From positions 1,988,001 to 2,052,000 of the forward strand of contig NZ_AKVN02000001.1 in NCBI RefSeq assembly GCF_000271485.2: 64,000 nt of DNA, in the 5' to 3' direction. The notes under the pieces were generated by a model. The model saw nothing but the letters and a program-made list of their open reading frames with translations. It did no database searches and was not told where the DNA came from. Of this stretch, positions 1 through 64,000 are shown piece by piece. The DNA is from Pelosinus fermentans DSM 17108. GTDB lineage: Bacteria; Bacillota; Negativicutes; DSM-13327. A program made the position numbers and the translations under genes. Position 1 is the stretch's first letter. The number at the start of each line of letters is the position of its first letter.

Positions 1-345
1 AAGGAACTCTATCTTTATTTAAATCTTATTGTTGTGTTTGCGATTATTCTAGCCAGGGCAGAAGTATTTGCAGCTAAGAATCCTGTTTTTCCATCATTTT
101 TGGATGGTCTGGGAATGGGTGCAGGTTTTGCTGGTGCTATGGTATTTATTGCCGTCGTCCGTGAACTATTTGGTAATGGTACGTTAATGGGTATGCCAGT
201 TTTCGGGGCATCTTATGACCCCGCGCTCATTATGATTTTGCCACCAGGTGGATTTATTGTCATAGGACTCATGATTGCTAGCTTTAATTTGATTGGTCAA
301 CACCAAGCCAAATTAAAGCTAGCGAAACAAGGGAGTGATGCATAA
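1..345 (+). CDS. rnfE: Rnf electron transport complex subunit E (5' truncated)
   Basis: Membrane subunit of the Rnf complex, which couples electron flow between ferredoxin and NAD to ion pumping across the cytoplasmic membrane. The window opens inside the gene: frame 1 is open from base 1 to TAA at 343-345, about 114 C-terminal residues, roughly half of the usual ~200. Hydrophobic helices and the segments FPSFLDGLGMGAGF and VRELFGNGTLMG are typical of RnfE/NqrD. The stop codon shares one base with the rnfA start (TAATG), which suggests translational coupling. RnfE and RnfA are homologous; order and sequence both favour RnfE here. Confidence 0.93.
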   Translation, partial: KELYLYLNLIVVFAIILARAEVFAAKNPVFPSFLDGLGMGAGFAGAMVFIAVVRELFGNGTLMGMPVFGASYDPALIMILPPGGFIVIGLMIASFNLIGQHQAKLKLAKQGSDA

Positions 346-926
346 TGGAGGAATATTTAAAATTATTTGTTGCTTCGGCAATTACCAATAATATGGTGTT
401 GACTCAATTCTTAGGCTTATGTATCTTTTTCGGTGTATCGAAGAATCTCAACGCCTCAATTGGTATGGGGATGGCAGTTACGTCAGTTATGACAATAAGT
501 ACTTTGCTTGCTTGGGCAGTATATAATTATGTTCTCCACCCCCTTGGGTTGGAAGTACTCATGTTAATAACATTTGTGGTACTGATTGCCGGGCTTGTAC
601 AATTACTGGAAATGGTTATTAAAAAACATGCCCCAGCTTTATATAATATGTGGGGAATCTATCTTGTGCTGATTGCGACTAACTGTGTTGTAATCGCCGT
701 GCCGATTACTAATGCTGAGTCTCATAATGGTTTTATGACAAGTTTTGTACTTGCAATTGGCTCTGGAGTCGGATTTGCTTTGGCTCTAATTTTAATGGCT
801 AGCCTGCGGGAAAAACTACAATATGCAGATGTACCAAAATCCTTGGAAGGACTGGGTATTTCTTTCATTTTGGCAGGAATGTTGGCATTGTCATTCTTTG
901 GTTTTTCAGGAATGATCACACTATAA
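345..926 (+). CDS. rnfA: Rnf electron transport complex subunit A
   Basis: Integral membrane subunit A of the Rnf ferredoxin:NAD oxidoreductase, 193 residues, the normal family length. Six hydrophobic segments can be seen. The N-terminal stretch with ITNNMVLTQFLGLC and the segment LIATNCVVIAVPITN carry the conserved Cys positions that place a shared iron-sulfur centre between RnfA and RnfE in the membrane. The C-terminus SFFGFSGM is characteristic. It overlaps rnfE by one base and is followed 19 bases later by rnfB, so all three lie in one operon whose earlier genes (probably rnfC, D, G) are outside the window. Confidence 0.95.
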   Translation: MEEYLKLFVASAITNNMVLTQFLGLCIFFGVSKNLNASIGMGMAVTSVMTISTLLAWAVYNYVLHPLGLEVLMLITFVVLIAGLVQLLEMVIKKHAPALYNMWGIYLVLIATNCVVIAVPITNAESHNGFMTSFVLAIGSGVGFALALILMASLREKLQYADVPKSLEGLGISFILAGMLALSFFGFSGMITL

Positions 927-945
927 TGATAGAAGGTGATGAAAA

Positions 946-1818
946 ATGAGTACACCAATATTGATATTGATGGTATTGACGTCTCTGGGGGTATTTTTTG
1001 GTTTTCTATTGGCTTATTCAAACAAAAAGTTTTCCATCGAAGTTAATCCGCTCATCCATATCGTAGAGGATGTTTTGCCGAAAGGACAGTGCGGTGCCTG
1101 TGGTTATGCTGGTTGTATGGCTTATGCTGAGGCAGTTGTGCTCAATCCTGATGTAGCACCTAATTTATGTTCACCAGGTAAAGACGCAGTGGCAAAACTT
1201 GTTGCTGAACTTACAGGAAAAGCAGCTGCTCCTATGGAACCGCAAATTGCCCAAGTGCAATGTGCAGGTACTCATGATAAGGCTAAAAGATCCTATGCAT
1301 ATACAGGTGTCGAAGATTGCGTTGCTGCCAATTTACTTTTTGGCGGACCAAAATCTTGTAAATATGGCTGCTTAGGATTAGGTACCTGTGTTAAAAGCTG
1401 CCCTTTTGATGCTATGACTATGAGTCCAGAAGGATTACCTGTCATTGACCCTGAGAAGTGTACTTCCTGCGGTAAATGCGTTAGCGTATGTCCTAAACAA
1501 GTCATTTCTCTTATGCCTGTTGGAGCAAGAGTTCGTGTAAATTGCAATTCAAAAGATAAAGGTGCTGTAGCGAAAAAGGCCTGTAGTGTTGCTTGTATTG
1601 GCTGTTCCCTTTGTATGCGTCAGTGTCCATATGAAGCGATAAAAATGGGGAATAATTTGGCTATTGTAGATGCTAAGATTTGCGAAGAAAAATGTTCGGA
1701 TGCTGTATGCTTAAGTAAATGCCCGACAAAGGCGATTCGTCCTTTTGTAACAGGGATTGTACCTGGTACAGAAAATGAAGCAAGTACGACTCTTGCTTGT
1801 GCATCTTGCGCAAAATAG
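946..1818 (+). CDS. rnfB: Rnf complex iron-sulfur subunit B
   Basis: Electron-entry subunit of Rnf, 290 residues. One N-terminal membrane helix (about residues 2-24) is followed by the Fe-S domain motif CGACGYAGC. Further cysteine clusters follow: CKYGCLGLGTCVKSCPF, CTSCGKCVSVCPK, CIGCSLCMRQCPY and a last Cys-rich segment near the C-terminus. These indicate several [4Fe-4S] centres that take electrons from ferredoxin. GGTGATGAAAA just before the ATG is the ribosome site. It is the last gene of the operon and is followed by a strong terminator. The length and cluster number fit the clostridial/Negativicute type, longer than the proteobacterial protein. Confidence 0.95.
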   Translation: MSTPILILMVLTSLGVFFGFLLAYSNKKFSIEVNPLIHIVEDVLPKGQCGACGYAGCMAYAEAVVLNPDVAPNLCSPGKDAVAKLVAELTGKAAAPMEPQIAQVQCAGTHDKAKRSYAYTGVEDCVAANLLFGGPKSCKYGCLGLGTCVKSCPFDAMTMSPEGLPVIDPEKCTSCGKCVSVCPKQVISLMPVGARVRVNCNSKDKGAVAKKACSVACIGCSLCMRQCPYEAIKMGNNLAIVDAKICEEKCSDAVCLSKCPTKAIRPFVTGIVPGTENEASTTLACASCAK

Positions 1819-1833
1819 AGAAAATTGCTAATT

Positions 1834-1866
1834 AACCGCAGAAGAAAAAATCTTCTGCGGTTTTTT
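1834..1866 (+). terminator. Intrinsic terminator of rnf operon
   Basis: A perfect 12-bp stem (AACCGCAGAAGA with TCTTCTGCGGTT, loop AAAAA) runs into a T tract. It lies 16 bases after the rnfB stop. Confidence 0.9.
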
Positions 1867-1960
1867 ATATGTATCTCATTTGCATGTTAAGGGTTTTTGC
1901 GGTAAAATAATCTAGACTAACCGACAAGGCGGTAAAGTAGATAACAAAGGCTGATAAATT

Positions 1961-2482
1961 ATGAATCATACGAGACGCGTGGTGCTAATGGCTTTATTTG
2001 TGGCCATAGCCAGTGTATTGCACATTGTAGAATCTTGGATTCCTTTGCCACTTCCCATACCTGGAATTAAATTAGGACTAGCAAATATTGTATCTCTAAT
2101 TACGATTGCAACTTTTGGTTGGCGTGAGGCCATATATGTGGTAGTGATACGAGTTTTTTTAGCATCGTTATTTGGAGGAATTCTTATTGGTCCCGCTTTT
2201 GCAATGAGTATGAGTGGTGCTATTGCTAGTACGTTATTGATGGCCTATGCTTATACTGCTTGGCATTCCACTTTTTCTTTTATCGGAATTAGTATCATTG
2301 GTGCCGTTATGCATGGTATCGCACAAATTATAATGGCGGCTTTAGTGGTATCTAGCCTTACGTTATTATGGTATTTACCCTATTTAGTATTATTGGCAGT
2401 GCCAACAGGCTGGGCGACAGGGATGACTGTGGCTTACTTTTTGGCAAAAGCGCCAAGATCTATGCCAAAACCATTACAATAA
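1961..2482 (+). CDS. Gx transporter family / heptaprenyl diphosphate synthase component I-like membrane protein
   Basis: A 173-residue hydrophobic protein with about five membrane helices. The N-terminal pattern LMALFVAIASVLHIVESWIPLP followed by GIKLGLANIVSLIT matches, from memory, the Hpre_diP_synt_I family (PF07456), related to ECF-type substrate-binding membrane proteins. The family name comes from association with heptaprenyl diphosphate synthase; a small-molecule uptake role is inferred for most members. It commonly lies just after rnf genes and before maf/radC, as here. The ribosome site is weak (AAAGGCTGAT). The substrate cannot be read from the sequence. Confidence 0.75.
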   Translation: MNHTRRVVLMALFVAIASVLHIVESWIPLPLPIPGIKLGLANIVSLITIATFGWREAIYVVVIRVFLASLFGGILIGPAFAMSMSGAIASTLLMAYAYTAWHSTFSFIGISIIGAVMHGIAQIIMAALVVSSLTLLWYLPYLVLLAVPTGWATGMTVAYFLAKAPRSMPKPLQ

Positions 2483-2545
2483 GTAAATAACTACTATAGC
2501 ATATGTATTTAGACTGTCTTATAATAGATGCAGGGGGGAATAATA

Positions 2546-2818
2546 TTGCGAGGCGCTAAAAGTAATGGATATGGTATGTTTATACTATTTTTGCTTACAG
2601 GTGCAGTTTTTGGCGGTATTTTGGGAGAAGTTATTTCTCATTCTGATATAGCAGCTGGTTTTGCTCCTTATTTAGTAAAAACATTTCTTGTATTAGATGT
2701 GCCGCCTGTTACGATTAATTTGTATGTCATACGATTTATGGCTGGCTTTGCTTTGCAGCCTAACTTAATTAGCATTTTAGGTATGGTAGTAGCTTTTTTG
2801 CTGTATCGGCGTCTTTGA
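2546..2818 (+). CDS. DUF4321 small membrane protein
   Basis: A small protein of 90 residues with two or three hydrophobic segments (TGAVFGGILGEVI; the last helix ends YRRL). It resembles the DUF4321 family of short membrane proteins found just upstream of maf in clostridia and Negativicutes; function unknown. I chose TTG at 2546 because a G6 ribosome site (2533-2538) lies 7 bases before it. The in-frame ATG at 2528 has no such site and would place this sequence inside the gene. The gene ends 25 bases before maf, probably in one transcript. Confidence 0.65.
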   Translation: MRGAKSNGYGMFILFLLTGAVFGGILGEVISHSDIAAGFAPYLVKTFLVLDVPPVTINLYVIRFMAGFALQPNLISILGMVVAFLLYRRL

Positions 2819-2843
2819 TTGATATCTATAGGAGGTTTTGCTA

Positions 2844-3413
2844 ATGACGATTATTTTGGCATCAGCATCGCCCCGCCGTCGTGATTTGTTAACTCAGGTT
2901 GGTTGTGATTTTGTAGTAATGACTAGTGGGGTTGTCGAGGATAATGCGCAAGTTGTGCCTCCTCATGAGTTAGCGATCTTACAGGCGAAAGAGAAGGCTT
3001 TGGATGTTTTTTCAAAAGTACAGGCTCATGATGTGGTAATTGGGGCTGATACCATCGTAGTACTGGATGGACAAGTCTATGGTAAGCCTGTGGATAAAAA
3101 TGATGCAAGACGTATGTTAACTTCCCTAGCAGGTAAAGAGCATCAAGTAATTACAGGAATTGCTGTTGTAACGGCAAAGGAAATTTGGAATGATTTTGTT
3201 GTTACCAATGTGAAGATTGGAGATATTACAGATGAGGAAATTGAAGCATATCTAACAACAGGCGAGCCTATGGATAAAGCAGGTGCATATGCGATTCAGG
3301 GTAAGGGTGCACTCTTTGTGGAGAGCATTAATGGATGTTATGCTAATGTAGTAGGTCTGCCATTAAATAAATTATCTGAATTACTTAAAAAGGCTGGTGT
3401 CAAGTTATTATGA
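2844..3413 (+). CDS. maf: Maf-family nucleotide pyrophosphatase
   Basis: A cytosolic nucleoside triphosphate pyrophosphatase (septum formation inhibitor Maf family) that removes non-canonical or modified nucleotides such as dTTP/UTP analogues. It has 189 residues from ATG 2844, which sits 8 bases after AGGAGG (2830-2835); an in-frame TTG at 2838 is too close to that site. Family hallmarks are ILASASPRRRDLL at the N-terminus, GADTIVVLDG in the middle and the AGAYAIQGKGA segment near the end. The stop overlaps the radC start by four bases (ATGA). Confidence 0.95.
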   Translation: MTIILASASPRRRDLLTQVGCDFVVMTSGVVEDNAQVVPPHELAILQAKEKALDVFSKVQAHDVVIGADTIVVLDGQVYGKPVDKNDARRMLTSLAGKEHQVITGIAVVTAKEIWNDFVVTNVKIGDITDEEIEAYLTTGEPMDKAGAYAIQGKGALFVESINGCYANVVGLPLNKLSELLKKAGVKLL

Positions 3414-4111
3414 ATGACGATAAGCCGCTTATGATAAAAGAATTGCCTCAAGAGGAAAGACCAAGGGAGAAAATGCTGAAAAAAGGTGTTCAAGCTTTAA
3501 GCAATGCAGATTTGTTGGCGATACTGCTTAGGACTGGTACAAAAAATGATTCTGTTTTGCGCGTAGCGGAAAGGCTGTTAAAAAAATATGAAGAGATGGG
3601 TATAACTGCTCTTTCTGGCCTTGGACCTCAAGAAATAAGTAAAATAAAGGGGATTGGTCCAGTAAAAGCAGTGACACTTGTTGCTGCCATTGAGCTCGGC
3701 AAACGCTTAAATGGAGAGGCAGCAGAACAAAGAGCAATCATTCGTTCTCCTCAGGATGCTGTTAATCTATTAATGGCCAGACTACGCTATGAAGCACGAG
3801 AGCATTTTATTGTAATTCTCTTGTCCACCAAAAATCATGTGATAGCGACTCCTACTATTTCCATTGGCAGTTTAAATGCATCGATTGTGCATCCCCGTGA
3901 ATTATTTCGCGAGGTTATTAATCATTCAGCGGCTTCTGTTATTTTGGCACATAATCATCCCAGCGGAGATCCTACTCCTAGCTCGGAAGATGTTAGCCTA
4001 ACTCGAAAATTAGTTGATGCAGGGAAAATTTTAGATATTCCTGTCCTTGATCATATAATTATAGGTGATAACAAGTATGTTAGTCTTAAAGAAAAGGGAA
4101 TAATAGAATGA
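3410..4111 (+). CDS. radC: RadC family JAB-domain protein
   Basis: A 233-residue RadC (YicR) family protein. It has an N-terminal helix-hairpin-helix region (ELPQEERPREKML...GIGPVKAVTL) followed by a JAB/MPN-type metal-binding domain with the signature HNHPSGDPTPSSED (about residues 182-195) and a DHIIIG strand near the end. The motif binds zinc in related proteins. The biochemical role is unsettled; older DNA repair claims for RadC are not secure. It overlaps maf by ATGA and precedes mreB, the usual maf-radC-mreB order in Firmicutes. A second JAB-only paralogue lies at 49865-50302. Confidence 0.93.
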   Translation: MNDDKPLMIKELPQEERPREKMLKKGVQALSNADLLAILLRTGTKNDSVLRVAERLLKKYEEMGITALSGLGPQEISKIKGIGPVKAVTLVAAIELGKRLNGEAAEQRAIIRSPQDAVNLLMARLRYEAREHFIVILLSTKNHVIATPTISIGSLNASIVHPRELFREVINHSAASVILAHNHPSGDPTPSSEDVSLTRKLVDAGKILDIPVLDHIIIGDNKYVSLKEKGIIE

Positions 4112-4151
4112 ATTTGTTAAGTAGCAAGATCAATATGTACTTGCTTATTGA

Positions 4152-5200
<1,049 letters not shown>

Positions 5201-5224
5201 TGGGATAGAGAGGAGATTACACCA

Positions 5225-6139
5225 GTGCGCTTGTTTCACAGAAAAATGGCCATTTTAGTAGTGGCTGTGTTACTCGTCCTTTGGCTGGCTAGCTCTCTCG
5301 CCCAGGGTAAATATAAGTTTGCCTTTATGGAGAAAACAATTACTGTTGTGTTGGCGCCTGTTCAATCGGTTGTTAGCAATGTTGGCTTTACCTTTCGTAA
5401 TATTGGTTTATCCACCGGTGAATTAATGACGGCCTATCGTGATAACAAAGCGCTGCGGATAGAAAATGAAAATCTTCGGCAAAGCAATTTGAATATGACT
5501 GAAATTATGGCAGAGAATGCACGCCTTCAAGGTATGTTAGAGTATAAAAAAGGGGTACCACAGTTTGATTTGGTGACAGCTGCAGTCGTAGGACGTGATC
5601 CTGGGAGCTGGACAAGTACGATTATCATTAATCGTGGAACTGCTGACGGTATTGCTAAAGATATGCCTGTGGTTACTCCTCAGGGACTTGTCGGCAGCGT
5701 TGTGAGTGTATATGCGAACGTGGCTAAGGTGAATCTGATTCTTGACCCTCGAAGTGCAGTGGGGGCATTGGTACAACGTCCAGAGTCGAGAGTCGCAGCT
5801 ATTGTAGAAGGACATAGCGCTACACCCTTAGCGCCAAGAATGGTAAATATTGCTCGGGATGCTGATGTGATAAAGGGTGATAAGCTTATTACATCAGGAT
5901 TTGGCGGTATTTATCCTAAAGGGATATTAATTGGTGAAGTAGTAGACTTGGTTAATGAAGAAGGTGGTTTGTTAAAATATGCTGTCTTGAATCCTGCAGT
6001 AGATTTTGATAGACTAGAAGAGGTCTCTATTATTTTGCGTTCACGTGAACCGATTCCTACCTTGCCTCCGACAACTCAAATTGTATCTCCTGATGCTTCA
6101 GGAAAAACACCAGTGCCGGCTCAGGGAGTAAGACAATGA
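5225..6139 (+). CDS. mreC: Rod shape-determining protein MreC
   Basis: A bitopic extracytoplasmic scaffold of the elongasome that links MreB to the PBP2/RodA synthase. It has 304 residues: a short cytoplasmic N-terminus, one membrane helix (about 8-27), a coiled-coil stretch (about 65-105, rich in N, E and L), then the beta-rich MreC domain with VVGRDPGSWTSTIIINRGTADGI (given here in part: GRDPGSWTSTIIINRG). It starts at GTG 5225 after GAGGAGATT. A Pro/Thr-rich tail ends the protein. It overlaps mreD by four bases. Confidence 0.94.
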   Translation: MRLFHRKMAILVVAVLLVLWLASSLAQGKYKFAFMEKTITVVLAPVQSVVSNVGFTFRNIGLSTGELMTAYRDNKALRIENENLRQSNLNMTEIMAENARLQGMLEYKKGVPQFDLVTAAVVGRDPGSWTSTIIINRGTADGIAKDMPVVTPQGLVGSVVSVYANVAKVNLILDPRSAVGALVQRPESRVAAIVEGHSATPLAPRMVNIARDADVIKGDKLITSGFGGIYPKGILIGEVVDLVNEEGGLLKYAVLNPAVDFDRLEEVSIILRSREPIPTLPPTTQIVSPDASGKTPVPAQGVRQ

Positions 6140-6621
6140 ATATATTAATATGGGGTGGCGTACTTCTAATAACGATTATTGTGCAGTCTACGCTAATACC
6201 TCTTATTTCAATCCGGGGTATTTTTCCTGATGTACTGCTGATAATCGTGGTATCCTATGCCCTGCTGTCTGGTAAAGAGAATGGAGTCGGTATGGGCTTT
6301 TTTGCAGGATTATTACAAGACTTAGCGTCTGGCGGTATTTTTGGAATTGGCACGTTGTCCAAATTATCAACTGGCTATCTCTTTGGGATGGCAGAACGTA
6401 AAGTATTTAAAGAACATGTGCTGTTACCAATATTAGCTACGTTTGTTGCAACCATATTTAATGGGTTGACCGGGATGCTGCTATTAGTATTTTTTGGCTA
6501 CAAGGTTGACCTAATTGCCGCACTAACACAGAATATAATGCCTCTTATTGGCTATAATTTACTTGTGGCAGTTCCCATACATCATGCTGTATATCGCTTG
6601 ATTAAATTTACTGCAGAATAA
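6136..6621 (+). CDS. mreD: Rod shape-determining protein MreD
   Basis: A polytopic membrane protein of 161 residues with about five hydrophobic segments and the family pattern GIFPDVLLIIVVSYALLSG near residue 28. It partners MreC in the elongasome. Translation is coupled to mreC by an ATGA overlap. A hairpin terminator follows 40 bases after the stop, separating the mre genes from mrdA, although mrdA has its own strong ribosome site and may be reached by read-through. Confidence 0.9.
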   Translation: MNILIWGGVLLITIIVQSTLIPLISIRGIFPDVLLIIVVSYALLSGKENGVGMGFFAGLLQDLASGGIFGIGTLSKLSTGYLFGMAERKVFKEHVLLPILATFVATIFNGLTGMLLLVFFGYKVDLIAALTQNIMPLIGYNLLVAVPIHHAVYRLIKFTAE

Positions 6622-6660
6622 AGCAAAAATATAAGGTCTATGGCTTTCGTCTGTATCTAA

Positions 6661-6688
6661 AGGACTTGGCACTAGCCAAGTCCTGTTT
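6661..6688 (+). terminator. Terminator after mreD
   Basis: A perfect 10-bp stem (AGGACTTGGC / GCCAAGTCCT) with loop ACTA, then GTTTTA. The T tract is short, so termination may be partial before mrdA. Confidence 0.7.
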
Positions 6689-6727
6689 TAAGTTTTAAAA
6701 ATTGGGGGGAGAAAGGAGGATGTCATC

Positions 6728-8566
6728 ATGTTGGTGAAACGATCAAATTACAGGCTGGATGTGCTGGCAATTATTATTCTTTTAGTATTTGTAGCTTTGG
6801 TTAGTCGTTTAGGATATTTGCAAGTCGTCCAAGGGAAATATTATGGAGAAAAAGCAGATGGTAATCGTATCAGACTTGCTCCTATAATGGCTCCTCGCGG
6901 CATGTTTTATGATCGAAATGGCATTCCCCTTGTCTCGAATCGTCCCGGTTTCGCAGTATCATTACTGCCGATTTCCGGGCCCGTTCCTGATGATATTATT
7001 GTTAAAGTAGCCAGTATCTTAAATATAGCTCCTGATGAAATCAAAAAGAAGTTAAGTCAGCATAATGGCAGATTTGAGCCGATTCGTATTAAATCAGATA
7101 TTGGTCCAGATATTGTAACAAGGATTGAGGAACGTCGTGCAGAATTGCCAGGTGTAGTAATTGAAATTCAGCCGATTCGGAATTATATTAATAACGAGCT
7201 AGCTGCTCACTTATTTGGCTATGTCAGTGAAATTAATGATGTAGAATTGGAAGAGGCCAAAGAAAAATCCAATGAGTATAAGAGTGGCGATATTATTGGT
7301 AAATTTGGCTTAGAAAAAGTATATGATCGTGAATTACGTGGAATAGATGGAGGGAATCAGGTTGAAGTGGACGTAACCGGCCGTCCTGTCAATGTATTAG
7401 GACGAAAGGAAACCGTGCCGGGGAAAAACCTAACATTAACCATTGATTATAAAATACAAAAAGCAGCTGAAGTAGCAATTGACGAACAACTTACATATTT
7501 GCAAACAAAGAGTGAGTTTCGGAATGCGAAAGCAGCAGCGGCTATTGCGATGAATCCAAAAACAGGAGAAATTCTGGCGATGGTAAGCAGGCCGACTTTT
7601 AACCCTAATTTATTTTCAGGTGGGATTTCTAGCAAGGATTGGAAAGCGTTAAATGAAAACCCCAATAATCCTATGAATAACAAAGCCATTTCAGGAGAAT
7701 ATCCACCCGGATCTACTTTTAAACTGGTTACAGGTGCCGCAGCTTTGGAACTTGGCAAGGTAACTCCTGAGGAAAAAATCCTAGATACAGGGAAACATTG
7801 GATCATTGATAAAGGAAATGCTGAAGGAGAAGCCTTAGGATGGATTAATTTTAAGGAAGCTCTGACTAAGTCTGATAATGTTTATTTTTATGAAATGGGT
7901 AATCGCTTAGGAATTGATAATTTAGAAAAATATGCACGTATGTTTGGTTTAGGAGTCACGACAGGCATTAATTTGCAAGGGGAATCAGAAGGTCTGGTTG
8001 CCAATCAGCGCTATAAAGAGAAGGTATATGGTGAGGAATGGTATCTATCTGAAACCTTTGATGCGGCTATCGGTCAAGGTTTTCAACTAACAACTCCCTT
8101 GCAGGTTGCTGTATTAATGAGTGAAATTGCTAATGGGGGTTATCGGTATCGTCCTTATTTAGTGAGTAAGATTAGTTCAGATAAGGGGGAAGTTATCAAG
8201 ACCTTTGCTCCTGAAGAAGTGGGAAGAATACAATTATCAGATAGAACCCTCACCCTTATTCGGGAGTCACTTCGAGATGTTGCCCTTGAAGGCGGTACAG
8301 CTGCTCAAGCATTTCGTGATTTTCCCATAGCCATTGCTGGCAAAACGGGCACAGCAGAAAATTCTCATGGCAGTGATCATGGCTGGTTTATCGCTTATGG
8401 TCCTTACGAGGATCCTCGAATCGTAGTTGTAGTGATTGTAGAACAAGGGGGATTTGGTGCAGGATCTGCTGCGCCAATTGCCAGAAAGATTATGGAGGCA
8501 GCCTTTAATCTGAATCAAGATCCTGCAACAGTACAGCAAACCCATAAACCTCATACTGCACTATAG
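6728..8566 (+). CDS. mrdA: Penicillin-binding protein 2, elongasome transpeptidase
   Basis: A class B PBP of 612 residues that crosslinks lateral-wall peptidoglycan and works with RodA. It has an N-terminal membrane helix (about 9-28), a dimerisation/pedestal domain starting around MAPRGMFYDRNG, and a transpeptidase domain. The catalytic motifs are visible: STFK with the acyl-enzyme Ser at residue 329, SDN about 60 residues later, and KTGTAE at residue 539. The start ATG lies 7 bases after AAAGGAGGA. It sits between mreD and minC, as in many Firmicutes. Confidence 0.95.
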   Translation: MLVKRSNYRLDVLAIIILLVFVALVSRLGYLQVVQGKYYGEKADGNRIRLAPIMAPRGMFYDRNGIPLVSNRPGFAVSLLPISGPVPDDIIVKVASILNIAPDEIKKKLSQHNGRFEPIRIKSDIGPDIVTRIEERRAELPGVVIEIQPIRNYINNELAAHLFGYVSEINDVELEEAKEKSNEYKSGDIIGKFGLEKVYDRELRGIDGGNQVEVDVTGRPVNVLGRKETVPGKNLTLTIDYKIQKAAEVAIDEQLTYLQTKSEFRNAKAAAAIAMNPKTGEILAMVSRPTFNPNLFSGGISSKDWKALNENPNNPMNNKAISGEYPPGSTFKLVTGAAALELGKVTPEEKILDTGKHWIIDKGNAEGEALGWINFKEALTKSDNVYFYEMGNRLGIDNLEKYARMFGLGVTTGINLQGESEGLVANQRYKEKVYGEEWYLSETFDAAIGQGFQLTTPLQVAVLMSEIANGGYRYRPYLVSKISSDKGEVIKTFAPEEVGRIQLSDRTLTLIRESLRDVALEGGTAAQAFRDFPIAIAGKTGTAENSHGSDHGWFIAYGPYEDPRIVVVVIVEQGGFGAGSAAPIARKIMEAAFNLNQDPATVQQTHKPHTAL

Positions 8567-8590
8567 GAAAAATGCTGACATGTTCAGAAA

Positions 8591-8646
8591 AAGAAGGCTA
8601 TCTTGCTGCGATTTAAACAAATCGCAGCAAGATAGCCTTCTTTTTT
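8591..8646 (+). terminator. Strong terminator after mrdA
   Basis: A stem of about 24 bp (AAGAAGGCTATCTTGCTGCG and its complement; small loop AAAC) ends in six Ts. The stem is unusually long, and transcripts from either side would form it. Confidence 0.92.
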
Positions 8647-8780
8647 GATTCTTGGTAGTCGTATTGTCCCGTATTTTAGATTTTAAAATTAACTTCTTAA
8701 ATTTGGCAGGATTATTGACGAAAAGCGCGAATTCTAAGTGGCAGATATATGTAACCTGTAAGAAGACTTGGGAGATGGAC

Positions 8781-9416
8781 ATGCGAGAATATGTAATATT
8801 TAAAGGCAGCAGAAATGGTTTACAATTAGTACTTGATGCATCTGTAGAATTTGAAATACTTTTAGACAATTTAGCAGTTAAACTAGAATCGGCAGTTGAT
8901 TTTTTCTCGCGAGGGACGATGGTGGAAGTGCCAGCCAAGGTACGTAATCTTTCTTTTCAGGAACAGGAAGAATTAAGTAAATTGCTGGCTGGTTATGGAT
9001 TGGTCTTTCGTGAAGTCAATGACCAATGTGCAGATGATATGATGTCTGAGCCTAAAGTTATAGAACGGCTAGTTGTTGCGAAAACCATACGCAGCGGTCA
9101 GGAAATTATTCATCCGGGTGCCGTGGTTATTGATGGTGACGTGAATCCTGGTGCAGAAGTAATAGCCGGCGGAGATATTATTGTAAACGGGACATGTCGC
9201 GGTGTGGTACATGCAGGGGCTTATGGAGATATAAGTGCCACTATTACAGCCCAGCGTTTATTAGCTTCGCAAATTAGAATTGCTGGACTAATTGCCAGAG
9301 CACCGGATCATTTGGATCAACCCGATCAAGCTGAGGTAGCACTTATTGAAGACGGGATTGTCATTATAAAAACAGTTAGTAGGCAAGAAGATGAGATGTA
9401 CAAATTACAAGCATAA
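8781..9416 (+). CDS. minC: Septum site-determining protein MinC
   Basis: Inhibitor of FtsZ polymerisation, recruited to the membrane by MinD. It has 211 residues from ATG 8781, 6 bases after GGGAG; the upstream ATG at 8775 abuts that site. The N-terminal domain begins YVIFKGSRNGLQL. The C-terminal beta-helix domain carries the recognisable VIDGDVNPGAEVIAGGDII and GTCRGVVHAGAYGD, the face that binds MinD. It heads minC-minD-minE. Confidence 0.94.
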   Translation: MREYVIFKGSRNGLQLVLDASVEFEILLDNLAVKLESAVDFFSRGTMVEVPAKVRNLSFQEQEELSKLLAGYGLVFREVNDQCADDMMSEPKVIERLVVAKTIRSGQEIIHPGAVVIDGDVNPGAEVIAGGDIIVNGTCRGVVHAGAYGDISATITAQRLLASQIRIAGLIARAPDHLDQPDQAEVALIEDGIVIIKTVSRQEDEMYKLQA

Positions 9417-9468
9417 GTAAAGCAGGCTAAAGTCTTTGGCATTGGTCTGTATACATAGGAGGATCTAT

Positions 9469-10260
9469 ATGGGGGAAGTTATTGTAATAACATCGGGCAA
9501 AGGCGGCGTTGGAAAAACTACCACTTCAGCCAATCTGGGGACTGGTTTTGCATTGCAGGGAAAGAAAGTAGTGTTAGTTGATGCAGATATTGGACTACGT
9601 AATTTAGATGTAGTGATGGGACTTGAAAATCGAATTGTATATGATTTAGTGGATGTTACAGACGGAAATTGTCGGCTAAAGCAAGCATTGATTCGGGATA
9701 AACGTTATGAATCCCTCTATCTTTTACCTGCGGCTCAAACGCGTGATAAAAATGCAGTAACTCCAGATCAAATGAAACAACTGTGTGATGAATTAAAACA
9801 AGATTTTGATTTTGTGATTATTGACTGCCCTGCCGGTATTGAGCAGGGATTCAAAAACGCAATAGCTGGGGCTGATCGGGCGATTATTGTAACTACGCCT
9901 GAGGTATCAGCGGTGCGTGATGCTGATCGTATCATTGGCTTATTAGAGTCAGAGGGGAAACATAACCCTAAACTGATTGTAAATCGTATCCGTCCTCGCA
10001 TGGTTAAAAAAGGTGATATGATGAGTATCGATGATATTATTGAGATCTTAGCTATTGACCTATTAGGCATTATACCAGAGGATGATTATATTGTTGTTTC
10101 AACTAATCGAGGAGAGCCAGCAGTTGTCAATCCTATTTCCCAGGCAAGTACAGCGTATAAGAATATTGTTCGGCGTTTAATGGGAGAAAATATACCATTA
10201 ATGATTATTGAAGATAATACTAGCTTTTTTAATAAATTAAAGAAAATATTTAATCTTTAA
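9469..10260 (+). CDS. minD: Septum site-determining ATPase MinD
   Basis: A membrane-cycling ATPase that positions MinC. It has 263 residues from ATG 9469, which follows TAGGAGGA; the longer open frame to 9436 lacks a ribosome site. It has the deviant Walker A KGGVGKT at residues 11-17, VLVDADIGLRNLD after it, and a C-terminal amphipathic membrane-targeting helix (FFNKLKKIFNL). minE follows directly, so pole-to-pole oscillation is expected rather than the DivIVA-anchored Bacillus arrangement. Confidence 0.96.
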   Translation: MGEVIVITSGKGGVGKTTTSANLGTGFALQGKKVVLVDADIGLRNLDVVMGLENRIVYDLVDVTDGNCRLKQALIRDKRYESLYLLPAAQTRDKNAVTPDQMKQLCDELKQDFDFVIIDCPAGIEQGFKNAIAGADRAIIVTTPEVSAVRDADRIIGLLESEGKHNPKLIVNRIRPRMVKKGDMMSIDDIIEILAIDLLGIIPEDDYIVVSTNRGEPAVVNPISQASTAYKNIVRRLMGENIPLMIIEDNTSFFNKLKKIFNL

Positions 10261-10273
10261 GGGAGGAATAAAA

Positions 10274-10552
10274 ATGCTTGAATTGATTCAAAAACTTTTT
10301 GGCAAAGATTCTAATTCTTCAAAAGATATTGCCAAAGAAAGACTACGATTGGTACTGGTTCATGATAGGGTTAATGTTTCTCCCCAATTGATGGAGACAT
10401 TAAAAGATGATATGTTTAAAGCCATATCGAATTATATGGATATCAATGAAAAGTGCATGGAAGTGAATCTTACTCATACTGAATCATCCGTAACTCTCGT
10501 TGCTAATATTCCTGTGACCAGTATGAAAAGAGGCGCTATGTCAAAGAGATAA
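10274..10552 (+). CDS. minE: Cell division topological factor MinE
   Basis: A 92-residue activator of the MinD ATPase. The N-terminal MLELIQKLFGKD is the membrane-contacting helix, KDIAKERLRLVLVHDR the MinD-contact region, and the C-terminal half the dimerisation domain. A GGGAGG site lies 5 bases before the ATG. Bacillus lacks minE, and its presence fits Negativicutes and clostridia. A terminator follows about 70 bases later. Confidence 0.93.
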   Translation: MLELIQKLFGKDSNSSKDIAKERLRLVLVHDRVNVSPQLMETLKDDMFKAISNYMDINEKCMEVNLTHTESSVTLVANIPVTSMKRGAMSKR

Positions 10553-10620
10553 GCTGGTAGGAGCGGTTTACTACTTATGAATGAGAGCGGCGGTTTTATC
10601 ATTGTATAAAAATTACCATT

Positions 10621-10648
10621 AGGCGCAGTATAGTATACTGCGCCTTTT
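10621..10648 (+). terminator. Terminator after minE
   Basis: A perfect 11-bp stem (AGGCGCAGTAT / ATACTGCGCCT) with a 3-base loop and a short T run (TTTTAT). Confidence 0.85.
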
Positions 10649-10715
10649 ATGTGGACGAAATTGGGAAATGATATTATAATAAGAAATGACTTGATATGGA
10701 AGGTATGTGTAAGGT

Positions 10716-11822
10716 ATGTTAAATCGGCGTCTATTACGAAATTTAGATTTTGTTACAATTACTACAACAGTGATACTGATTTTAATAAGTTTGGTAGTAA
10801 TCGGCAGCGCAACTCATATCAATACACCTGGTGAAGAACGATATTGGTATGTTGAGCGCCAAGGAATGTTTGCCCTGTTTAATGTGATTTTCATAATTAT
10901 TTTATTGAACTTTGACTATAAAGTACTAAGTAAATTTGCCAATGGGCTGTATGGTATCAATTTAGTCATGCTGTTGGCTGTTATGTTTATCGGTCAATCA
11001 GCTCTTGGCGCGCAGCGATGGATACAAATAGGTCCTATTAGCTTGCAGCCTTCAGAGTTCTCCAAGTTAATTATGATCATTGCATTAGCGGATATGCTGG
11101 ACAAAAAAACAGGGAAACTCAATTCATTTAAAGATCTTATACCCATTTTTTTATACGTGGGTGTACCTTTTTTGTTAATTTTAAAGCAGCCTGATCTTGG
11201 GACTTCTCTTGTGTTTTTAGCTATTTTATTTGGTATGCTCTTTATTGCAGGGATTAAAAGTAAGCATTTGATGATGATTTTTGGCGCTGGTGCTGCTTTG
11301 ATGCCTATATTTTGGCATTTCCTAAAGGATTATCAAAAAATGCGATTGTCTGTATTTATTGACCCCAATGTTGATCCGTTAGGATCTGGTTATCATATTA
11401 TACAGTCTAAGATTGCCATTGGATCAGGAATGCTATTGGGTAAAGGACTTTTTGGCGGCACCCAAAGCCAGTTGAACTTTTTACCGGAAAACCATACAGA
11501 TTTTATTTTTGCTGTGATTGGTGAGGAACTTGGCTTCATTGGAGCGGTTTTAATTTTATTGCTGTATTTTATTCTCTTATATCGTGGTGTAAAAATTGCT
11601 GGTGAAGCAAAAGATAATTTTGGAACGTTGCTAGCGACAGGAATTACCTCGATGTTGACGTTCCATGTATTAGTGAATGTAGGGATGACTGCCGGTATTA
11701 TGCCGGTAACCGGTATCCCCTTACCTTTAATGAGTTATGGAGTTAGTGCTCTTACTACGAATATGATTAGCATTGGTATTTTACTAAATATCTATATGCG
11801 TAGACAAAAGATTATGTTTTAA
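10716..11822 (+). CDS. rodA: SEDS-family peptidoglycan glycosyltransferase RodA
   Basis: A polytopic SEDS protein of 368 residues with about ten membrane helices that polymerises glycan strands in the elongasome with PBP2. Family signatures include GAQRWIQIGPISLQPSEFSK, LKQPDLGTSLVF, the long extracytoplasmic loop ending FLPENHTDFIFAVIGEELGF, and GIPLPLMSYGVSAL near the C-terminus. It follows the min genes behind a terminator and is followed by another one, so it is probably transcribed alone. Confidence 0.95.
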   Translation: MLNRRLLRNLDFVTITTTVILILISLVVIGSATHINTPGEERYWYVERQGMFALFNVIFIIILLNFDYKVLSKFANGLYGINLVMLLAVMFIGQSALGAQRWIQIGPISLQPSEFSKLIMIIALADMLDKKTGKLNSFKDLIPIFLYVGVPFLLILKQPDLGTSLVFLAILFGMLFIAGIKSKHLMMIFGAGAALMPIFWHFLKDYQKMRLSVFIDPNVDPLGSGYHIIQSKIAIGSGMLLGKGLFGGTQSQLNFLPENHTDFIFAVIGEELGFIGAVLILLLYFILLYRGVKIAGEAKDNFGTLLATGITSMLTFHVLVNVGMTAGIMPVTGIPLPLMSYGVSALTTNMISIGILLNIYMRRQKIMF

Positions 11823-11894
11823 ATATATGCAATGCTTTAAAATGTAACGTAGATTGTTAGTCTGTATGTAGGTCTCAGCATGTACAGAAGATGC

Positions 11895-11925
11895 AAGAGG
11901 ATGCACCGCCAGGTGCATCCTCTTT
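11895..11925 (+). terminator. Terminator after rodA
   Basis: A 13-bp stem (AAGAGGATGCACC / GGTGCATCCTCTT) with a 4-base loop and a short T stretch. Confidence 0.82.
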
Positions 11926-12000
11926 GAAATTCTAAGCATATATTGCGTTCCTTTTCTCATATATATTCTATAGTAATAGGTGCTGGTGTGGGGGTGCGAT

Positions 12001-12741
12001 ATGGCAAAGCTATGGAATAAGTTAAGAAAGAATCGATGGGGCGAAACAAGGGAAACGGATTATTCATGGCAGTATCAAGAGGAAGAGGTGAACTATAATT
12101 GGCTTAAAAAGACAATTATAGCAGGTATTGTGTTTGCAATTGTATATTGTGCTCATATATCGGAAACGGCCATAGGGAGAATCATGGATGATGGGGTTCG
12201 TTATACCTTAACAGCGCAAACAGATGTGAATTATGTAGTGGAAAAAATCATTAGTGTGGCTCCGGAAAATCTAGATCTCTCAATACTTAAAAGAGTTCAG
12301 ACTACAATATCCAAACCTGCAGATCCATTATTGTATATGCATGCGCCTGTTACAGGGAAAATTACAGTTCCATTTGGCTGGGGCGTTGATCCTGTGTTAA
12401 AACAAGAAAAAATGCATGAAGGAATTGATATGGAAGCTGCTTTAGGAACGAGTGTGCAAGCAGCTGCTCCTGGTAAGGTAAAAATGATTACGGATAGTGC
12501 CCAATTGGGAAAGGTAGTAATCATCGAACATAGTCAGGAGATTGAAACTGTATATGGTCACTTAGGAGAAGTTCTTGTACAGCAAGGGGATGCGATTAGC
12601 CAAGGACAGATTATTGCTAAAGTAGGTAAAAGCGGCATGGTAACTGGACCTTTACTTTATTTTGAGGTGAGGGAAAACGGTAAGGCCATTGATCCTACTA
12701 CTCGGTTAAAGGGAGAGTTTCCTAAGGGAGAGGAGAAGTGA
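12001..12741 (+). CDS. spoIVFA: SpoIVFA-like protein with degenerate M23 peptidase domain
   Basis: A 246-residue membrane protein: cytoplasmic N-terminus, one membrane helix (about 36-54), then an extracytoplasmic M23/LytM-like domain. In Bacillus SpoIVFA holds the SpoIVFB protease inactive in the outer forespore membrane until sigma-K activation. HEGIDM and YGHLGE keep part of the metal site, but the HxH motif (normally HLHFEVR) reads LLYFEVR, so peptidase activity is unlikely. ATG 12001 follows a GTGGGGG site. The gene lies 5 bases before the M50 protease gene, as in Bacillus spoIVFAB; the assignment rests on this context plus domain make-up. Confidence 0.75.
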   Translation: MAKLWNKLRKNRWGETRETDYSWQYQEEEVNYNWLKKTIIAGIVFAIVYCAHISETAIGRIMDDGVRYTLTAQTDVNYVVEKIISVAPENLDLSILKRVQTTISKPADPLLYMHAPVTGKITVPFGWGVDPVLKQEKMHEGIDMEAALGTSVQAAAPGKVKMITDSAQLGKVVIIEHSQEIETVYGHLGEVLVQQGDAISQGQIIAKVGKSGMVTGPLLYFEVRENGKAIDPTTRLKGEFPKGEEK

Positions 12742-12746
12742 GTTGA

Positions 12747-13625
12747 TTGCGGGTTGCTAATGTAGCAGGGATAGACTTGATCGTGAGTTATTGGTTTATC
12801 GCAATGATCTTATTCTTCTCTTTAGCTGGTATGATGGTGAAAGTACTTCTCGTTTTTAGTGCAGTTCTCTGGCATGAATTAGCTCACGCAGGGGCTGCTA
12901 TAGCCTTAGGATTTTCAGTGCGTGAAGTGGAGTTGCTGCCCTTTGGTGGTGTGGCACGAATCGAAGGATTGGGGGCAGCCAGTTCAAAAAGTGAGATGAT
13001 AATAGCCGCCGCCGGACCAGCAGCAAGTATGGTTTTGGCGGCGATTGTTTATGGTAGTATGTTTTATTTTAATTTGTGGACTGAAATATGGGATTTTTTT
13101 TACAAAGCGAATATCATGCTGGCAATCTTTAATATGATACCAGGTTTACCTCTTGATGGTGGGCGCATTTTTAGAGCATGGCTGGCTTTATATATGGATT
13201 ATGGAAAGGCCACTGCTGTTGCTGCTGGTGTCAGTAAATGTGTAAGTATTTCATTGGTATGCATTGTGATTTTTCAATATGTGCAAGGCAGCACAATAAA
13301 TATCTCTTTTCTAGTAGCAGCTATTTTTTTATACACAACCGCAAAGAGTGAATTAAAGGTGGCTGGCTTTCGTACTTTGCGCATCATGGCTCAAAAGAAA
13401 ACCTTACTGCGCTCAAGGGGAATGATGCCAACGATACATCTTACCGTTATGAAAGGTGTATTGCTTAAGGATATTGTTCGTTTGTTTCGTCCTGATCAGT
13501 ATTATGTGATGCTGGTGGTAAATGATGATTGCAGAGTCTGCGGCACCTTAACGGAGACCGAGGTATGGGAAGGGTTGCCAAAGAATGGTCTACATGCTAG
13601 TATTGGTGAGCTGATAGATTCATGA
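12747..13625 (+). CDS. spoIVFB: SpoIVFB-like M50 intramembrane metalloprotease
   Basis: A 292-residue site-2-type protease. HELAH (about residues 43-47) and the LDGGR motif in MIPGLPLDGGRIF provide the zinc ligands within membrane helices. About five or six helices are followed by a C-terminal cytoplasmic region resembling a CBS domain (about 215-290), which in SpoIVFB senses ATP. In Bacillus it cleaves pro-sigma-K in the mother cell. The start is TTG 12747 after a GGGAGAGGAG stretch. It pairs with the preceding spoIVFA-like gene; whether it acts on sigma-K here is inferred. Confidence 0.85.
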   Translation: MRVANVAGIDLIVSYWFIAMILFFSLAGMMVKVLLVFSAVLWHELAHAGAAIALGFSVREVELLPFGGVARIEGLGAASSKSEMIIAAAGPAASMVLAAIVYGSMFYFNLWTEIWDFFYKANIMLAIFNMIPGLPLDGGRIFRAWLALYMDYGKATAVAAGVSKCVSISLVCIVIFQYVQGSTINISFLVAAIFLYTTAKSELKVAGFRTLRIMAQKKTLLRSRGMMPTIHLTVMKGVLLKDIVRLFRPDQYYVMLVVNDDCRVCGTLTETEVWEGLPKNGLHASIGELIDS

Positions 13626-13844
13626 AGCATCTGTAATGAATAAAGCCATCCTATAAGATTATTCGTGAATATAGCATTTTAGGCAGGAATTTTTCTTATT
13701 ATGTAGAACGTAAGGTAGGATATCTGACTAAACTTTGGATATTTTTGGGCAGTATATATATAATCGAGTAAAATAAACAATATATGTGCTACTCGATTTT
13801 TATACAATAATTTTTGAAGCAAAATTTGGAGGTTAGTATTACTT

Positions 13845-15698
13845 ATGATAACTTTAGATCCTGCCATGTTAAATCGGGTCATAAAACCTGCCCGATACAC
13901 AGGGAATGAATGGAACAGCATAAAGAAAGACCATGATACGGTCTCTGTAACAGTGGCTTTATCCTTACCGGATGTATATGAAGTCGGCATGTCAAATTTG
14001 GGATTAAAAATTTTGTATCAAATACTAAATAACAGGGAAGATACTGCTGCAGAGCGGGTATATGCACCTTGGGTTGATATGGAAGCTGAGATGCGGGAGC
14101 GTAATATCCCTCTTTATACCCTGGAAAGTTTAAAGCCAGTTAGGGAATTTGATATAGTTGGCTTTTCCCTTCAATATGAAATGAGTTATAGCAATGTATT
14201 AAATATGTTGGATTTAGCAGGAATTCCCTTGTTTACAGCAGAACGGGATGAACACATGCCGATTATTATCGGGGGCGGACCTTGTACATTTAATGCAGAA
14301 CCTGTTGCTGACTTCTTTGACTGTCTTGTTTTAGGAGAAGGCGAAGAAGTAATGGAAGACATTATTGCGGCAGTCTCATCCTGGAAAAAAGCAGGAAAAA
14401 TAAATGGTAGATCAGGAATTTTAAAAAGTCTAGCTCAGATTGGTGGAGTTTATGTACCCTCGCTTTATGATGTAACGTATCATGAAAATGGTATGGTAGC
14501 CGAAGTGCTGCCTAATTGCCCCGAAGTCCCTTTGGTTGTGACCAAGCGAGTGGTAAAAGATCTGAATAAGGTAGAATACGCTACAAGACCCATTGTGCCT
14601 TTTCTAGATATTGTCCATGACCGCATTATGCTGGAATTGTTTCGGGGCTGTACCAGAGGGTGCCGTTTTTGCCAAGCGGGAGTGCTGTATCGACCAGTAC
14701 GAGAACGTCGTCCAGAATTGCTCTTGAAAATGGCTAAAGAAATGGTAGACAGCACAGGATATAATGAAATATCTCTCACTTCCCTCAGTTCAGCAGATTA
14801 TTCTTGTTTGCCTGATCTTGTTGACTCTTTAATGGGAGAACTAAAAGAACAGGGGGTGAGTGTGTCTTTGCCATCCCTTAGGATTGACAGTTTTTCCATT
14901 GATCTTGCACAAAAAGTGCAGCAGGTGCGAAAAAGTGGTCTGACATTTGCTCCCGAAGCAGGTTCTCAGCGTATGCGGGATGTGATCAATAAAGGAGTAA
15001 CGCAAAAAAACCTAGAGGATGCTGTGAGTGCCGCTTTTCAGGCGGGATGGTCCACGGTAAAATTATATTTTATGATGGGATTACCGACAGAAACTGATGA
15101 GGATGTGCTGGGAATTGCGGATCTGGCTTACAAAGTACTGGATCTATATAAGGAAATAAAAGGACGCAGGGGAGCAAAAGTAACAGTAAGCGTATCTTGC
15201 TTTGTTCCCAAACCTCATACTCCTTTTCAATGGTTTGGTCAAGATCTTGCCAATGAATTTGAACGCAAGCAGCAATTATTAAAAGCGCGTCTTCGGGATC
15301 GAAGTATTACCTTTAATTGGCACGATGCTCGTACCAGCTTCTTAGAAGGAGCCTTTGCCCGTGGAGATAGAAGATTAGGACAAGTACTGCTGAAAGCCTG
15401 GCAAAATGGTGCCAGGTTTGACGGATGGTCAGAGTATTTTAAATATGATGTGTGGATGGATGCTTTTAAGACTTGTGAAATCGATCCCTATTTTTATGCA
15501 ACCCGCCATCGGGATTTTGATGAAGTGATGCCATGGGATCATTTATCTTCGGGTGCGTCAAAACAATTTTTGCAGCGTGAATATGAGCAGGCTGTAACAG
15601 AAGAATTAACATGTGACTGTAGAAGGGAACACTGTAGTGCTTGTGGTGTATGTCCAGGACTCGGTGTTGAGGTATTAGATTGGGGGAGTCGGGCATAA
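13845..15698 (+). CDS. B12-binding-domain radical SAM protein (TIGR03960 type)
   Basis: A 617-residue enzyme with an N-terminal cobalamin-binding-like domain, which includes IIIGGGPCTFNAEP and LGEGEEVMEDI, and a radical SAM core. The CX3CX2C cluster for the [4Fe-4S] centre is at Cys269, Cys273 and Cys276 (GCTRGCRFCQAG). A C-terminal extension has further Cys (CDCRREHCSACGVC). This family always seems paired with the next gene's family, upstream of rng/rplU in Firmicutes. The substrate is unknown; a tRNA or protein modification is only a guess. GGAGG lies upstream of ATG 13845. Confidence 0.85.
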   Translation: MITLDPAMLNRVIKPARYTGNEWNSIKKDHDTVSVTVALSLPDVYEVGMSNLGLKILYQILNNREDTAAERVYAPWVDMEAEMRERNIPLYTLESLKPVREFDIVGFSLQYEMSYSNVLNMLDLAGIPLFTAERDEHMPIIIGGGPCTFNAEPVADFFDCLVLGEGEEVMEDIIAAVSSWKKAGKINGRSGILKSLAQIGGVYVPSLYDVTYHENGMVAEVLPNCPEVPLVVTKRVVKDLNKVEYATRPIVPFLDIVHDRIMLELFRGCTRGCRFCQAGVLYRPVRERRPELLLKMAKEMVDSTGYNEISLTSLSSADYSCLPDLVDSLMGELKEQGVSVSLPSLRIDSFSIDLAQKVQQVRKSGLTFAPEAGSQRMRDVINKGVTQKNLEDAVSAAFQAGWSTVKLYFMMGLPTETDEDVLGIADLAYKVLDLYKEIKGRRGAKVTVSVSCFVPKPHTPFQWFGQDLANEFERKQQLLKARLRDRSITFNWHDARTSFLEGAFARGDRRLGQVLLKAWQNGARFDGWSEYFKYDVWMDAFKTCEIDPYFYATRHRDFDEVMPWDHLSSGASKQFLQREYEQAVTEELTCDCRREHCSACGVCPGLGVEVLDWGSRA

Positions 15699-16393
15699 TG
15701 GCAAAATTACGTTTAGAGATTACAAAAGGGGAAGAAATACGCTATATTTCTCATCTGGATTATGCCAGCGCCATGGAAAGAGCGATTATACGAGCCAAAT
15801 TGCCCGTGGCCTATTCAGAAGGGTTTAACCCTCATATGAAAATATCCTTTGCTTCTGCTTTAGCTGTAGGGGTAACAAGTCAAGCTGAATATATTGATAT
15901 TGAATGTAAGGAAGAGATTGATGTAAATCAGGCAGTAGAGCATCTCAAAGCTTCATTACCTATGGGAATTCGCATAAAAGGTGCTGCTTATATGCAAGGA
16001 AATGTTCCTGCATTAATGGCCATTGTCAACCTAGCTACTTATGAAATAACAGTACCGTTGTTAGCAGAGGATATTGGGATTATTGAGGATAGTATCCGAT
16101 GGTTCAATGAAGCTGAAGCTGTTTTATATACGCGAGAGTCTCCTAAAGGGAAAAAAGAAATTGAAATAAAGCAATATATGGCAAAGCCCATTACCCTAAC
16201 AGCCTTGGATAAGGCAGTGCGTCTTATTTTGGAAATCCAAATTACTCCGACGGGCAGCATTAAGCCAGGAGAAGTCTTAGGAGCCTTGGTGGCTATGTTT
16301 GATTTACCTGTAGACATTGATAATCTCTTGATTCACCGTACTGGACTTTATATTAGTAATGCAAATAGACAGGTGTCACCTGTAGAGCTGTAA
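15698..16393 (+). CDS. TIGR03936 / DUF2344 radical-SAM-associated protein
   Basis: A 231-residue soluble protein of the DUF2344 family, which is either encoded beside or fused to TIGR03960 radical SAM proteins. The N-terminal pattern RYISHLDY...RAIIRAKLPVAYSEGFNPH is diagnostic. ATG 15698 overlaps the upstream stop by one base (TAATG) with GGGGGAG before it; an upstream in-frame TTG at 15680 is less likely. The strict pairing implies that the two proteins act together in one unknown modification. Confidence 0.85.
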   Translation: MAKLRLEITKGEEIRYISHLDYASAMERAIIRAKLPVAYSEGFNPHMKISFASALAVGVTSQAEYIDIECKEEIDVNQAVEHLKASLPMGIRIKGAAYMQGNVPALMAIVNLATYEITVPLLAEDIGIIEDSIRWFNEAEAVLYTRESPKGKKEIEIKQYMAKPITLTALDKAVRLILEIQITPTGSIKPGEVLGALVAMFDLPVDIDNLLIHRTGLYISNANRQVSPVEL

Positions 16394-16478
16394 GAAAGAG
16401 GAAGCAGTAACCGCAGCAATTTTTCAAGAGCAGTTATAAAATGATAATAATGTAAAAATTAAGAAAGGAGGGAACGGG

Positions 16479-17933
16479 ATGGGAAAAACAATTGTGGTGA
16501 ATATGACGCCAGAAGAAACAAGAATGGCAATTTTGGAAGATAAGGAATTGATTGAAGTATCCATAGAGCGAACTAAAAGTGGTCACAGTGTTGGCAATAT
16601 ATATAAAGGCAAAACAAAGAATGTACTTCCTGGTATGCAAGCGGCATTTATTGATATTGGGAGAGAAAAAAATGCTTTTTTGTATATTGGCGATGCATTG
16701 CCTCAGGGTGCTGCTCAGGCGCTTGCTGATACTGCCTTAACAGTGGGCAAAGACGTTATGGTTCAGATTGTAAAGGATGCAATTGGTACTAAAGGACCTC
16801 GGGCGACTACACACTTAACCTTGCCAGGACGATATGTCGTATTAATGCCTACCGTCGATTATATTGCGACTTCAAGACGTATAGGGGATGAAGAAGAAAG
16901 GATACGGCTAAAAAAAATTATTGAGAAAGTGCGGCCGGAAGGTATGGGGGTTATTATTCGTACCATGTCTGAAGGTAAAAGTGAAGAGGATCTGCAAAAA
17001 GATATTGAGTATCTTTATAACCTATGGAAGGCACTCGTCGCCAGGAGTAAAAGAGCTGCTGCGCCGATCTTGCTGTATCGTGATGTGGATTTGGTAATTC
17101 GTATCGTACGTGATTACTTAGCCGATGATGTAGAAACATTTATTTTGGATAACCAGGATGCCTATGGACGAGTTTGTGATTTGCTTAACTATATGTCACC
17201 AGAACTGGTAAGCAGAGTTACCCTTTATCAAGGGAAAGAAGATATTTTTACGCATTTTGGGATTGATGAAGAGTTAAAGAAAATCGGCCAGCGTTCCATT
17301 TGGCTTGCATGTGGTGGTTATATTGTAATTGATAAAACAGAAGCGCTAACGGTTATTGACGTGAATACAGGAAAGTTTGTCGGGTCTACTAATTTATCAG
17401 ATACCGTTTTTCGAACCAATTTAGAAGCAGCAAGCGAAATTGTTAGACAAATACGTTTACGGGATATTGGCGGCATTATTATTATTGATTTTATCGATAT
17501 GGATAAAGAAGAACAGAAACAGGCAGTATTAGCTGCGCTAGCAGAAGAATTTAAACGTGACCGTACAAAAACCAATATACTTGGTTTTACTGGCTTGGGC
17601 TTAGTAGAGATTACACGAAAAAAAGTTCGGCAAAATGTAGAAGGAATGCTTTATAATGAATGCCCATGCTGCGAAGGACGCGGCAGGGTACAGTCCCCTG
17701 AAACAGTAATGATTAACATCTGGCGCAAGATGCGTTATATCATGAGTCAACCCAGGAGGCAGGGACGTCTTGTCATTCAAGTGCATCCTCTTGTTGCGGA
17801 AATGATTAAAAGTCAAGGCGAGTTAACCCGTATGGAACACGAGTTGGCTTGTTCATTACGGGTAGAAGCATTATCTGAAATGAATCCTGAGATGTTTTCC
17901 ATCTTGCATGAAAGTGATTCGTCGGGAAAATAA
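16479..17933 (+). CDS. rng: Ribonuclease G/E family endoribonuclease
   Basis: An RNase E/G catalytic-type protein of 484 residues, lacking the long RNase E tail. It has an N-terminal S1 RNA-binding domain (IYKGKTKNVLPGMQAAFIDIG, given in part as GKTKNVLPGMQAAFIDIG) and the catalytic DNase I-like region with VIDVNTGKF and IIIIDFIDM, the Asp residues that bind magnesium. The zinc-link cysteines are CPCCEGRG. It probably matures rRNA and turns over mRNA. GAAAGGAGGGAA precedes the ATG. It lies just upstream of the rplU promoter, whose -35 starts at the rng stop codon. Confidence 0.94.
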   Translation: MGKTIVVNMTPEETRMAILEDKELIEVSIERTKSGHSVGNIYKGKTKNVLPGMQAAFIDIGREKNAFLYIGDALPQGAAQALADTALTVGKDVMVQIVKDAIGTKGPRATTHLTLPGRYVVLMPTVDYIATSRRIGDEEERIRLKKIIEKVRPEGMGVIIRTMSEGKSEEDLQKDIEYLYNLWKALVARSKRAAAPILLYRDVDLVIRIVRDYLADDVETFILDNQDAYGRVCDLLNYMSPELVSRVTLYQGKEDIFTHFGIDEELKKIGQRSIWLACGGYIVIDKTEALTVIDVNTGKFVGSTNLSDTVFRTNLEAASEIVRQIRLRDIGGIIIIDFIDMDKEEQKQAVLAALAEEFKRDRTKTNILGFTGLGLVEITRKKVRQNVEGMLYNECPCCEGRGRVQSPETVMINIWRKMRYIMSQPRRQGRLVIQVHPLVAEMIKSQGELTRMEHELACSLRVEALSEMNPEMFSILHESDSSGK

Positions 17934-17962
17934 TTGACAAAGCCCCGTGCATATGCTATCAT
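17934..17962 (+). promoter_or_regulatory. Sigma-A promoter of rplU-prp-rpmA
   Basis: TTGACA at 17934-17939, a 17-base spacer and TATCAT at 17957-17962. The -35 box begins at the last bases of the rng stop. The transcript should start near 17969. Confidence 0.85.
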
Positions 17963-17968
17963 CATTCA

Positions 17969-18078
17969 ATGTAGGCGCTTATGCTTATGTGTGTCCCAAA
18001 CCGCACGGAGAGGTTCCCCAAATTCTTTTTGAGTGATCTCAAAAAGATACCACATTCGGCGAGTACAAGAACGAGGGA
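17969..18078 (+). promoter_or_regulatory. Probable L21 leader RNA
   Basis: About 110 transcribed, non-coding bases between the promoter and rplU. The segment CCGCACGGAG and a perfect 9-bp hairpin (18025-18033 with 18038-18046, loop TGAT) suggest a folded leader. Ribosomal L21 leaders that regulate this operon by binding L21 are known in Firmicutes (Rfam L21_leader). I match it by position and general features only. Confidence 0.5.
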
Positions 18079-18090
18079 GGTGTAATAATA

Positions 18091-18402
18091 ATGTACGCAA
18101 TTATTCAAACTGGTGGTAAACAATATCGCGTTTCTGAAGGTGAAGTTGTTTTCATTGAGAAAGTTGAAGCTGCAGAAGGCGAAGCAGTAGAATTCGATCG
18201 TGTACTTACTGTCGTAACAGAAGGTAATGTAGTGATTGGTCAACCTCTAGTAGCTGGCGCTAAAGTAACTGGTAAAGTTCTTTCTCAAGGTAAAGAAAAG
18301 AAGATTTTTGTTTTCAAATATAAAGCAAAATCGAATTACCGTAGACGTCAAGGTCATCGTCAACCGTTCACTAAGGTTGTGATCGAGAAGATTGAAGCAT
18401 AA
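18091..18402 (+). CDS. rplU: 50S ribosomal protein L21
   Basis: A 103-residue ribosomal protein. It begins [17 protein letters not shown] and ends with the basic segment [19 protein letters not shown], typical of bL21, which binds 23S rRNA domain VI. AGGGAGGTG precedes the ATG. It is the first gene of rplU-prp-rpmA, driven by the promoter at 17934. Confidence 0.97.
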
Positions 18403-18404
18403 GA

Positions 18405-18725
18405 ATGATCAAGATAAAGATTATTCGAAACCCAGAAGAAAGTATCGTTGAGTTTCGTGTTACTGGACATGCAAATCAAGGTCCTCATGGGCAGGATATT
18501 GTATGTGCTGGTGTATCAGCCTTAACGCAGACTGCTGTGCTGGGATTGGATCGTCACTTAAGAGCCAGAATGCATCTGGATATTGCCAGTGGCAATTTAA
18601 AGATGTGTTTATTAGATAATCCGGATCGATTAACGAATGCTGTGTTGGAAACGATGCTAATTGGTTTAACCGAGATTGCAAAGGCAAATCCGCAAAGTGT
18701 CCGTATCTCTGAACACAGGAGGTGA
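18405..18725 (+). CDS. prp: Ribosomal-processing cysteine protease Prp
   Basis: A 106-residue protease (YsxB family) that removes the N-terminal extension of L27 in Firmicutes. The catalytic His is in VTGHANQG (about residue 22) and the Cys in [10 protein letters not shown] (about residue 34). It lies between rplU and rpmA as usual, starting 2 bases after the rplU stop. Its substrate site is present in the next gene (LQLFAHKKG), so the pair is functionally consistent. Confidence 0.93.
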
Positions 18726-18732
18726 AGTACAG

Positions 18733-19023
18733 ATGTTTAATTTTAATTTACAGCTATTTGCTCATAAAAAAGGTGTAGGTAGTACTCGTAACGGTCGTGA
18801 CAGTGAGTCCAAGCGTCTTGGCGTTAAACGTCACGCAGGCGAAGTCGTGACTGCTGGCAGCATTTTAGTTCGCCAGAGAGGTACTCATTTCCATACTGGT
18901 CAAAATGTTGGCATTGGTAAAGATGATACCTTATATGCAAAAATTGCTGGGCGTGTGGCTTTTGAACGCAAAGGTCGTAACGACCGTCAAGTAAGCGTAT
19001 ATCCTACAGAAGAAGCTATCTAA
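18733..19023 (+). CDS. rpmA: 50S ribosomal protein L27
   Basis: A 96-residue bL27. ATG 18733 lies 7 bases after AGGAGGTG; the open frame runs upstream to 18676 but overlaps prp and lacks a site. The N-terminus [20 protein letters not shown] contains the Firmicute extension, cut after Phe by Prp to expose AHKKG, which reaches the peptidyl-transferase centre. KAGDGRD-type sequence is replaced by the usual [18 protein letters not shown] strong terminator follows. Confidence 0.97.
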
Positions 19024-19030
19024 TCATTAC

Positions 19031-19069
19031 ACCTGCGGCTATCTTAAAGCCGCAGGTATTATTTTTTTT
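19031..19069 (+). terminator. Terminator of the rplU operon
   Basis: A 10-bp stem (ACCTGCGGCT / AGCCGCAGGT), a 7-base loop, then a run of eight Ts at 19062-19069. Confidence 0.88.
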
Positions 19070-19198
19070 GAAGTTGTCTTCTTCAAAGTAGTTGCCTTAC
19101 ATACAGCAGACAAAAATATCTATAAAACCACACTGGATTGTTGTATAATAGTATAAAATAGTTTAAGATGGGGCTTACAATAGAAGGGATGATTGAAA

Positions 19199-19414
19199 AT
19201 GGAAAATCATGAAGTGTGTGAAGAAATTATTACTTTATTGAGAAAGCAACGGCATGATTTTGTTAACCATTTGCAAGTTATTCATGCCATGCTGCAGATG
19301 GGCCGTAGAGAAAAAGCTCTTTTATACATAGAAGAGTTAGCGAAAGATCCTGCCTTAGTATCTGATGCTGTAAAAGCTTATGAAGAACGCTGTGCTTACC
19401 TGCATAAAACCTGA
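19199..19414 (+). CDS. Short Spo0B-like phosphotransferase domain protein
   Basis: A 71-residue helical protein. RKQRHDFVNHLQVIHAML strongly resembles the first helix of the SPOB_a dimerisation domain, where the His of RHD is phosphorylated in Bacillus Spo0B, the relay from Spo0F to Spo0A. The position between rpmA and obg is exactly that of spo0B in Bacillus. The Bacillus protein has about 190 residues; here the C-terminal kinase-like domain is absent, and no continuation is visible in any frame of the following 298 bases. ATG 19199 lies 10 bases after GAAGGG. It could be a minimal phosphorelay or regulatory protein. Confidence 0.75.
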   Translation: MENHEVCEEIITLLRKQRHDFVNHLQVIHAMLQMGRREKALLYIEELAKDPALVSDAVKAYEERCAYLHKT

Positions 19415-19712
19415 TCATTCGTGATGGTTAACAGCGACTTTTTTGAAGTGGACAAGTTCTACCAAAGTGCTAACACTCTATCTTTGACTCGGTAAAGATT
19501 TTCAATAAGGCTTTATTTTCCTTATTAATGCTTCTAAATCTTTGCTTTAAAAGAATAGAGTTGGCGTGTAATTTATTGCATATTGACATATATTACTGAT
19601 AATAGAGCATGTTGCAAAACATGCAGCCTTATGAAAGAGTCTATTTCATAATCTGTAATTGACTCTGATGATGAATACATAGATAGGTTTATACCTAAAG
19701 GGGTTTTAAAAA
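19415..19712. other. Intergenic region between spo0B-like gene and obg
   Basis: No gene seen. It contains a small hairpin (GCATGTT GCAA AACATGC, near 19608-19625) and a possible promoter for obg (TTGCAT, 17 bases, ATAATA, about 19575-19605), neither strong. No remnant of a Spo0B C-terminal domain was found. Confidence 0.45.
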
Positions 19713-20984
19713 ATGTTTATTGATAGAGCAAGAATTCATGTTGTATCTGGTAAAGGCGGTAATGGTATGTCTAGCTGGCGCCGGGAGAAGTTTGTTCCCA
19801 AAGGCGGTCCAAGTGGCGGGGACGGTGGTCGAGGGGGAGATGTTATATTAATCGTTGATGCCAACACCAACACCCTGATTGATTTTCGTTATAAACGTAA
19901 ATTTGTTGCCAACAATGGTGTCAACGGTCAAACGAAAAATATGCATGGTCAGCATGCGGAGCATACCTATATTAAAGTACCACCTGGTACACTGGTGAAG
20001 GATGCTGATACAGGAGAAGTAGTAGCTGATTTGACGAAAGTCGGTCAGCAGGCTGTTATTGTAAAAGGCGGCCGTGGTGGTCGAGGTAATGCCAGATTTG
20101 TTAATAGTGTTAATCGAGCGCCTACCTTTGCAGAAAATGGTGCACCTGGCGCGGAACGTTTTTTACAACTAGAACTTAAATTATTAGCAGATGTTGGATT
20201 AGTAGGATATCCTAGCGTAGGAAAATCCAGCATTATATCTGTTGTATCTGCTGCTAAGCCTGAGGTAGCAGCATATCATTTCACTACCTTGACGCCGGTT
20301 CTTGGTGTGGTAAGCCTCGATGAAGGCCATAGCTTTGTGCTGGCTGATATCCCTGGTTTGATTGAGGGAGCCAATGAAGGTATTGGTCTTGGACATGATT
20401 TTCTTCGCCACATTGAGCGTACTAAGGTTATTCTTCATGTTCTGGACGTATCTGGTTTGGAAGGGCGCGATCCTATAGAGGATTACAATAAAATAAATAA
20501 TGAACTGAAACTATATAATGAGAAATTAGCGACTCGTCCGCAGCTGATTGTTGCTAATAAAATGGATCTGGCAGAAGCGCAAGAGAACTATCCAAGGGTG
20601 GCTGAGTATATGAAAAAACTAGGATATGAACTGTACCCTGTTTCAGCAGCCACAGGAGAAGGATTGCCAGAACTTATGCAGCAGACTGCTAAATTATTGT
20701 TAGAACATGTAGAGGTGCCCGAAGAAGCAGAAGGTACCGTTGTATATGAAGCAAAACAAGAAGATGACTTTACCATCGGTCGTGACACAGATGGTGCGTT
20801 CTTAATCCGTGGCAGGGGAATTGAAAGATTAGTTGCGATGACTAATTTTGATAATGATGAAGGTGTACGACGCTTTCAGCAGCTCTTTAAACGTATTGGT
20901 ATTGAAAGCGCCCTTAAAGAAAAAGGGGTTCAGGAAGGCAATACTGTACGGATTGGTGAAATGGAATTTGAATTTAGAACATAA
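19713..20984 (+). CDS. obg: Obg GTPase, ribosome assembly
   Basis: A GTPase of 423 residues needed for 50S assembly and stress/sporulation control. It has a glycine-rich N-terminal Obg fold (GGPSGGDGGRGGDV), then a G domain with G1 GYPSVGKSS, G3 DIPGLIEGA and G4 NKMD, and a C-terminal OCT domain (about 350-423). Partnered by context with the spo0B-like gene upstream and yhbY downstream, the usual Firmicute order. AAAGGGGTT precedes the ATG. Confidence 0.97.
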   Translation: MFIDRARIHVVSGKGGNGMSSWRREKFVPKGGPSGGDGGRGGDVILIVDANTNTLIDFRYKRKFVANNGVNGQTKNMHGQHAEHTYIKVPPGTLVKDADTGEVVADLTKVGQQAVIVKGGRGGRGNARFVNSVNRAPTFAENGAPGAERFLQLELKLLADVGLVGYPSVGKSSIISVVSAAKPEVAAYHFTTLTPVLGVVSLDEGHSFVLADIPGLIEGANEGIGLGHDFLRHIERTKVILHVLDVSGLEGRDPIEDYNKINNELKLYNEKLATRPQLIVANKMDLAEAQENYPRVAEYMKKLGYELYPVSAATGEGLPELMQQTAKLLLEHVEVPEEAEGTVVYEAKQEDDFTIGRDTDGAFLIRGRGIERLVAMTNFDNDEGVRRFQQLFKRIGIESALKEKGVQEGNTVRIGEMEFEFRT

Positions 20985-20997
20985 AGGGGAACAATAA

Positions 20998-21315
20998 GTG
21001 GAAGAAATTACAACATTAACAGGTAAGCAAAAACGATATTTACGATCCTTGGGAAGCACTATGGACCCTGTAGTGCAGATTGGTAAAACAGGAATGTCAG
21101 CTAGTTTGCTGGATAGTACGAAAGATGCATTATTCGCGCGTGAGTTAATAAAAGTACGTGTGCTCCAAAATTGCAGTGAGGCACCGAAAGAAATAATTGC
21201 ACAATTGGCAGAAGCAGCAGGGGCCGAATTAGTCCAGGTTATCGGGCGCAATGGCCTTTTATATAAACGGAACCGCAATCCAGAAAAAAATCATAAAATA
21301 GAATTACCTAGTTAA
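20998..21315 (+). CDS. yhbY: YhbY-family CRM-domain RNA-binding protein
   Basis: A 105-residue protein with a CRS1/YhbY (CRM) domain. LTGKQKRYLRSLG at the N-terminus and the GNGL-like loop GRNGLLYKRN near the end are typical. It associates with pre-50S particles in E. coli. It starts at GTG 20998 after AAAGGGGAA and lies 13 bases downstream of obg, so the two are likely cotranscribed and both serve ribosome assembly. Confidence 0.9.
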   Translation: MEEITTLTGKQKRYLRSLGSTMDPVVQIGKTGMSASLLDSTKDALFARELIKVRVLQNCSEAPKEIIAQLAEAAGAELVQVIGRNGLLYKRNRNPEKNHKIELPS

Positions 21316-21326
21316 GAACAAAACGT

Positions 21327-21371
21327 AACCACAAAGGCACCAAAAGAATATTCTTTTATGCCTTGGTGGTT
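21327..21371. repeat. Inverted repeat / possible terminator between yhbY and proB
   Basis: Outer arms AACCACaAAGGC and GCCTTGGTGGTT flank a perfect 16-base palindrome (AAAAGAATATTCTTTT, 21342-21357). It can form a long cruciform-like hairpin. No T tract follows, so it may be a dispersed genomic palindrome rather than a terminator. Confidence 0.6.
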
Positions 21372-21398
21372 CAAATTTTACATACGGGTGGGAGTGAC

Positions 21399-22526
21399 AT
21401 GTTTACCAGAGAAAATTTAAAAAAAGCCAAGCGAGTAGTGGTTAAAGTAGGAACCAGTACATTAACACACAGTACTGGTAAATTGAACTTGTGGCGAATT
21501 GAAAAATTAGTGAGAGAGTTAGCGGATCTTGCTAATCAGGGGAAAGAAATTATTCTGGTTTCTTCAGGAGCAGTTGGTGCTGGTATGGACGTTTTAAGTC
21601 TCAAAGAACGGCCGAAAACGATTCCTGAGAAACAGGCTGCCGCGGCCGTTGGTCAAGGCAGGCTAATGCATACCTATGATAAATTGTTTGGTGAGTATGG
21701 GCAGGTAGTAGCCCAAGTACTTCTAACTCGTGAAGATTCAGTAAAGCGGACTCGGTATACTAATTCTCGCAATACCTTATTAACACTTTTAAAAATGGGC
21801 GTTATTCCAGTGATTAATGAAAATGATGTTGTAGCCATTGATGAATTAAAGATCGGCGACAATGATACATTGTCAGCCATGGTAGCTAGTATTGTGGATG
21901 CCGATGTATTAATTATTTTATCGGATATTGAAGGCGTATATACAGATAATCCTCAGAGGAATCCAGATGCACAGCTTATTAGTGAAATAGCAGATATTAC
22001 TCCCGAGATTGAATCCTTAGCTGGTGGTGCAGGTACACTGCGAGGAACTGGTGGTATGCATACGAAAATTCAAGCCGGAAAAATTGCTGTTAATTCTGGA
22101 GTTACGATGATTATTGCATCAGGGTTGCAAGAGGGGATTCTGCGTCAGGTGCTAGAAGGGGAAAATGTGGGAACCCTCTTTCTCTCCAAAGAAAATCGTT
22201 TGCATGTACGAAAAAAATGGTTAGCCTTTGGTGCACGTATTCAGGGAGTGCTTACTGTGGATAAAGGCTGTGAGCAGGCTCTGCTGTCCGGAGGTTCCAG
22301 CCTGCTGGCAGCAGGTATTACTGCAGTCACAGGAGAATTTGAACATGGTAATACAATTAGTGTTGTTGCTTCCGAAGGCAGAGAAATTGCCAGAGGAATA
22401 GCCAATTACAGCGGTACAGAAACCAGAAAGATTATGGGACTTCATACCAATGAAATCCATGGGATATTAGGGGCAAAACCTTACGATGAAATTATTCATC
22501 GGGACAATATGGTATTATTAGTGTAA
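21399..22526 (+). CDS. proB: Glutamate 5-kinase
   Basis: First enzyme of proline synthesis, phosphorylating glutamate to gamma-glutamyl phosphate. It has 375 residues from ATG 21399, 4 bases after GGGAG; the open frame extends upstream to 21363 without a site. It has an amino acid kinase domain (VVVKVGTSTLT, ILVSSGAVGAGM, INENDVVAIDELKIGDND) and a C-terminal PUA domain (about 280-375), where proline feedback usually acts. It is followed 14 bases later by proA. Confidence 0.96.
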   Translation: MFTRENLKKAKRVVVKVGTSTLTHSTGKLNLWRIEKLVRELADLANQGKEIILVSSGAVGAGMDVLSLKERPKTIPEKQAAAAVGQGRLMHTYDKLFGEYGQVVAQVLLTREDSVKRTRYTNSRNTLLTLLKMGVIPVINENDVVAIDELKIGDNDTLSAMVASIVDADVLIILSDIEGVYTDNPQRNPDAQLISEIADITPEIESLAGGAGTLRGTGGMHTKIQAGKIAVNSGVTMIIASGLQEGILRQVLEGENVGTLFLSKENRLHVRKKWLAFGARIQGVLTVDKGCEQALLSGGSSLLAAGITAVTGEFEHGNTISVVASEGREIARGIANYSGTETRKIMGLHTNEIHGILGAKPYDEIIHRDNMVLLV

Positions 22527-22540
22527 AGGAGAGAGGTTAT

Positions 22541-23797
22541 ATGGATCATCTTATAGAACTGCAAATGAAAGGTAAAAATGGGAAGCAAGCAGCAAGAAAG
22601 CTTGCAACACTATCCACTCTTACTAAAAATCAAGCTCTTGAAAAGATGGCAGAAGCCTTAGAAAAAGAATATGCTATTATTTTAGCCGCCAATGCTATAG
22701 ATATAGAAAACGGCAAAGGGAAAGGCTTATCTCAGGCCTTACTTGACCGTTTACTTTTAACCCAAAGTAGAATTGAGGCCATGGCTGATGGCTTGCGGCA
22801 GGTTATAACGTTACCCGATCCGATTGGTGAATTATTAAGTAGAGACCAACGCCCCAATGGTCTGGAAATCAGCAAAGTGCGAGTACCCTTAGGTGTGATT
22901 GGAATTATCTATGAAGCTCGCCCCAATGTTACCGTAGATGCAGCAGGGCTTTGTCTAAAAACAGGAAATGCTGTGATTTTGCGCGGGGGATCGGAAGCGA
23001 TTCATTCGAATAAGGCAATTATTCAAATCATTGCTCAAGCTGCTTATGAGGCCGGAATTCCGGCAGGGTCCCTTCAATTAGTTGAAACTACGGATCGACA
23101 GGCTGTAAATGAGATGCTGAAACTCAATGAGTACCTAGATGTAATTATTCCTCGTGGTGGTGCTGGGCTGATTAAAACTGTAGTAGAAAATAGCACAGTG
23201 CCTGTTATTGAAACGGGTACTGGCATCTGTCATACTTTTGTTGATGAATCTGCAGATTTGAAGATGGCAGAGGCTATTGCATTTAATGCTAAGGTTTCTC
23301 GCCCAGGTGTATGCAATTCTATGGAAACACTATTGGTACATGAGAAAATAGCAAAGCAGTTTTTGCCAGAGATGCTTGAAAAATATCAGCAAGCTGGTGT
23401 AGAGCTAAGAGGATGTCCTATAACAATTCAGTTTCATCAAGGAATAAAGTCAGCTACTGACGAGGATTGGGCTACTGAATACTCTGACTTTATCTTATCT
23501 GTAAAGGTAGTAAAAAATCTCGACGAAGCGATAGAACATATTGATCAATACAGTACTCGCCATTCGGAAGCCATTGTTACGAAGAGCCTTGAAAACGCCA
23601 AGCGCTTTCAGCATGAAGTAGATGCAGCAGCTGTATATGTAAATGCTTCAACTCGTTTCACGGATGGATTTGAATTTGGTTTTGGTGCTGAAATTGGTAT
23701 TAGTACACAGAAATTGCATGCCCGTGGGCCTATGGGCTTACCAGAACTCACTAGCAGCAAATATATTATTTCTGGTAATGGACAAATAAGAGAATAA
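22541..23797 (+). CDS. proA: Gamma-glutamyl phosphate reductase
   Basis: Second enzyme of proline synthesis, reducing gamma-glutamyl phosphate with NADPH. It has 418 residues, the usual length. It is an aldehyde-dehydrogenase fold with the catalytic Cys in SRPGVCNSMETLLVH and the conserved PLGVIGIIYEARPNVTVDA segment (part: GVIGIIYEARPNV). GGAGAGAGG precedes the ATG. It is the last gene of proBA and is followed by a strong terminator. In related genomes nadD commonly follows; here that gene is 20 kb away. Confidence 0.96.
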   Translation: MDHLIELQMKGKNGKQAARKLATLSTLTKNQALEKMAEALEKEYAIILAANAIDIENGKGKGLSQALLDRLLLTQSRIEAMADGLRQVITLPDPIGELLSRDQRPNGLEISKVRVPLGVIGIIYEARPNVTVDAAGLCLKTGNAVILRGGSEAIHSNKAIIQIIAQAAYEAGIPAGSLQLVETTDRQAVNEMLKLNEYLDVIIPRGGAGLIKTVVENSTVPVIETGTGICHTFVDESADLKMAEAIAFNAKVSRPGVCNSMETLLVHEKIAKQFLPEMLEKYQQAGVELRGCPITIQFHQGIKSATDEDWATEYSDFILSVKVVKNLDEAIEHIDQYSTRHSEAIVTKSLENAKRFQHEVDAAAVYVNASTRFTDGFEFGFGAEIGISTQKLHARGPMGLPELTSSKYIISGNGQIRE

Positions 23798-23826
23798 CAA
23801 TATACGACGCTAAATAAAAATAAGTT

Positions 23827-23870
23827 GAGCCTAAAGATCAGTTACGGACTGATCTTTAGGCTCTTTCTTT
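23827..23870 (+). terminator. Terminator after proA
   Basis: A perfect 15-bp stem (GAGCCTAAAGATCAG / CTGATCTTTAGGCTC), 7-base loop, then TTTCTTT. Confidence 0.9.
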
Positions 23871-24052
23871 ATAACAGCAGAATTTATAAGTTTAAGGGAA
23901 AGCTGAACACAAAGGACACGTAGTGTTTTTCTTATATGGACTCTCACCAAAGTTATGATGATGACATATATTATAATACATATTTGGCAAAGCCTTATTG
24001 CTAGATGCGAAAGTTTACGGAACATCAATTAAGTACAAAGGAGTTGATATTT

Positions 24053-24898
24053 ATGATTATGACTAATGGTGAACCGATGCACTCATTCGATATACAGCAG
24101 CTTAAATGGGCGCTACGCAGAGGGAAAATGGACGTATGGGAAAGTACACCCGGCGAGAGCCACCCAACTGCTGTTGCAGAAACGGTAAGTGCAGGGGAGA
24201 ATCCTCCTGTATGTACAACGGTTTTAGATCAGATTACTGCTATCGAGAAAATGATGAATCAGCAAATTGCCTTATTCAGAAATGAATTTGCGGTTTTTAT
24301 TCAAGCACAAGTGAATCAAGAAAAAGCGTTGCGCCTTTCTGAAACAGAGTGGCAAAAAAGACTTGTAGAACATGAGAGTAAAATGTTAGCCGAGATGTGG
24401 GAGATGAGACAAAGTATTATTGGAGAATTTACTACTTATTTTCAGTTATTAGCAGAGCAATTACAGAATAGAGATCACTTAATACATAAGGAAATATCTT
24501 TGATAAAAGAACAATTAAATGAGATGCACCAGTATCAGGAATATCATAAAGAACAAGATTTAGCTTTAGCAAAAGAATGGAACCAAAAGATTGAAGAATG
24601 CCAAATACAACTGATAAATTGTATGCAACACATACAAACTGTACTTGAAGAAATAAATGTAAGCGACATTAACAATCAAAAACAAGAAGATTTTTGCCTT
24701 AAAGAAATTGCACTTATAAAAAGTGAAATAGAACATTTACAAGAAGCATATCAGATAAAAGAAGTAAGACCAAGAATCCTAGATGCTGAGCCTTGTGATG
24801 GTGATTTACCAGACTCAAGCCAGATCGATATGCTGCAAGCAGTAGAAGTAAGGGAAGAACTGGTGAGAAAGAAAAAACGACGACAGCGGAGAGGATAA
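24053..24898 (+). CDS. Unknown coiled-coil protein at the head of the glycan cluster
   Basis: Not recognised. A 281-residue protein from ATG 24053, 9 bases after AAAGGAG (a longer frame to 24005 lacks a site). The N-terminal 50 residues include SFDIQQLKWALRRGKMDVWE. Long helical, Glu/Gln-rich coiled-coil stretches follow (about 65-235), and the protein ends in a polybasic tail (RKKKRRQRRG). There is no signal peptide or membrane helix. It lies 6 bases before gmd, so it is probably in the same transcript. A scaffold or organising role is possible but unproven. It and the protein at 39108 bracket the cluster. Confidence 0.6.
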   Translation: MIMTNGEPMHSFDIQQLKWALRRGKMDVWESTPGESHPTAVAETVSAGENPPVCTTVLDQITAIEKMMNQQIALFRNEFAVFIQAQVNQEKALRLSETEWQKRLVEHESKMLAEMWEMRQSIIGEFTTYFQLLAEQLQNRDHLIHKEISLIKEQLNEMHQYQEYHKEQDLALAKEWNQKIEECQIQLINCMQHIQTVLEEINVSDINNQKQEDFCLKEIALIKSEIEHLQEAYQIKEVRPRILDAEPCDGDLPDSSQIDMLQAVEVREELVRKKKRRQRRG

Positions 24899-24904
24899 AA
24901 TGTG

Positions 24905-26002
24905 ATGGAAAAAGTAGCATTGATTACAGGAATAACAGGTCAGGATGGTGCTTATCTGGCTGAATTTTTACTGGAGAAAGGCTATATTGTTCATGGTATA
25001 AAACGGCGTAGTTCTTTAATAAATACAGCTCGAATTAATCATCTCTATCAGGATTTCCATGAAAAACAAGTCAAATTCTTCTTGCATTATGGCGATATGA
25101 CAGATGCCACCAATTTAATCCGAATTATTCAGGAAGTACAACCCGATGAAATATATAATTTAGCAGCCCAAAGTCATGTTCAGGTTTCTTTTGATACACC
25201 AGAGTATACTGCGAATGCAGATGCCTTGGGAACCTTGAGGTTATTGGAGGCATTACGCATATTGAATATGACTGATAAAGTTAAGTTTTATCAAGCAGCT
25301 ACCAGTGAGTTGTTTGGAAAAGTTCAGGAGACTCCCCAGAAAGAAACGACTCCTTTTTATCCTCGGAGTCCGTATGCTGCGGCTAAATTATATGCCTATT
25401 GGATTGTTGTTAATTATCGGGAAGCGTATAACATGTTTGCTTGTAATGGAATTTTATTTAATCATGAATCACCGATTCGTGGCGAAACCTTTGTTACACG
25501 CAAAATTACGAGAGCCGTAGCCCATCATAAACTAGGGGTAGGCAGTATCTTATATTTAGGCAACTTAGATGCAAAAAGAGATTGGGGATTTGCTGGTGAT
25601 TATGTAAAAGCAATGTGGCTTATGCTGCAGCAGGAAAAGGCAGAGGATTACATCATTGCGACGGGAGAGACTCATTCGGTACGTGAATTTGTGGAACTAG
25701 CCTTTCGTGCTATTGGAGTGAATATTGAATGGCAAGGAGCAGGTATAGAAGAAAAAGGCATAGATACAGCGAATGGAAAGACTTTGATTGAGGTAGATGC
25801 CCGTTATTTTCGTCCAACAGAAGTCGATTTGTTGTTAGGTGATGCCACGAAAGCCAAAGAAAAGTTAAAATGGACTCCAGAAGTTAGTTTGATTGAAATG
25901 GTAGATATGATGGTAACGCAAGATATCAAATGGATGGAACGTGAATTATTATGCCAAAAATATGGCTTTAGCACTGAAAGTATACGGAAAGCTAAAGAAT
26001 AA
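24905..26002 (+). CDS. gmd: GDP-mannose 4,6-dehydratase
   Basis: Converts GDP-mannose to GDP-4-keto-6-deoxymannose, the precursor of GDP-fucose and related deoxysugars. It has 365 residues and is a short-chain dehydrogenase/reductase with the NADP motif [15 protein letters not shown], the catalytic Thr/Glu region [15 protein letters not shown] and YxxxK in [10 protein letters not shown]. The signature [17 protein letters not shown] is typical of Gmd. Together with the next gene, fcl, it completes GDP-L-fucose synthesis, for cell-surface or protein glycosylation. Confidence 0.95.
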
Positions 26003-26074
26003 AAATAAAGCTCTTTTAATAGAAAAATATCTCTAAAGGAATTTTTCCTATATTATTACATGTGGAGGCAGACT

Positions 26075-27007
26075 ATGGATAAACATGGCAAAATCTATAT
26101 TGCCGGCCATGGAGGTTTAGTCGGAACAGCAATTCTAGGCAAATTGAAGAATCATTTCTATAAGAATATTATATTTCGTACTAGCAAGGAGCTAGACTTG
26201 CGCAATCAAGAAGATGTGGCTACTTTTTTTGCCATTGAGCAGCCAGAGTATGTATTTATGGCTGCTGCAAAAGTAGGGGGTATATTAGCGAATGATACTT
26301 ATCCAGCTAATTTCATCTACGATAATGTAATGATGCAAGCCAATATTATTAATGCTGCTTATCAAAATAAGGTCAAAAAGTTATTATTTCTGGGAAGTTC
26401 TTGTATTTATCCTAAATTAGCTCCTCAACCGATAAAAGAAGAATATTTGTTAACGGGTGAGTTAGAAGCTACCAATGCACCTTACGCAATTGCTAAAATT
26501 GCAGGAATAACAATGTGCCAAGCGTATAATGAGCAATATGGAACAACTTTTATTTCTGTTATGCCGACGAATCTATACGGACCTAATGATAATTTTGATT
26601 TAGCATCATCTCATGTACTACCAGCGCTTATTAGAAAGTTTCATGAAGCAAAAATGAATCATCTATCCAATGTCGAAATCTGGGGTACAGGCAAGCCACG
26701 GCGGGAATTTTTGCATGTAGATGATTTAGCTGATGCATGTCTGTTTTTAATGAATCAATATCAAGATAACCAGCCGTTAAATATCGGAGTAGGTAAAGAT
26801 ATTTCTATTGCTGAATTGGCAACCTTAATTGCTGCAGTTGTGGGATATTCAGGTAACATTATGTATAACACCGCGATGCCTGACGGAACTCCTCGTAAGT
26901 TATTGGACGTATCGAAATTGGCAAATCTTGGTTGGTGTCCAGCAATAGAATTAGAGGATGGTATACGCCGCACATACCAATGGTATTTAAAAAACTTAGT
27001 AATTTGA
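26075..27007 (+). CDS. fcl: GDP-L-fucose synthase
   Basis: Epimerises and reduces GDP-4-keto-6-deoxymannose to GDP-L-fucose. It has 310 residues from ATG 26075, after GTGGAGG. Hallmarks are the N-terminal GHGGLVGTAIL, AAAKVGGI, the catalytic FLGSSCIYPK and YAIAKIAG (YxxxK), and NLYGPNDNFD. It lies 72 bases after gmd; together they form the fucose donor module of this region. The sequence also fits the wider WcaG family, but the gmd neighbour makes GDP-fucose the best product. Confidence 0.93.
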   Translation: MDKHGKIYIAGHGGLVGTAILGKLKNHFYKNIIFRTSKELDLRNQEDVATFFAIEQPEYVFMAAAKVGGILANDTYPANFIYDNVMMQANIINAAYQNKVKKLLFLGSSCIYPKLAPQPIKEEYLLTGELEATNAPYAIAKIAGITMCQAYNEQYGTTFISVMPTNLYGPNDNFDLASSHVLPALIRKFHEAKMNHLSNVEIWGTGKPRREFLHVDDLADACLFLMNQYQDNQPLNIGVGKDISIAELATLIAAVVGYSGNIMYNTAMPDGTPRKLLDVSKLANLGWCPAIELEDGIRRTYQWYLKNLVI

Positions 27008-27094
27008 TGATAGCAAGTTTACAGATTGTGTCGCCTTAACAGAGTTTGTGTGACAATAAGTAAGATATATTCGGAGAATATTAGGGGGAACTAC

Positions 27095-27961
27095 ATGTCT
27101 ATACCAATTGTTTTTATGCACTATGGCGATAGTGAATATCTGGAGTATAGTTTACTACAAGCAAAAAAATCGAATAAGGATAGCGATATTATATTAATTG
27201 GTGATGACAGCAATAACAAATATTCTTTTGTTAAACACGCTAATATAAATGATAGTCAATCTGGACAAGATTTTGCGAAAATTTATCAACATATGAGTTT
27301 TAATGACTATGCATATGAACTATTTTGCATTCAGAGATGGTTTATGTTAAGAGATTTTATGGCTAAGCATCAGATAGCCCGGTGTTATCATCAAGATTCT
27401 GATGTAATGCTGTATGAGGATATTTCAACGGAAAATGTCGCAAATTACGATTTTGCTTTCTGTGGCGGGATTTCAGGTGGGATTGCCTTTATTAACAATT
27501 TCGAAGCGTTAGATGGTTTTTGTAAATTTATTACTGCATTTTACACGGTACAATCTCTTACTGAGGAGCTAAAAAAAATATATCAAATGGTTATAAAACA
27601 AGTACCAAATGCTGGTATTTCTGACATGATATTTATTAACCTATATTGTAATATGAGACATCATCCAGAAAAAATTTTTGATTTGTCAATTATTGAAAAC
27701 AATGCAGTATTTGATTTGAATATAAATTTAACAAATGAATATGAACAATGGCATGGTCGAAAAAAGATATATTTTACGACAAAGGGAGTATTATGCAAAA
27801 ATTTAGTATTAAATACATTTATCAAATTTAAAGCACTTCATTTTCAGGGAGAGGCTAAAATGTTTATGAAATACTTTGTGCAAAAAACACCTGAGGAGTG
27901 TATTATACCCGTAACTTTTGATTATTCATCCTGCCAATGGCAGGAGGTTCATAATTTATAA
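27095..27961 (+). CDS. Putative glycosyltransferase, family not recognised
   Basis: A 288-residue soluble protein from ATG 27095 (TTAGGGGGAA site); a longer frame to 27026 has no site. The order of elements suggests a GT-A fold: an N-terminal strand MSIPIVFMHYGDSEYL, a short nucleotide-binding half, then an acidic motif HQDSDVMLYED (DxD-like, about residues 107-117), followed by a GGISGGIAF loop. The base composition is more AT-rich than in gmd/fcl, as in the next gene. Sugar and acceptor cannot be inferred. It lies 34 bases upstream of the large fusion gene, probably in one operon. Confidence 0.55.
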   Translation: MSIPIVFMHYGDSEYLEYSLLQAKKSNKDSDIILIGDDSNNKYSFVKHANINDSQSGQDFAKIYQHMSFNDYAYELFCIQRWFMLRDFMAKHQIARCYHQDSDVMLYEDISTENVANYDFAFCGGISGGIAFINNFEALDGFCKFITAFYTVQSLTEELKKIYQMVIKQVPNAGISDMIFINLYCNMRHHPEKIFDLSIIENNAVFDLNINLTNEYEQWHGRKKIYFTTKGVLCKNLVLNTFIKFKALHFQGEAKMFMKYFVQKTPEECIIPVTFDYSSCQWQEVHNL

Positions 27962-27995
27962 TTCAATTAATTTTAGGAAGGAGAGGTGTTTTTTT

Positions 27996-30824
27996 TTGAT
28001 AAAATCAGCAGTTGCTATTCAGTATGATGATGAGGAGCTAACTGGAAATATAAAAATAGTTTTAAAAAATATTCCCGAAATAACCATTGTTGATAACAGT
28101 AATTGTGAAAAAATTGTTTTGGGGGAATGTGGTAGAAAGATAAGATGGTTAAGTAATAAAATAATACAGGATTTTCCTGAGGAAAAGCATATTGGATTGA
28201 TTTTTAAAACTTCCGAGGAATTAATATTACATTGGTTTGCTGTTTTGGATGCAGGGAAAGAGCCACTTATCATGCAATATCCAACTAAAAAACAAAGTAT
28301 GATTTATTGGCATAACTCCGTTAGTCACACCATTTCTTCTAGTAATATTCAGGGCGTAATATGCGAAGCAGGTATTAAATCATTGGGGATTGAAAAATTA
28401 GTAAAAACTATTTTCTTTGAAGAAGAAATTCTCGAGGCGGATACCAGCTGTGATGAAATTATTAATGGTACGTTTATTCAGTTATCATCAGGTACTACTG
28501 GTTTTCGCAAGGGTATGAAATTTACTTTCAAAGAATTATATAGTTATATACAAAATTATAATGAAATAATGGATATGAAGGAAACAGATTGCATCGTATC
28601 TTGGTTACCTTTGTATCATGATATGGGATTTATTGCTTGCTTTACGATGCCAATTTTTTTAGGTGTTAAACTAGTTTTAATTGACCCGATTGTTTGGGTT
28701 ACTAATCGCTCTATATTATTTAAAACAATCGCTGATTATAAAGGTACACTTTGTTTTATGCCTAACTTTGGCTTTGAAGTTATGAGTAAGGAAAACTTAG
28801 ATATTCCAATTACCACAATGAGAAAATGGGTTTCTGGTGGAGAACCTGTTAAAAAAGATACGATGGTACGCTTTTGTGAGCATTTAGGTGCTAACTTGCA
28901 ATCGATATCCGTAGTTTATGGATTCGCTGAAACGATTATGGCGATATCCCAAAGCAATGGTATAAAAAGCCATGAAAAAGATGGTAGAGACGTTGTAAGT
29001 TGTGGGGCGATTATTCCAGGTACTTTTATCAAAATAATTGATAATCAGATATTCGCCAAAAGTGGCTATTCTATACAGTGCTATCTAGATCAAATTAGTA
29101 TAGTAGATGAAGAAGGGTATATTGCTACTGGGGATATTGGATTTATGGAGAATGGAGAACTATATGTGGAAGGGCGCAAACATGATATTATGATTCAGGC
29201 AGGACAAAAGTTTATGCTCAATGAAATGGATACGATTCTCGCCCAAGTTGCTCCAGAGTGGGCAGGTCGTGGTGTATGTTTAGCCAAAGATGATGAAGGA
29301 ACTGGAACCCAGACACTTCTAATTCTTTTAGAAAGAGCAGATATCATTGATAGCGAACAGTATAGAGAATTGGCAAGTCGTTTAAGTCAATCATTACCAG
29401 TGGAACATTTTGAATTATACTTTGTTCCTGACCAATTTTTAACGAAAACTTCATCAGGTAAAATTAATCGCAAAAAAACATATGAGGATTTTCAGAAATT
29501 TAAAAATTGGGAGAATTTTAATAAAAGTATTGAACTGCATATGCACGATGAAATCAAGCGACATTTTCAAGGAATACCTTTTGATTTACCAATAGCAGAG
29601 GCTTTAGATTCATTAGGTCTTATCATTTTAGACAGTATCGTGAAAAAAGGTGATATTAAGATCAATAAGTCTATGACATTAAATGAGGTTGTTGAAGTGT
29701 GTATGCAAAAAAACAGGAATCAGGTTCCTCTGCGCTCAGACGCAAGAAAAGTGATATCTCTTGTCTCGATGATGGATTTTTCTTTTGTTCTCCGCCTGAC
29801 TGAAGAAGATATGAAATTTATTTCAAACGCAGTAGGTATGCAGGTAGAATTCGAGCATGTTTGCATGCCGCCAGCACCTATTGTTGCTCACGATTTAATA
29901 TTTTGCGATTTTTTCCTCTGTCGTAATTATGATGAACGATACTCTTATTATTATGAGTGTGTACAAAAAATTAAGGGCGCTAGCTTGCTTCTTCTGGATG
30001 ATCATGCAGAATTTGCTGTAGGAGGTGCAGGTACATTTCCTGTGATGGATACAAAGTTTAATAGAAGTCCTGTCAGTGATTATGTAGTATATCGATGGCA
30101 GAAATATGCAAAAAATCATCATTTGCTACCTGTGGGGGATGTTGTCCATGGTTCGTCTCTTTCACCTGCAATGCATTTGGATGCAATTAAGAAAATCACG
30201 GATTATTTAAATGTACCCATTTTTAAAGTTGCGGTATGTGAAAAATACAAGCAGCATACTGCTGACTGGGAATATAAGGACTATAAATATAATTTTAATG
30301 TTATTTATGAGGGTAAACCAGACTATAGTAATCATGATAAGATAGTTGCTGCTTTGTGTGATTTTATCAATCAAAACAAACACAGGATAAAAACTAAGGA
30401 TGTTGTTAGCGTAAATAACAGCCCTGACTATAACGATTTGTGGCATTTCTGTTCTTATGCTGTCAATCCGCTATTTATTGAGCAAGTTATTAATCGCTTT
30501 AATAGCTTCATTATTCACGGATTTCCTTGTAGTTTGCATTATTTACAAAAAAAATTAACAGAACAAGGCAAGAAATTCTGTTTTGTTCCTGCTTTAAATG
30601 CTAGTGGTGGTTTTGATCCTGCATTAGAAGCAAATTATGAGTGTGTATTGCAAACAGGAAGTTGGGGAACACCTAAGACATCATTACCTGTATTGTCACT
30701 TATGTTAGCTGGTGGACCATTGTTCGCTAATTTGCCCCCTGATTTTAAGATAGACCAAAAGATATTAGATTTTTCATTTATTGCTCTTCCTGAGGATATT
30801 AAGAACTATTTGAATAATAAGTAA
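27996..30824 (+). CDS. Fusion of AMP-dependent ligase, carrier-like segment and unknown C-terminal domain
   Basis: A 942-residue protein. Residues about 1-515 are an acyl-adenylate-forming (AMP-binding) enzyme: P-loop LSSGTTGFRKG near residue 164, SWLPLYHDMG, YGFAET, ATGDIGF and the C-terminal catalytic Lys in SSGKINRKKT (K489). Residues about 520-565 resemble a carrier protein, with EALDSLGLIILDS placing a possible phosphopantetheine Ser at 539. Residues about 570-942 match nothing I recognise; they contain LLLLDDHAEFAVGG and VVHGSSLSPAMHLD. I chose TTG 27996 after AAGGAG; ATG 27918 would overlap the previous gene. It may activate an acyl group and transfer it to a glycan. Confidence 0.7.
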   Translation: MIKSAVAIQYDDEELTGNIKIVLKNIPEITIVDNSNCEKIVLGECGRKIRWLSNKIIQDFPEEKHIGLIFKTSEELILHWFAVLDAGKEPLIMQYPTKKQSMIYWHNSVSHTISSSNIQGVICEAGIKSLGIEKLVKTIFFEEEILEADTSCDEIINGTFIQLSSGTTGFRKGMKFTFKELYSYIQNYNEIMDMKETDCIVSWLPLYHDMGFIACFTMPIFLGVKLVLIDPIVWVTNRSILFKTIADYKGTLCFMPNFGFEVMSKENLDIPITTMRKWVSGGEPVKKDTMVRFCEHLGANLQSISVVYGFAETIMAISQSNGIKSHEKDGRDVVSCGAIIPGTFIKIIDNQIFAKSGYSIQCYLDQISIVDEEGYIATGDIGFMENGELYVEGRKHDIMIQAGQKFMLNEMDTILAQVAPEWAGRGVCLAKDDEGTGTQTLLILLERADIIDSEQYRELASRLSQSLPVEHFELYFVPDQFLTKTSSGKINRKKTYEDFQKFKNWENFNKSIELHMHDEIKRHFQGIPFDLPIAEALDSLGLIILDSIVKKGDIKINKSMTLNEVVEVCMQKNRNQVPLRSDARKVISLVSMMDFSFVLRLTEEDMKFISNAVGMQVEFEHVCMPPAPIVAHDLIFCDFFLCRNYDERYSYYYECVQKIKGASLLLLDDHAEFAVGGAGTFPVMDTKFNRSPVSDYVVYRWQKYAKNHHLLPVGDVVHGSSLSPAMHLDAIKKITDYLNVPIFKVAVCEKYKQHTADWEYKDYKYNFNVIYEGKPDYSNHDKIVAALCDFINQNKHRIKTKDVVSVNNSPDYNDLWHFCSYAVNPLFIEQVINRFNSFIIHGFPCSLHYLQKKLTEQGKKFCFVPALNASGGFDPALEANYECVLQTGSWGTPKTSLPVLSLMLAGGPLFANLPPDFKIDQKILDFSFIALPEDIKNYLNNK

Positions 30825-30860
30825 AGTAAAACCCCGCTTCAGCGGGGTTTTACTTTACTT
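30819..30860. terminator. Bidirectional terminator between convergent genes
   Basis: A perfect 19-bp stem (AAGTAAAGTAAAACCCCGC and its complement) with loop TTCA. A-rich and T-rich flanks on both sides let it stop transcription of the fusion gene (+) and the gmd-like gene (-). Confidence 0.93.
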
Positions 30861-31827
30861 ATTTTAATAGGTTTATATCATTTAGTAACATTTCTTCGAT
30901 AATTGTTGAAAATTTGGTTTTAGGCTGCCAGCCTAAATCTTTATGAATATTGGAAGCATCACCTAAAAGAGGAACTTGTTCTCCGGGTCTGAAAAAGTTG
31001 CTGTCGATTTCTATATAGTTTCTATAGTCAAGATCTACCAATGAAAATGCAAGATCCAATAGATCGCGAACCGTATGAGGAATACCAGTGGCGATTATAT
31101 AATCTTTAGGACCATAGGGGTTGTTTAGCATCATCCACATGGCTTCCACGTATTCAGGGGCGTATCCCCAATCTCTGATGGCGTCAATATTGCCCATTTG
31201 AATTTTGTCTTCGCGGTTCAAGTATATCTTAGCAGCTCCTGAGGTAATTTTTCGTGAGACAAAGGCATGATTGCGGCGGGGTGATTCATGGTTATAACAA
31301 AATCCAGTACAGGCGTATAAGCCATGATGTTCACGATAGTTCTTTACCACGTAATGACTGGCTAACTTTGAAATTCCATATATAGAACGAGGGTTAAATC
31401 TTGTTGTTTCTTGTTGTGGTACAACATCAGTGTTGCCAAATATTTCACTTGAGCCTGCAAAATAAAATTTACACTGTGGTACCAATTCTTTGATACTAGA
31501 AAGAAAGAAATGTGTTGGATTTAAATTGGTTTCAAGAATAGAAGCTTCATCCTCAAAAGAATAGCTAACAAAGCTGGCTGCGGCTAAATGATAACATTCA
31601 TCGGGCTTTATGGCATCAATAAGCTTGTAAATTGATAAATGATTATTTAAAGAACATACATGCAGCTTTAATTGGTTAAAATCATTTTTCAAGAAGGAGA
31701 GCTTTTGATGGTTTTGGATACTTGAAGGTCTAATTACTCCATGAACTTCATATCCTTTTTTGAGTAATAGTTCAGCTAAATAGGAACCATCTTGCCCATT
31801 AATCCCAGTAAGAAGAGCTTTTCTCAT
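30859..31827 (-). CDS. Second GDP-mannose 4,6-dehydratase-like NAD(P)-sugar dehydratase
   Basis: A 322-residue short-chain dehydrogenase. It has the motifs GINGQDGSYLAELLL (cofactor), FAGSSEIFGN (catalytic region), YGISKLASHYV (YxxxK) and the Gmd-like NHESPRRNHAFVSRKIT. It is about 40 residues shorter than the Gmd at 24905 and clearly divergent from it. It may act on another GDP-hexose or be a redundant dehydratase. ATG 31827 lies 6 bases after GGTGGG; ATG 31833 abuts that site. It is cotranscribed with the upstream glycosyltransferase (gap about 15 bases). Confidence 0.85.
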   Translation of the reverse strand: MRKALLTGINGQDGSYLAELLLKKGYEVHGVIRPSSIQNHQKLSFLKNDFNQLKLHVCSLNNHLSIYKLIDAIKPDECYHLAAASFVSYSFEDEASILETNLNPTHFFLSSIKELVPQCKFYFAGSSEIFGNTDVVPQQETTRFNPRSIYGISKLASHYVVKNYREHHGLYACTGFCYNHESPRRNHAFVSRKITSGAAKIYLNREDKIQMGNIDAIRDWGYAPEYVEAMWMMLNNPYGPKDYIIATGIPHTVRDLLDLAFSLVDLDYRNYIEIDSNFFRPGEQVPLLGDASNIHKDLGWQPKTKFSTIIEEMLLNDINLLK

Positions 31828-31842
31828 TTTCATCCCACCAGT

Positions 31843-33771
31843 TTAAATAAAATTGATTTTTGTAGATGAATTCTCTATAAATTTTAGAACAGTTTGTTGT
31901 AAGTTCGCAATATGAATATCACTTGGTTGCGGGCCAAGAGATAAGTGTGCTGCTATTTGCATAGCAAGGTTCTTATAGTTATCCATTGAATAGTTAGTAG
32001 AATGTAATATATGATAACAAATTGGATTTATTACTTTTTTGACAGATATTTTAGATACGATAGCGACTAATGGGACCCAATAATCCCACCATGGTAAGCC
32101 GATGCAGAAATTAGCAGGTGGGTAAATTTTTATAAAGTCCCTGTCGAAAAAGAAGTAGTCGAATCCGCTATAGAAATTTCCGTTAGCCAGGTTTTCGAAA
32201 GAGGTAACATCTACTCTAGAACCAAAAACTAGGGAGTTCATTGCCTGCGTATACATGAATGCTGGAAGGCTCTCTTTAGCAAAATAAATATCGGAATTAA
32301 CGATGCCGCAAATTTTACAATCTTGCGATGCAAAATAAGATAAGATGTCATCAATATAAATATAAGGTTTTCCGTATTGTGCTCTGGCATCTCTATTAGC
32401 TCCTACAAATTCAATATAAGGAAAATGATGTTTTACCATATTCATTTCATCTAGGGTATTTATTGAGACTACTTTAAAACCACAATGAAGCCAGCTTTCA
32501 ATGCATCTCTTTTGTATTCCAATATCCTTCGTTACTGCTATGGAGGTAGCAATAGTTATTTGCGTAGTTATTCGATGAATATTGGGAGGTGAATTGAAGA
32601 TGTGCTGAGTATCTTCTATAAGTTCAGATAACTGGTAAATAAAATTCTCTATTTTCTCCTTGTAGATCATTTGGGCTTTTATTTCCTCTAATCTGCTGGG
32701 ACCAGGATCGGATACTGGCACTAACTCAGAAATTTTTCTGGCTAAATCAATTGCATCAGCGCGCGCAAAATAGATTCCAAAGTTTTGCTCCTGATGTATG
32801 GCCAGGTCTGAGAGGATAATCTTTTTGCCTAATAGCTGACATTCTTGTGCAGTTAGGTTTAAACCTTCAAATAGGGATGGATGAACGACAAAGAGGCTGT
32901 GACGCATTAGCTGTATTTGATCCTGACGTGGTATCAATCCAAGAATATGAATAAGGTCAGCTATATTTAGATCGCTAATGTATTTTTGTAGTCCAATAAA
33001 ATAATCAGGGTTACGATAATCAAATGTTGAACCAGTACATACAAGATGTACATCTTGGCCTGATTGACGCAAAATAGCTATGGCTTTAAATAGCGTTGCA
33101 TGATCTTTATGAATCCAAAACTGATTTGAACATAAGATAAATTTATCAGGTAGATTATATTTTAATTGAGTTTGATAGGAATCCTCGGTAAACCATTCTT
33201 GTTTAGGATGTACGGGAATGGGTAATACTTTCGTTTTAGCAGCAGAAGAAGGATAAAACTGTAAAAAATCCTTTTCTACATCATTGCTGGTAAAAATGAC
33301 CAGAGGAGTATTGTCAGCAATTTTTTTAAATTTATCGTTGCGGTTTTGAATATCCGCAGGTGTAAAAAGCTGGGGAAGATAATGGTGCTGAAAATCAGGT
33401 ATCCATGGAATACCGGGTTTGCCAGGATATAGGTCTGAATTGATTGGCAGCATTATATCTATATTTTTGAATAAGTCGTTAATGGAAGCATAATGGGCAA
33501 ATGGATATTGAATCAGCATCTGTGCAGAGGCTAAGTTTTCACCCACAAAGATAAGACCGTCAGTTAGCGGGATAAGGTGTTCATGTAAAGGCAGAAGGTC
33601 ATAGGAAGCCAAGTACGGCAAATTCTCATCTGTAATAACTAGGAATAGTTGGGGACGCTCTTCTTTGGGGATTTGTATGACAGAATGGATAATGGAATCT
33701 ACTATTGTAACACCTGCATACCAATATTTACTTCCTATCAGAGGTAGTCCTATACGTGTATTTTTAAGCAT
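31843..33771 (-). CDS. Two-domain glycosyltransferase (GT-B plus unrecognised NSD domain)
   Basis: A 642-residue protein. Residues about 1-385 look like a GT4-type GT-B glycosyltransferase (PDKFILCSNQFWIHKDHATL, VVHPSLFEGLNLTAQE). Residues 405-642 (bases 31846-32559) are a separate domain with DARAQYGKPYIYIDDI, CKICGIVNSDI, GFDYFFFD and YPPANFCIGLPWWDYW. The same domain forms the whole of the protein at 33947-34780, transcribed divergently. NSD (492-494) could be a GT-A DxD-like metal site. The start follows a GGAGATTAT site on the minus strand. Target glycan unknown. Confidence 0.75.
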   Translation of the reverse strand: MLKNTRIGLPLIGSKYWYAGVTIVDSIIHSVIQIPKEERPQLFLVITDENLPYLASYDLLPLHEHLIPLTDGLIFVGENLASAQMLIQYPFAHYASINDLFKNIDIMLPINSDLYPGKPGIPWIPDFQHHYLPQLFTPADIQNRNDKFKKIADNTPLVIFTSNDVEKDFLQFYPSSAAKTKVLPIPVHPKQEWFTEDSYQTQLKYNLPDKFILCSNQFWIHKDHATLFKAIAILRQSGQDVHLVCTGSTFDYRNPDYFIGLQKYISDLNIADLIHILGLIPRQDQIQLMRHSLFVVHPSLFEGLNLTAQECQLLGKKIILSDLAIHQEQNFGIYFARADAIDLARKISELVPVSDPGPSRLEEIKAQMIYKEKIENFIYQLSELIEDTQHIFNSPPNIHRITTQITIATSIAVTKDIGIQKRCIESWLHCGFKVVSINTLDEMNMVKHHFPYIEFVGANRDARAQYGKPYIYIDDILSYFASQDCKICGIVNSDIYFAKESLPAFMYTQAMNSLVFGSRVDVTSFENLANGNFYSGFDYFFFDRDFIKIYPPANFCIGLPWWDYWVPLVAIVSKISVKKVINPICYHILHSTNYSMDNYKNLAMQIAAHLSLGPQPSDIHIANLQQTVLKFIENSSTKINFI

Positions 33772-33946
33772 ATAATCTCCTCTTTATCAATAAATTTGTA
33801 TAACTTTATTTTAGTATATTAACAAATTTACATTTTGGTGCTTATATGTAACATGTATATGTATATGTATATAAATTATGGAAGATATAAATTGTTACCT
33901 TAGATTGTATAGATGGTATATAAATTGTTGAATTAGGAGGGATGTC

Positions 33947-34780
33947 ATGATTCAGAAGATGACGATTGCTACGTCATTAGCACCAGGTAAAGAAATTGAT
34001 ATCCAAAGAGAAGCTGTTTCTAGTTGGAAAAAAATTGGATTTACAGTGATATCAGTGAATTGCGAAGAGGAAATCACCATTTTAAAACCTCATTTTCCTA
34101 CAATTGAATTTGTTCGAGTTTTCAAAGATGCCAGAAAACAATATGGTAAGCCTTATGTTTATTTTGATGATATAATGACCGTTTTATTGAAACAGGACTG
34201 TAAGGTTTGTGGAATTGTCAATTCAGATATTCAATTAGTGAAAGCAGAATTGTATTCTTTACTTTTAAAAGAGGCTGTAGGTTCTTTGATTTATGGGTCT
34301 CGTATGGATGTGGAAAAACTTACGAGTACAAGAGGTGAAGTAGTGCAAGAAGGGTTTGATTATTTTTTTTTTGATAAGTCGGTTATTGCAACTTACCCCC
34401 CATCTGCATTTTGTCTTGGTTTGCCATGTTGGGATTATTGGGCAATACTAGCGCCTTTATTTTCTGGTATACCTGTAAAGAAAGTTATGACACCTCATGC
34501 TTACCACATAAAGCATAAGGTTAATTGGAATAATGAAATCTCTAATCAATTATTCCATTATTTATTATTGCGACATGTTAGGCCACTTTCTATTGAGGCT
34601 TCTTCACCTTACTATATATTAAAATTTATCGAACGATACTCGAAGAAATTAACATTATATGATGAGAATTATGATAAAGAAACAAGACAAAAATTGGTAT
34701 CCCAGATTAAGGAAGTAATTATCAAAGGTGAGATACAAGGAAGAATTATTGATAAATTACTGTTTTTTAGGACCATGTAG
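33947..34780 (+). CDS. Stand-alone NSD-domain protein, putative glycosyltransferase
   Basis: A 277-residue protein whose first 240 residues are homologous to the C-terminal domain of the divergent gene at 31843. Shared blocks include TIATS near the start, IQ...SWxxxGF, DARKQYGKPYVYFDDI, CKVCGIVNSDIQ, YGSRMDV, GFDYFFFD and YPPSAFCLGLPCWDYW. Such strict conservation, with an Asp-containing NSD and a WDYW block, suggests an enzyme, plausibly a GT-A glycosyltransferase. AGGAGGG lies 4-5 bases before ATG 33947. No signal peptide or membrane helix. Confidence 0.6.
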   Translation: MIQKMTIATSLAPGKEIDIQREAVSSWKKIGFTVISVNCEEEITILKPHFPTIEFVRVFKDARKQYGKPYVYFDDIMTVLLKQDCKVCGIVNSDIQLVKAELYSLLLKEAVGSLIYGSRMDVEKLTSTRGEVVQEGFDYFFFDKSVIATYPPSAFCLGLPCWDYWAILAPLFSGIPVKKVMTPHAYHIKHKVNWNNEISNQLFHYLLLRHVRPLSIEASSPYYILKFIERYSKKLTLYDENYDKETRQKLVSQIKEVIIKGEIQGRIIDKLLFFRTM

Positions 34781-34843
34781 TATCATTTTTTAGAATTGCT
34801 AGGAATAAGTTAGATTAATGGAATAAGACAATGAGGTGGTTGT

Positions 34844-35767
34844 ATGAAGGATTTTGTGTGTACTACCCCCATAGCGTTGATTATATTTAATCGTCCTGAC
34901 CTTACACAGCGAGTTTTTGCAGAGATTCGTAAAGTTAGACCCGAAAAATTATTAGTAATTGCCGATGCCCCTAGGCCAAATAGAGAGGATGACATAGAAA
35001 ATTGTGCTTTAGTTCGTAATATGATTGAGACCATTGATTGGGATTGTGAAGTTATAAAAAATTATTCTCCCATTCATTTAGGCTGCGGGAGGCGTCCAGC
35101 TACTGGAATTGATTGGGTCTTTAGTTTGGTGGAAGAGGCAATCATTTTGGAAGATGATTGTTTACCTCATCCAACATTCTTTCCTTATTGCCAGGAATTA
35201 TTGAAAAAGTATTCTGATGATCAACGTATTATGAGTATTTCAGGGAATAATTTTCAGTTTGGCAGACGACGAACAGCAGATAGCTATTATTTTTCCCGCT
35301 ATACTCAGACCTGTGGTTGGGCAACATGGAAAAGAGCATGGCAGCATTATGATTTTGACATGAAGCTTTGGCCCGAAGTTCGCAAGGGGCAATGGTTGTT
35401 TGATATCTTTGGCAGTATGCAGGTGGCAAATCACAATGATCAGCCTCAATTTGAAGTGATTGGTGGAGTGCGGATTGCTCAATATTGGTATCGTATGTTT
35501 GAAGCTGCTTACCATAAAAAGATAGATGCTTGGGATTTTCAGTTTGCATTTGCTTGTTTTCTGCAAAGTGGGTTGCATATCTTACCAAATGTCAATTTGG
35601 TATCCAATATTGGATATGGCCCAGAAGGGACTCATACGAAAGATATGGGAAGTTCCCTTGCTAATTTACCTGTGGAAGCTATAGAACTCCCATTAAAGCA
35701 TCCGCAATTTATCATTCGTGATGCCTGGGCAGATACTTTTTTACAAGCCAATAATTTTTCCTGCTGA
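34844..35767 (+). CDS. Glycosyltransferase family 2/13-like
   Basis: A 307-residue GT-A type protein. The N-terminal TTPIALIIFNRPDLTQRVFAEI and the metal-binding EEAIILEDDCLPHPTFF (EDD about residue 105) are typical of a group of family 2-like transferases often labelled hemolysin- or HlpA-related. WATWKRAW and the late NVNLVSNIGYG block also belong to this group. GAGGTGGTTG precedes ATG 34844. It lies 64 bases after the NSD-domain gene and 25 before the large double glycosyltransferase, so the three are probably one operon. Confidence 0.8.
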   Translation: MKDFVCTTPIALIIFNRPDLTQRVFAEIRKVRPEKLLVIADAPRPNREDDIENCALVRNMIETIDWDCEVIKNYSPIHLGCGRRPATGIDWVFSLVEEAIILEDDCLPHPTFFPYCQELLKKYSDDQRIMSISGNNFQFGRRRTADSYYFSRYTQTCGWATWKRAWQHYDFDMKLWPEVRKGQWLFDIFGSMQVANHNDQPQFEVIGGVRIAQYWYRMFEAAYHKKIDAWDFQFAFACFLQSGLHILPNVNLVSNIGYGPEGTHTKDMGSSLANLPVEAIELPLKHPQFIIRDAWADTFLQANNFSC

Positions 35768-35792
35768 GTGCTTGAATAGGGGGATGAAAATA

Positions 35793-38700
35793 ATGAAGGT
35801 AGTACATATCAATCTTTTTGATAAACATGGAGGGGCAGCAAGGATTTCCTGGACTCTTATGAACTACCTGACTCAGATGGGGCATGAGACTGTTACGTTT
35901 GCCCACCACACAGCATCTCAGGATGATCGAGTGATTCAGATTCCCTTTTTACAAACTGCATGGCAAAAAAAACTTTTAGACCAGCAAGAAAAAGAAGGAT
36001 TATTTGATCTATATTCTGCAGCCTTGCTAAAAGTATTAAATCATCCTTTATTTGAGCAGGCTGACTTGGTTCATTTACATTGTATTAATGGTAATTATTT
36101 TTCTTTTTTATTGTTGCCCTTTTTGGCATCTAAGCCCTTAATTTGGACGCTGCATGATCCCCTTGCCTTTACCGCAAATTGTTTATCTATTGATGTTTGT
36201 AATGGCTGGAAAGAAGATTGGTGTGGAGCATGTCCTCAGGATACAGAAAATAAGAGCGGGTTGCAGCGTGAATTGGTACAGCTTATTAAAAGTTTAATGT
36301 ATAAAGTATCTAATTTTACAGCAGTGTGCCCTTCTGCATGGTTAAGCAGGCAAGCAAAAGTAAGCCTGCTGCAAGAGAAAGAGATTCGGCTGATTTATAA
36401 TGGTGTTGATGTAGGTACATTTCAACCTGGCAGCAAAGAGGAACTACGTTTTAAATTAGGGCTGCCAGTTAATCAAAAAATAATTTTATTTACTGCTCAT
36501 GGTGGTTTAAATAACCCTTATAAGGGAGGCGAGTACTTACGTCAAGCACTGCTGCAACTCTATAAACAGTATCCCGATATTGTTTTACTTACGATAGGAT
36601 CATACAGTGTATCTACCTTAGAAGACTTTCCAATCCTTCATATTGATGTTCCTTTTATTGATAATCAGCAGCAGTTGGCTCAGTATTATGCGGCTGTTGA
36701 TCTTTATGTTTCTCCTACCTTAGCAGAGGTTTTTGGTCTTACTATCTGTGAGGCGATGGCATCAGGGACGCCAGTTGTTGCCTTTGCTGTAGGGGGAATT
36801 CCGGAACTGGTAATTCATAAAGAAAATGGTTATTTGGTGGAGCGAGGAAATGTAGGTGAGCTGATTGAAGGTATCTCTTATTTCCTGGAAAATGAAGAGA
36901 TTAGACAACGCGCTGGCAGGGCTGCACGCCTGCGAGTTGTAGAAAAATTTAGTGAGAGACGTATGGTAGATGAGTATATATGCTTATATGAAGAAATATT
37001 GAAAAAGAGTAACCCCATTACAGATGATCATAAGAGTTGGAATCCTTATGATGAGGAAATCGTTCAACTAATAGAGAGTTGTAAAAGTAAAGGCTGGGGC
37101 TTTGTTTGGAAGGCATTTCATCATAAATATTCTCATTTTAAGACAGAAGAGAGCAGGAAAAAACTGCAATTTGTAGATCGGTTTTGTAATCATTGCCTTA
37201 AACGAATTAATCCTATTTCAGAAAGTCATGTTTTATGGGATGTGATTACCCAGTGGCAAAGCTGCAGGTCCATACCAGAAAGCGGCATTGATTTGCGGGC
37301 TAAAGAAATGGAAGCTCTTTATGAATTTATTAGGACGCTGCGTGCGTGCCTAACTGCTTATTTTAGTAAAGTGCCGGAAGGCAAGTTCATTCAGCTCAAG
37401 GAGGAGCAGCAGCAAAGACTGTATATACTTTGGCAGCAAGTATTTCTAAATGACTTTTTATCCTTGCCTGTGCAAGAAAATGAGAGTCCTGCATTCACCG
37501 ATTCGTCTGCAGGTTTTAAAGAATATCTCTTAATCAGCATGTATCGGCCAATGGATGCAGAGCAATTTAATATCGATGTTGTTCAATTATGGCAGGAAGA
37601 GAAGATCCCTGAATATTATAAGGTACTTATTACTTTTTGGCTGCTGCATGTCCCTTATTACAATATTGAAGAAAAGCATCGAGATAAAATATTAAAATAT
37701 ACATCACATTTATTTTCAATGCATATTCCAACAAGCTCGTTCATTCCTTTGGTAAACGAATGTACCAAAGTTCTTTGGCGTATTTCTTATATCGGTGGTA
37801 ATAATCTGCCTGCGTTAGCTGGGTTTGGTGATTTTATTGCTGCTCACATGGAGCAGTATACTTCTCGAAATAAAAAAGTAAATACTAGTTTTAAGAAAAA
37901 CAGGAAAAAGAAAAAAATACGTATCGGTTATATTTCCCGACTGTTTTACGGGCAGGCTGTTAGTTACTATATGATCAATCGAGTGATCCATCATAATAAA
38001 GACAATTTTGAAGTATATACATTTGCTTTGGGAAAGGTCTATGATGAAATTACCAGTATTTTTGAAAAATATAGCGACCGCTTTAAACATTTTAAACAGA
38101 TTGATGCAGTTGAAGATGTGTATAGTGTCATGCAAAGCATCAGCGATAGTAAGCCTGATATTTTAATTTATACGGATATCGGTATGGATCCTTTGACGTA
38201 TATGCTGGCGGGACTTCGGTTAGTACCAATTCAGTGTGTGTTAGTAGGTCATGGCACAACCACTGGTCTGCCGACTATTGATTATTATATTAGCGGTGAT
38301 TTTGAGCCACCTGATGCTAGTTCTCATTACCGAGAAAAATTAATAAGACTACCGAATCTGGGAGCAGCTCAGTTTCCGCCCCCCTTTGCAGAGTTTATTC
38401 CTGTCACCCGCAAAGATTGGAAGATACCTGAAGAGGCGGTAGTTTTTGTTTCTTGTGCAAATGGTATTAAGCATGGTCCGTCACGGGATCGATTATTGGT
38501 AGAAATTCTAAAGCGCGTTCCTAATGCCTGTATATTACTTAAGCCATGTCATTCATCGAATCTTGATAATCAGCTAGGTGAACGAATTAAGCTGGCTGCC
38601 AGAAATGCCGGAGTTGAAAATCGTTTGTTTATTGTACCACCATTAGGCAGGATTGATGCGTTATTAGCAATTGCTGATATTCAATTAGACACATATCCTT

Positions 38701-39005
38701 ATGGAGGCTGGACGACATCCTTGGAAGGATTATATATGGGATTACCAATGGTAACCCAAGAAGGAGATATGGCTAGAAGCAGATGGGGATCTCATATGCT
38801 CAGAGCCCTTGGAATACGAGAGGGTATTGGGATGGATGAAGAAGAATATGTGGAATGGGCCGTGAAATTAGCTATGGATAAAGAACTTAGGGAACAGATC
38901 AAAAAGAAAATAACCAAGCAAGTAAAATCGGTTTTATTTAATGGCGCAGCAGCACAACTTCATTATGAAAATGCTTTATTAAAAATTTTTGAGGATAAAC
39001 ATTAA
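35793..39005 (+). CDS. Double glycosyltransferase: GT4 domain plus GT41/SPINDLY-like domain
   Basis: A 1070-residue fusion. Residues about 1-405 form a GT4-type GT-B enzyme (MKVVHINLFDKHGGAARISW; LAEVFGLTICEAMASGTPVV). Residues about 410-700 are helical, without clear TPR repeats. Residues about 706-1070 (KKIRIGYISRLFYG; LVGHGTTTGLPTIDYYISGD; DTYPYGGWTTSLEGLYMGLP) resemble the catalytic part of O-GlcNAc-transferase/SPINDLY-type GT41 enzymes, which modify proteins. ATG 35793 lies 9 bases after AGGGGG. Protein O-glycosylation, perhaps of flagellin or an S-layer, is an inference. Confidence 0.8.
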   Translation: MKVVHINLFDKHGGAARISWTLMNYLTQMGHETVTFAHHTASQDDRVIQIPFLQTAWQKKLLDQQEKEGLFDLYSAALLKVLNHPLFEQADLVHLHCINGNYFSFLLLPFLASKPLIWTLHDPLAFTANCLSIDVCNGWKEDWCGACPQDTENKSGLQRELVQLIKSLMYKVSNFTAVCPSAWLSRQAKVSLLQEKEIRLIYNGVDVGTFQPGSKEELRFKLGLPVNQKIILFTAHGGLNNPYKGGEYLRQALLQLYKQYPDIVLLTIGSYSVSTLEDFPILHIDVPFIDNQQQLAQYYAAVDLYVSPTLAEVFGLTICEAMASGTPVVAFAVGGIPELVIHKENGYLVERGNVGELIEGISYFLENEEIRQRAGRAARLRVVEKFSERRMVDEYICLYEEILKKSNPITDDHKSWNPYDEEIVQLIESCKSKGWGFVWKAFHHKYSHFKTEESRKKLQFVDRFCNHCLKRINPISESHVLWDVITQWQSCRSIPESGIDLRAKEMEALYEFIRTLRACLTAYFSKVPEGKFIQLKEEQQQRLYILWQQVFLNDFLSLPVQENESPAFTDSSAGFKEYLLISMYRPMDAEQFNIDVVQLWQEEKIPEYYKVLITFWLLHVPYYNIEEKHRDKILKYTSHLFSMHIPTSSFIPLVNECTKVLWRISYIGGNNLPALAGFGDFIAAHMEQYTSRNKKVNTSFKKNRKKKKIRIGYISRLFYGQAVSYYMINRVIHHNKDNFEVYTFALGKVYDEITSIFEKYSDRFKHFKQIDAVEDVYSVMQSISDSKPDILIYTDIGMDPLTYMLAGLRLVPIQCVLVGHGTTTGLPTIDYYISGDFEPPDASSHYREKLIRLPNLGAAQFPPPFAEFIPVTRKDWKIPEEAVVFVSCANGIKHGPSRDRLLVEILKRVPNACILLKPCHSSNLDNQLGERIKLAARNAGVENRLFIVPPLGRIDALLAIADIQLDTYPYGGWTTSLEGLYMGLPMVTQEGDMARSRWGSHMLRALGIREGIGMDEEEYVEWAVKLAMDKELREQIKKKITKQVKSVLFNGAAAQLHYENALLKIFEDKH

Positions 39006-39107
39006 TTTAAGGTACCTATCCAAGAGTTGTGCATATACTACAGTACAAATAATGGTAAAGTAGATTCTATAAAGTTATCAACGTTTATGAAAAGGAGGAG
39101 AACTATA

Positions 39108-39563
39108 ATGGAAAAGTCTCATAGAGGAGACGATGAGAATTCGAAGCCTTTGGTTCAGGAAAGCCAACTTTGGCAGCCGCCTATTCCTCCATTAGAAAAG
39201 ATACCACAAGATACAATGTTGGAGAAAATAACGAATCGTGTCAAAAACTTGCAGAAAGACAGTACTTTTTTTCCGACAATTACAGAGGAAAAATTAGAGC
39301 AGCTATTAGGTGAGGAAAATCTTGTTGCACAAGATGGCGATCAAAAATATTATCTCTTGCCTGATCAGAGTGCTCTACAAAAATTGATGGATACCATACC
39401 AGCAGTCGCATCCGGTGAAATCAGTCAAAATCGACGCTGGCATAAAACCAATGTGGAAGTAAGTGATGAGGATCATCAGCCTTGGGTTCATGTAATGGAA
39501 ATTCTTCAGGATATGAATAAGAGGTTAGAGCAAATTGAAATATTATTACATCAAAAGGAATAA
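39108..39563 (+). CDS. Unknown acidic protein with C-terminal coiled coil
   Basis: Not recognised. A 151-residue protein from ATG 39108, which follows AAAAGGAGGAG; a longer frame to 39027 lacks a site. It is charged, with a Pro-rich stretch (WQPPIPPLEKIPQD), a middle section that may be globular (EKLEQLLGEENLVAQDGDQK) and a C-terminal amphipathic helix (MEILQDMNKRLEQIEILL) likely to form a coiled coil. It closes the plus-strand glycan operon. No membrane or export signal. Confidence 0.5.
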   Translation: MEKSHRGDDENSKPLVQESQLWQPPIPPLEKIPQDTMLEKITNRVKNLQKDSTFFPTITEEKLEQLLGEENLVAQDGDQKYYLLPDQSALQKLMDTIPAVASGEISQNRRWHKTNVEVSDEDHQPWVHVMEILQDMNKRLEQIEILLHQKE

Positions 39564-39591
39564 AAAAGCAGACCTACCTGGTCTGCTTTTA
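39562..39591. terminator. Bidirectional terminator between convergent genes
   Basis: A perfect 11-bp stem (AAAAGCAGACC / GGTCTGCTTTT), loop TACCT, A-rich on one side and T-rich on the other. It lies between the coiled-coil gene (+) and the Cys-rich gene (-). Confidence 0.88.
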
Positions 39592-39593
39592 TG

Positions 39594-40349
39594 TTAAACT
39601 ATGGGACAATCTCCAGAACTGCTACCATGATGGCTGGTATCAAATGAGCCTTTTACTGTAAAGGAAGAGTATCCATTAGCGATGGCTTCATCCGTTAATT
39701 CAAACGGTCTGATCCCTTCTACCCACAAGTTTTCGCTTCTCCATAATTTATCTATAATCTTTCCTGTAATTGTAATCTGTTGAGGGCTAGTGACAACTGC
39801 ATTAAATTGAGCTACAAGGCATGAACCGTCAATCCTGGTTAATTCATTCTTTAATTGCTGTCCGGTTACAGGAGTGCAATCTGGGAATCCATAGAAAGTG
39901 GTAAAGGTTTTAGTAAAGGTTGGGAGTGGAAGAATGATTGGGTTTGTGGTGCAATTGCCGCAGATGAGTACCAATCCAATTCTGACTGTTATACTCTGGC
40001 AGCCTTCATCAATTTGCTCATCGGCGCACCATAAGATAACCTGGCAGGTTTCACCCACTGTGAGTGTTGGGAAAGTAAAGGTTCCGTTGCATTGTACTCG
40101 GCATGGTCCTACTGGAGGGTAGGCTATGCATCTTGTAAATTCACCGGAATTACCAATAAGTACGACTTCTTCTACACAAATGTCATGACATTCACATGTT
40201 GGTATTCTGCTTACTGGGGGCGTTGTAGTACCAAAAACTGGTCCGCAGGTGTTAAAGATACCAAGACAGCTATTGCAGGGGCAGTTTGGTTCACATTGGC
40301 GGGTCAATTCACAAAAATCGGGAATCTCAAAATACTTGCTGTCTATCAT
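39594..40349 (-). CDS. Cysteine-rich protein of unknown function, possibly spore-associated
   Basis: A 251-residue protein with about 20 cysteines, clustered at the N-terminus (CELTRQCEPNCPCNSC, CECHDIC) and spaced through a Thr/Pro/Ile-rich, probably beta-rich body. It ends HHGSSSGDCPIV. There is no signal peptide. A strong GAGGAGG lies upstream of the start. Many Cys in a cytosolic protein without enzyme motifs suggests a disulfide-crosslinked structural role such as spore coat or exosporium, consistent with a sporulating host. I do not recognise the family. Confidence 0.5.
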   Translation of the reverse strand: MIDSKYFEIPDFCELTRQCEPNCPCNSCLGIFNTCGPVFGTTTPPVSRIPTCECHDICVEEVVLIGNSGEFTRCIAYPPVGPCRVQCNGTFTFPTLTVGETCQVILWCADEQIDEGCQSITVRIGLVLICGNCTTNPIILPLPTFTKTFTTFYGFPDCTPVTGQQLKNELTRIDGSCLVAQFNAVVTSPQQITITGKIIDKLWRSENLWVEGIRPFELTDEAIANGYSSFTVKGSFDTSHHGSSSGDCPIV

Positions 40350-40794
40350 AGCAAAAGCCTCCTCTAAAATGTTGGATTTTGGTTGAGTATTTAGTATCTA
40401 AAGTAATAGGCATCCCTCCTGAAAAAATAAAGAATACTTATATACTCTTAATACATAAGACTTTTATATTCTTAATTCATAATATGTTTTTTCTTCTGAA
40501 AGGTGCCATTAAGAAGAAAAAATGTAATATTTTCGAGCGCAGTTGACATCTTAATTATTTCTATTCTATTACTTATTTTTATCCCATGGTATGCATCTTG
40601 GAGTGTTTTGGGAACTAACATCAATTATGGATCGCCAGGATTTTGTTAAAACCCAAAAAGCAATAAAAACAGCACCAAAATACCGTTTTATTGCTTTTTT
40701 GTAAAAACTTAATTGACCATATAGTGGAAAGACCATACAATAAGATTACACCAAAACCTGATTCTAATGAAATTCAAACTTGGGGAGGGATTTT
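40350..40794. other. Long intergenic region with possible orphan transcription unit
   Basis: 445 bases without a convincing gene. TTGACA (40543) with an 18-base spacer and TATTAC (40567-40572) could start a plus-strand transcript. A strong hairpin (AAAAAGCAATAAAAAC, 40655-40670, with GTTTTATTGCTTTTTT, 40685-40700) would end it after roughly 125 bases. A 37-codon frame inside (40591-40704) lacks a ribosome site and runs through the hairpin. Confidence 0.45.
40655..40700. terminator. Terminator-like hairpin without an adjacent gene
   Basis: A 16-base inverted repeat (AAAAAGCAATAAAAAC with its complement) separated by 14 bases, A-rich and T-rich ends. It lies 95 bases before the efflux operon and serves no visible protein gene on either strand. 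Confidence 0.7.
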
Positions 40795-41877
40795 ATGCAA
40801 GTTCAAACGTTATGGCAAAAAAGGTACCAGTATAAAAAAATCATACTATTAATAATCATTGTGGGTGTGGCAGCTACATTTGGAATCAGGATGTATGTAG
40901 ATAAAAGTAAGCCCGTAGTAACAACGCAGTTAGTAGCAGTAGAGCGAGGCGACATCGTGTCATTGGTATCAGCAACTGGTACGATCAATCCTGTAAATAT
41001 TGTTGATATTAGTTCAAAGATAACTGGTTTAATAAAGGAAGTCAGAGTGCTTGAAAATGAGCAGGTAAAAGCAGGGCAAATATTGATCTTACTGGATGAT
41101 AAACGGCTCATGGCACAAGTATCTCAGTCACGTGCCAAATTAGAAAACACATCGGCAAATTATCAGCGGAATTTACAATTAAATCGTATCGGAGCTATCT
41201 CCAATCAACAGTTGGATGCTTCCATTATGGATTATAGTGTGGCGCAGGCAACCTATGATGATGCTGTATCCCAATTAGATGATACTGTCATTAAAGCACC
41301 GATTGATGGTGTTATTATTGGTAAGCCGATTCCTGCTGGTCAGACCGTGGCTCCAGGGATTTCCACTCCTATGGTTCTCATGAGTGTGGCCGACTTGTCA
41401 AAAATGCAGATTGAGGCGCAGGTCGATGAATCTGATATTGGAAAAATTGCATTAGGACAAAGGGTGACGTTTACCGTAGATGCCTACATTGATAAAGTGT
41501 TCTCAGGCACGGTATCGAATATATCCCAAAAGGCGAATATAACGCAAAATGTAGTCTATTATGTTGTAACCATTGATGTTGAAGGACCTGGAACAATGCT
41601 CAAACCAACTATGACGGCAAGAGTATCAATACAAAGCGGGGAAAGTAAAAATACAATCCTTGTACCCCTGTCTGCTATTAAGGAAAATCAAGGTCAGCCA
41701 TATGTCCAGATCATGGTCAGCGGAAAGATTGAAAATATCAATGTTACGACTGGACTATCTAACGAAGATAAGGTAGAAATTACCAGTGGTCTTGCGGATG
41801 GTGATCAAATTGTGCTTCCGCAAGCAAAAGCACTGCCTCAGGCTTCTGGAAATATGCGCGGTCCACTTGGTCGCTAA
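40795..41877 (+). CDS. MacA/HlyD-type membrane fusion protein of an ABC exporter
   Basis: A periplasmic adaptor of 360 residues from ATG 40795, after GGGGAGGG. It has an N-terminal membrane anchor (about 16-33), a lipoyl/barrel-sandwich half starting [16 protein letters not shown], a short coiled-coil hairpin (about 100-145), the second half [16 protein letters not shown], then beta-barrel and membrane-proximal domains. With the next two genes it makes a MacAB-like tripartite exporter; a diderm envelope would let it reach an outer-membrane channel. The substrate (peptide, drug or other) is not evident. Confidence 0.9.
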
Positions 41878-41890
41878 GGAGGGATCGGCA

Positions 41891-42576
41891 ATGAGCATTG
41901 TACTTTCCAATATAAAGAAAATATACCAGATGGGTGATACCCAAGTTGCTGCTTTGGCAGGAATTACACTGGAGATCAGCGCCGGAGAATTTACAGCCAT
42001 TATGGGACCGTCGGGGTCGGGTAAATCAACTTTGATGAATATATTAGGCTGCCTTGACAGGCCTACCAGCGGATCTTACATGCTAGATGGGGAAGAGGTA
42101 GCTACGTTAAAAGATGATGAATTGGCGGTTACCAGAAATAAGAAAATCGGGTTTGTTTTTCAGAACTTTAATTTGCTGCCTCGTATGTCAGCTCAACAAA
42201 ATGTAGCTTTGCCTCTTGTATATGCAGGAGTAGTAAAACAGGAACGAGATTCCATGGCTGCTGCTGCTCTATCTATGGTGGGTTTAGCCGATCGGATGCA
42301 TCATCGTCCTAATGAGTTGTCTGGGGGCAGCGCCAGCGTGTGGCAATTGCGCGGGCCTTAGTGAATAACCCTAGTATTATTATGGCTGATGAACCTACCG
42401 GAAATCTTGACAGTAAATCTGGCAATGAGATCATGGAGATATTTACGAAGCTTAACAAAGAAGGGCGAACCATCGTTTTGGTTACACATGAAATCGAGAT
42501 TGCTCAATTTACAAGGCGTATTATCTCTTTTCGTGATGGTCTAATTATCAGTGATGAAGCGTTGCTCAAAGTCTAG
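41891..42576 (+). pseudogene. MacB-type ABC transporter ATPase, frameshifted as given
   Basis: The ATPase of the exporter, about 228 residues when repaired. The first frame has Walker [14 protein letters not shown] and the Q-loop [10 protein letters not shown], then reads [14 protein letters not shown] and stops at 42361. The correct continuation ([11 protein letters not shown], Walker [17 protein letters not shown]) is in another frame to 42576. One extra G in the G5 run at 42323-42327 restores [15 protein letters not shown]. As in mreB, the missing base is a G in a run of six, so a sequencing error is more likely than a real mutation. AAGGAGGGA precedes ATG 41891. Confidence 0.88.
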
Positions 42577-42588
42577 GAGGTGATTTTT

Positions 42589-43803
42589 TTGCTGTGGGAA
42601 AGCATTATTATAGCATTAGAAGGATTAAAAGCGAATAAAATGCGTTCTATATTGACAATGCTGGGAATTATTATTGGTGTAGGTGCCGTCATTGCGATGG
42701 TGTCGATTGGTATGGGAGTGCAAAATAAAATACAAGATTCAATTGCTGGTTTAGGGAGTAACCTTCTGATTATTACCCCTGGTGCCACATCACCTTCTGG
42801 TGTGAGGCTGGCCGCTGGTTCTAACACTACTCTGACCAATAAAGATGCTCAGGCAATAGGGCGTCAAATCGAAGGTGTCAGTGCCGTTGCGCCTAGCGTT
42901 AGTAAACAATACCAACTGGTGTATGGGAATAAAAATTGGATGACAACGGTCCAAGGGACTACGCCTGAATTTGTGAGTGTTCGGAATTTTAATGTGGAGT
43001 TGGGACGATTTTTCTCGAATCAAGAGGTAGAAACGCGAATGAGAGTTGCAGTTCTGGGGAAAACCACTGCTGATAATTTATTCGGTACCATCTATCCTGT
43101 GGGACAGACGGTACGTATTAATTCAGCTCCCTTTGTAGTAGTTGGTGTATTTGAGGGAAAAGGGCAGTCAGCAGGTGGTATGGACCAAGATGATGTTGTG
43201 GTGATTCCCTTAACGACAGCTCAAGAACGTATGATGGGGATTAGCTATATACAAACCATTAGCGTACAGGCGGTTAGTCCGGAAAGCATTAATCAGGCAC
43301 AAGAGGATATCACCTCTCTTTTACGTTCACGCCATAAGTTAGCAAAAGATATGCCGGATGATTTTACGGTTCGTAACTTAGCGGCAGTGATGGCTACAGC
43401 AGAGGAAACGACAAAAACCATTACATTGCTTTTAGGGAATATTGCAGCAATCTCGTTATTAGTTGGTGGTATTGGTATTATGAATATTATGCTGGTATCT
43501 GTGACAGAGCGTACAAGAGAAATCGGCATTCGAAAAGCTCTAGGTGCTACTTATCGCAATATTTTACTGCAGTTTCTTATTGAAGCCATTGTTATTGGTG
43601 TAACAGGCGGTTTAATTGGTATTGGATTAGGTATTGCCGCAGCATATGCCATTTCAGCAATTGCTGGCTGGAACACTGCTATTTCGTCAGGTTCTATTCT
43701 TATGGCCTTTGGATTTTCCGTAGCGATTGGATTATTTTTTGGTATCTATCCTGCCAGAAAAGCAGCATTATTAGATCCGATTGACGCATTGCGCTATGAA
43801 TAA
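42589..43803 (+). CDS. MacB/FtsX-family ABC exporter permease
   Basis: A 404-residue membrane protein of the MacB/FtsX type: one N-terminal helix (KMRSILTMLGIIIGVGAVI), a large periplasmic domain (about 45-270), and three C-terminal helices with the conserved VGGIGIMNIMLVSVTERTRE and REIGIRKALGA. Unlike E. coli MacB, the ATPase is a separate gene. I chose TTG 42589, 8 bases after AGGAGG; GTG 42580 overlaps that site. It ends the three-gene exporter operon. Confidence 0.9.
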   Translation: MLWESIIIALEGLKANKMRSILTMLGIIIGVGAVIAMVSIGMGVQNKIQDSIAGLGSNLLIITPGATSPSGVRLAAGSNTTLTNKDAQAIGRQIEGVSAVAPSVSKQYQLVYGNKNWMTTVQGTTPEFVSVRNFNVELGRFFSNQEVETRMRVAVLGKTTADNLFGTIYPVGQTVRINSAPFVVVGVFEGKGQSAGGMDQDDVVVIPLTTAQERMMGISYIQTISVQAVSPESINQAQEDITSLLRSRHKLAKDMPDDFTVRNLAAVMATAEETTKTITLLLGNIAAISLLVGGIGIMNIMLVSVTERTREIGIRKALGATYRNILLQFLIEAIVIGVTGGLIGIGLGIAAAYAISAIAGWNTAISSGSILMAFGFSVAIGLFFGIYPARKAALLDPIDALRYE

Positions 43804-43858
43804 AAAGTAAGTATTTTGTGGCAAAATAAGGTGAATGGATATGATAAGGGGAAAGACA

Positions 43859-43999
43859 ATGGGATACTTTTATTCGTTAATGAATTACTTGAAAACGGAC
43901 AAAGGAAAACATGATTGCTTGGACTATATTCGGGCCATTGTGATAATGGCATCGGTCATGGCGGGCATTCGAATATTACTTTATGCTTTATTGCAATAG
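43859..43999 (+). CDS. Small single-helix membrane protein, unknown
   Basis: A 46-residue frame from ATG 43859 to TAG 43997-43999. AGGGG lies 7 bases upstream. A soluble, charged N-terminal half (KTDKGKHDCLDYIR) is followed by one hydrophobic helix (AIVIMASVMAGIRILLYALL). It lies 55 bases after the permease and may belong to that operon or stand alone before nadD. No family recognised. Confidence 0.5.
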   Translation: MGYFYSLMNYLKTDKGKHDCLDYIRAIVIMASVMAGIRILLYALLQ

Positions 44000-44021
44000 A
44001 AGTGTAGTTTTATATAGGAAA

Positions 44022-44069
44022 AAATAGTCTTGTCTTTTTGAGGTGTGATATAATAAGACAAGACTATTT
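44022..44069 (+). promoter_or_regulatory. Promoter of nadD framed by a perfect 15-bp inverted repeat
   Basis: AAATAGTCTTGTCTT (44022-44036) and its exact complement (44055-44069) are separated by 18 bases. The spacer ends in a consensus -10 box, TATAAT (44049-44054). The -35 is not clear; TAGTCT at 44025-44030 with an 18-base spacer is a weak candidate inside the left arm. The repeat could be an operator, or fold as a hairpin in any transcript arriving from upstream. Confidence 0.6.
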
Positions 44070-44088
44070 GTATCGTAGGAGAACCTTT

Positions 44089-44706
44089 ATGTCAGATAAA
44101 AAACGTAAGATTGGTATTATGGGTGGTACCTTTGATCCTATACATACTGGTCACTTGGCAACGGCTGAAGCAGTCCGCGTGGAATATGATCTTGAGAGAG
44201 TATTATTTATTCCAGCTTCAAATCCACCGCATAAACAGCATTCTCGGGTAACGAAACCACTACATAGGTACATTATGACCGTAATGGCTACCTATTCCAA
44301 TCCTCATTTTCATGTATCGCCCATCGAAATAGAACGGCCAGGGCTATCCTATGCGATTGATACGGTATTGGAGCTAATTAAGCAATATGGGGATAATATA
44401 GAGTTTTATTTTATTGTTGGTTCCGATACCATACAAGAATTAGCATCATGGAAAGACATTGATCACCTTTTAGAGATCTGTCATTTTATTGCTGCCAACC
44501 GTCCAGGCAGTGCATACACACTAGAGGATATAATAAAACCTTTTGGTGAGAAAGGTTTTAAACGTATCCACTCTTTGCCTACCCCTGAACTAGAGATATC
44601 TTCTACAGATGTACGAGAGAAAGTGCGGCAGGGAAGATCGATTAAATATTTTGTTCCTGAAAGCGTTGAGATTTATATCTGCAAAGAAAATTTGTATAAA
44701 GAATAG
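44089..44706 (+). CDS. nadD: Nicotinate-nucleotide adenylyltransferase
   Basis: Adenylates nicotinate mononucleotide to deamido-NAD, a late step of NAD synthesis. It has 205 residues from ATG 44089 (TAGGAGA site). The nucleotidyltransferase signature GGTFDPIHTGHL (GxFDPxHxGH) is at residues 11-22, and the second motif SSTDVREKVRQG (ISSTxIR type) is near the C-terminus. In related genomes it follows proA directly; here it begins after the accessory region and a special promoter. It leads into yqeK-LCP-rsfS. Confidence 0.96.
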   Translation: MSDKKRKIGIMGGTFDPIHTGHLATAEAVRVEYDLERVLFIPASNPPHKQHSRVTKPLHRYIMTVMATYSNPHFHVSPIEIERPGLSYAIDTVLELIKQYGDNIEFYFIVGSDTIQELASWKDIDHLLEICHFIAANRPGSAYTLEDIIKPFGEKGFKRIHSLPTPELEISSTDVREKVRQGRSIKYFVPESVEIYICKENLYKE

Positions 44707-44822
44707 TAGTAAAACATACCATGTTTGGCTTTTGGCAAATAAAGTTAGGCATAAATACTATAGTTTCGTAGATAATGTTAGTACAATCGTTTTTAGAATT
44801 TAACAAAGAAAGGTGATTCCAA

Positions 44823-45074
44823 ATGTCAAAAACACTTTATGTGGGCAATTTGCCTTGGTCAACAAGTGATAGTGATTTAGCTGATGTGTTCAAGGAGCAT
44901 GGCAATGTAATTTCCAGTCGTATTATCACAGACAAGGAAACAGGGCGTTCTAGAGGGTTTGGGTTTGTAGAAGTCGATGATGATGATGCTGATAAGATGG
45001 TTAGTATGATGAATGGCAGTGACTTTGGTGGGCGGCAGATTGTCGTGAATGAAGCCAGGCCAAGAGAACAATAA
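44823..45074 (+). CDS. RRM-domain RNA-binding protein
   Basis: An 83-residue single RNA recognition motif. RNP2 is LYVGNLPWS (residues 4-12) and RNP1 is RSRGFGFVEV (about 43-52), with the aromatic residues that stack on RNA. Such small RRM proteins occur in cyanobacteria, clostridia and Negativicutes, often linked to cold or stress response, though their targets are mostly unknown. AAAGGTGATT precedes the ATG. A terminator follows at once, so it is probably expressed alone. It interrupts the usual nadD-yqeK pairing. Confidence 0.92.
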   Translation: MSKTLYVGNLPWSTSDSDLADVFKEHGNVISSRIITDKETGRSRGFGFVEVDDDDADKMVSMMNGSDFGGRQIVVNEARPREQ

Positions 45075-45083
45075 CTAAAATGT

Positions 45084-45114
45084 AAGCCTTCTTTATAGGA
45101 GGCTTTTATTTTTT
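45084..45114 (+). terminator. Terminator after RRM gene
   Basis: A short stem AAGCCTT / GAGGCTT with a G-U pair, then TTATTTTTT. Confidence 0.7.
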
Positions 45115-45209
45115 AGCAGGGAATTCAACTATTTTGGCGAAATGTATACTATTACAAACATAGTTATTTGTGGAATCAATGGTTTAATTAAAAATATTGT
45201 GGTGAGAAA

Positions 45210-45797
45210 ATGGATTATGAATATATTCTAACTCAATTATCAAAAATATTATCATCCAAAAGACTGCAGCATTCGGTTGGTGTTAGCAAGACGGCAGAGG
45301 AAATGGCTGAACGCTTTGGGGGTGACAAGGTCAAAGCTGGCTTAGCAGGTCTTCTGCATGACGCAGCCCGTGAGGTACCAGTAGCTGATCTCTTGCCAAT
45401 GGCACAAGCCTTTGGTATAGTGGTTAGTGATATCGAAAAAGCAGAACCTATATTGCTGCATGCTCCCATTTCAGCCAAGTTAGCTGAGAGCAAGTTTAAC
45501 ATCCATGATGCAGAAATTTTACAAGCAATTTTTCTGCACACAACAGGGGGAGCTCATATGTCGTTATTAGATAAAATTATTTATTTAGCAGATGTGATCG
45601 AACCTGGTCGTAATTTTGGAGGTCTGGAAGAAATTAGAGCAATGGCTTATAGTGATTTGGACAAGGCACTGCTGTTGGCATTGGATCAAAGCATAAGTTA
45701 CATTTTGGAAGAAGGTGGCTTAATTCATCCGGCTACCATTGAAGCTCGAAATGATCTTTTAATCAAGCAGCGTACACCGATATTGCATACTACATAG
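45210..45797 (+). CDS. yqeK: YqeK-family HD-domain Ap4A hydrolase
   Basis: A 195-residue HD-superfamily phosphohydrolase. Members split symmetrical dinucleoside tetraphosphates such as Ap4A into two ADP. The metal site is visible as RLQHSVGVSKTAEEMAERFG, LLHDAAREVP (HD about residues 48-49), HAPISAK and the later LADVIEPGR. Downstream of nadD and upstream of an LCP gene and rsfS, the standard Firmicute order. It starts at ATG 45210 after GTGAGAAA, a modest site. Confidence 0.9.
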   Translation: MDYEYILTQLSKILSSKRLQHSVGVSKTAEEMAERFGGDKVKAGLAGLLHDAAREVPVADLLPMAQAFGIVVSDIEKAEPILLHAPISAKLAESKFNIHDAEILQAIFLHTTGGAHMSLLDKIIYLADVIEPGRNFGGLEEIRAMAYSDLDKALLLALDQSISYILEEGGLIHPATIEARNDLLIKQRTPILHTT

Positions 45798-45835
45798 AAA
45801 AATCTTTAGGTTATGTCTAGAGAGGAGGAAAACGC

Positions 45836-46816
45836 ATGTCACGCCTGCGTCCTCAGCGTCGTAAAATACGTTGGAAGCGATTGTTTTTGCTATTATTTAT
45901 TTTGTTTACATTTATAACTTCTTTAACCTGGGCAGCAGTACATACCTATCAAAAATTTTCTGCAGCACCTGCCCTAAGCATAAAAGTGGAAAACGGCAAA
46001 GTCGTCGAAGAAACTGGTCCATATTTGAATATATTAGTCATGGGCGTAGACGACGGCGATAATGAATATCCTAATGCACCTAGACGGTCGGACACGATGA
46101 TTGTTGTCAATATTAATAAAGAAAACGGTGCGCTGCATTTATTATCCATTCCACGTGATACTCGGGTTGCCATTCAGGGACATAAGGGTGCCGAAAAAAT
46201 TACCCATGCCTTTTTTTATGGAGGATCTTCTTTAGCCGTACAGACTGTTGAGCAGTTATTACAAATTCCTATTCACCAATATATCGTTATTGATTGGCAG
46301 GCATTTGTTGAAATTGTAGATATATTAGGCGGAGTTGATTTATATGTAGAAAATGATATGGATTATGAAGATCCTTACGCTGATTTAGCAATTCATCTGA
46401 ATAAAGGCTACCAGCATTTAGATGGCAATAAGGCGGGGCAATATGTCCGGTTTCGTAGTGATGAGCTGGGTGACATTGGTCGTGTACAGCGGCAGCAGCG
46501 TTTTTTAAAAGCCATGGTGGAAAAGACAATGAATGTAAGTACTCTTTTAAAAGTACCATCCCTGCTGCATACTATGAATCAATATATAGCAACGGATATA
46601 TCGACTTTTAAGATGTTAAAGGTGGCTAATTCTTTAAAGTCCTTTAAGGCAAGTGAGTTACATGTGGACATGCTGCCAGGAAAATTTGCTACCATTGATG
46701 GTATAAGCTTCTGGAGTCATGATCAGCAGCAGACCCAGCAAATCGTGGATCGTATGCTAACTAGCGAAAATGCCAAGATGAGTGGTATATTTACTGACCC
46801 AAAAAGCAACAATTAA
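45836..46816 (+). CDS. LytR-CpsA-Psr (LCP) family protein
   Basis: A 326-residue bitopic membrane protein: basic cytoplasmic N-terminus (RPQRRKIRWKR), one helix (about 15-37), then the LCP domain outside the membrane. Conserved segments are ILVMGVDDGD, RRSDTMIVVNIN and SIPRDTRV, the Asp/Arg residues that bind polyprenyl phosphate. LCP enzymes attach glycopolymers to peptidoglycan. GAGAGGAGGAAAA precedes the ATG. This gene could serve surface polymers made by the nearby glycan cluster, though LCP genes sit here in genomes without such a cluster. Confidence 0.92.
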   Translation: MSRLRPQRRKIRWKRLFLLLFILFTFITSLTWAAVHTYQKFSAAPALSIKVENGKVVEETGPYLNILVMGVDDGDNEYPNAPRRSDTMIVVNINKENGALHLLSIPRDTRVAIQGHKGAEKITHAFFYGGSSLAVQTVEQLLQIPIHQYIVIDWQAFVEIVDILGGVDLYVENDMDYEDPYADLAIHLNKGYQHLDGNKAGQYVRFRSDELGDIGRVQRQQRFLKAMVEKTMNVSTLLKVPSLLHTMNQYIATDISTFKMLKVANSLKSFKASELHVDMLPGKFATIDGISFWSHDQQQTQQIVDRMLTSENAKMSGIFTDPKSNN

Positions 46817-46902
46817 AAGATAAGAACGACACAACAATGTACTATGAAGTGTAATAATCAAATAAAAATAAGATGAATATTTAAATTTTAGGAGGATTTT
46901 TG

Positions 46903-47271
46903 ATGAGTGATACAACTAAAACCTTAGAAGAAATGATTGTGGCGGCGGCTGAGGATAAAAAAGCGACGGATGTTGTGGTTCTTAATGTAGATGGTGTTTC
47001 TTCTGTTGCTGATTTTTATGTGGTATGCAGTGCGAAGTCTACCATACAAGTACAAGCGATTGCTGATAATATTGAAGATGAACTAAAAAAACAAGGAATT
47101 GATCTATTACACAAAGAAGGACATCGTCAAGGACGCTGGATCTTACTGGATTTTGGTAATGGAATTGCACATATATTTGTAGAAGAAGAAAGAGAGTACT
47201 ATAATTTAGAACGCCTTTGGGGTAAAGCTCGAGTAATGGATACGGAAGAGCAGTTGAGTGAAAATAAATAA
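46903..47271 (+). CDS. rsfS: Ribosomal silencing factor RsfS
   Basis: A 122-residue protein that binds L14 on the 50S subunit and blocks 30S joining during starvation. ATG 46903 follows AGGAGGA by 6 bases. Typical segments are KKATDVVVLNVDGVSSVADF, VCSAKSTIQVQAIADNIEDE and GRWILLDFGNGIAHIF (DYGDVVVHVF in many homologues). It ends the nadD-yqeK-LCP-rsfS series. Confidence 0.95.
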   Translation: MSDTTKTLEEMIVAAAEDKKATDVVVLNVDGVSSVADFYVVCSAKSTIQVQAIADNIEDELKKQGIDLLHKEGHRQGRWILLDFGNGIAHIFVEEEREYYNLERLWGKARVMDTEEQLSENK

Positions 47272-47327
47272 TTTGCCAATGCCTTGGATCGTAAGTCTAA
47301 GTCTTGGTGGCATAGGTGGTAGTTATA

Positions 47328-48206
47328 ATGGAAACAACAAACAAGCTGACTCCAGGTAGTGTAGTGACGCTAAAAGCAGTCAGATCTAGTGAGTTTGGTA
47401 TTTTTTTAGATGCTGGCACTGGCAATACGAATGATGATATTTTATTGCATAAACAGCAGCAAACTACAGATACGATAGCAATTGGGGATGAAATTCCTGT
47501 ATATTTGTATCAGGATCCTAAAGGTCGCCTTACAGCAAGTATGCGTTTGCCTAAAATGCAGGTAGGACAGGTGGCCAGAGTTACTGTGATCAATACGACC
47601 CGTGATGGAGCCTTTGTTGATATTGGTGCTGAGCGTGGTGTATTTATGCCATTTGCTGGTATGCGCGGTAATTTAAAACGCGGTGATAAAGTCTGGGTGA
47701 AGCTCTATATCGATAAATCAGGACGACCGGCAGTAAGCATGGAAGTAGAAGATGAGTTGAGAAGGGCCTCTGTTCCTGCAACCGATGCTAAAATTGGTGA
47801 TATGATTACTGGTTCGCTTTACAACTATAACGAAGAAGGGGCTTTTATTTTTACGAAAGAGCGCTATATTGCGTTTATGCATACAAGTGAAATTACTGCA
47901 AGACCCAATGTAGGAGATGAGATTACAGCGCGTATTACTCATATTCGGGAAGATGGGCGTATTAATGTTTCCATGCGTCCTCTTAAGCAGGAAGCGATTG
48001 ATGCGGATGGGGATGCCATACTCTCTCTGCTGCATTCTCGTAATGGTAAAATGCCTTATAGTGATGATACTTCACCTGAAATTATTAAGGAAAAATTTCA
48101 TATTAGTAAATCTGCTTTTAAAAGAGCCCTAGGAAGGCTAATCAAAACAGGATATGTAGAACAGCGTGATGGTTGGACCTATCTTTTAGAAAAAGAGAAA
48201 ATATAA
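47328..48206 (+). CDS. cvfB: CvfB-family S1 RNA-binding protein
   Basis: A 292-residue protein of the CvfB/YitL type: three S1-like OB domains followed by a winged helix near the C-terminus (HISKSAFKRALGRLIKTGYV). Recognisable S1 segments are GAFVDIGAERGVFMPF, and FGIFLDAGTGNTND in the N-terminal domain. In Staphylococcus the family affects virulence gene expression; its general role is RNA binding. I chose ATG 47328 after TAGGTGGT; an in-frame GTG lies at 47316. A terminator follows 85 bases later. Confidence 0.88.
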   Translation: METTNKLTPGSVVTLKAVRSSEFGIFLDAGTGNTNDDILLHKQQQTTDTIAIGDEIPVYLYQDPKGRLTASMRLPKMQVGQVARVTVINTTRDGAFVDIGAERGVFMPFAGMRGNLKRGDKVWVKLYIDKSGRPAVSMEVEDELRRASVPATDAKIGDMITGSLYNYNEEGAFIFTKERYIAFMHTSEITARPNVGDEITARITHIREDGRINVSMRPLKQEAIDADGDAILSLLHSRNGKMPYSDDTSPEIIKEKFHISKSAFKRALGRLIKTGYVEQRDGWTYLLEKEKI

Positions 48207-48290
48207 AGAATGTTTTAAAAAACTTGTAGATCAAGTAATTGTTTGCCAGGGGAATGTTGATATTAGGATATGGATATCTCCTTACTTTAT

Positions 48291-48326
48291 AAAAGATTAT
48301 TGTCGCTAAAACGACAATAATCTTTT
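48291..48326. terminator. Terminator after cvfB
   Basis: A perfect 15-bp stem (AAAAGATTATTGTCG / CGACAATAATCTTTT) with a 6-base loop. Confidence 0.88.
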
Positions 48327-48469
48327 ATATTTGAGGAATTTTACCAGAAAATTAGTTTAAAAAGAAGGAATTATTGGTTTTTCCGAGAAATTTAGAAAAG
48401 TAAGTAGTAAATGAAATCGATAGGCAATCGCAAATTGCGATAAGCAATATAAAAACTGGAGGCGTTTCT

Positions 48470-49387
48470 ATGGGTGAGGCTGCTAACGCTAAAAAAGGAA
48501 TATTATTAGAAACGGGTACAAACGAATTTGAAATTGTAGAATTTACGGTTGGTAAAGTCAATTATGGAATCAATGTTGCGAAGGTTCGAGAAGTAATTAA
48601 TCTGGTTCCCATTACGCAAATGCCAAATTCCCATCCTTACGTTGATGGTATTTTTACGTTACGTGGAAGGGTAATGCCATTGGTCAATTTACCTCGCTGT
48701 TTAGGGACAGAAGATTTAGAATCCAGTACTAAAAATATTATTGTAAGTGAGTTAAATAATTATTTTATTGGTTTCTTAGTAAATGAAGTTTCTCGCATCC
48801 ATAGAGTGTCTTGGTCAGTTATGGAGCCGCCTCCTAATGTTACTAACTCAGATATGGTTGTCGGCATCATAAAAATGGGCGAAAAAATGGTTATTTTGCT
48901 GGATTTCGAAAAGATCGTCGCGGACATTAATCCTCAAATTAATATTAAATTGACAACAGTTCCTAAGAGTAGTGATGAACTGAAAGAGCAGCGAAAAACG
49001 AAGAACATAATTGTAGCAGAAGATTCTAAAATGCTCAGGGACTTATTGGTTGAAACACTTCATGAATCTGGTTATATTAATATTACTGCCTATAATAATG
49101 GAAAAGACGCATGGGATGCATTGGCTGTGTTGGCAGAATCAGAGGCACCGATTGAAGAAAGCGTTAATTTATTAATTACGGATATTGAAATGCCTCAGAT
49201 GGACGGTCATCATTTGTTAAAACGCGTTAGGGAAGATAGAGCTTTAGCAAAATTGCCAGTTATTATTTTTTCCTCTTTGATTAATGAGGAAATGCGTCGC
49301 AAAGGTGAAGCGATTGGTGCTGATGGGCAAGTTTCTAAGCCTGAAATTGCACAATTGATTGGTTTGTTAGATGAAAAATGTCTATAA
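48470..49387 (+). CDS. cheV: Chemotaxis coupling protein CheV
   Basis: A 305-residue fusion of a CheW domain (about 15-160, FTVGKVNYGINVAKVREVI at its start) with a response-regulator receiver (about 178-305). The receiver has the acidic pair (VAEDSK), the phospho-acceptor Asp in LLITDIEMPQMDG (about residue 241) and the late Lys in VSKPEI. CheV couples chemoreceptors to CheA and helps adaptation. It stands alone, away from a che operon. CTGGAGGCG precedes the ATG; a small perfect repeat (ATCGCAA / TTGCGAT) lies 30 bases upstream. Confidence 0.94.
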   Translation: MGEAANAKKGILLETGTNEFEIVEFTVGKVNYGINVAKVREVINLVPITQMPNSHPYVDGIFTLRGRVMPLVNLPRCLGTEDLESSTKNIIVSELNNYFIGFLVNEVSRIHRVSWSVMEPPPNVTNSDMVVGIIKMGEKMVILLDFEKIVADINPQINIKLTTVPKSSDELKEQRKTKNIIVAEDSKMLRDLLVETLHESGYINITAYNNGKDAWDALAVLAESEAPIEESVNLLITDIEMPQMDGHHLLKRVREDRALAKLPVIIFSSLINEEMRRKGEAIGADGQVSKPEIAQLIGLLDEKCL

Positions 49388-49412
49388 ATAATAATGTTTT
49401 TAAGCCTTTTTA

Positions 49413-49440
49413 TTGACATTATGTAACTAACTATGATAAT
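49413..49440 (+). promoter_or_regulatory. Promoter of tRNA-Ala
   Basis: TTGACA (49413-49418), 16 bases, GATAAT (49435-49440). The predicted start lies about 50 bases before the tRNA. Confidence 0.7.
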
Positions 49441-49497
49441 ATAATTCATGTCGGCAAGAAATTATTAAAAGTATTGCTGATGTAACAACAAGATTGT

Positions 49498-49573
<76 letters not shown>

Positions 49574-49864
49574 GTAAATGATAGACTTCGCGGAATTTTT
49601 TCTGTCGGAGTCTTTTTTATTTTATTATTGTGATTTGAGCATACATTGATATCAATGTGCAAAATAAAAGAGCCTTCACCGCACATGTGACAAATGTGTC
49701 AATGTAGCGTTGTCAAGGCAAATAAGGTAGTCTCCTCTATCTCATGCAATAAAGGATTTAGTGTAGGATTGTCGAATAAACTATTGTTTTCAATAATTAC
49801 TAATCCATGCCATAATGGAAAATATAGGTAATGTATTGTTGCTGTAGGCAAAAGAGGTGTGAAG

Positions 49865-50302
49865 ATGTATAGAATACCGCGATATAGTATAACGCTAACA
49901 AAAGATGGTTCTTTTAAAAGTGAAATTAAGAAAATTACTAAAGCAGAAGATGCGTACGAAATCATGAAACCGATGATGGAAAATTTACCAGTTGAACATT
50001 TTCAAATCATAATGCTTGATGCCAAATGTCAAGTAATTGGGACAAGCTTAGTAACCATAGGAACAATCAATGAAAATATTGTTACGCCGATAGAAATATT
50101 TCAAAGGGCCATATTAGCAAATTCTAAAGCTATCATTTTGGTTCATAATCATCCGTCAGGGGACCCGAAACCTAGTCGTGAAGATATAGCATTAACGAAA
50201 CAAATAGTTGAGGGTGGAAAAATACTACAGATAGCAGTTCTTGATCATATTATTATTGGTGATGACAAATTCATTAGCCTTAAAGTGGATGGATACATAT
50301 AA
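49865..50302 (+). CDS. Stand-alone RadC-like JAB-domain protein
   Basis: A 145-residue protein consisting of only the JAB/MPN domain of RadC, with the metal motif HNHPSGDPKPSRED and DHIIIGDD near the end. It lacks the helix-hairpin-helix part present in the full RadC at 3410-4111. JAB-only RadC proteins are frequent in mobile elements and defence islands, though no integrase, transposase or phage gene is visible nearby. ATG 49865 lies 6 bases after AAGAGGTG; an upstream in-frame GTG overlaps that site. Function unknown. Confidence 0.85.
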   Translation: MYRIPRYSITLTKDGSFKSEIKKITKAEDAYEIMKPMMENLPVEHFQIIMLDAKCQVIGTSLVTIGTINENIVTPIEIFQRAILANSKAIILVHNHPSGDPKPSREDIALTKQIVEGGKILQIAVLDHIIIGDDKFISLKVDGYI

Positions 50303-50644
50303 TTTTCACAGAAAGGTCTATTGACAGTAAACTTTAAATAGCAAAGCCTTAGTTTCATCGTTCGAAAGAGACGGGGACTCTATTTTTGCTTTGTGCAATT
50401 TCACGAAAACAAAAAGCATCTTAAAACGTTAAAGTGGGAAGATAAGAAAGTAAATTTAAGAGTTTGCAAAATGCAAACTCTTTTCATCTTATTTCAGTTT
50501 CGGGATAACGTCGTTAAGTTAGACTCAATACTTACTTTTTAAATTATTTTTACACTCTCCGGAAATTAGTTCTGTACATGCTCTAGGTTGCATAAATTAT
50601 ATATAAAAGAGCATTAGGAAAAATATCGAATGGGAGTGTTTCTC
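50303..50644. other. Intergenic region with terminator and possible folded RNA
   Basis: 342 bases with no gene. GCAAAGC (near 50341) pairs with GCTTTGT (near 50388), and between them lies GTTCGAAAGAGACGGGGACTC; this could be a folded RNA but I could not match it to a known riboswitch. A clear intrinsic terminator lies at 50458-50484. Confidence 0.4.
50458..50484 (+). terminator. Intrinsic terminator
   Basis: A perfect 11-bp stem (AAGAGTTTGCA / TGCAAACTCTT) with a 3-base loop and TTTT. It lies 156 bases after the JAB gene. Confidence 0.8.
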
Positions 50645-50974
50645 ATGTTTGAGCAGAAATATGCTACTAGTCTAGTGGCGTCATCAGTAGGCATAGATAT
50701 ACAGATTATACTTTGGGAATTAATTGCTCAATGGGAGAAGGATGAAATTCAAGTCGATGCCTGTCAGATTTTTGAATTATCCATTGAATATGCAGGTGGT
50801 GAGGTATTTCAGAAGATAGTCCATAGACAGGAATCGCCTCAGCGGGTAGAAATATTTTATTATAAGACAATCAGATACCCTATTAATGCTATAATATGGG
50901 TTATAGGCAGCGAAGAGGGTGGAAAAATGATGCTACCCAATGAAATGAAAGAATCAGATGCAAGTACCTCATAA
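50645..50974 (+). CDS. DUF960-like protein
   Basis: A 109-residue soluble protein from ATG 50645, after a GGGAGTG site. IILWELIAQWEKDEIQVDAC and FQKIVHRQESPQ resemble the DUF960 family (LWxxI..., QVFEL, and QxxVHxQExP patterns), known from Staphylococcus and other Firmicutes and without assigned function. The match is from memory and only partial. It stands alone between two stretches without genes. Confidence 0.5.
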   Translation: MFEQKYATSLVASSVGIDIQIILWELIAQWEKDEIQVDACQIFELSIEYAGGEVFQKIVHRQESPQRVEIFYYKTIRYPINAIIWVIGSEEGGKMMLPNEMKESDASTS

Positions 50975-51100
50975 AATAATGGATTTTTGCATATAAATAT
51001 AAGAGGAAGATTCTCCTTATTGAAGGAGTAAACCGCTTATGAATTCCAAATTTTATTAGTGAGGGTTCAAAGTGGTTAAGCTCTCGATAAATGAGACTTA

Positions 51101-51150
51101 GATTCAGATGGCGTACATAGGGTTATGTATCTGAATCAAATCTTCTTTAT
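51101..51150 (+). other. Hairpin leader upstream of 55-residue gene
   Basis: GATTCAGAT and ATCTGAATC enclose an inner TACATA / TATGTA pair, giving a long hairpin followed by a T-rich stretch (CTTCTTTATTTTTT). It looks like a terminator placed 30-80 bases before the next small gene, so it may either end an upstream transcript or attenuate that gene. Confidence 0.5.
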
Positions 51151-51181
51151 TTTTTGCACATTATTGAGGAAGGAGAATGAC

Positions 51182-51349
51182 ATGAGCAAAGACATTATTT
51201 CTTATACTTTAACTCATGATGAATTAGAAACGATGCTGTCATCTGAGTACGGTACAAAGGTTGAGCCAGTGGATTTAAAACAGCTTACTAAACAGAAGAT
51301 GAATCAGCAAAGAGCGAGAATGATGGAAAAAAATGGGTATAAGAGGTAA
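51182..51349 (+). CDS. Small basic protein, unknown
   Basis: A 55-residue protein from ATG 51182 with AAGGAG 8 bases upstream. It has an N-terminal half with SYTLTHDELETMLSSEYG and a basic, glutamine-rich helix at the end (QKMNQQRARMMEKNGYKR). No Cys, no membrane helix. A terminator follows immediately, so it is a complete small transcription unit. Not recognised. Confidence 0.6.
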   Translation: MSKDIISYTLTHDELETMLSSEYGTKVEPVDLKQLTKQKMNQQRARMMEKNGYKR

Positions 51350-51351
51350 TA

Positions 51352-51384
51352 ATAAAAAACCACTTTTTACAGAGTGGTTTTTTT
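51352..51384 (+). terminator. Terminator after 55-residue gene
   Basis: A stem AAAACCACT / AGTGGTTTT with a short loop and a run of Ts that touches the left end of the long palindrome. Confidence 0.85.
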
Positions 51385-51437
51385 ATTTTATCATTCTATT
51401 ATGATATACTGTATATCATAATAGAATGATAAAATAA
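51383..51437. repeat. Perfect 55-base palindrome before a small membrane protein gene
   Basis: Two 26-base arms (51383-51408 and 51412-51437) are exact complements around the three bases CTG. The right arm ends at the GAGAGG ribosome site (51438-51443) of the next gene. Any transcript crossing it would fold a 26-bp hairpin right beside that site. The centre (TATGATATACTGTATATCATA) could also be read as an operator. Confidence 0.9.
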
Positions 51438-51450
51438 GAGAGGTAATTGA

Positions 51451-51783
51451 ATGTCAATTTCAAAAGAATCATCAAAGGAAAAATATCTGCAGATCATAAA
51501 ACTGGGAAAGTTGTATTTATATTTATTGATTTTAGGGCGGCTTGTTTATTTAATACAACGGGTATCACTTCCTACAGATATACCTATGGACAGTCCCATT
51601 TTAGATGTTGGGAAGTTTATGCTTCAATCGGTTATTGGGAACGAAGTTGTAAAAAGTGTCTGTATCTTGGTTTTGCTCCTTTATACCATGTTTGTGGCAA
51701 TTGAGAGCTTTGTGGTATTACGTCAGTGGTTCGTATCATATTATACCAAATATAAAAAGAAGAACATGCTAGAAAAAGAGTAA
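51451..51783 (+). CDS. Small membrane protein with two helices, unknown
   Basis: A 110-residue protein with two hydrophobic helices (about 18-37, LYLYLLILGRLVYLI; about 66-90, VKSVCILVLLLYTMFVAIESF) and basic ends. GAGAGG lies 7 bases before ATG 51451, and a perfect 55-base palindrome lies directly upstream of that site, which suggests tight control. A small repeat (AATCTCAATT / AATTGAGATT, 51791-51817) follows the stop. No family recognised. Confidence 0.6.
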   Translation: MSISKESSKEKYLQIIKLGKLYLYLLILGRLVYLIQRVSLPTDIPMDSPILDVGKFMLQSVIGNEVVKSVCILVLLLYTMFVAIESFVVLRQWFVSYYTKYKKKNMLEKE

Positions 51784-51844
51784 CATATATAATCTCAATT
51801 AATACTAAATTGAGATTATGCTTTGTACTTTGCGCAGGTGTTTT

Positions 51845-52063
51845 CTAATCCTTTTCGATAAAGCGAATATGCCAAAGGGATTCGTTTGTTGAGTTCTCTG
51901 CATCTAAAGAAAAGCTTCTGCATACATGTTGCAGTGAATTGATTAGGTCAATTGGAACTGGTTTTCCGCAACAAATGCAAGACAGGTAATCTGTTTTGAA
52001 TAAATCGGAAATTGGGATCGCAAAGGTTCGAGTACAGGACAAGCAGGTAAATTCAATTGTCAT
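51845..52063 (-). CDS. Small zinc-ribbon protein
   Basis: A 72-residue protein with two CxxC pairs, Cys7/Cys10 (FTCLSCTRTF) and Cys29/Cys32 (CICCGKP), spaced as in a zinc ribbon. An excellent ribosome site (AAGGAGGTG) lies 5-6 bases before the ATG on the minus strand. The C-terminal half is polar and has no known motif. It could bind nucleic acid or a protein. It stands alone between a plus-strand membrane protein and the FNT channel gene. Confidence 0.65.
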   Translation of the reverse strand: MTIEFTCLSCTRTFAIPISDLFKTDYLSCICCGKPVPIDLINSLQHVCRSFSLDAENSTNESLWHIRFIEKD

Positions 52064-52200
52064 GACACACCTCCTTAGTATCGCATAGTTGCTATCTTCG
52101 ATTGATTACCTTAATTTCCTGCTTGGTTATAAAAAAATCCAATATTTATTTATGATCTTTCACTAAATTAGCTAAATCGATATAGTTTTGGAGGCATCAG

Positions 52201-52968
52201 ATGTATTACGAAGAAATAAAGAAAGTTTCAAGCGCAGCCCAGGCAAAAGGAGCACTATTAAAGGGAAGTCCTGTCAAATATTTATTGTCATCTGTTCTAG
52301 CAGGAATGTATGTCGGTCTTGGTATATTACTTATTTTTACCATTGGCGGACTTTTGTCTCAAGCTGATTCTCCAGCGGTGAAAATTATTATGGGAACCTC
52401 TTTTGGCATTGCCTTGAGTCTGGTTATTATGGCAGGGTCGGAGCTTTTTACAGGCAATAATATAATTATGACAATTGGCAGGATGGAAAAGAAAGTAACG
52501 ATTAGTGATGTATTTACTATACATATTCTTAGTTTTATTGGCAATTTACTAGGCTCTTTTTTATTAGCATCTTTATTTATTTTATCAGGGCTTGGACAAG
52601 GAAGTACGGCGATGTTGATGGTTAAAATTGCACATAGCAAAGTATCTTTGCCATGGATGGAGCTTCTGGCGAGGGGAATATTGTGTAATATATTAGTTTG
52701 CCTTGCAATTTGGTGCTCTTTTAAAATGAAAGAAGAAGCCGGAAAGCTCATCATGATTTTTTGGTGCCTTTTTGCCTTTATTACAACGGGCTTTGAGCAC
52801 AGTGTTGCAAACATGACCTTACTGTCGGCAGTATTGATCATGCCTGGAGCAGATGCTGTTTCTCTTTTGGATTTTATCTATAATATCAGTTGGGTTACTT
52901 TAGGCAATATGATTGGCGGTATCTTTTTTGTAGCCCTGCCTTATTGGTATCTATCTAAACAAAGTTAA
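52201..52968 (+). CDS. Formate/nitrite transporter (FNT) family channel
   Basis: A 255-residue membrane protein with six helices of the FNT fold. The conserved GSELFTGNN in helix 2-3 and ITTGFEHSVANMT, with the central His that lines the pore, are clear. FNT members conduct formate, nitrite or hydrosulfide; a fermentative anaerobe would most likely move formate, but the sequence alone does not decide, and no pfl or nitrite gene is adjacent. TTGGAGGCA lies before the ATG. Confidence 0.92.
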   Translation: MYYEEIKKVSSAAQAKGALLKGSPVKYLLSSVLAGMYVGLGILLIFTIGGLLSQADSPAVKIIMGTSFGIALSLVIMAGSELFTGNNIIMTIGRMEKKVTISDVFTIHILSFIGNLLGSFLLASLFILSGLGQGSTAMLMVKIAHSKVSLPWMELLARGILCNILVCLAIWCSFKMKEEAGKLIMIFWCLFAFITTGFEHSVANMTLLSAVLIMPGADAVSLLDFIYNISWVTLGNMIGGIFFVALPYWYLSKQS

Positions 52969-53030
52969 CGGTAAGCTAAATAATGACAATTGTATGAATA
53001 AATTGTTTTTATGTTAAAACTTGTGTTATG

Positions 53031-53059
53031 TTGACACGCATATAGTAATGGTTTAAGAT
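53031..53059 (+). promoter_or_regulatory. Promoter of the amidase gene
   Basis: TTGACA (53031-53036), 17 bases, TAAGAT (53054-53059). Transcription would begin near 53066, about 25 bases before the hairpin at 53091. Confidence 0.65.
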
Positions 53060-53090
53060 AAATATATGATTTAAGAAATTGGCAATGATG

Positions 53091-53127
53091 CCTAGGTTGT
53101 ATAGACAGCCTAGGTGTCTCTTTTTTT
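53091..53127 (+). terminator. Hairpin/terminator between the FNT gene and the amidase gene
   Basis: CCTAGGTTGT pairs with ACAGCCTAGG (one G-U pair). A competing hairpin, AGACA / TGTCT at 53103-53119, ends directly in CTTTTTTT. It lies downstream of the promoter at 53031, so it may terminate the FNT transcript or attenuate the amidase gene. Confidence 0.65.
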
Positions 53128-53157
53128 CTTGAAAATTTGTAAAAGTGAGATGGTTAT

Positions 53158-54417
53158 ATGGTTTCTTACAGAAGGCTTGAAGAAAATTTCCAAAGATTAT
53201 CGGTAATTGGAAGACAGGATGGGGGTGGAATTACGCGTCTTGCTTTTGGTGATGCTGATTGGGAAGCACGGAACATTGTTATAGAACTTATGAAGAATGC
53301 TGGGCTGAAAATTCGCGTTGATGCTTTTGGCAACATCATTGGACGTCGGGAGGGCTTATATCCTGAGAAGTCGGTGGTAATGCTTGGTTCTCATATTGAT
53401 AGTGTCCCGAACGGAGGGAATTTTGATGGGGTTGTTGGTGTTTTAGCAGCGATAGAAGCATTGCAATGTCTAGAGGAACAGCAAGAGCAAAATGATCATC
53501 CTATTGAAGTTGTGGTGTTTATGGCTGAGGAATCCAGTCGGTTTGGTGTTGCTACATTGGGTAGCAAGGCATTTTGCGGGAAGCTTTCTTCTCAGAATCT
53601 AGTTCAGTATAAGGATAAGGATGGTATCACCTTAGCTGAAGCGATACAGCAAAGAGAACTTGCACCGGAGAACATCGGGCAAGCCCAATATGAAGGAGAA
53701 ATTAAAGCGTTTTTAGAACTGCATATTGAACAGGGGAAGGTTTTAGAGACAACAAATCATCAAATTGGAATCGTAACCGGTATTGCAGCGCCTACTCGTT
53801 TTAAAGCAATAGTAACAGGTCAGGCGGACCATTCGGGGGCTACTCCAATGAATATGCGTCAAGATGCCTTAACAGCTGCAGCAGAAGTAATTTTATTGGT
53901 AGAACAATTGGCAAGGAAGGTTGCCCATCTGGGAGTCGTAGGAACAACAGGAGTAATTAAAGCGGATCCAGGTGCCATTAATGTAATTCCAGGACGTGTG
54001 GAACTTGGAATTGATATTCGTGCAATTCAATTAGCAAGTAAGCAGTGGGTCGTTGATGAACTCATTACAGGAATTGATAAAATTAAGACACAGCGAAGTG
54101 TAACGATTGAGTTAATTACACTTACAGATGAGATTCCAGTTGAGCTTTTAAAAGAAATGGTTGAAGAGTTGCAAGAGGTGTGCAAGCAGCATCCTTATCC
54201 GAATATGTTGATGCCTAGTGGTGCAGGACATGATGCAATGCATTTAGCTCCCCTGGCTCCTACAGGCATTATATTTATTCCCTGCCAGGGAGGAATTAGC
54301 CATAATCCAGCAGAGTGGGCAAGTATGGATGATATTGTTGCGGGGACTGAGATCCTCTTGACGGCAATTCGTAAGATTGCTAATTTGGAATTCTCCTGGA
54401 AGAAAGCAATGCTATAA
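53158..54417 (+). CDS. M20-family amidase (N-carbamoyl-L-amino acid hydrolase / allantoate amidohydrolase type)
   Basis: A 419-residue binuclear metal enzyme that splits C-N bonds in carbamoyl or ureido amino acids. Metal-binding segments are LGSHIDSVPNGGNFDGVVGV (split: GSHIDSVPNGG and NFDGV), VVFMAEESSRFG and GAGHDAMHLAP; LELHIEQGKVLE and SGATPMNMRQDAL complete the family pattern. The exact substrate cannot be told within this family. No hydantoinase or pyrimidine-degradation gene lies next to it. It may help recover nitrogen. Confidence 0.88.
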   Translation: MVSYRRLEENFQRLSVIGRQDGGGITRLAFGDADWEARNIVIELMKNAGLKIRVDAFGNIIGRREGLYPEKSVVMLGSHIDSVPNGGNFDGVVGVLAAIEALQCLEEQQEQNDHPIEVVVFMAEESSRFGVATLGSKAFCGKLSSQNLVQYKDKDGITLAEAIQQRELAPENIGQAQYEGEIKAFLELHIEQGKVLETTNHQIGIVTGIAAPTRFKAIVTGQADHSGATPMNMRQDALTAAAEVILLVEQLARKVAHLGVVGTTGVIKADPGAINVIPGRVELGIDIRAIQLASKQWVVDELITGIDKIKTQRSVTIELITLTDEIPVELLKEMVEELQEVCKQHPYPNMLMPSGAGHDAMHLAPLAPTGIIFIPCQGGISHNPAEWASMDDIVAGTEILLTAIRKIANLEFSWKKAML

Positions 54418-54742
54418 ATGATAAGTTTTGTGAGTGTATTTTAAAACAAAGACAGTTCATTGATGTAAACCTAATTCATATATGTTCATTGATTAATGCT
54501 TGCAAGGAAAAGGCTATTGGCAGTATGCCAGTAGCCTTTTCTGTACCGCGCATCTAGCGAAGCTGGACGGTGCTTGGAGATAAAATTTAGGCAGATCATT
54601 CAATTGAAAGAAAATATGTCGAAAATTAAATGATGGATACTATATTGCAAATGTAGCGCATAAACGTTATGATTATTTTTTAAAGACACACCCTAGAGTA
54701 GGAACTGTCGAGATAGAACATATAAAGGGAGGCTAATTTAAA
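54418..54742. other. Intergenic region upstream of aroD
   Basis: 325 bases. It has an intrinsic terminator at 54508-54540 that ends the amidase transcript. Downstream I see no aromatic-rich leader frame and no T-box motif, unlike the leaders of aroK, aroF and trpD. Confidence 0.5.
54508..54540 (+). terminator. Terminator after the amidase gene
   Basis: A 15-bp stem with one G-U pair (AAAAGGCTATTGGCA / TGCCAGTAGCCTTTT) and loop GTA; the stem itself ends in four Ts. Confidence 0.8.
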
Positions 54743-55495
54743 TTGAGTAAGATAATTGGAGAAGGAACACAGCCATTGATATGTACTCCACTAGTGGGAA
54801 GAAATCAAGAAATTGTATTAGCTGAATTAGCAAATGTTTTAGAAAAAAAACCAGATATTATTGAATGGCGTGCCGATTTCTTTGAAGCTATCGCCAATAC
54901 TGATGAAGTAGTTGCCTTAGCAAATACAATCAAAGAGATTGCGGGCGATTTAACGATTATCTTTACGATTCGTTCTATTCGGGAAGGCGGTCAAACCATT
55001 CCACTGTCAGATAGTGAAGCGATGGAACTAAATGCAGCCATCTGCACGAATACAAGTGTAGAATATGTGGATTGCGAATTGAGTAATCTGCCAGAACACT
55101 TTCAGCAGTTATGCAAAGTAGCACGGGAAAATAGCACGAAAATAATTGCATCCTTCCATAATTTTAATTGTACGCCAAGTAAAGAAAGCTTAGAAGAAAG
55201 GTTTACACAAGCAGAAGAATATGGTGCTGATGTTGCAAAAGTGGCAGTTATGCCAAAAACATTAGAAGATGTTCTTACGCTATTGAGTGCAACCTTAGAA
55301 GCAAAAAATAAGTTGAAGATTCCTGTAATTAGTATGTCAATGGGAGAGCTTGGTGCCGTAACTCGCCTGTTTGGAGGAGTTTTTGGCTCAACTGTTAGTT
55401 TTGCAGTAGGTCAAAGCAGCTCTGCACCTGGGCAAGTGCCGATTGAAGATTTAAATACAGTGTTCCATATTGTAAAAAAATCCATGGGGATGTAG
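54743..55495 (+). CDS. aroD: Type I 3-dehydroquinate dehydratase
   Basis: The third shikimate-pathway step, 3-dehydroquinate to 3-dehydroshikimate, by a Schiff-base enzyme. It has 250 residues, the usual size. Catalytic segments are EWRADFFE near residue 47, ASFHNFNCTPS (the His that helps proton transfer) and VAKVAVMP (the Schiff-base Lys, about residue 170). It starts at TTG 54743 after AAAGGGAGG. It is followed by a long hairpin, so it seems to be a single-gene unit within the aromatic region. Confidence 0.95.
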   Translation: MSKIIGEGTQPLICTPLVGRNQEIVLAELANVLEKKPDIIEWRADFFEAIANTDEVVALANTIKEIAGDLTIIFTIRSIREGGQTIPLSDSEAMELNAAICTNTSVEYVDCELSNLPEHFQQLCKVARENSTKIIASFHNFNCTPSKESLEERFTQAEEYGADVAKVAVMPKTLEDVLTLLSATLEAKNKLKIPVISMSMGELGAVTRLFGGVFGSTVSFAVGQSSSAPGQVPIEDLNTVFHIVKKSMGM

Positions 55496-55569
55496 GTAAT
55501 TTTAAAAAGAACTACATATATTAGCACATTATTTAGATGCAACGGCAGATTCATGTTAGCCTTAGGTGT

Positions 55570-55631
55570 AATAACTTCTTAATAAACACAATGTATAGAT
55601 CGATGTACAATGTGCTTATTAAGAAGTTATT
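55570..55631 (+). terminator. Long inverted repeat after aroD
   Basis: Arms of 26 bases (55570-55595 and 55606-55631) match at 24 positions around a 10-base loop. The end of the right arm is T-rich. It is probably the aroD terminator, although it is longer than needed. Confidence 0.7.
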
Positions 55632-55786
55632 TTATTTATGTAATTTGAAATAAAGTAGCTATCTTTCAAACAAAAATTATTGTACATCTATAATTTTACA
55701 AAAGTATATTCCGATAGGACGTTTGTTTTTTAAAATGATAAAATAATAACAAATTATTAATGTTATCATTGCTTTTTGATAGATGC

Positions 55787-55814
55787 TTGACAATTGTTGT
55801 TTAGTTGGTATAAT
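55787..55814 (+). promoter_or_regulatory. Sigma-A promoter of the aroK leader
   Basis: Consensus TTGACA (55787-55792), 16 bases, consensus TATAAT (55809-55814). Transcription should start near 55821, 28 bases before the leader ATG. Confidence 0.88.
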
Positions 55815-55848
55815 GAAAATAGTATTATGTTGAGCGGAGGCTATTATA

Positions 55849-55986
55849 ATGATTACATTCTTAACTAAGAGATTTGGAAACCAATATTTTAGTTTTTTTA
55901 GTTGGGGCTATTTTTATAGTGCTGGCTATTTTGGGATGTATCAAATGAATAGACTGTTAAATGAGAGCTTAAACACGAGCAGGTAA
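55849..55986 (+). CDS. Aromatic-rich leader peptide upstream of aroK
   Basis: A 45-residue peptide with 13 aromatic residues (7 Phe, 5 Tyr, 1 Trp), most in QYFSFFSWGYFYSAGYFG. CGGAGG lies 8 bases before ATG 55849, and a consensus promoter 35 bases before. An intrinsic terminator begins 24 bases after the stop, and aroK lies 262 bases beyond it. A promoter, an aromatic-rich reading frame and a terminator before an aromatic biosynthesis gene is the architecture of ribosome-mediated attenuation. It is related to the peptide at 59240-59401. It could instead be a small structural protein. Confidence 0.75.
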   Translation: MITFLTKRFGNQYFSFFSWGYFYSAGYFGMYQMNRLLNESLNTSR

Positions 55987-56009
55987 GTATAAAACTGTTT
56001 TGTGATAGA

Positions 56010-56038
56010 AATAAGACTCGTTAGAGTCTTATTTTTTG
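56010..56038 (+). terminator. Terminator / attenuator between leader peptide and aroK
   Basis: A stem AATAAGACTC / GAGTCTTATT (loop GTTA-like) followed by TTTTT. The core AAGACTC / GAGTCTT is the same as in the leader terminator upstream of aroF. Confidence 0.88.
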
Positions 56039-56181
56039 TTTTATGGTATTAGGAGTTATAAAGGCTGTAAGTGAAAAAACATAAGTCATTATGAAGCACA
56101 AAGATAACAATGCTGCTTCCGCGGCATACAAAGGAGAATATTAAAGATAAATAGAATCCTTTCTTGTCCTATATTTTTTGA

Positions 56182-56252
56182 TTTGTCATTGCGAGTATGC
56201 ATTGCAATCTTTTGTTTGTTAAGAGATTGCTTACTCTGTTTGCAATGACAAA
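56182..56252. repeat. REP-like palindromic repeat
   Basis: Outer arms TTTGTCATTGC (56182-56192) and GCAATGACAAA (56242-56252), inner arms GCAATCT (56204-56210) and AGATTGC (56224-56230). This GTCATTGC...GCAATCT...AGATTGC...GCAATGAC pattern recurs in many bacterial genomes as a dispersed palindrome. It lies in the aroK leader, 48 bases before the start codon. Confidence 0.75.
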
Positions 56253-56300
56253 AGGACGAGAAACGTTTTTCTGATAAAAAATAGTAGGCGGTGTATTGTA

Positions 56301-56834
56301 ATGAAATTTCATAATAATGTTGTGTTGATTGGTATGCCGGGTAGTGGTAAGACGTCTCTGGGTTCGATTATTGCAGAACGATTAGAGATTGATTTTTATG
56401 ATATTGACCAGTATATACAGGAAAAAGAGAATAAGACTATTTCTGAGCTTTTTTTATTAGGAGAGTCACACTTTCGTCAGATTGAAAGCAATGCTGTTCG
56501 TGAAGTTAGCAGCAAGAAACCGATTGTTATTGCTACTGGAGGAGGTGTAGTGACTCGTCCTGAGAATATAGCTGTATTACAGCAAAAAGGCACTATCTTT
56601 TATATTGACCGACCAATCGAAATGATAATAGAAACGATTGACGCTGCAGCTCGTCCGTTGCTGGAAGATAATGTGAAGAGAATTTACAGCTTATACGAAC
56701 AGAGAAAGCATTTATATGAGGGGTGTTGTCATTATCGAATTACCAACGGTTTGTCATTACATTCTGCAGTAGACCAGATTCTACAAGTAATTGCAAAAAG
56801 CCAGGATAGTGAGCAAATAGCCATTTCTGACTAA
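56301..56834 (+). CDS. aroK: Shikimate kinase
   Basis: Phosphorylates shikimate to shikimate 3-phosphate. It has 177 residues with Walker A GMPGSGKTS (about 12-20), the shikimate-binding DIDQYI and FRQIESNAVREV region, and GGGVVTRPEN. The ribosome site is weak (GGCGGTG), which together with the long leader suggests regulated expression. The leader peptide and attenuator-like terminator upstream (55849-56038) probably control it. It converges with aroC, and a terminator lies between them. Confidence 0.95.
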   Translation: MKFHNNVVLIGMPGSGKTSLGSIIAERLEIDFYDIDQYIQEKENKTISELFLLGESHFRQIESNAVREVSSKKPIVIATGGGVVTRPENIAVLQQKGTIFYIDRPIEMIIETIDAAARPLLEDNVKRIYSLYEQRKHLYEGCCHYRITNGLSLHSAVDQILQVIAKSQDSEQIAISD

Positions 56835-56882
56835 CCTGACTTATTAGATATGATGAATATGAAATAGAAACTTTTAAATTAA

Positions 56883-56921
56883 AATCAGCGTCTAAGGTAA
56901 ATACCTAGACGCTGATTTTTT
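56883..56921. terminator. Terminator between aroK and aroC
   Basis: A stem of about 16 bp (AATCAGCGTCTAAGGTA / TACCTAGACGCTGATT, one bulge) with T tract on the plus strand and As on the other side; it can serve both convergent genes. Confidence 0.88.
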
Positions 56922-56961
56922 GTGATTTCAAAAAATCAAAGGATATTAAAATTTAAGTTAT

Positions 56962-58029
56962 CTATAATACATCCCAAATAGCCATTGCAGCTGCGGCTTC
57001 GATAACAGGTACCGCACGATGGACAATACAAGGATCGTGACGACCTTCCACTGTAATAGAGACATTTTCACCCTTTGCATTCACAGTGTTCTGCTCTAAA
57101 GAAATGGAGGGGGTTGGTTTTATGGCTACACGAAAAATAAGAGGCATGCCATTGGAGATTCCTCCTAAGATTCCTCCATTGTGATTAGTGGAGGTTACAA
57201 CCAGATTGTCTTTACTATACATCGCATCATTGGCCTGGCTGCCGCGCATCTGGGCAAAAGTAAACCCGGCACCGAATTCCACACCTTTAACGGCAGGAAT
57301 AGAAAATAACAGATGTGCCAATGTGCTTTCTAGGGAATCAAAGAAAGGATCACCCAGACCGACAGGCAGGTGTATGACAGCTGCTTCAATAATACCGCCG
57401 ACAGAATCTCCCGCAGTCTTGGCTGAGAGAATGCATCGTTGCATTGATTCGCCCGCAGCAGGGTCAAGTACAGGGAATGATTTTGCTTTTAATTGTTCTA
57501 GTATTGTCTGGTCAATCGTAACCGCATCAAATTGAGATTCTGAAATAGAAGCGATACGCTGGATATGAGAGCCAATATGAATATTTTGTTGTCTCAAAAG
57601 CTGCTTAGCAATTGCACCGGCGAATACGAGAGGGGCTGTAAGGCGGCCGGAGAAGTGCCCACCGCCTCGCAAGTCATTAAAGTGCTTATACTTTATAGAG
57701 CCAGTATAATCCGCATGTCCAGGACGAAATTTCCAAGCTAAGGATTCATAATCAGCAGACCTTTGATCTTTATTTTCAATAATGGAACAAAGTGGGCTTC
57801 CTGTTGTTTTACCATTTAAAAAGCCACTCCAAATCGTAAATGCGTCTTTTTCATTACGTGCTGTTGATAAGGGACTTTTTCCAGGGGCGCGACGCTCTAG
57901 CTCCCGGGTTACTTCTGCTAAGTCAATTTCGAAACCGGGCGGTAGTCCGTCAATGGTAATACCGATCCCCTTTCCGTGACTTTCACCAAAAATAGTATAC
58001 TGGACCTTTTTACCCCATGAGCCACTCAT
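56962..58029 (-). CDS. aroC: Chorismate synthase
   Basis: The last shikimate-pathway step, EPSP to chorismate, using reduced FMN. It has 355 residues. Family signatures are FGESHGKGIGITIDGLPPG (near residue 14), RPGHADYTGSIKY and SGRLTAPLVFAGAIAK, and near the C-terminus GRHDPCIVHRAVPV. AGGAGG lies 6-7 bases before the ATG on the minus strand. It is 24 bases downstream of aroF, so the two form one operon under the leader at 59186-59475. Confidence 0.97.
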   Translation of the reverse strand: MSGSWGKKVQYTIFGESHGKGIGITIDGLPPGFEIDLAEVTRELERRAPGKSPLSTARNEKDAFTIWSGFLNGKTTGSPLCSIIENKDQRSADYESLAWKFRPGHADYTGSIKYKHFNDLRGGGHFSGRLTAPLVFAGAIAKQLLRQQNIHIGSHIQRIASISESQFDAVTIDQTILEQLKAKSFPVLDPAAGESMQRCILSAKTAGDSVGGIIEAAVIHLPVGLGDPFFDSLESTLAHLLFSIPAVKGVEFGAGFTFAQMRGSQANDAMYSKDNLVVTSTNHNGGILGGISNGMPLIFRVAIKPTPSISLEQNTVNAKGENVSITVEGRHDPCIVHRAVPVIEAAAAMAIWDVL

Positions 58030-58053
58030 TTGTTAACCTCCTGAAGTGTAAAA

Positions 58054-59067
58054 TTAGATAGTGCGATTTTCAATTTTAGCAATCTGCGTTAAGAACCCCA
58101 TTAATGAGGCGAAACGTTCAGGTGTAATAGATTGTGGTCCATCGCAGCTTGCATTAGCAGGATCATTGTGTACTTCAATAATCAATCCATCAGCACCGAC
58201 GGCAATGGATGCCTTTGAAAGGGCCTCTACCATCCACCATTTTCCCGCAGCATGACTAGGATCAATAATAACAGGAAGATGGCTTAATTTCTTTATGGCG
58301 AGTACGGCACTTAAGTCTAGAGTATTACGGGTATAGGTTTCAAAAGTGCGAATGCCTCTTTCGCATAAAATAACATTGTCGTTACCTTCAGCCATAATAT
58401 ACTCTGCTGACATAAGTAATTCTTCAATGGTAGCACATAATCCTCGTTTTAATAAAATTGGTTTATTAGTTTGTCCTACCGCTTTCAACAGGTCAAAGTT
58501 TTGCATATTTCTTGCACCAATTTGAATAATGTCAACATCTTCAACGAATTTATCCAGTTTGCTTACGGACATAATCTCAGAGACAATTGGCAGCCCTGTT
58601 TCTGCTCTGGCAATTTTCAATAATTCCAGTCCTTCTTCCTTTAAGCCTTGGAAACTATAAGGTGATGTTCTTGGTTTGTAAGCTCCGCCACGCAAGAAGC
58701 CAGCGCCTGCTGCTTTGACTTGATTCGCTACAGACAAAATTTGACTCTCGCTTTCAACTGAGCAAGGACCAGCAATAATTGTTAATTTATTACCGCCGAT
58801 GGTTTGATTTCCAATTGGAATGACTGTATCTTCTGGATGAAAGACTCGATTGGCCTTCTTATAAGGTTCCTGTACGGATAATACTTTTTCTACATAGTTT
58901 TTACTTGCCAGCTTATCTTTATCAAGTTTATGAGTGCTGCCAACTACGCCGATAATCGTCTGAAATTCTCCATACGTAGGCCAAGCACTGCAGCCGCCTT
59001 TTTCTAATTCTGCCTTTAACTCTTCAATTTGCTCTGTTGTTACAGAAGGATGTAATACGATAACCAT
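58054..59067 (-). CDS. aroF: 3-deoxy-7-phosphoheptulonate (DAHP) synthase with N-terminal ferredoxin-like domain
   Basis: The first committed step of aromatic synthesis, PEP plus erythrose 4-phosphate. It has 337 residues, the type I-beta form found in Thermotoga and Firmicutes. An N-terminal ferredoxin-like regulatory domain (about 1-70, IGVVGSTHKLD) probably senses aromatic end products. The catalytic barrel carries IIAGPCSVES, GGAYKPRTSPYSFQG, QIGARNMQN and PVIIDPSHAAGK. The start follows AGGGGG on the minus strand. It is the first gene after the aromatic-rich leader peptide and its terminator. Confidence 0.95.
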   Translation of the reverse strand: MVIVLHPSVTTEQIEELKAELEKGGCSAWPTYGEFQTIIGVVGSTHKLDKDKLASKNYVEKVLSVQEPYKKANRVFHPEDTVIPIGNQTIGGNKLTIIAGPCSVESESQILSVANQVKAAGAGFLRGGAYKPRTSPYSFQGLKEEGLELLKIARAETGLPIVSEIMSVSKLDKFVEDVDIIQIGARNMQNFDLLKAVGQTNKPILLKRGLCATIEELLMSAEYIMAEGNDNVILCERGIRTFETYTRNTLDLSAVLAIKKLSHLPVIIDPSHAAGKWWMVEALSKASIAVGADGLIIEVHNDPANASCDGPQSITPERFASLMGFLTQIAKIENRTI

Positions 59068-59185
59068 AATAAATACCCCCTATTATTTTACTTTTATAAC
59101 TTAAAATTGGATCTTTAGTGATGAATAAGCGCGACTAACTTCTGCTTGTAGAATGATGAAAGTTTTAGAGCGGTTAGCCATCGGG

Positions 59186-59213
59186 TAAAAAAAATAAGAC
59201 TCAAATGAGTCTT
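59186..59213 (-). terminator. Terminator / attenuator between leader peptide and aroF
   Basis: On the minus strand AAGACTC (loop ATTT) GAGTCTT is followed by ATTTTTTTT. It starts 27 bases after the leader stop codon and lies about 120 bases before aroF. Confidence 0.88.
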
Positions 59214-59239
59214 GTAGAGATGGTGGAAATAAATTGTCC

Positions 59240-59401
59240 TTAGCGGATTGCTGCTAGTTGACATTTCCATCTATAATGCTCATTGAAAAACCATATATTC
59301 ACTTTTTCCCATCCGAAAAAGTCGAAGCTAAAAAAGTAGCTCCAACCAAAAAAGTAAAAATATTGTTTTTGTTCAATAGCTTTATAGGTTAGATGTGTCA
59401 T
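59240..59401 (-). CDS. Aromatic-rich leader peptide upstream of aroF-aroC
   Basis: A 53-residue peptide with 19 aromatic residues (10 Phe, 5 Tyr, 4 Trp), densest in QYFYFFGWSYFFSFDFFGW. I chose the ATG at 59401, 9 bases after GGAGG; the ATG at 59410 abuts that site. A consensus promoter lies upstream and an intrinsic terminator begins 27 bases after the stop, before aroF. This fits a leader peptide whose slow translation under Phe/Tyr/Trp shortage would prevent termination. A hairpin (59262-59271 with 59218-59230) brackets its stop codon. A small independent protein is the alternative. Confidence 0.78.
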   Translation of the reverse strand: MTHLTYKAIEQKQYFYFFGWSYFFSFDFFGWEKVNIWFFNEHYRWKCQLAAIR

Positions 59402-59447
59402 AAAAAACATCCTCCGATAATACTTGATTTTCCAGTAACTGTTTTCC

Positions 59448-59475
59448 ATTATATCAAAGTATTGAAAAGTGTCAA
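59448..59475 (-). promoter_or_regulatory. Sigma-A promoter of the aroF leader
   Basis: On the minus strand TTGACA (59475-59470), 16 bases, TATAAT (59453-59448), both consensus. The transcript would start near 59441. Confidence 0.88.
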
Positions 59476-59574
59476 GCAATAGTTTTAAATTTAAAATAAA
59501 ATAGATAAATGTTACATATTAATTATAGAATAAAAACATTTGTACAATGAGAAAAAACAAAAATAAAAAAACTC

Positions 59575-59603
59575 TTGACAGCATAGCAAAATTTGAATAA
59601 AAT
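59575..59603 (+). promoter_or_regulatory. Promoter of the trp operon
   Basis: TTGACA (59575-59580), 17 bases, TAAAAT (59598-59603). It feeds the T-box leader. Confidence 0.85.
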
Positions 59604-59614
59604 GTGCCTTAATA

Positions 59615-59908
59615 GAATGTGTAATCCGCTATGAGCAGGAGAAGTACATATACGAACTTTGGATCAGCGAGTCGGTGACCAGGCAACTGGAGGTGTGATG
59701 ACCGACCCAAAGAGTCTATGGAATGGGCCTGTGAGCTGCTCACTGAACGCAATACGTCAGTAGGATGAGTCGGTTGCCCCCGTTATTGGGCTAGGGTATC
59801 AGATGTAATATCTCGTACCTGAGTAGAGGGAAAGCATTAGCTTTCTAAATTAGGGTGGTATCGCGAATCATTTCGCCCCTTTCAGGGGTGGAGTGATTTT
59901 TTTTATTT
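59615..59908 (+). promoter_or_regulatory. Tryptophan T-box riboswitch with terminator
   Basis: A transcribed leader of about 290 bases before trpD. GAGCAG (59633) and CTGCTC (near 59736) close stem I; ACTTTGG with CCAAAG, and GTCGGT with ACCGAC, form its upper parts. Between them on the 3' side lie two TGG triplets (59719-59721 and 59724-59726), either of which could be the Trp specifier. The T-box core AGGGTGGTATCGCG is at 59852-59865 and the terminator stem with a run of Ts at about 59867-59908. Uncharged tRNA-Trp should bind and favour trp transcription. Confidence 0.9.
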
Positions 59909-59938
59909 TTATAGGCTTATTTATAAGGAGGAATGGCT

Positions 59939-60976
59939 ATGTTCAAGGAGTTTTTGGCTCAAGTAGTGGCGGGAGAAAATTTATCGCGAGAAGATGCACA
60001 ATTGTCCATGGATATCATTATGTCTGGGGGCGGGACTGAGGCACAGATTGGTGCTTTTATTACAGCATTACGGATAAAGGGTGAAACCATTGATGAAATT
60101 GCTGGTTTTGCCCAGACCATGCGCAATCATTCATTAAAGGTACAATTTAGCAGCAGGGAAATGATTGATACCTGTGGTACGGGCGGGGATAAAACAGGTA
60201 CCTTCAATGTATCTACAGCGGTAGCTTTTGTGGTAGCAGGTGCTGGGCTTGTTGTAGCTAAACATGGCAATCATGGTTTATCCAGTTCTTGCGGCAGTGC
60301 AGATGTTCTTAATGCTTTGGGAGTTTCAATGAATTTACCGCCTCAAGGAGTACGTAAATCCATTGAAATAACGAAAGTTGGTTTTTTGTATGCTCCTGCT
60401 TTTCATAAAGCGATGAAATATGCTGCGAAACCACGCAAAGAATTAGGATTTCGAACTGTTTTTAATATGCTGGGACCATTAACCAATCCTGCAGAGGCTA
60501 ATTATCAATTAATCGGTGTATATGAGCCTTCTTTAACTCGGAAATTGGCGGAGGCGCTTGCCATGTTAGGCGTAAAGCGGGCCATGGTAGTACATGGTTT
60601 GGATGGTCTGGATGAAATATCCACGACTGCACTGACACAGGTAACAGAAGTCAATGGTCAAGAAACTCGAACCTATACGATTGATCCAGCTGTCTACGGG
60701 TTTAGTGGTGGTGGCTTAGAAGGTTACCGTGGTGGTACACCAGAGGAAAACGGGAAATTTATTCTGGATATTTTTCAAGGGAAGCTGCTCGGTCCAAAAC
60801 GTGATATCGTTTTGTTAAATGCTGCTGCTGCCCTGGTAGTCGCTGGTAAAGCAGAGAGCATAAAAGAGGGATTGAATATTGCGGCAAAGAGCATTGACGA
60901 GGGAGCTGCCTATTCTAAATTGGAAGAGGTAAGGCGCTTTAGTCAGGAATACAAGGAGGAATTGATATTATCATAA
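59939..60976 (+). CDS. trpD: Anthranilate phosphoribosyltransferase
   Basis: Joins anthranilate to PRPP in tryptophan synthesis. It has 345 residues from ATG 59939, 7 bases after AGGAGG; ATG 59933 abuts that site. The PRPP loop DTCGTGGDKTGTFNVST, then KHGNHGLSSSCGSADVL and the MKYAAKPRKELGFRTVFNMLGPL region (part: RKELGFRTVFNMLGPL) are standard. It is the first gene after the T-box; trpE and trpG, which usually precede it, are not here. Its 3' end overlaps trpF by 10 bases. Confidence 0.95.
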   Translation: MFKEFLAQVVAGENLSREDAQLSMDIIMSGGGTEAQIGAFITALRIKGETIDEIAGFAQTMRNHSLKVQFSSREMIDTCGTGGDKTGTFNVSTAVAFVVAGAGLVVAKHGNHGLSSSCGSADVLNALGVSMNLPPQGVRKSIEITKVGFLYAPAFHKAMKYAAKPRKELGFRTVFNMLGPLTNPAEANYQLIGVYEPSLTRKLAEALAMLGVKRAMVVHGLDGLDEISTTALTQVTEVNGQETRTYTIDPAVYGFSGGGLEGYRGGTPEENGKFILDIFQGKLLGPKRDIVLLNAAAALVVAGKAESIKEGLNIAAKSIDEGAAYSKLEEVRRFSQEYKEELILS

Positions 60977-61596
60977 AAATCTGTGGCATCACATCTGTAG
61001 AAATAGCCCAAGGGGCTAAAGATCTGGGAGCTGATTTGATTGGCTTTGTGTTTGCAGAAAGTAAGCGCCGCATCGATGTAAAAAAGGCTCATCAAATTGG
61101 GCAGGAAGTGAAAGGAATCGGCAAGGCTGGTGTTTTTGTTAATGCGCCTCTTCAGGAAGTACAAGAGATTGCAGCGTATTGTCAGTTAGATTATGTTCAG
61201 CTGCATGGCGAAGAGACTTCAGAGTATTGTCAGTCTGTTGGCAGACCCGTTATTAAAGCATTCCGGGTAGCTCCTGGCTTTAATCTAGAAAGAAGTAAGG
61301 AGTATACTGCTGATTGGATTCTTTTAGACAGCTTTACCCCTGGGCAATATGGCGGAACGGGAATCACTTTTGACTGGCAGTCGCTGCAGGATTTTACTTC
61401 TCAAAGTCATATCCCAGTGATGGTAGCTGGCGGCCTTACTCCTGAAAATGTTGGAACAGCCATTTCTCTATTATCTCCTAATGGGATAGATGTTTCAGGA
61501 GGTGTCGAAACCAATGGGATGAAGGATATAAAAAAAATCCAAGAGTTTATGATTGCTGCTCGCAGGGCAGAAGGAGGCAAAGCCAATGTTAAATGA
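60967..61596 (+). CDS. trpF: Phosphoribosylanthranilate isomerase with apparent AUU start
   Basis: Isomerises phosphoribosylanthranilate; a TIM barrel of 209 residues. Conserved parts are IIKICGIT at the N-terminus (catalytic Cys), DYVQLHGEE, LLDSFTPGQYGGTGITFDW and AGGLTPENV. The N-terminal motif lies upstream of the first canonical start, TTG 61036. Between the in-frame stop at 60940 and that TTG there is no ATG, GTG or TTG. ATT 60967 gives MIIKICG and sits 7 bases after AAGGAGG (60953-60959), so AUU initiation is the best reading. It overlaps both trpD and trpC. Confidence 0.88.
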   Translation: MIIKICGITSVEIAQGAKDLGADLIGFVFAESKRRIDVKKAHQIGQEVKGIGKAGVFVNAPLQEVQEIAAYCQLDYVQLHGEETSEYCQSVGRPVIKAFRVAPGFNLERSKEYTADWILLDSFTPGQYGGTGITFDWQSLQDFTSQSHIPVMVAGGLTPENVGTAISLLSPNGIDVSGGVETNGMKDIKKIQEFMIAARRAEGGKANVK

Positions 61597-62356
61597 AATT
61601 GTAACGAAAAAACGCCGAGAGGTGGCGATACAAAAAAGTAAGAGACCTCTTAGCCAATTTGAAAAGGATATTATAAAAGGAGATTCTCGTTTTCGTGAAA
61701 GGATTACAGAAAATTCATGGGCACTTATTGCAGAATGTAAGTTGGCTTCCCCGGCTAAAGGGGAGCTGTGTACTGCATATACAGAATGTGAATTAGCTCA
61801 GATCTACACGGCTAATGGCGCAACAGCCCTTTCGATACACACAGATAAACATTTTAAAGGGAAGCTGGAGAATATCAAAATGGTCAAGGCTGTTACTGAT
61901 TTGCCCATTTTACGCAAAGATTTTATTATTGATGCATACCAGATTTATGAATCCAGATGGGCAGGGGCAGATGCCATATTACTGATTGCAGCAGTGTTAA
62001 GTGATGAAGAGATGAACGAGTATCTAGAGGTGGCGGCTATGCTTGGCCTGGATTGCCTGGTAGAGGTTCATACATTGGAGGAACTCCTGCGGGTGCAAAA
62101 AACTTCAGCGGTGCTAGTGGGGATTAATAATCGCGATTTGAAGACCTTTACTACTGACATTAGTAATACGTTTGCTTTATTGCCTTATTGCTCTTCGAAG
62201 GTTGTACTAATTAGTGAAAGCGGCATCAAAAATCAAGAAGATGCTAAAAGACTGCAAGAGGCAGGAGTAAAAGGAATATTGGTAGGAGAGGGATTGGTTT
62301 GTGCTCATGATATTGGTCGGATGACACAGGAAATGGCATTGTGCCAAGGGCAGTGA
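61586..62356 (+). CDS. trpC: Indole-3-glycerol phosphate synthase
   Basis: Closes the indole ring. A TIM barrel of 256 residues from ATG 61586, 8 bases after AAGGAGG, overlapping the end of trpF. Motifs are LIAECKLASPAKGEL, where many homologues read AEIKRASPSKG (the catalytic Lys is kept), LPILRKDFIIDAYQIYE, NNRDLKTF and ISESGI. It follows trpF, the reverse of the common trpC-trpF order. The substitution of Cys and Leu in the first motif is unusual but leaves the known catalytic residues intact. Confidence 0.94.
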   Translation: MLNEIVTKKRREVAIQKSKRPLSQFEKDIIKGDSRFRERITENSWALIAECKLASPAKGELCTAYTECELAQIYTANGATALSIHTDKHFKGKLENIKMVKAVTDLPILRKDFIIDAYQIYESRWAGADAILLIAAVLSDEEMNEYLEVAAMLGLDCLVEVHTLEELLRVQKTSAVLVGINNRDLKTFTTDISNTFALLPYCSSKVVLISESGIKNQEDAKRLQEAGVKGILVGEGLVCAHDIGRMTQEMALCQGQ

Positions 62357-62386
62357 TGCAGCTGAAATAATAAGGAGGAATAGAAT

Positions 62387-63568
62387 ATGCCTGATAAAAA
62401 TGGGAAATTCGGGGAATTTGGTGGCCGATTTGTACCAGAGACGGTGATGCCGGCTTTGATTGAACTGGAAGAACGTTACGAAGCATTAAAGAATGATGCA
62501 GCTTTTCAGGAGGAACTGCACTTTTATTTACAGGAGTATGCAGGTCGTCCCACTGCCTTATATTTTGCAAAGAATTTGACAGCACATTATGGACGGGGAA
62601 AAATCTACTTAAAACGGGAAGATTTACTGCATACAGGAGCTCATAAAATCAATAATGCTATTGGGCAGGCTCTGCTGGCTCGTCGCATGGGGAAAAAGAA
62701 AATTGTGGCTGAGACGGGTGCCGGACAGCATGGTGTAGCTTGCGCTACCGTTGCAGCTCTCTTTGGTCTAGAATGTCGTGTATATATGGGAAAAGAAGAT
62801 ATTGAACGGCAGGCTTTAAATGTATTTCGTATGCGGCTCTTGGGGACCGAGGTAATACCTGTGACGAGTGGCACTGGTACGTTAAAGGATGCTACAAGCG
62901 AGGCTATTCGCTACTGGGTAACGAATGTAGAAGATACTCATTATATTATTGGCTCTGTCGTAGGACCTCATCCCTATCCTATGATTGTACGGGATTTTCA
63001 AAAGATCATTGGTGAAGAAGTAAAAGAGCAAATCCTGAAATGTAATATAGAAAAATTAAAGTATATTGTTGCTTGTATCGGTGGAGGCAGTAATGCCATG
63101 GGAATGTTTTATTCCTTTCGCAACGACAAAGCGATTACTAAAATTGGTGTAGAGGCGGCAGGTAAAGGCATCACTACCAATGAGCATGCGGCATCCTTGA
63201 CAGAAGGGCGTCCAGGCGTGCTGCACGGAGCATTTAGTTATTTATTGCAAGATAAGGATGGGCAGATCATTGAACCCTATTCCATTTCTGCTGGTCTTGA
63301 TTATCCTGGCGTTGGTCCCGAACATTCCTTTTTTAAAGATAGTGGAATCGTTGAATATAAAGCAGTCACGGATGAGGAGGCATTGCAAGCATTTAAACGC
63401 CTGGCCCGTATAGAAGGGATTATTCCAGCTTTGGAAAGTTCTCATGCATTGGCATATTTAGAAGAAATTATGCCGAAGACGCAATTAGATGAAACGGTAA
63501 TTGTTTGTCTTTCTGGTCGTGGTGACAAAGATGTAGATATGGCAATAAAAGTAATGGGGGGATTATAA
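62387..63568 (+). CDS. trpB: Tryptophan synthase beta chain
   Basis: PLP enzyme that condenses indole with serine. It has 393 residues and begins with [19 protein letters not shown]. The PLP lysine is in [15 protein letters not shown] (about residue 86), GAGQHGVA and the phosphate-binding [12 protein letters not shown] follow, and the C-terminal CLSGRGDKD is typical of TrpB1. AAGGAGGAA precedes the ATG. Its stop overlaps the trpA start by one base (TAATG), matching the alpha2-beta2 complex. Confidence 0.97.
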
Positions 63569-64000
63569 TGTCAAATTTGTCGGAAACGTTGCAAGGATTA
63601 AAAGCGTCAGGACGCAAGGGGCTTATTGTCTATCTAACAGCTGGTTACCCTGATTATGCCACAACATTAGAAACTGTTTTGGCGATGGAAGCAGAAGGAG
63701 CAGACGTGATTGAAATTGGCATTCCTTTTTCTGATCCCATTGCCGATGGACCTGTGATTCAACATGCTGCTACCTTAGCCTTAAAGGCGGGTGCAACTAC
63801 TGCGAAGTCCATAGAATTAGTTGCCCAAATACGTAAAAACTCTCGTATTCCCTTAGTGGTTATGACCTATGTCAATAGTATATTAGGGTATGGAAAAGAA
63901 AAGTTTATTGCTGATTTTGTTAAGGCGGGAATCGATGGGCTTATTGTACCTGATTTACCTCTTGAAGAGGCCGGTTTATTAGAAGATATTTGTAAAAGGC
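63568..64000 (+). CDS. trpA: Tryptophan synthase alpha chain (3' truncated by window end)
   Basis: Cleaves indole-3-glycerol phosphate to indole, which is channelled to TrpB. Only the first 144 residues are in the window. It starts at ATG 63568 after GGGGGA and overlaps trpB. LIVYLTAGYPDYATTLE, the catalytic Glu in ADVIEIGIPFSDPIADGP and LVVMTYVNSILGYG with the catalytic Asp region further on (GLIVPDLPLEEA) are all present. The remainder of about 120 residues lies beyond base 64000. Confidence 0.96.
   Translation, partial: MSNLSETLQGLKASGRKGLIVYLTAGYPDYATTLETVLAMEAEGADVIEIGIPFSDPIADGPVIQHAATLALKAGATTAKSIELVAQIRKNSRIPLVVMTYVNSILGYGKEKFIADFVKAGIDGLIVPDLPLEEAGLLEDICKR

Follow-up and report, generated by a model that had tools for sequence, protein, structure and literature searches.

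The trpL, pheL, and hisL leaders of enterobacteria are the classical amino-acid attenuators. In Bacillota, the control of aromatic amino-acid genes is usually told as a matter of T-boxes and TRAP, of which the T-box reads tRNA directly, without translation. Low-GC Gram-positive bacteria were reportedly surveyed by Panina and others in 2003. The uORFC-13-1 motif upstream of aroF in Acholeplasma is described as a predicted uORF, in which a U run corresponds to Phe, lying between a promoter and a terminator (PMC8632094), and the DAHP synthase gene aroF of Corynebacterium glutamicum is preceded by a predicted leader peptide with Phe-Tyr-Phe (PMC4046766). A Leu-rich leader peptide attenuator belongs to ilv in S. 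aureus (PMC5794164), and His leader-peptide attenuators occur in other Firmicutes (PMC2965389, PMC9413887). For actinobacteria, the accessible text of one survey gives Phe and Tyr operons without a conserved RNA element upstream (PMC1262725).

We analysed a stretch of 64,000 nucleotides from Pelosinus fermentans DSM 17108 (the window), in which a leader peptide frame rich in aromatic codons precedes aroF-aroC and a homologous one precedes aroK. The parts of these leaders, their homologues, the pairing tests, and a model of ribosome position make ribosome-mediated attenuation, as the earlier note had proposed, the best-supported reading; from sequence and modelling, we assign a probability of about 0.86 to a ribosome-mediated transcription attenuator of four strands at aroF-aroC and aroK. 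Most likely, it senses Phe and Tyr, plus Trp where codons for it exist, at the entry of the shikimate pathway. Like trpL, pheL, and hisL, these leaders combine a short frame rich in end-product codons with 1:2, antiterminator, and terminator strands, and the terminator lies before the first structural gene. Unlike them, the family frame carries codons for three amino acids and, with 53 and 45 codons here, is longer; region 2 sits inside it and occurs in two reading frames across the family; a coding hairpin is strongly conserved; and the family serves the common pathway, in Bacillota. Compared by description, uORFC-13-1 resembles the window leader in its predicted uORF with Phe codons and in the promoter and terminator before aroF, but it is given for Acholeplasma and environmental DNA only, with at least one Phe codon and with no antiterminator described in the accessible text (PMC8632094). 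The C. glutamicum aroF leader, likewise compared by description, is a predicted leader peptide with aromatic residues before a DAHP synthase, but from an actinobacterium and with Phe-Tyr-Phe as the aromatic stretch named in the accessible text (PMC4046766). The Leu and His leaders of Firmicutes share ribosome-mediated attenuation, proposed or supported, within Bacillota, whereas, in the accessible texts, they concern other amino acids and genes and limited groups (PMC5794164, PMC2965389, PMC9413887). Searches of the open-access literature gave no report of such an aromatic leader in Negativicutes or Clostridia, and an earlier mention elsewhere is possible. As far as Rfam and the literature searched show, the RNA family is new, while the attenuation mechanism itself is of a known kind.

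The aroF leader is encoded on the minus strand. Its promoter (59448–59475) matches TTGACA-16-TATAAT at 12/12 positions, with TTGACA at 59475–59470, a 16-nt spacer, and TATAAT at 59453–59448. By sequence, a Shine-Dalgarno site GGAGG (59411–59415) stands before an ORF of 53 codons (59240–59401; ATG at 59401, stop codon at 59242–59240), for which homologues were found and in which 19 of the 53 codons are aromatic (10 Phe, 5 Tyr, and 4 Trp). Then come aroF for DAHP synthase (58054–59067, minus; PF00793 and PF18152) and aroC for chorismate synthase (56962–58029, minus; PF01264). The promoter, the GGAGG site, the frame with its 19 Phe, Tyr, and Trp codons, and aroF-aroC were all found where the earlier note had placed them. 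The terminator that it had described after the stop codon is also present (59186–59213, minus), with the stem AAGACTC-ATTT-GAGTCTT at 59213–59196 and then the U tract ATTTTTTTTA, at a distance of 26 nt from the stop codon to the stem instead of the 27 given. Only two promoters with 12/12 matches occurred in the 10 kb scanned, one before the aroF leader and one before the second leader, and on the minus strand the interval from the terminator to aroF contained no promoter-like site (at least 9/12) in the scan. The fold energy of the aroF leader RNA lies 5.3 standard deviations under that of dinucleotide shuffles. Because of this fold and because the frame, the terminator, and their position recur in relatives, the aroF leader is not a product of chance; at E ≤ 1e-3, its peptide has matches in 95 of the 380 genomes searched in the class Negativicutes.

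A second leader before aroK is absent from the earlier note. It lies on the plus strand, about 3 kb from the aroF leader, and its peptide shares 45% identity with the aroF leader peptide. A promoter TTGACA-16-TATAAT (55787–55814; 12/12) precedes a homologous ORF of 45 codons (55849–55986) with 7 Phe, 5 Tyr, and 1 Trp codons, which includes an apical coding hairpin found by folding (55899–55928) and region 2, AAUGAGAGCUU (55960–55970), with the pairing partner AAGACUCGUU. The terminator, located by scan and fold, spans 56007–56038, and aroK for shikimate kinase, assigned by a domain match, spans 56301–56834. Whole-genome searches with the peptide pair and with an RNA model returned no leader beyond these two, all other matches having E-values of 0.5 or worse. 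Two further repeats were observed on the plus strand nearby. Between the terminator of the aroK leader and aroK lies an inverted-repeat element, TCATTGCGAG...TTGCAATGAC (56180–56260), which by eye resembles a small dispersed repeat. Downstream of aroD there is a long inverted repeat, AATAACTTCTTAATAA...TTATTAAGAAGTTATT (55568–55640), perhaps the aroD terminator as judged by eye.

Among relatives, an aroF protein match was obtained in 60/60 genomes searched, some only distant. Of the best 30 aroF matches, 28 loci were examined, and 21 of these had a leader at first look; two further leaders were found later (G038 and G057), L031 carries a short divergent aromatic frame, and no leader was seen at four loci of family f10 (L017–L020). 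At E ≤ 0.1, a leader peptide search over 380 genomes of the class matched 134, including 78 among the 234 clean genomes; 95 remained at E ≤ 1e-3, and the RNA model matched 63 of 150 genomes within the class. Class matches with E above about 0.002, many of them in f11, were left out of the counts, except for two G117 matches (E 0.007) that were kept as flanking a strong one. The next frame was a DAHP synthase at 91 of the 106 leader places. The others were aroA (3), aroK (3, two of them assigned by likeness to the window aroK), tyrA (2), aroE, pheA, and an ACT-pair protein (1 each); the last four places comprised a false positive, a duplicate beside an apparent aroF remnant, a contig end, and one short frame. 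The L133 match, judged a false positive, and the third L098 match, a duplicate, were dropped, leaving the 104 leaders counted below.

In the family, a terminator follows the stop codon in 103 of the 104 leaders, at a median distance of 34 nt, and 88/102 leaders have a promoter scoring at least 10/12 no farther than 120 nt from their start, against 1–9 in five shuffles. The start codon is ATG in 96/103 leaders; an SD-like 4-mer was found in 70/103 and was missing from 33/103. The peptides are mostly 30–58 residues long, with aromatic codons averaging 26% across the family (613 Phe, 495 Tyr, and 139 Trp; n = 1247). The proposal of the earlier note that all three aromatic amino acids are sensed is fair for the window leader, in which Phe, Tyr, and Trp codons are all present, but Trp is minor across the family and its codons are absent from 12/103 leaders. 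A few loci bear several leaders. L098 (G117:C1:1818500-1825100) has three tandem leaders, two of them with an identical peptide, together with two aroF-like genes and, by eye, an apparent aroF remnant, a duplication of leader and gene. In L080 (G302), aroF and aroA each have a separate leader, and in L095 (G049) an ACT-domain-pair protein is preceded by a leader some 2 kb upstream of the one for aroF.

Comparable arrangements occur beyond the class. We scanned 79 named DAHP-synthase loci (of 80, one lacking upstream sequence), mostly Clostridia by title; they are a sample among the matches listed, with few Negativicutes, and not a census. An aromatic small ORF preceded by an SD site was present at 47/79, and 39 of those had a terminator within 70 nt past the stop codon. 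Ten shuffles of these loci averaged 4.4 for the ORF and 0.0 for the ORF with terminator, the reverse complements gave 0/79 for both, and stretches downstream of aroF gave 3/77 and 0/77, respectively. A peptide search over 398 genomes of the phylum matched 16 at E ≤ 1e-3. Twelve of these lie outside the class; their next frame has a DAHP synthase match in 9, is an apparent aroB (by eye) in 1, and is neither in 2. The RNA model, built from leaders of the Negativicutes alone, matched 12/80 named loci (E ≤ 1e-3), 11 of which are not Negativicutes by title and include Clostridium magnum, C. ganghwense, and other clostridial genomes as well as a Fusobacteria MAG; ten of these 11 matches lie directly before aroF. 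It also matched 10/10 loci selected by the peptide, a selection that is not independent. Several Clostridium-like leaders retain the same antiterminator, as CUAAUGAGU/ACUCAUUAG or close to it, and the pairing is weak in L224, L227, and L221. The eleventh match is in a Clostridiales MAG (L173, 1279–1450), where a short leader ending at the conserved motif is followed, by eye, by a pheA-like gene and then aroF.

T-boxes are frequent in the genome of P. fermentans, with 22 matches at E ≤ 1e-3, of which 17 exceed the gathering score. One (RF00230, 113.6 bits) precedes trpD in the window (59622–59883, plus), with a specifier read as UGG (Trp), and lies about 150 nt from the divergent promoter of the aroF leader, so that two tRNA-charging sensors stand back to back. 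The second DAHP synthase of the same genome (L134, G000:C1:3101800-3104400) is located behind a T-box with a specifier read as UAC (Tyr). With this T-box before one gene and the leader before aroF, the two DAHP synthases would have different sensors. In the three loci of genus g11 in f10 that were tested (L017, L019, and L020), aroF itself has a T-box where other families have the leader peptide. The T-box resembles the leader family in sensing tRNA charging and in its placement upstream of aroF, at these three f10 loci, and of the second DAHP synthase of the window genome, but it differs in its direct reading of tRNA and in having no match at the leaders. The T-box covariance model did not match the leaders tested, its nearest hit being the trpD element (59622–59883, plus); the genome had no match over cut-off for TRAP (TrpBP, PF02081), the best having E 0.24 over 15 positions in an 884-aa frame; and no Rfam family matched a leader at gathering score in the window or at the loci of seven relatives, with unrelated families only below threshold. 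T-box, TRAP, and the Rfam families were ruled out as the identity of the leaders by these failed matches. The expectation in the earlier note that Firmicutes normally use T-boxes or TRAP fails for aroF here, which has a leader peptide despite the 22 genomic T-box matches, and is also countered by the comparable uORF and terminator at 39/79 named DAHP-synthase loci.

The earlier note had drawn a hairpin around the stop codon and had seen no clear antiterminator. This hairpin is real. Folded with its upstream part masked, the transcript shows it as the antiterminator's inner stem (59218–59272, minus; about 59272–59262 with 59230–59218). A candidate for the missing antiterminator, supported by sequence and modelling, has now been identified in the pairing of AAUGAG (region 2; 59284–59279, minus), inside the leader ORF at codons Asn40-Glu41, with CUCAUU (region 3; 59209–59204, minus), which covers the 3' end of the terminator 5' arm and the loop. 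In the fold of the upstream-masked RNA just before the 3' arm exists, the stop-codon hairpin lies inside the AAUGAG/CUCAUU pairing. By eye, relatives preserve the inner stem with an altered pair, GAUGC/GCAUC where the window leader has GAUGG/CCAUC. A UGAG element recurs past the aromatic cluster. Its codon phase is.UG-AG. in 31 leaders and ..U-GAG in 20, while the exact UGAG is missing from 50/103 leaders and two leaders have several copies. The reading of UGAG in two frames, a count without a chance control, argues for a constraint at the nucleotide level. The pairing takes different forms elsewhere, such as AAAUGAGU/ACUCAUUU in L039, UGAUGAGUC/GACUCAUCA in L114, AGAACCUUU/AGAGGUUCU in L054, and, with bulges, GUAAACAGAUGCC/GGCUUCUUCUUAC in part of f15.

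Leader by leader, duplex energies were too weak to decide: 22/103 leaders reach 0.05 against shuffles, and the 6-bp antiterminator of the aroF leader, taken by itself, does not outdo shuffles, of which a fraction of 0.47 are as good. We therefore added tests of own versus foreign partners and a three-state model. Across 60 leaders, region 2 pairs better with its own partner than with foreign ones, none of 5000 permutations being as good (1/5000 when the whole arm was used). The advantage persists across 17 families (29/20000), with the right direction in 13/17 and no advantage of the own pair in 4/17. A control strand from the ORF start gave 1958/5000 and 2156/20000. The control of region 2 against the terminator 3' arm had a small excess (11/5000) and was not clean.

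The conserved peptide core, S-[WQ]-G-Y / S-[AV]-G-Y, corresponds to both arms of an RNA hairpin. In the aroF leader, this apical coding hairpin (59320–59347, minus), indicated by folding and covariation, consists of GGUUGGAGCUA (59347–59337), the loop CUUUUU, and UAGCUUCGACU (59330–59320), and forms the tip of the long 1:2 hairpin. The codon-anchored alignment contained 56 of 57 rows drawn from 60 representatives; two gapped rows, one truncated representative, and one identical row were excluded. In the apical stem, 81.1% of cells are paired, compared with 26–46% (at most 45.6%) when the partner is slid. Thirty-four cells have changed on both sides, and the pairing was matched by 0/500 shuffles, while the pair count and the pair-type count were reached by 17/500 and 15/500, respectively. 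One of the twelve pairs is mostly mismatched, with G opposite G. Own arms paired better than foreign arms across the 17 families (0/20000 permutations as good; right direction in 16/17). In four representatives of f23, the helix is preserved in a register slipped by one base and with different amino acids. Since the helix is preserved while the amino acids change, what is conserved in the apical core appears to be the RNA rather than the peptide. RNAalifold on a 58-row alignment retained 8 pairs, all in the apical stem, and the lower stems of the 1:2 hairpin are visible in single folds only.

We modelled the ribosome by masking the RNA as far as 10 nt beyond the first base of the A-site codon, an assumed footprint, and computed the antiterminator pairs expected while the terminator 3' arm is still missing. 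With no ribosome, with a ribosome stalled in the aromatic cluster, and with a ribosome at the stop codon, the window leader had 2.34, 6.38, and 0.93 pairs, respectively. A stall at codons 5–37 gave about 6 pairs and later stalls gave about 1 or less; a modelled stall at Phe38-Phe39 would favour termination. The corresponding means for 102 leaders were 3.71, 6.63, and 2.93. Stalling gave more pairs than no ribosome in 90/102 leaders and more than the ribosome at the stop codon in 92/102, leaving 12 of the 102 with no rise on stalling and 10 that were not lower at the stop codon. Among 59 representatives, the stalled state exceeded the at-stop state by 3.35 pairs, versus -0.40 to 0.49 in ten leader shuffles, and the ribosome-free state by 3.12, versus 1.20 to 1.74 in shuffles; 56% of the 59 leaders switched by more than one pair both ways, compared with 20% in shuffles. 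At equilibrium, the finished transcript prefers the terminator despite the stall in 97/102 leaders (mean probability 0.91), as does the full transcript of the window leader when stalled (-30.8 vs -24.0 kcal/mol). The switch would therefore have to be kinetic, decided while RNA polymerase moves. As the equilibrium terminator probability fell below 0.5 on stalling in just 5/102 leaders, we rejected a purely thermodynamic switch as the general explanation. In L102 and L128, contrary to the model, the terminator is weak with the ribosome at the stop codon as well.

We infer leader translation, ribosome stalling, read-through, and polymerase pausing, and we propose the following mechanism. Strand 1 covers the 5' half of the leader ORF; strand 2 is the stretch past the aromatic codons that contains AAUGAG, strand 3 the terminator 5' arm and loop (..ACUCAUU), and strand 4 the terminator 3' arm. 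Without a ribosome, the frame would fold on itself as 1:2, AAUGAG would be sequestered, and the terminator 3:4 would form. When charged Phe-, Tyr-, or Trp-tRNA is short, a ribosome would stall in the aromatic cluster and open 1:2, so that the freed strand 2 could pair with strand 3 before strand 4 exists and RNA polymerase would enter aroF-aroC (or aroK). With ample amino acids, the ribosome would pass over AAUGAG to the stop codon, strand 2 would be blocked, and the terminator would form. The covarying apical hairpin would help to sequester the AAUGAG strand until the ribosome stalls and, as the tip of 1:2, may also serve as a pause hairpin by which polymerase and ribosome stay synchronised.

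Other explanations of the frame and the terminator have to be weighed against ribosome-mediated attenuation. The peptide itself could arrest the ribosome in a TnaC-like manner, with a free aromatic amino acid or a metabolite bound and the stall setting the terminator. The core FS[W/Q]GY(F/Y)FS[A/V]GYF is indeed conserved from Negativicutes to Clostridium, beyond what control codons need. However, its conserved residues are encoded by the apical stem and change with their pairing partners (W/Q/L/Y vs A/F/V/Y; the slipped register of f23), so that the RNA can explain the conservation of the peptide, and peptide length and C terminus vary widely; we regard such arrest as improbable. Codon content and ribosome position bear on another view, in which a protein- or ligand-operated attenuator (TRAP-like, a riboswitch, or a T-box) overlaps a frame by chance. 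T-boxes are common in the same genome (the 22 matches), including those before trpD and the second DAHP synthase, but no T-box or Rfam match over gathering score was found at the tested leaders and no TRAP gene over cut-off, the aromatic codons average 26%, and the modelled switching depends on where the ribosome is, all of which makes a chance overlap more improbable still.

The genomic setting speaks to the least probable of these explanations, a small functional hydrophobic protein, either a membrane peptide or toxin-like, with its own gene and terminator and unrelated to the control of aroF. An aromatic-rich product of mostly 30–58 residues with a promoter, often an SD site, and a terminator would look much like this. 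The next gene is nevertheless a DAHP synthase at 91 of the 106 places and another aromatic-pathway gene at 10 more, and a promoter of at least 10/12 was found in just 1 of the 59 terminator-to-gene gaps scanned (of 92 gaps, the 59 of at least 40 nt, with 33 shorter ones excluded). Moreover, covariation alters the protein to preserve the RNA, and UGAG is read in two frames.

Ribosome-mediated attenuation by these leaders might reach well beyond Pelosinus. We consider it reasonably probable, at a level clearly below that for the attenuator itself, that one ancient, so far unnamed attenuator family is a major regulator of the entry into the shikimate pathway across Bacillota, occurring in Negativicutes, Clostridia, and at least one Fusobacteria MAG. 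It would have spread within genomes, as a regulon of several operons, to aroA, aroE, aroK, tyrA, and pheA (and, by eye, aroB), would integrate three amino acids in one leader, and would exchange with T-boxes on the same enzyme. The picture of T-box and TRAP control is changed by a conserved leader-peptide switch on DAHP synthase in 95/380 genomes of the class and by comparable leaders at 39/79 named, mostly clostridial loci. With their differing codons and helices, the 103 leaders constitute a naturally replicated set for attenuation theory. The family is also an example of a probably translated peptide whose sequence is shaped by RNA structure, and in one genome a T-box and a leader peptide, both tRNA-charging sensors, are placed on two DAHP synthases.
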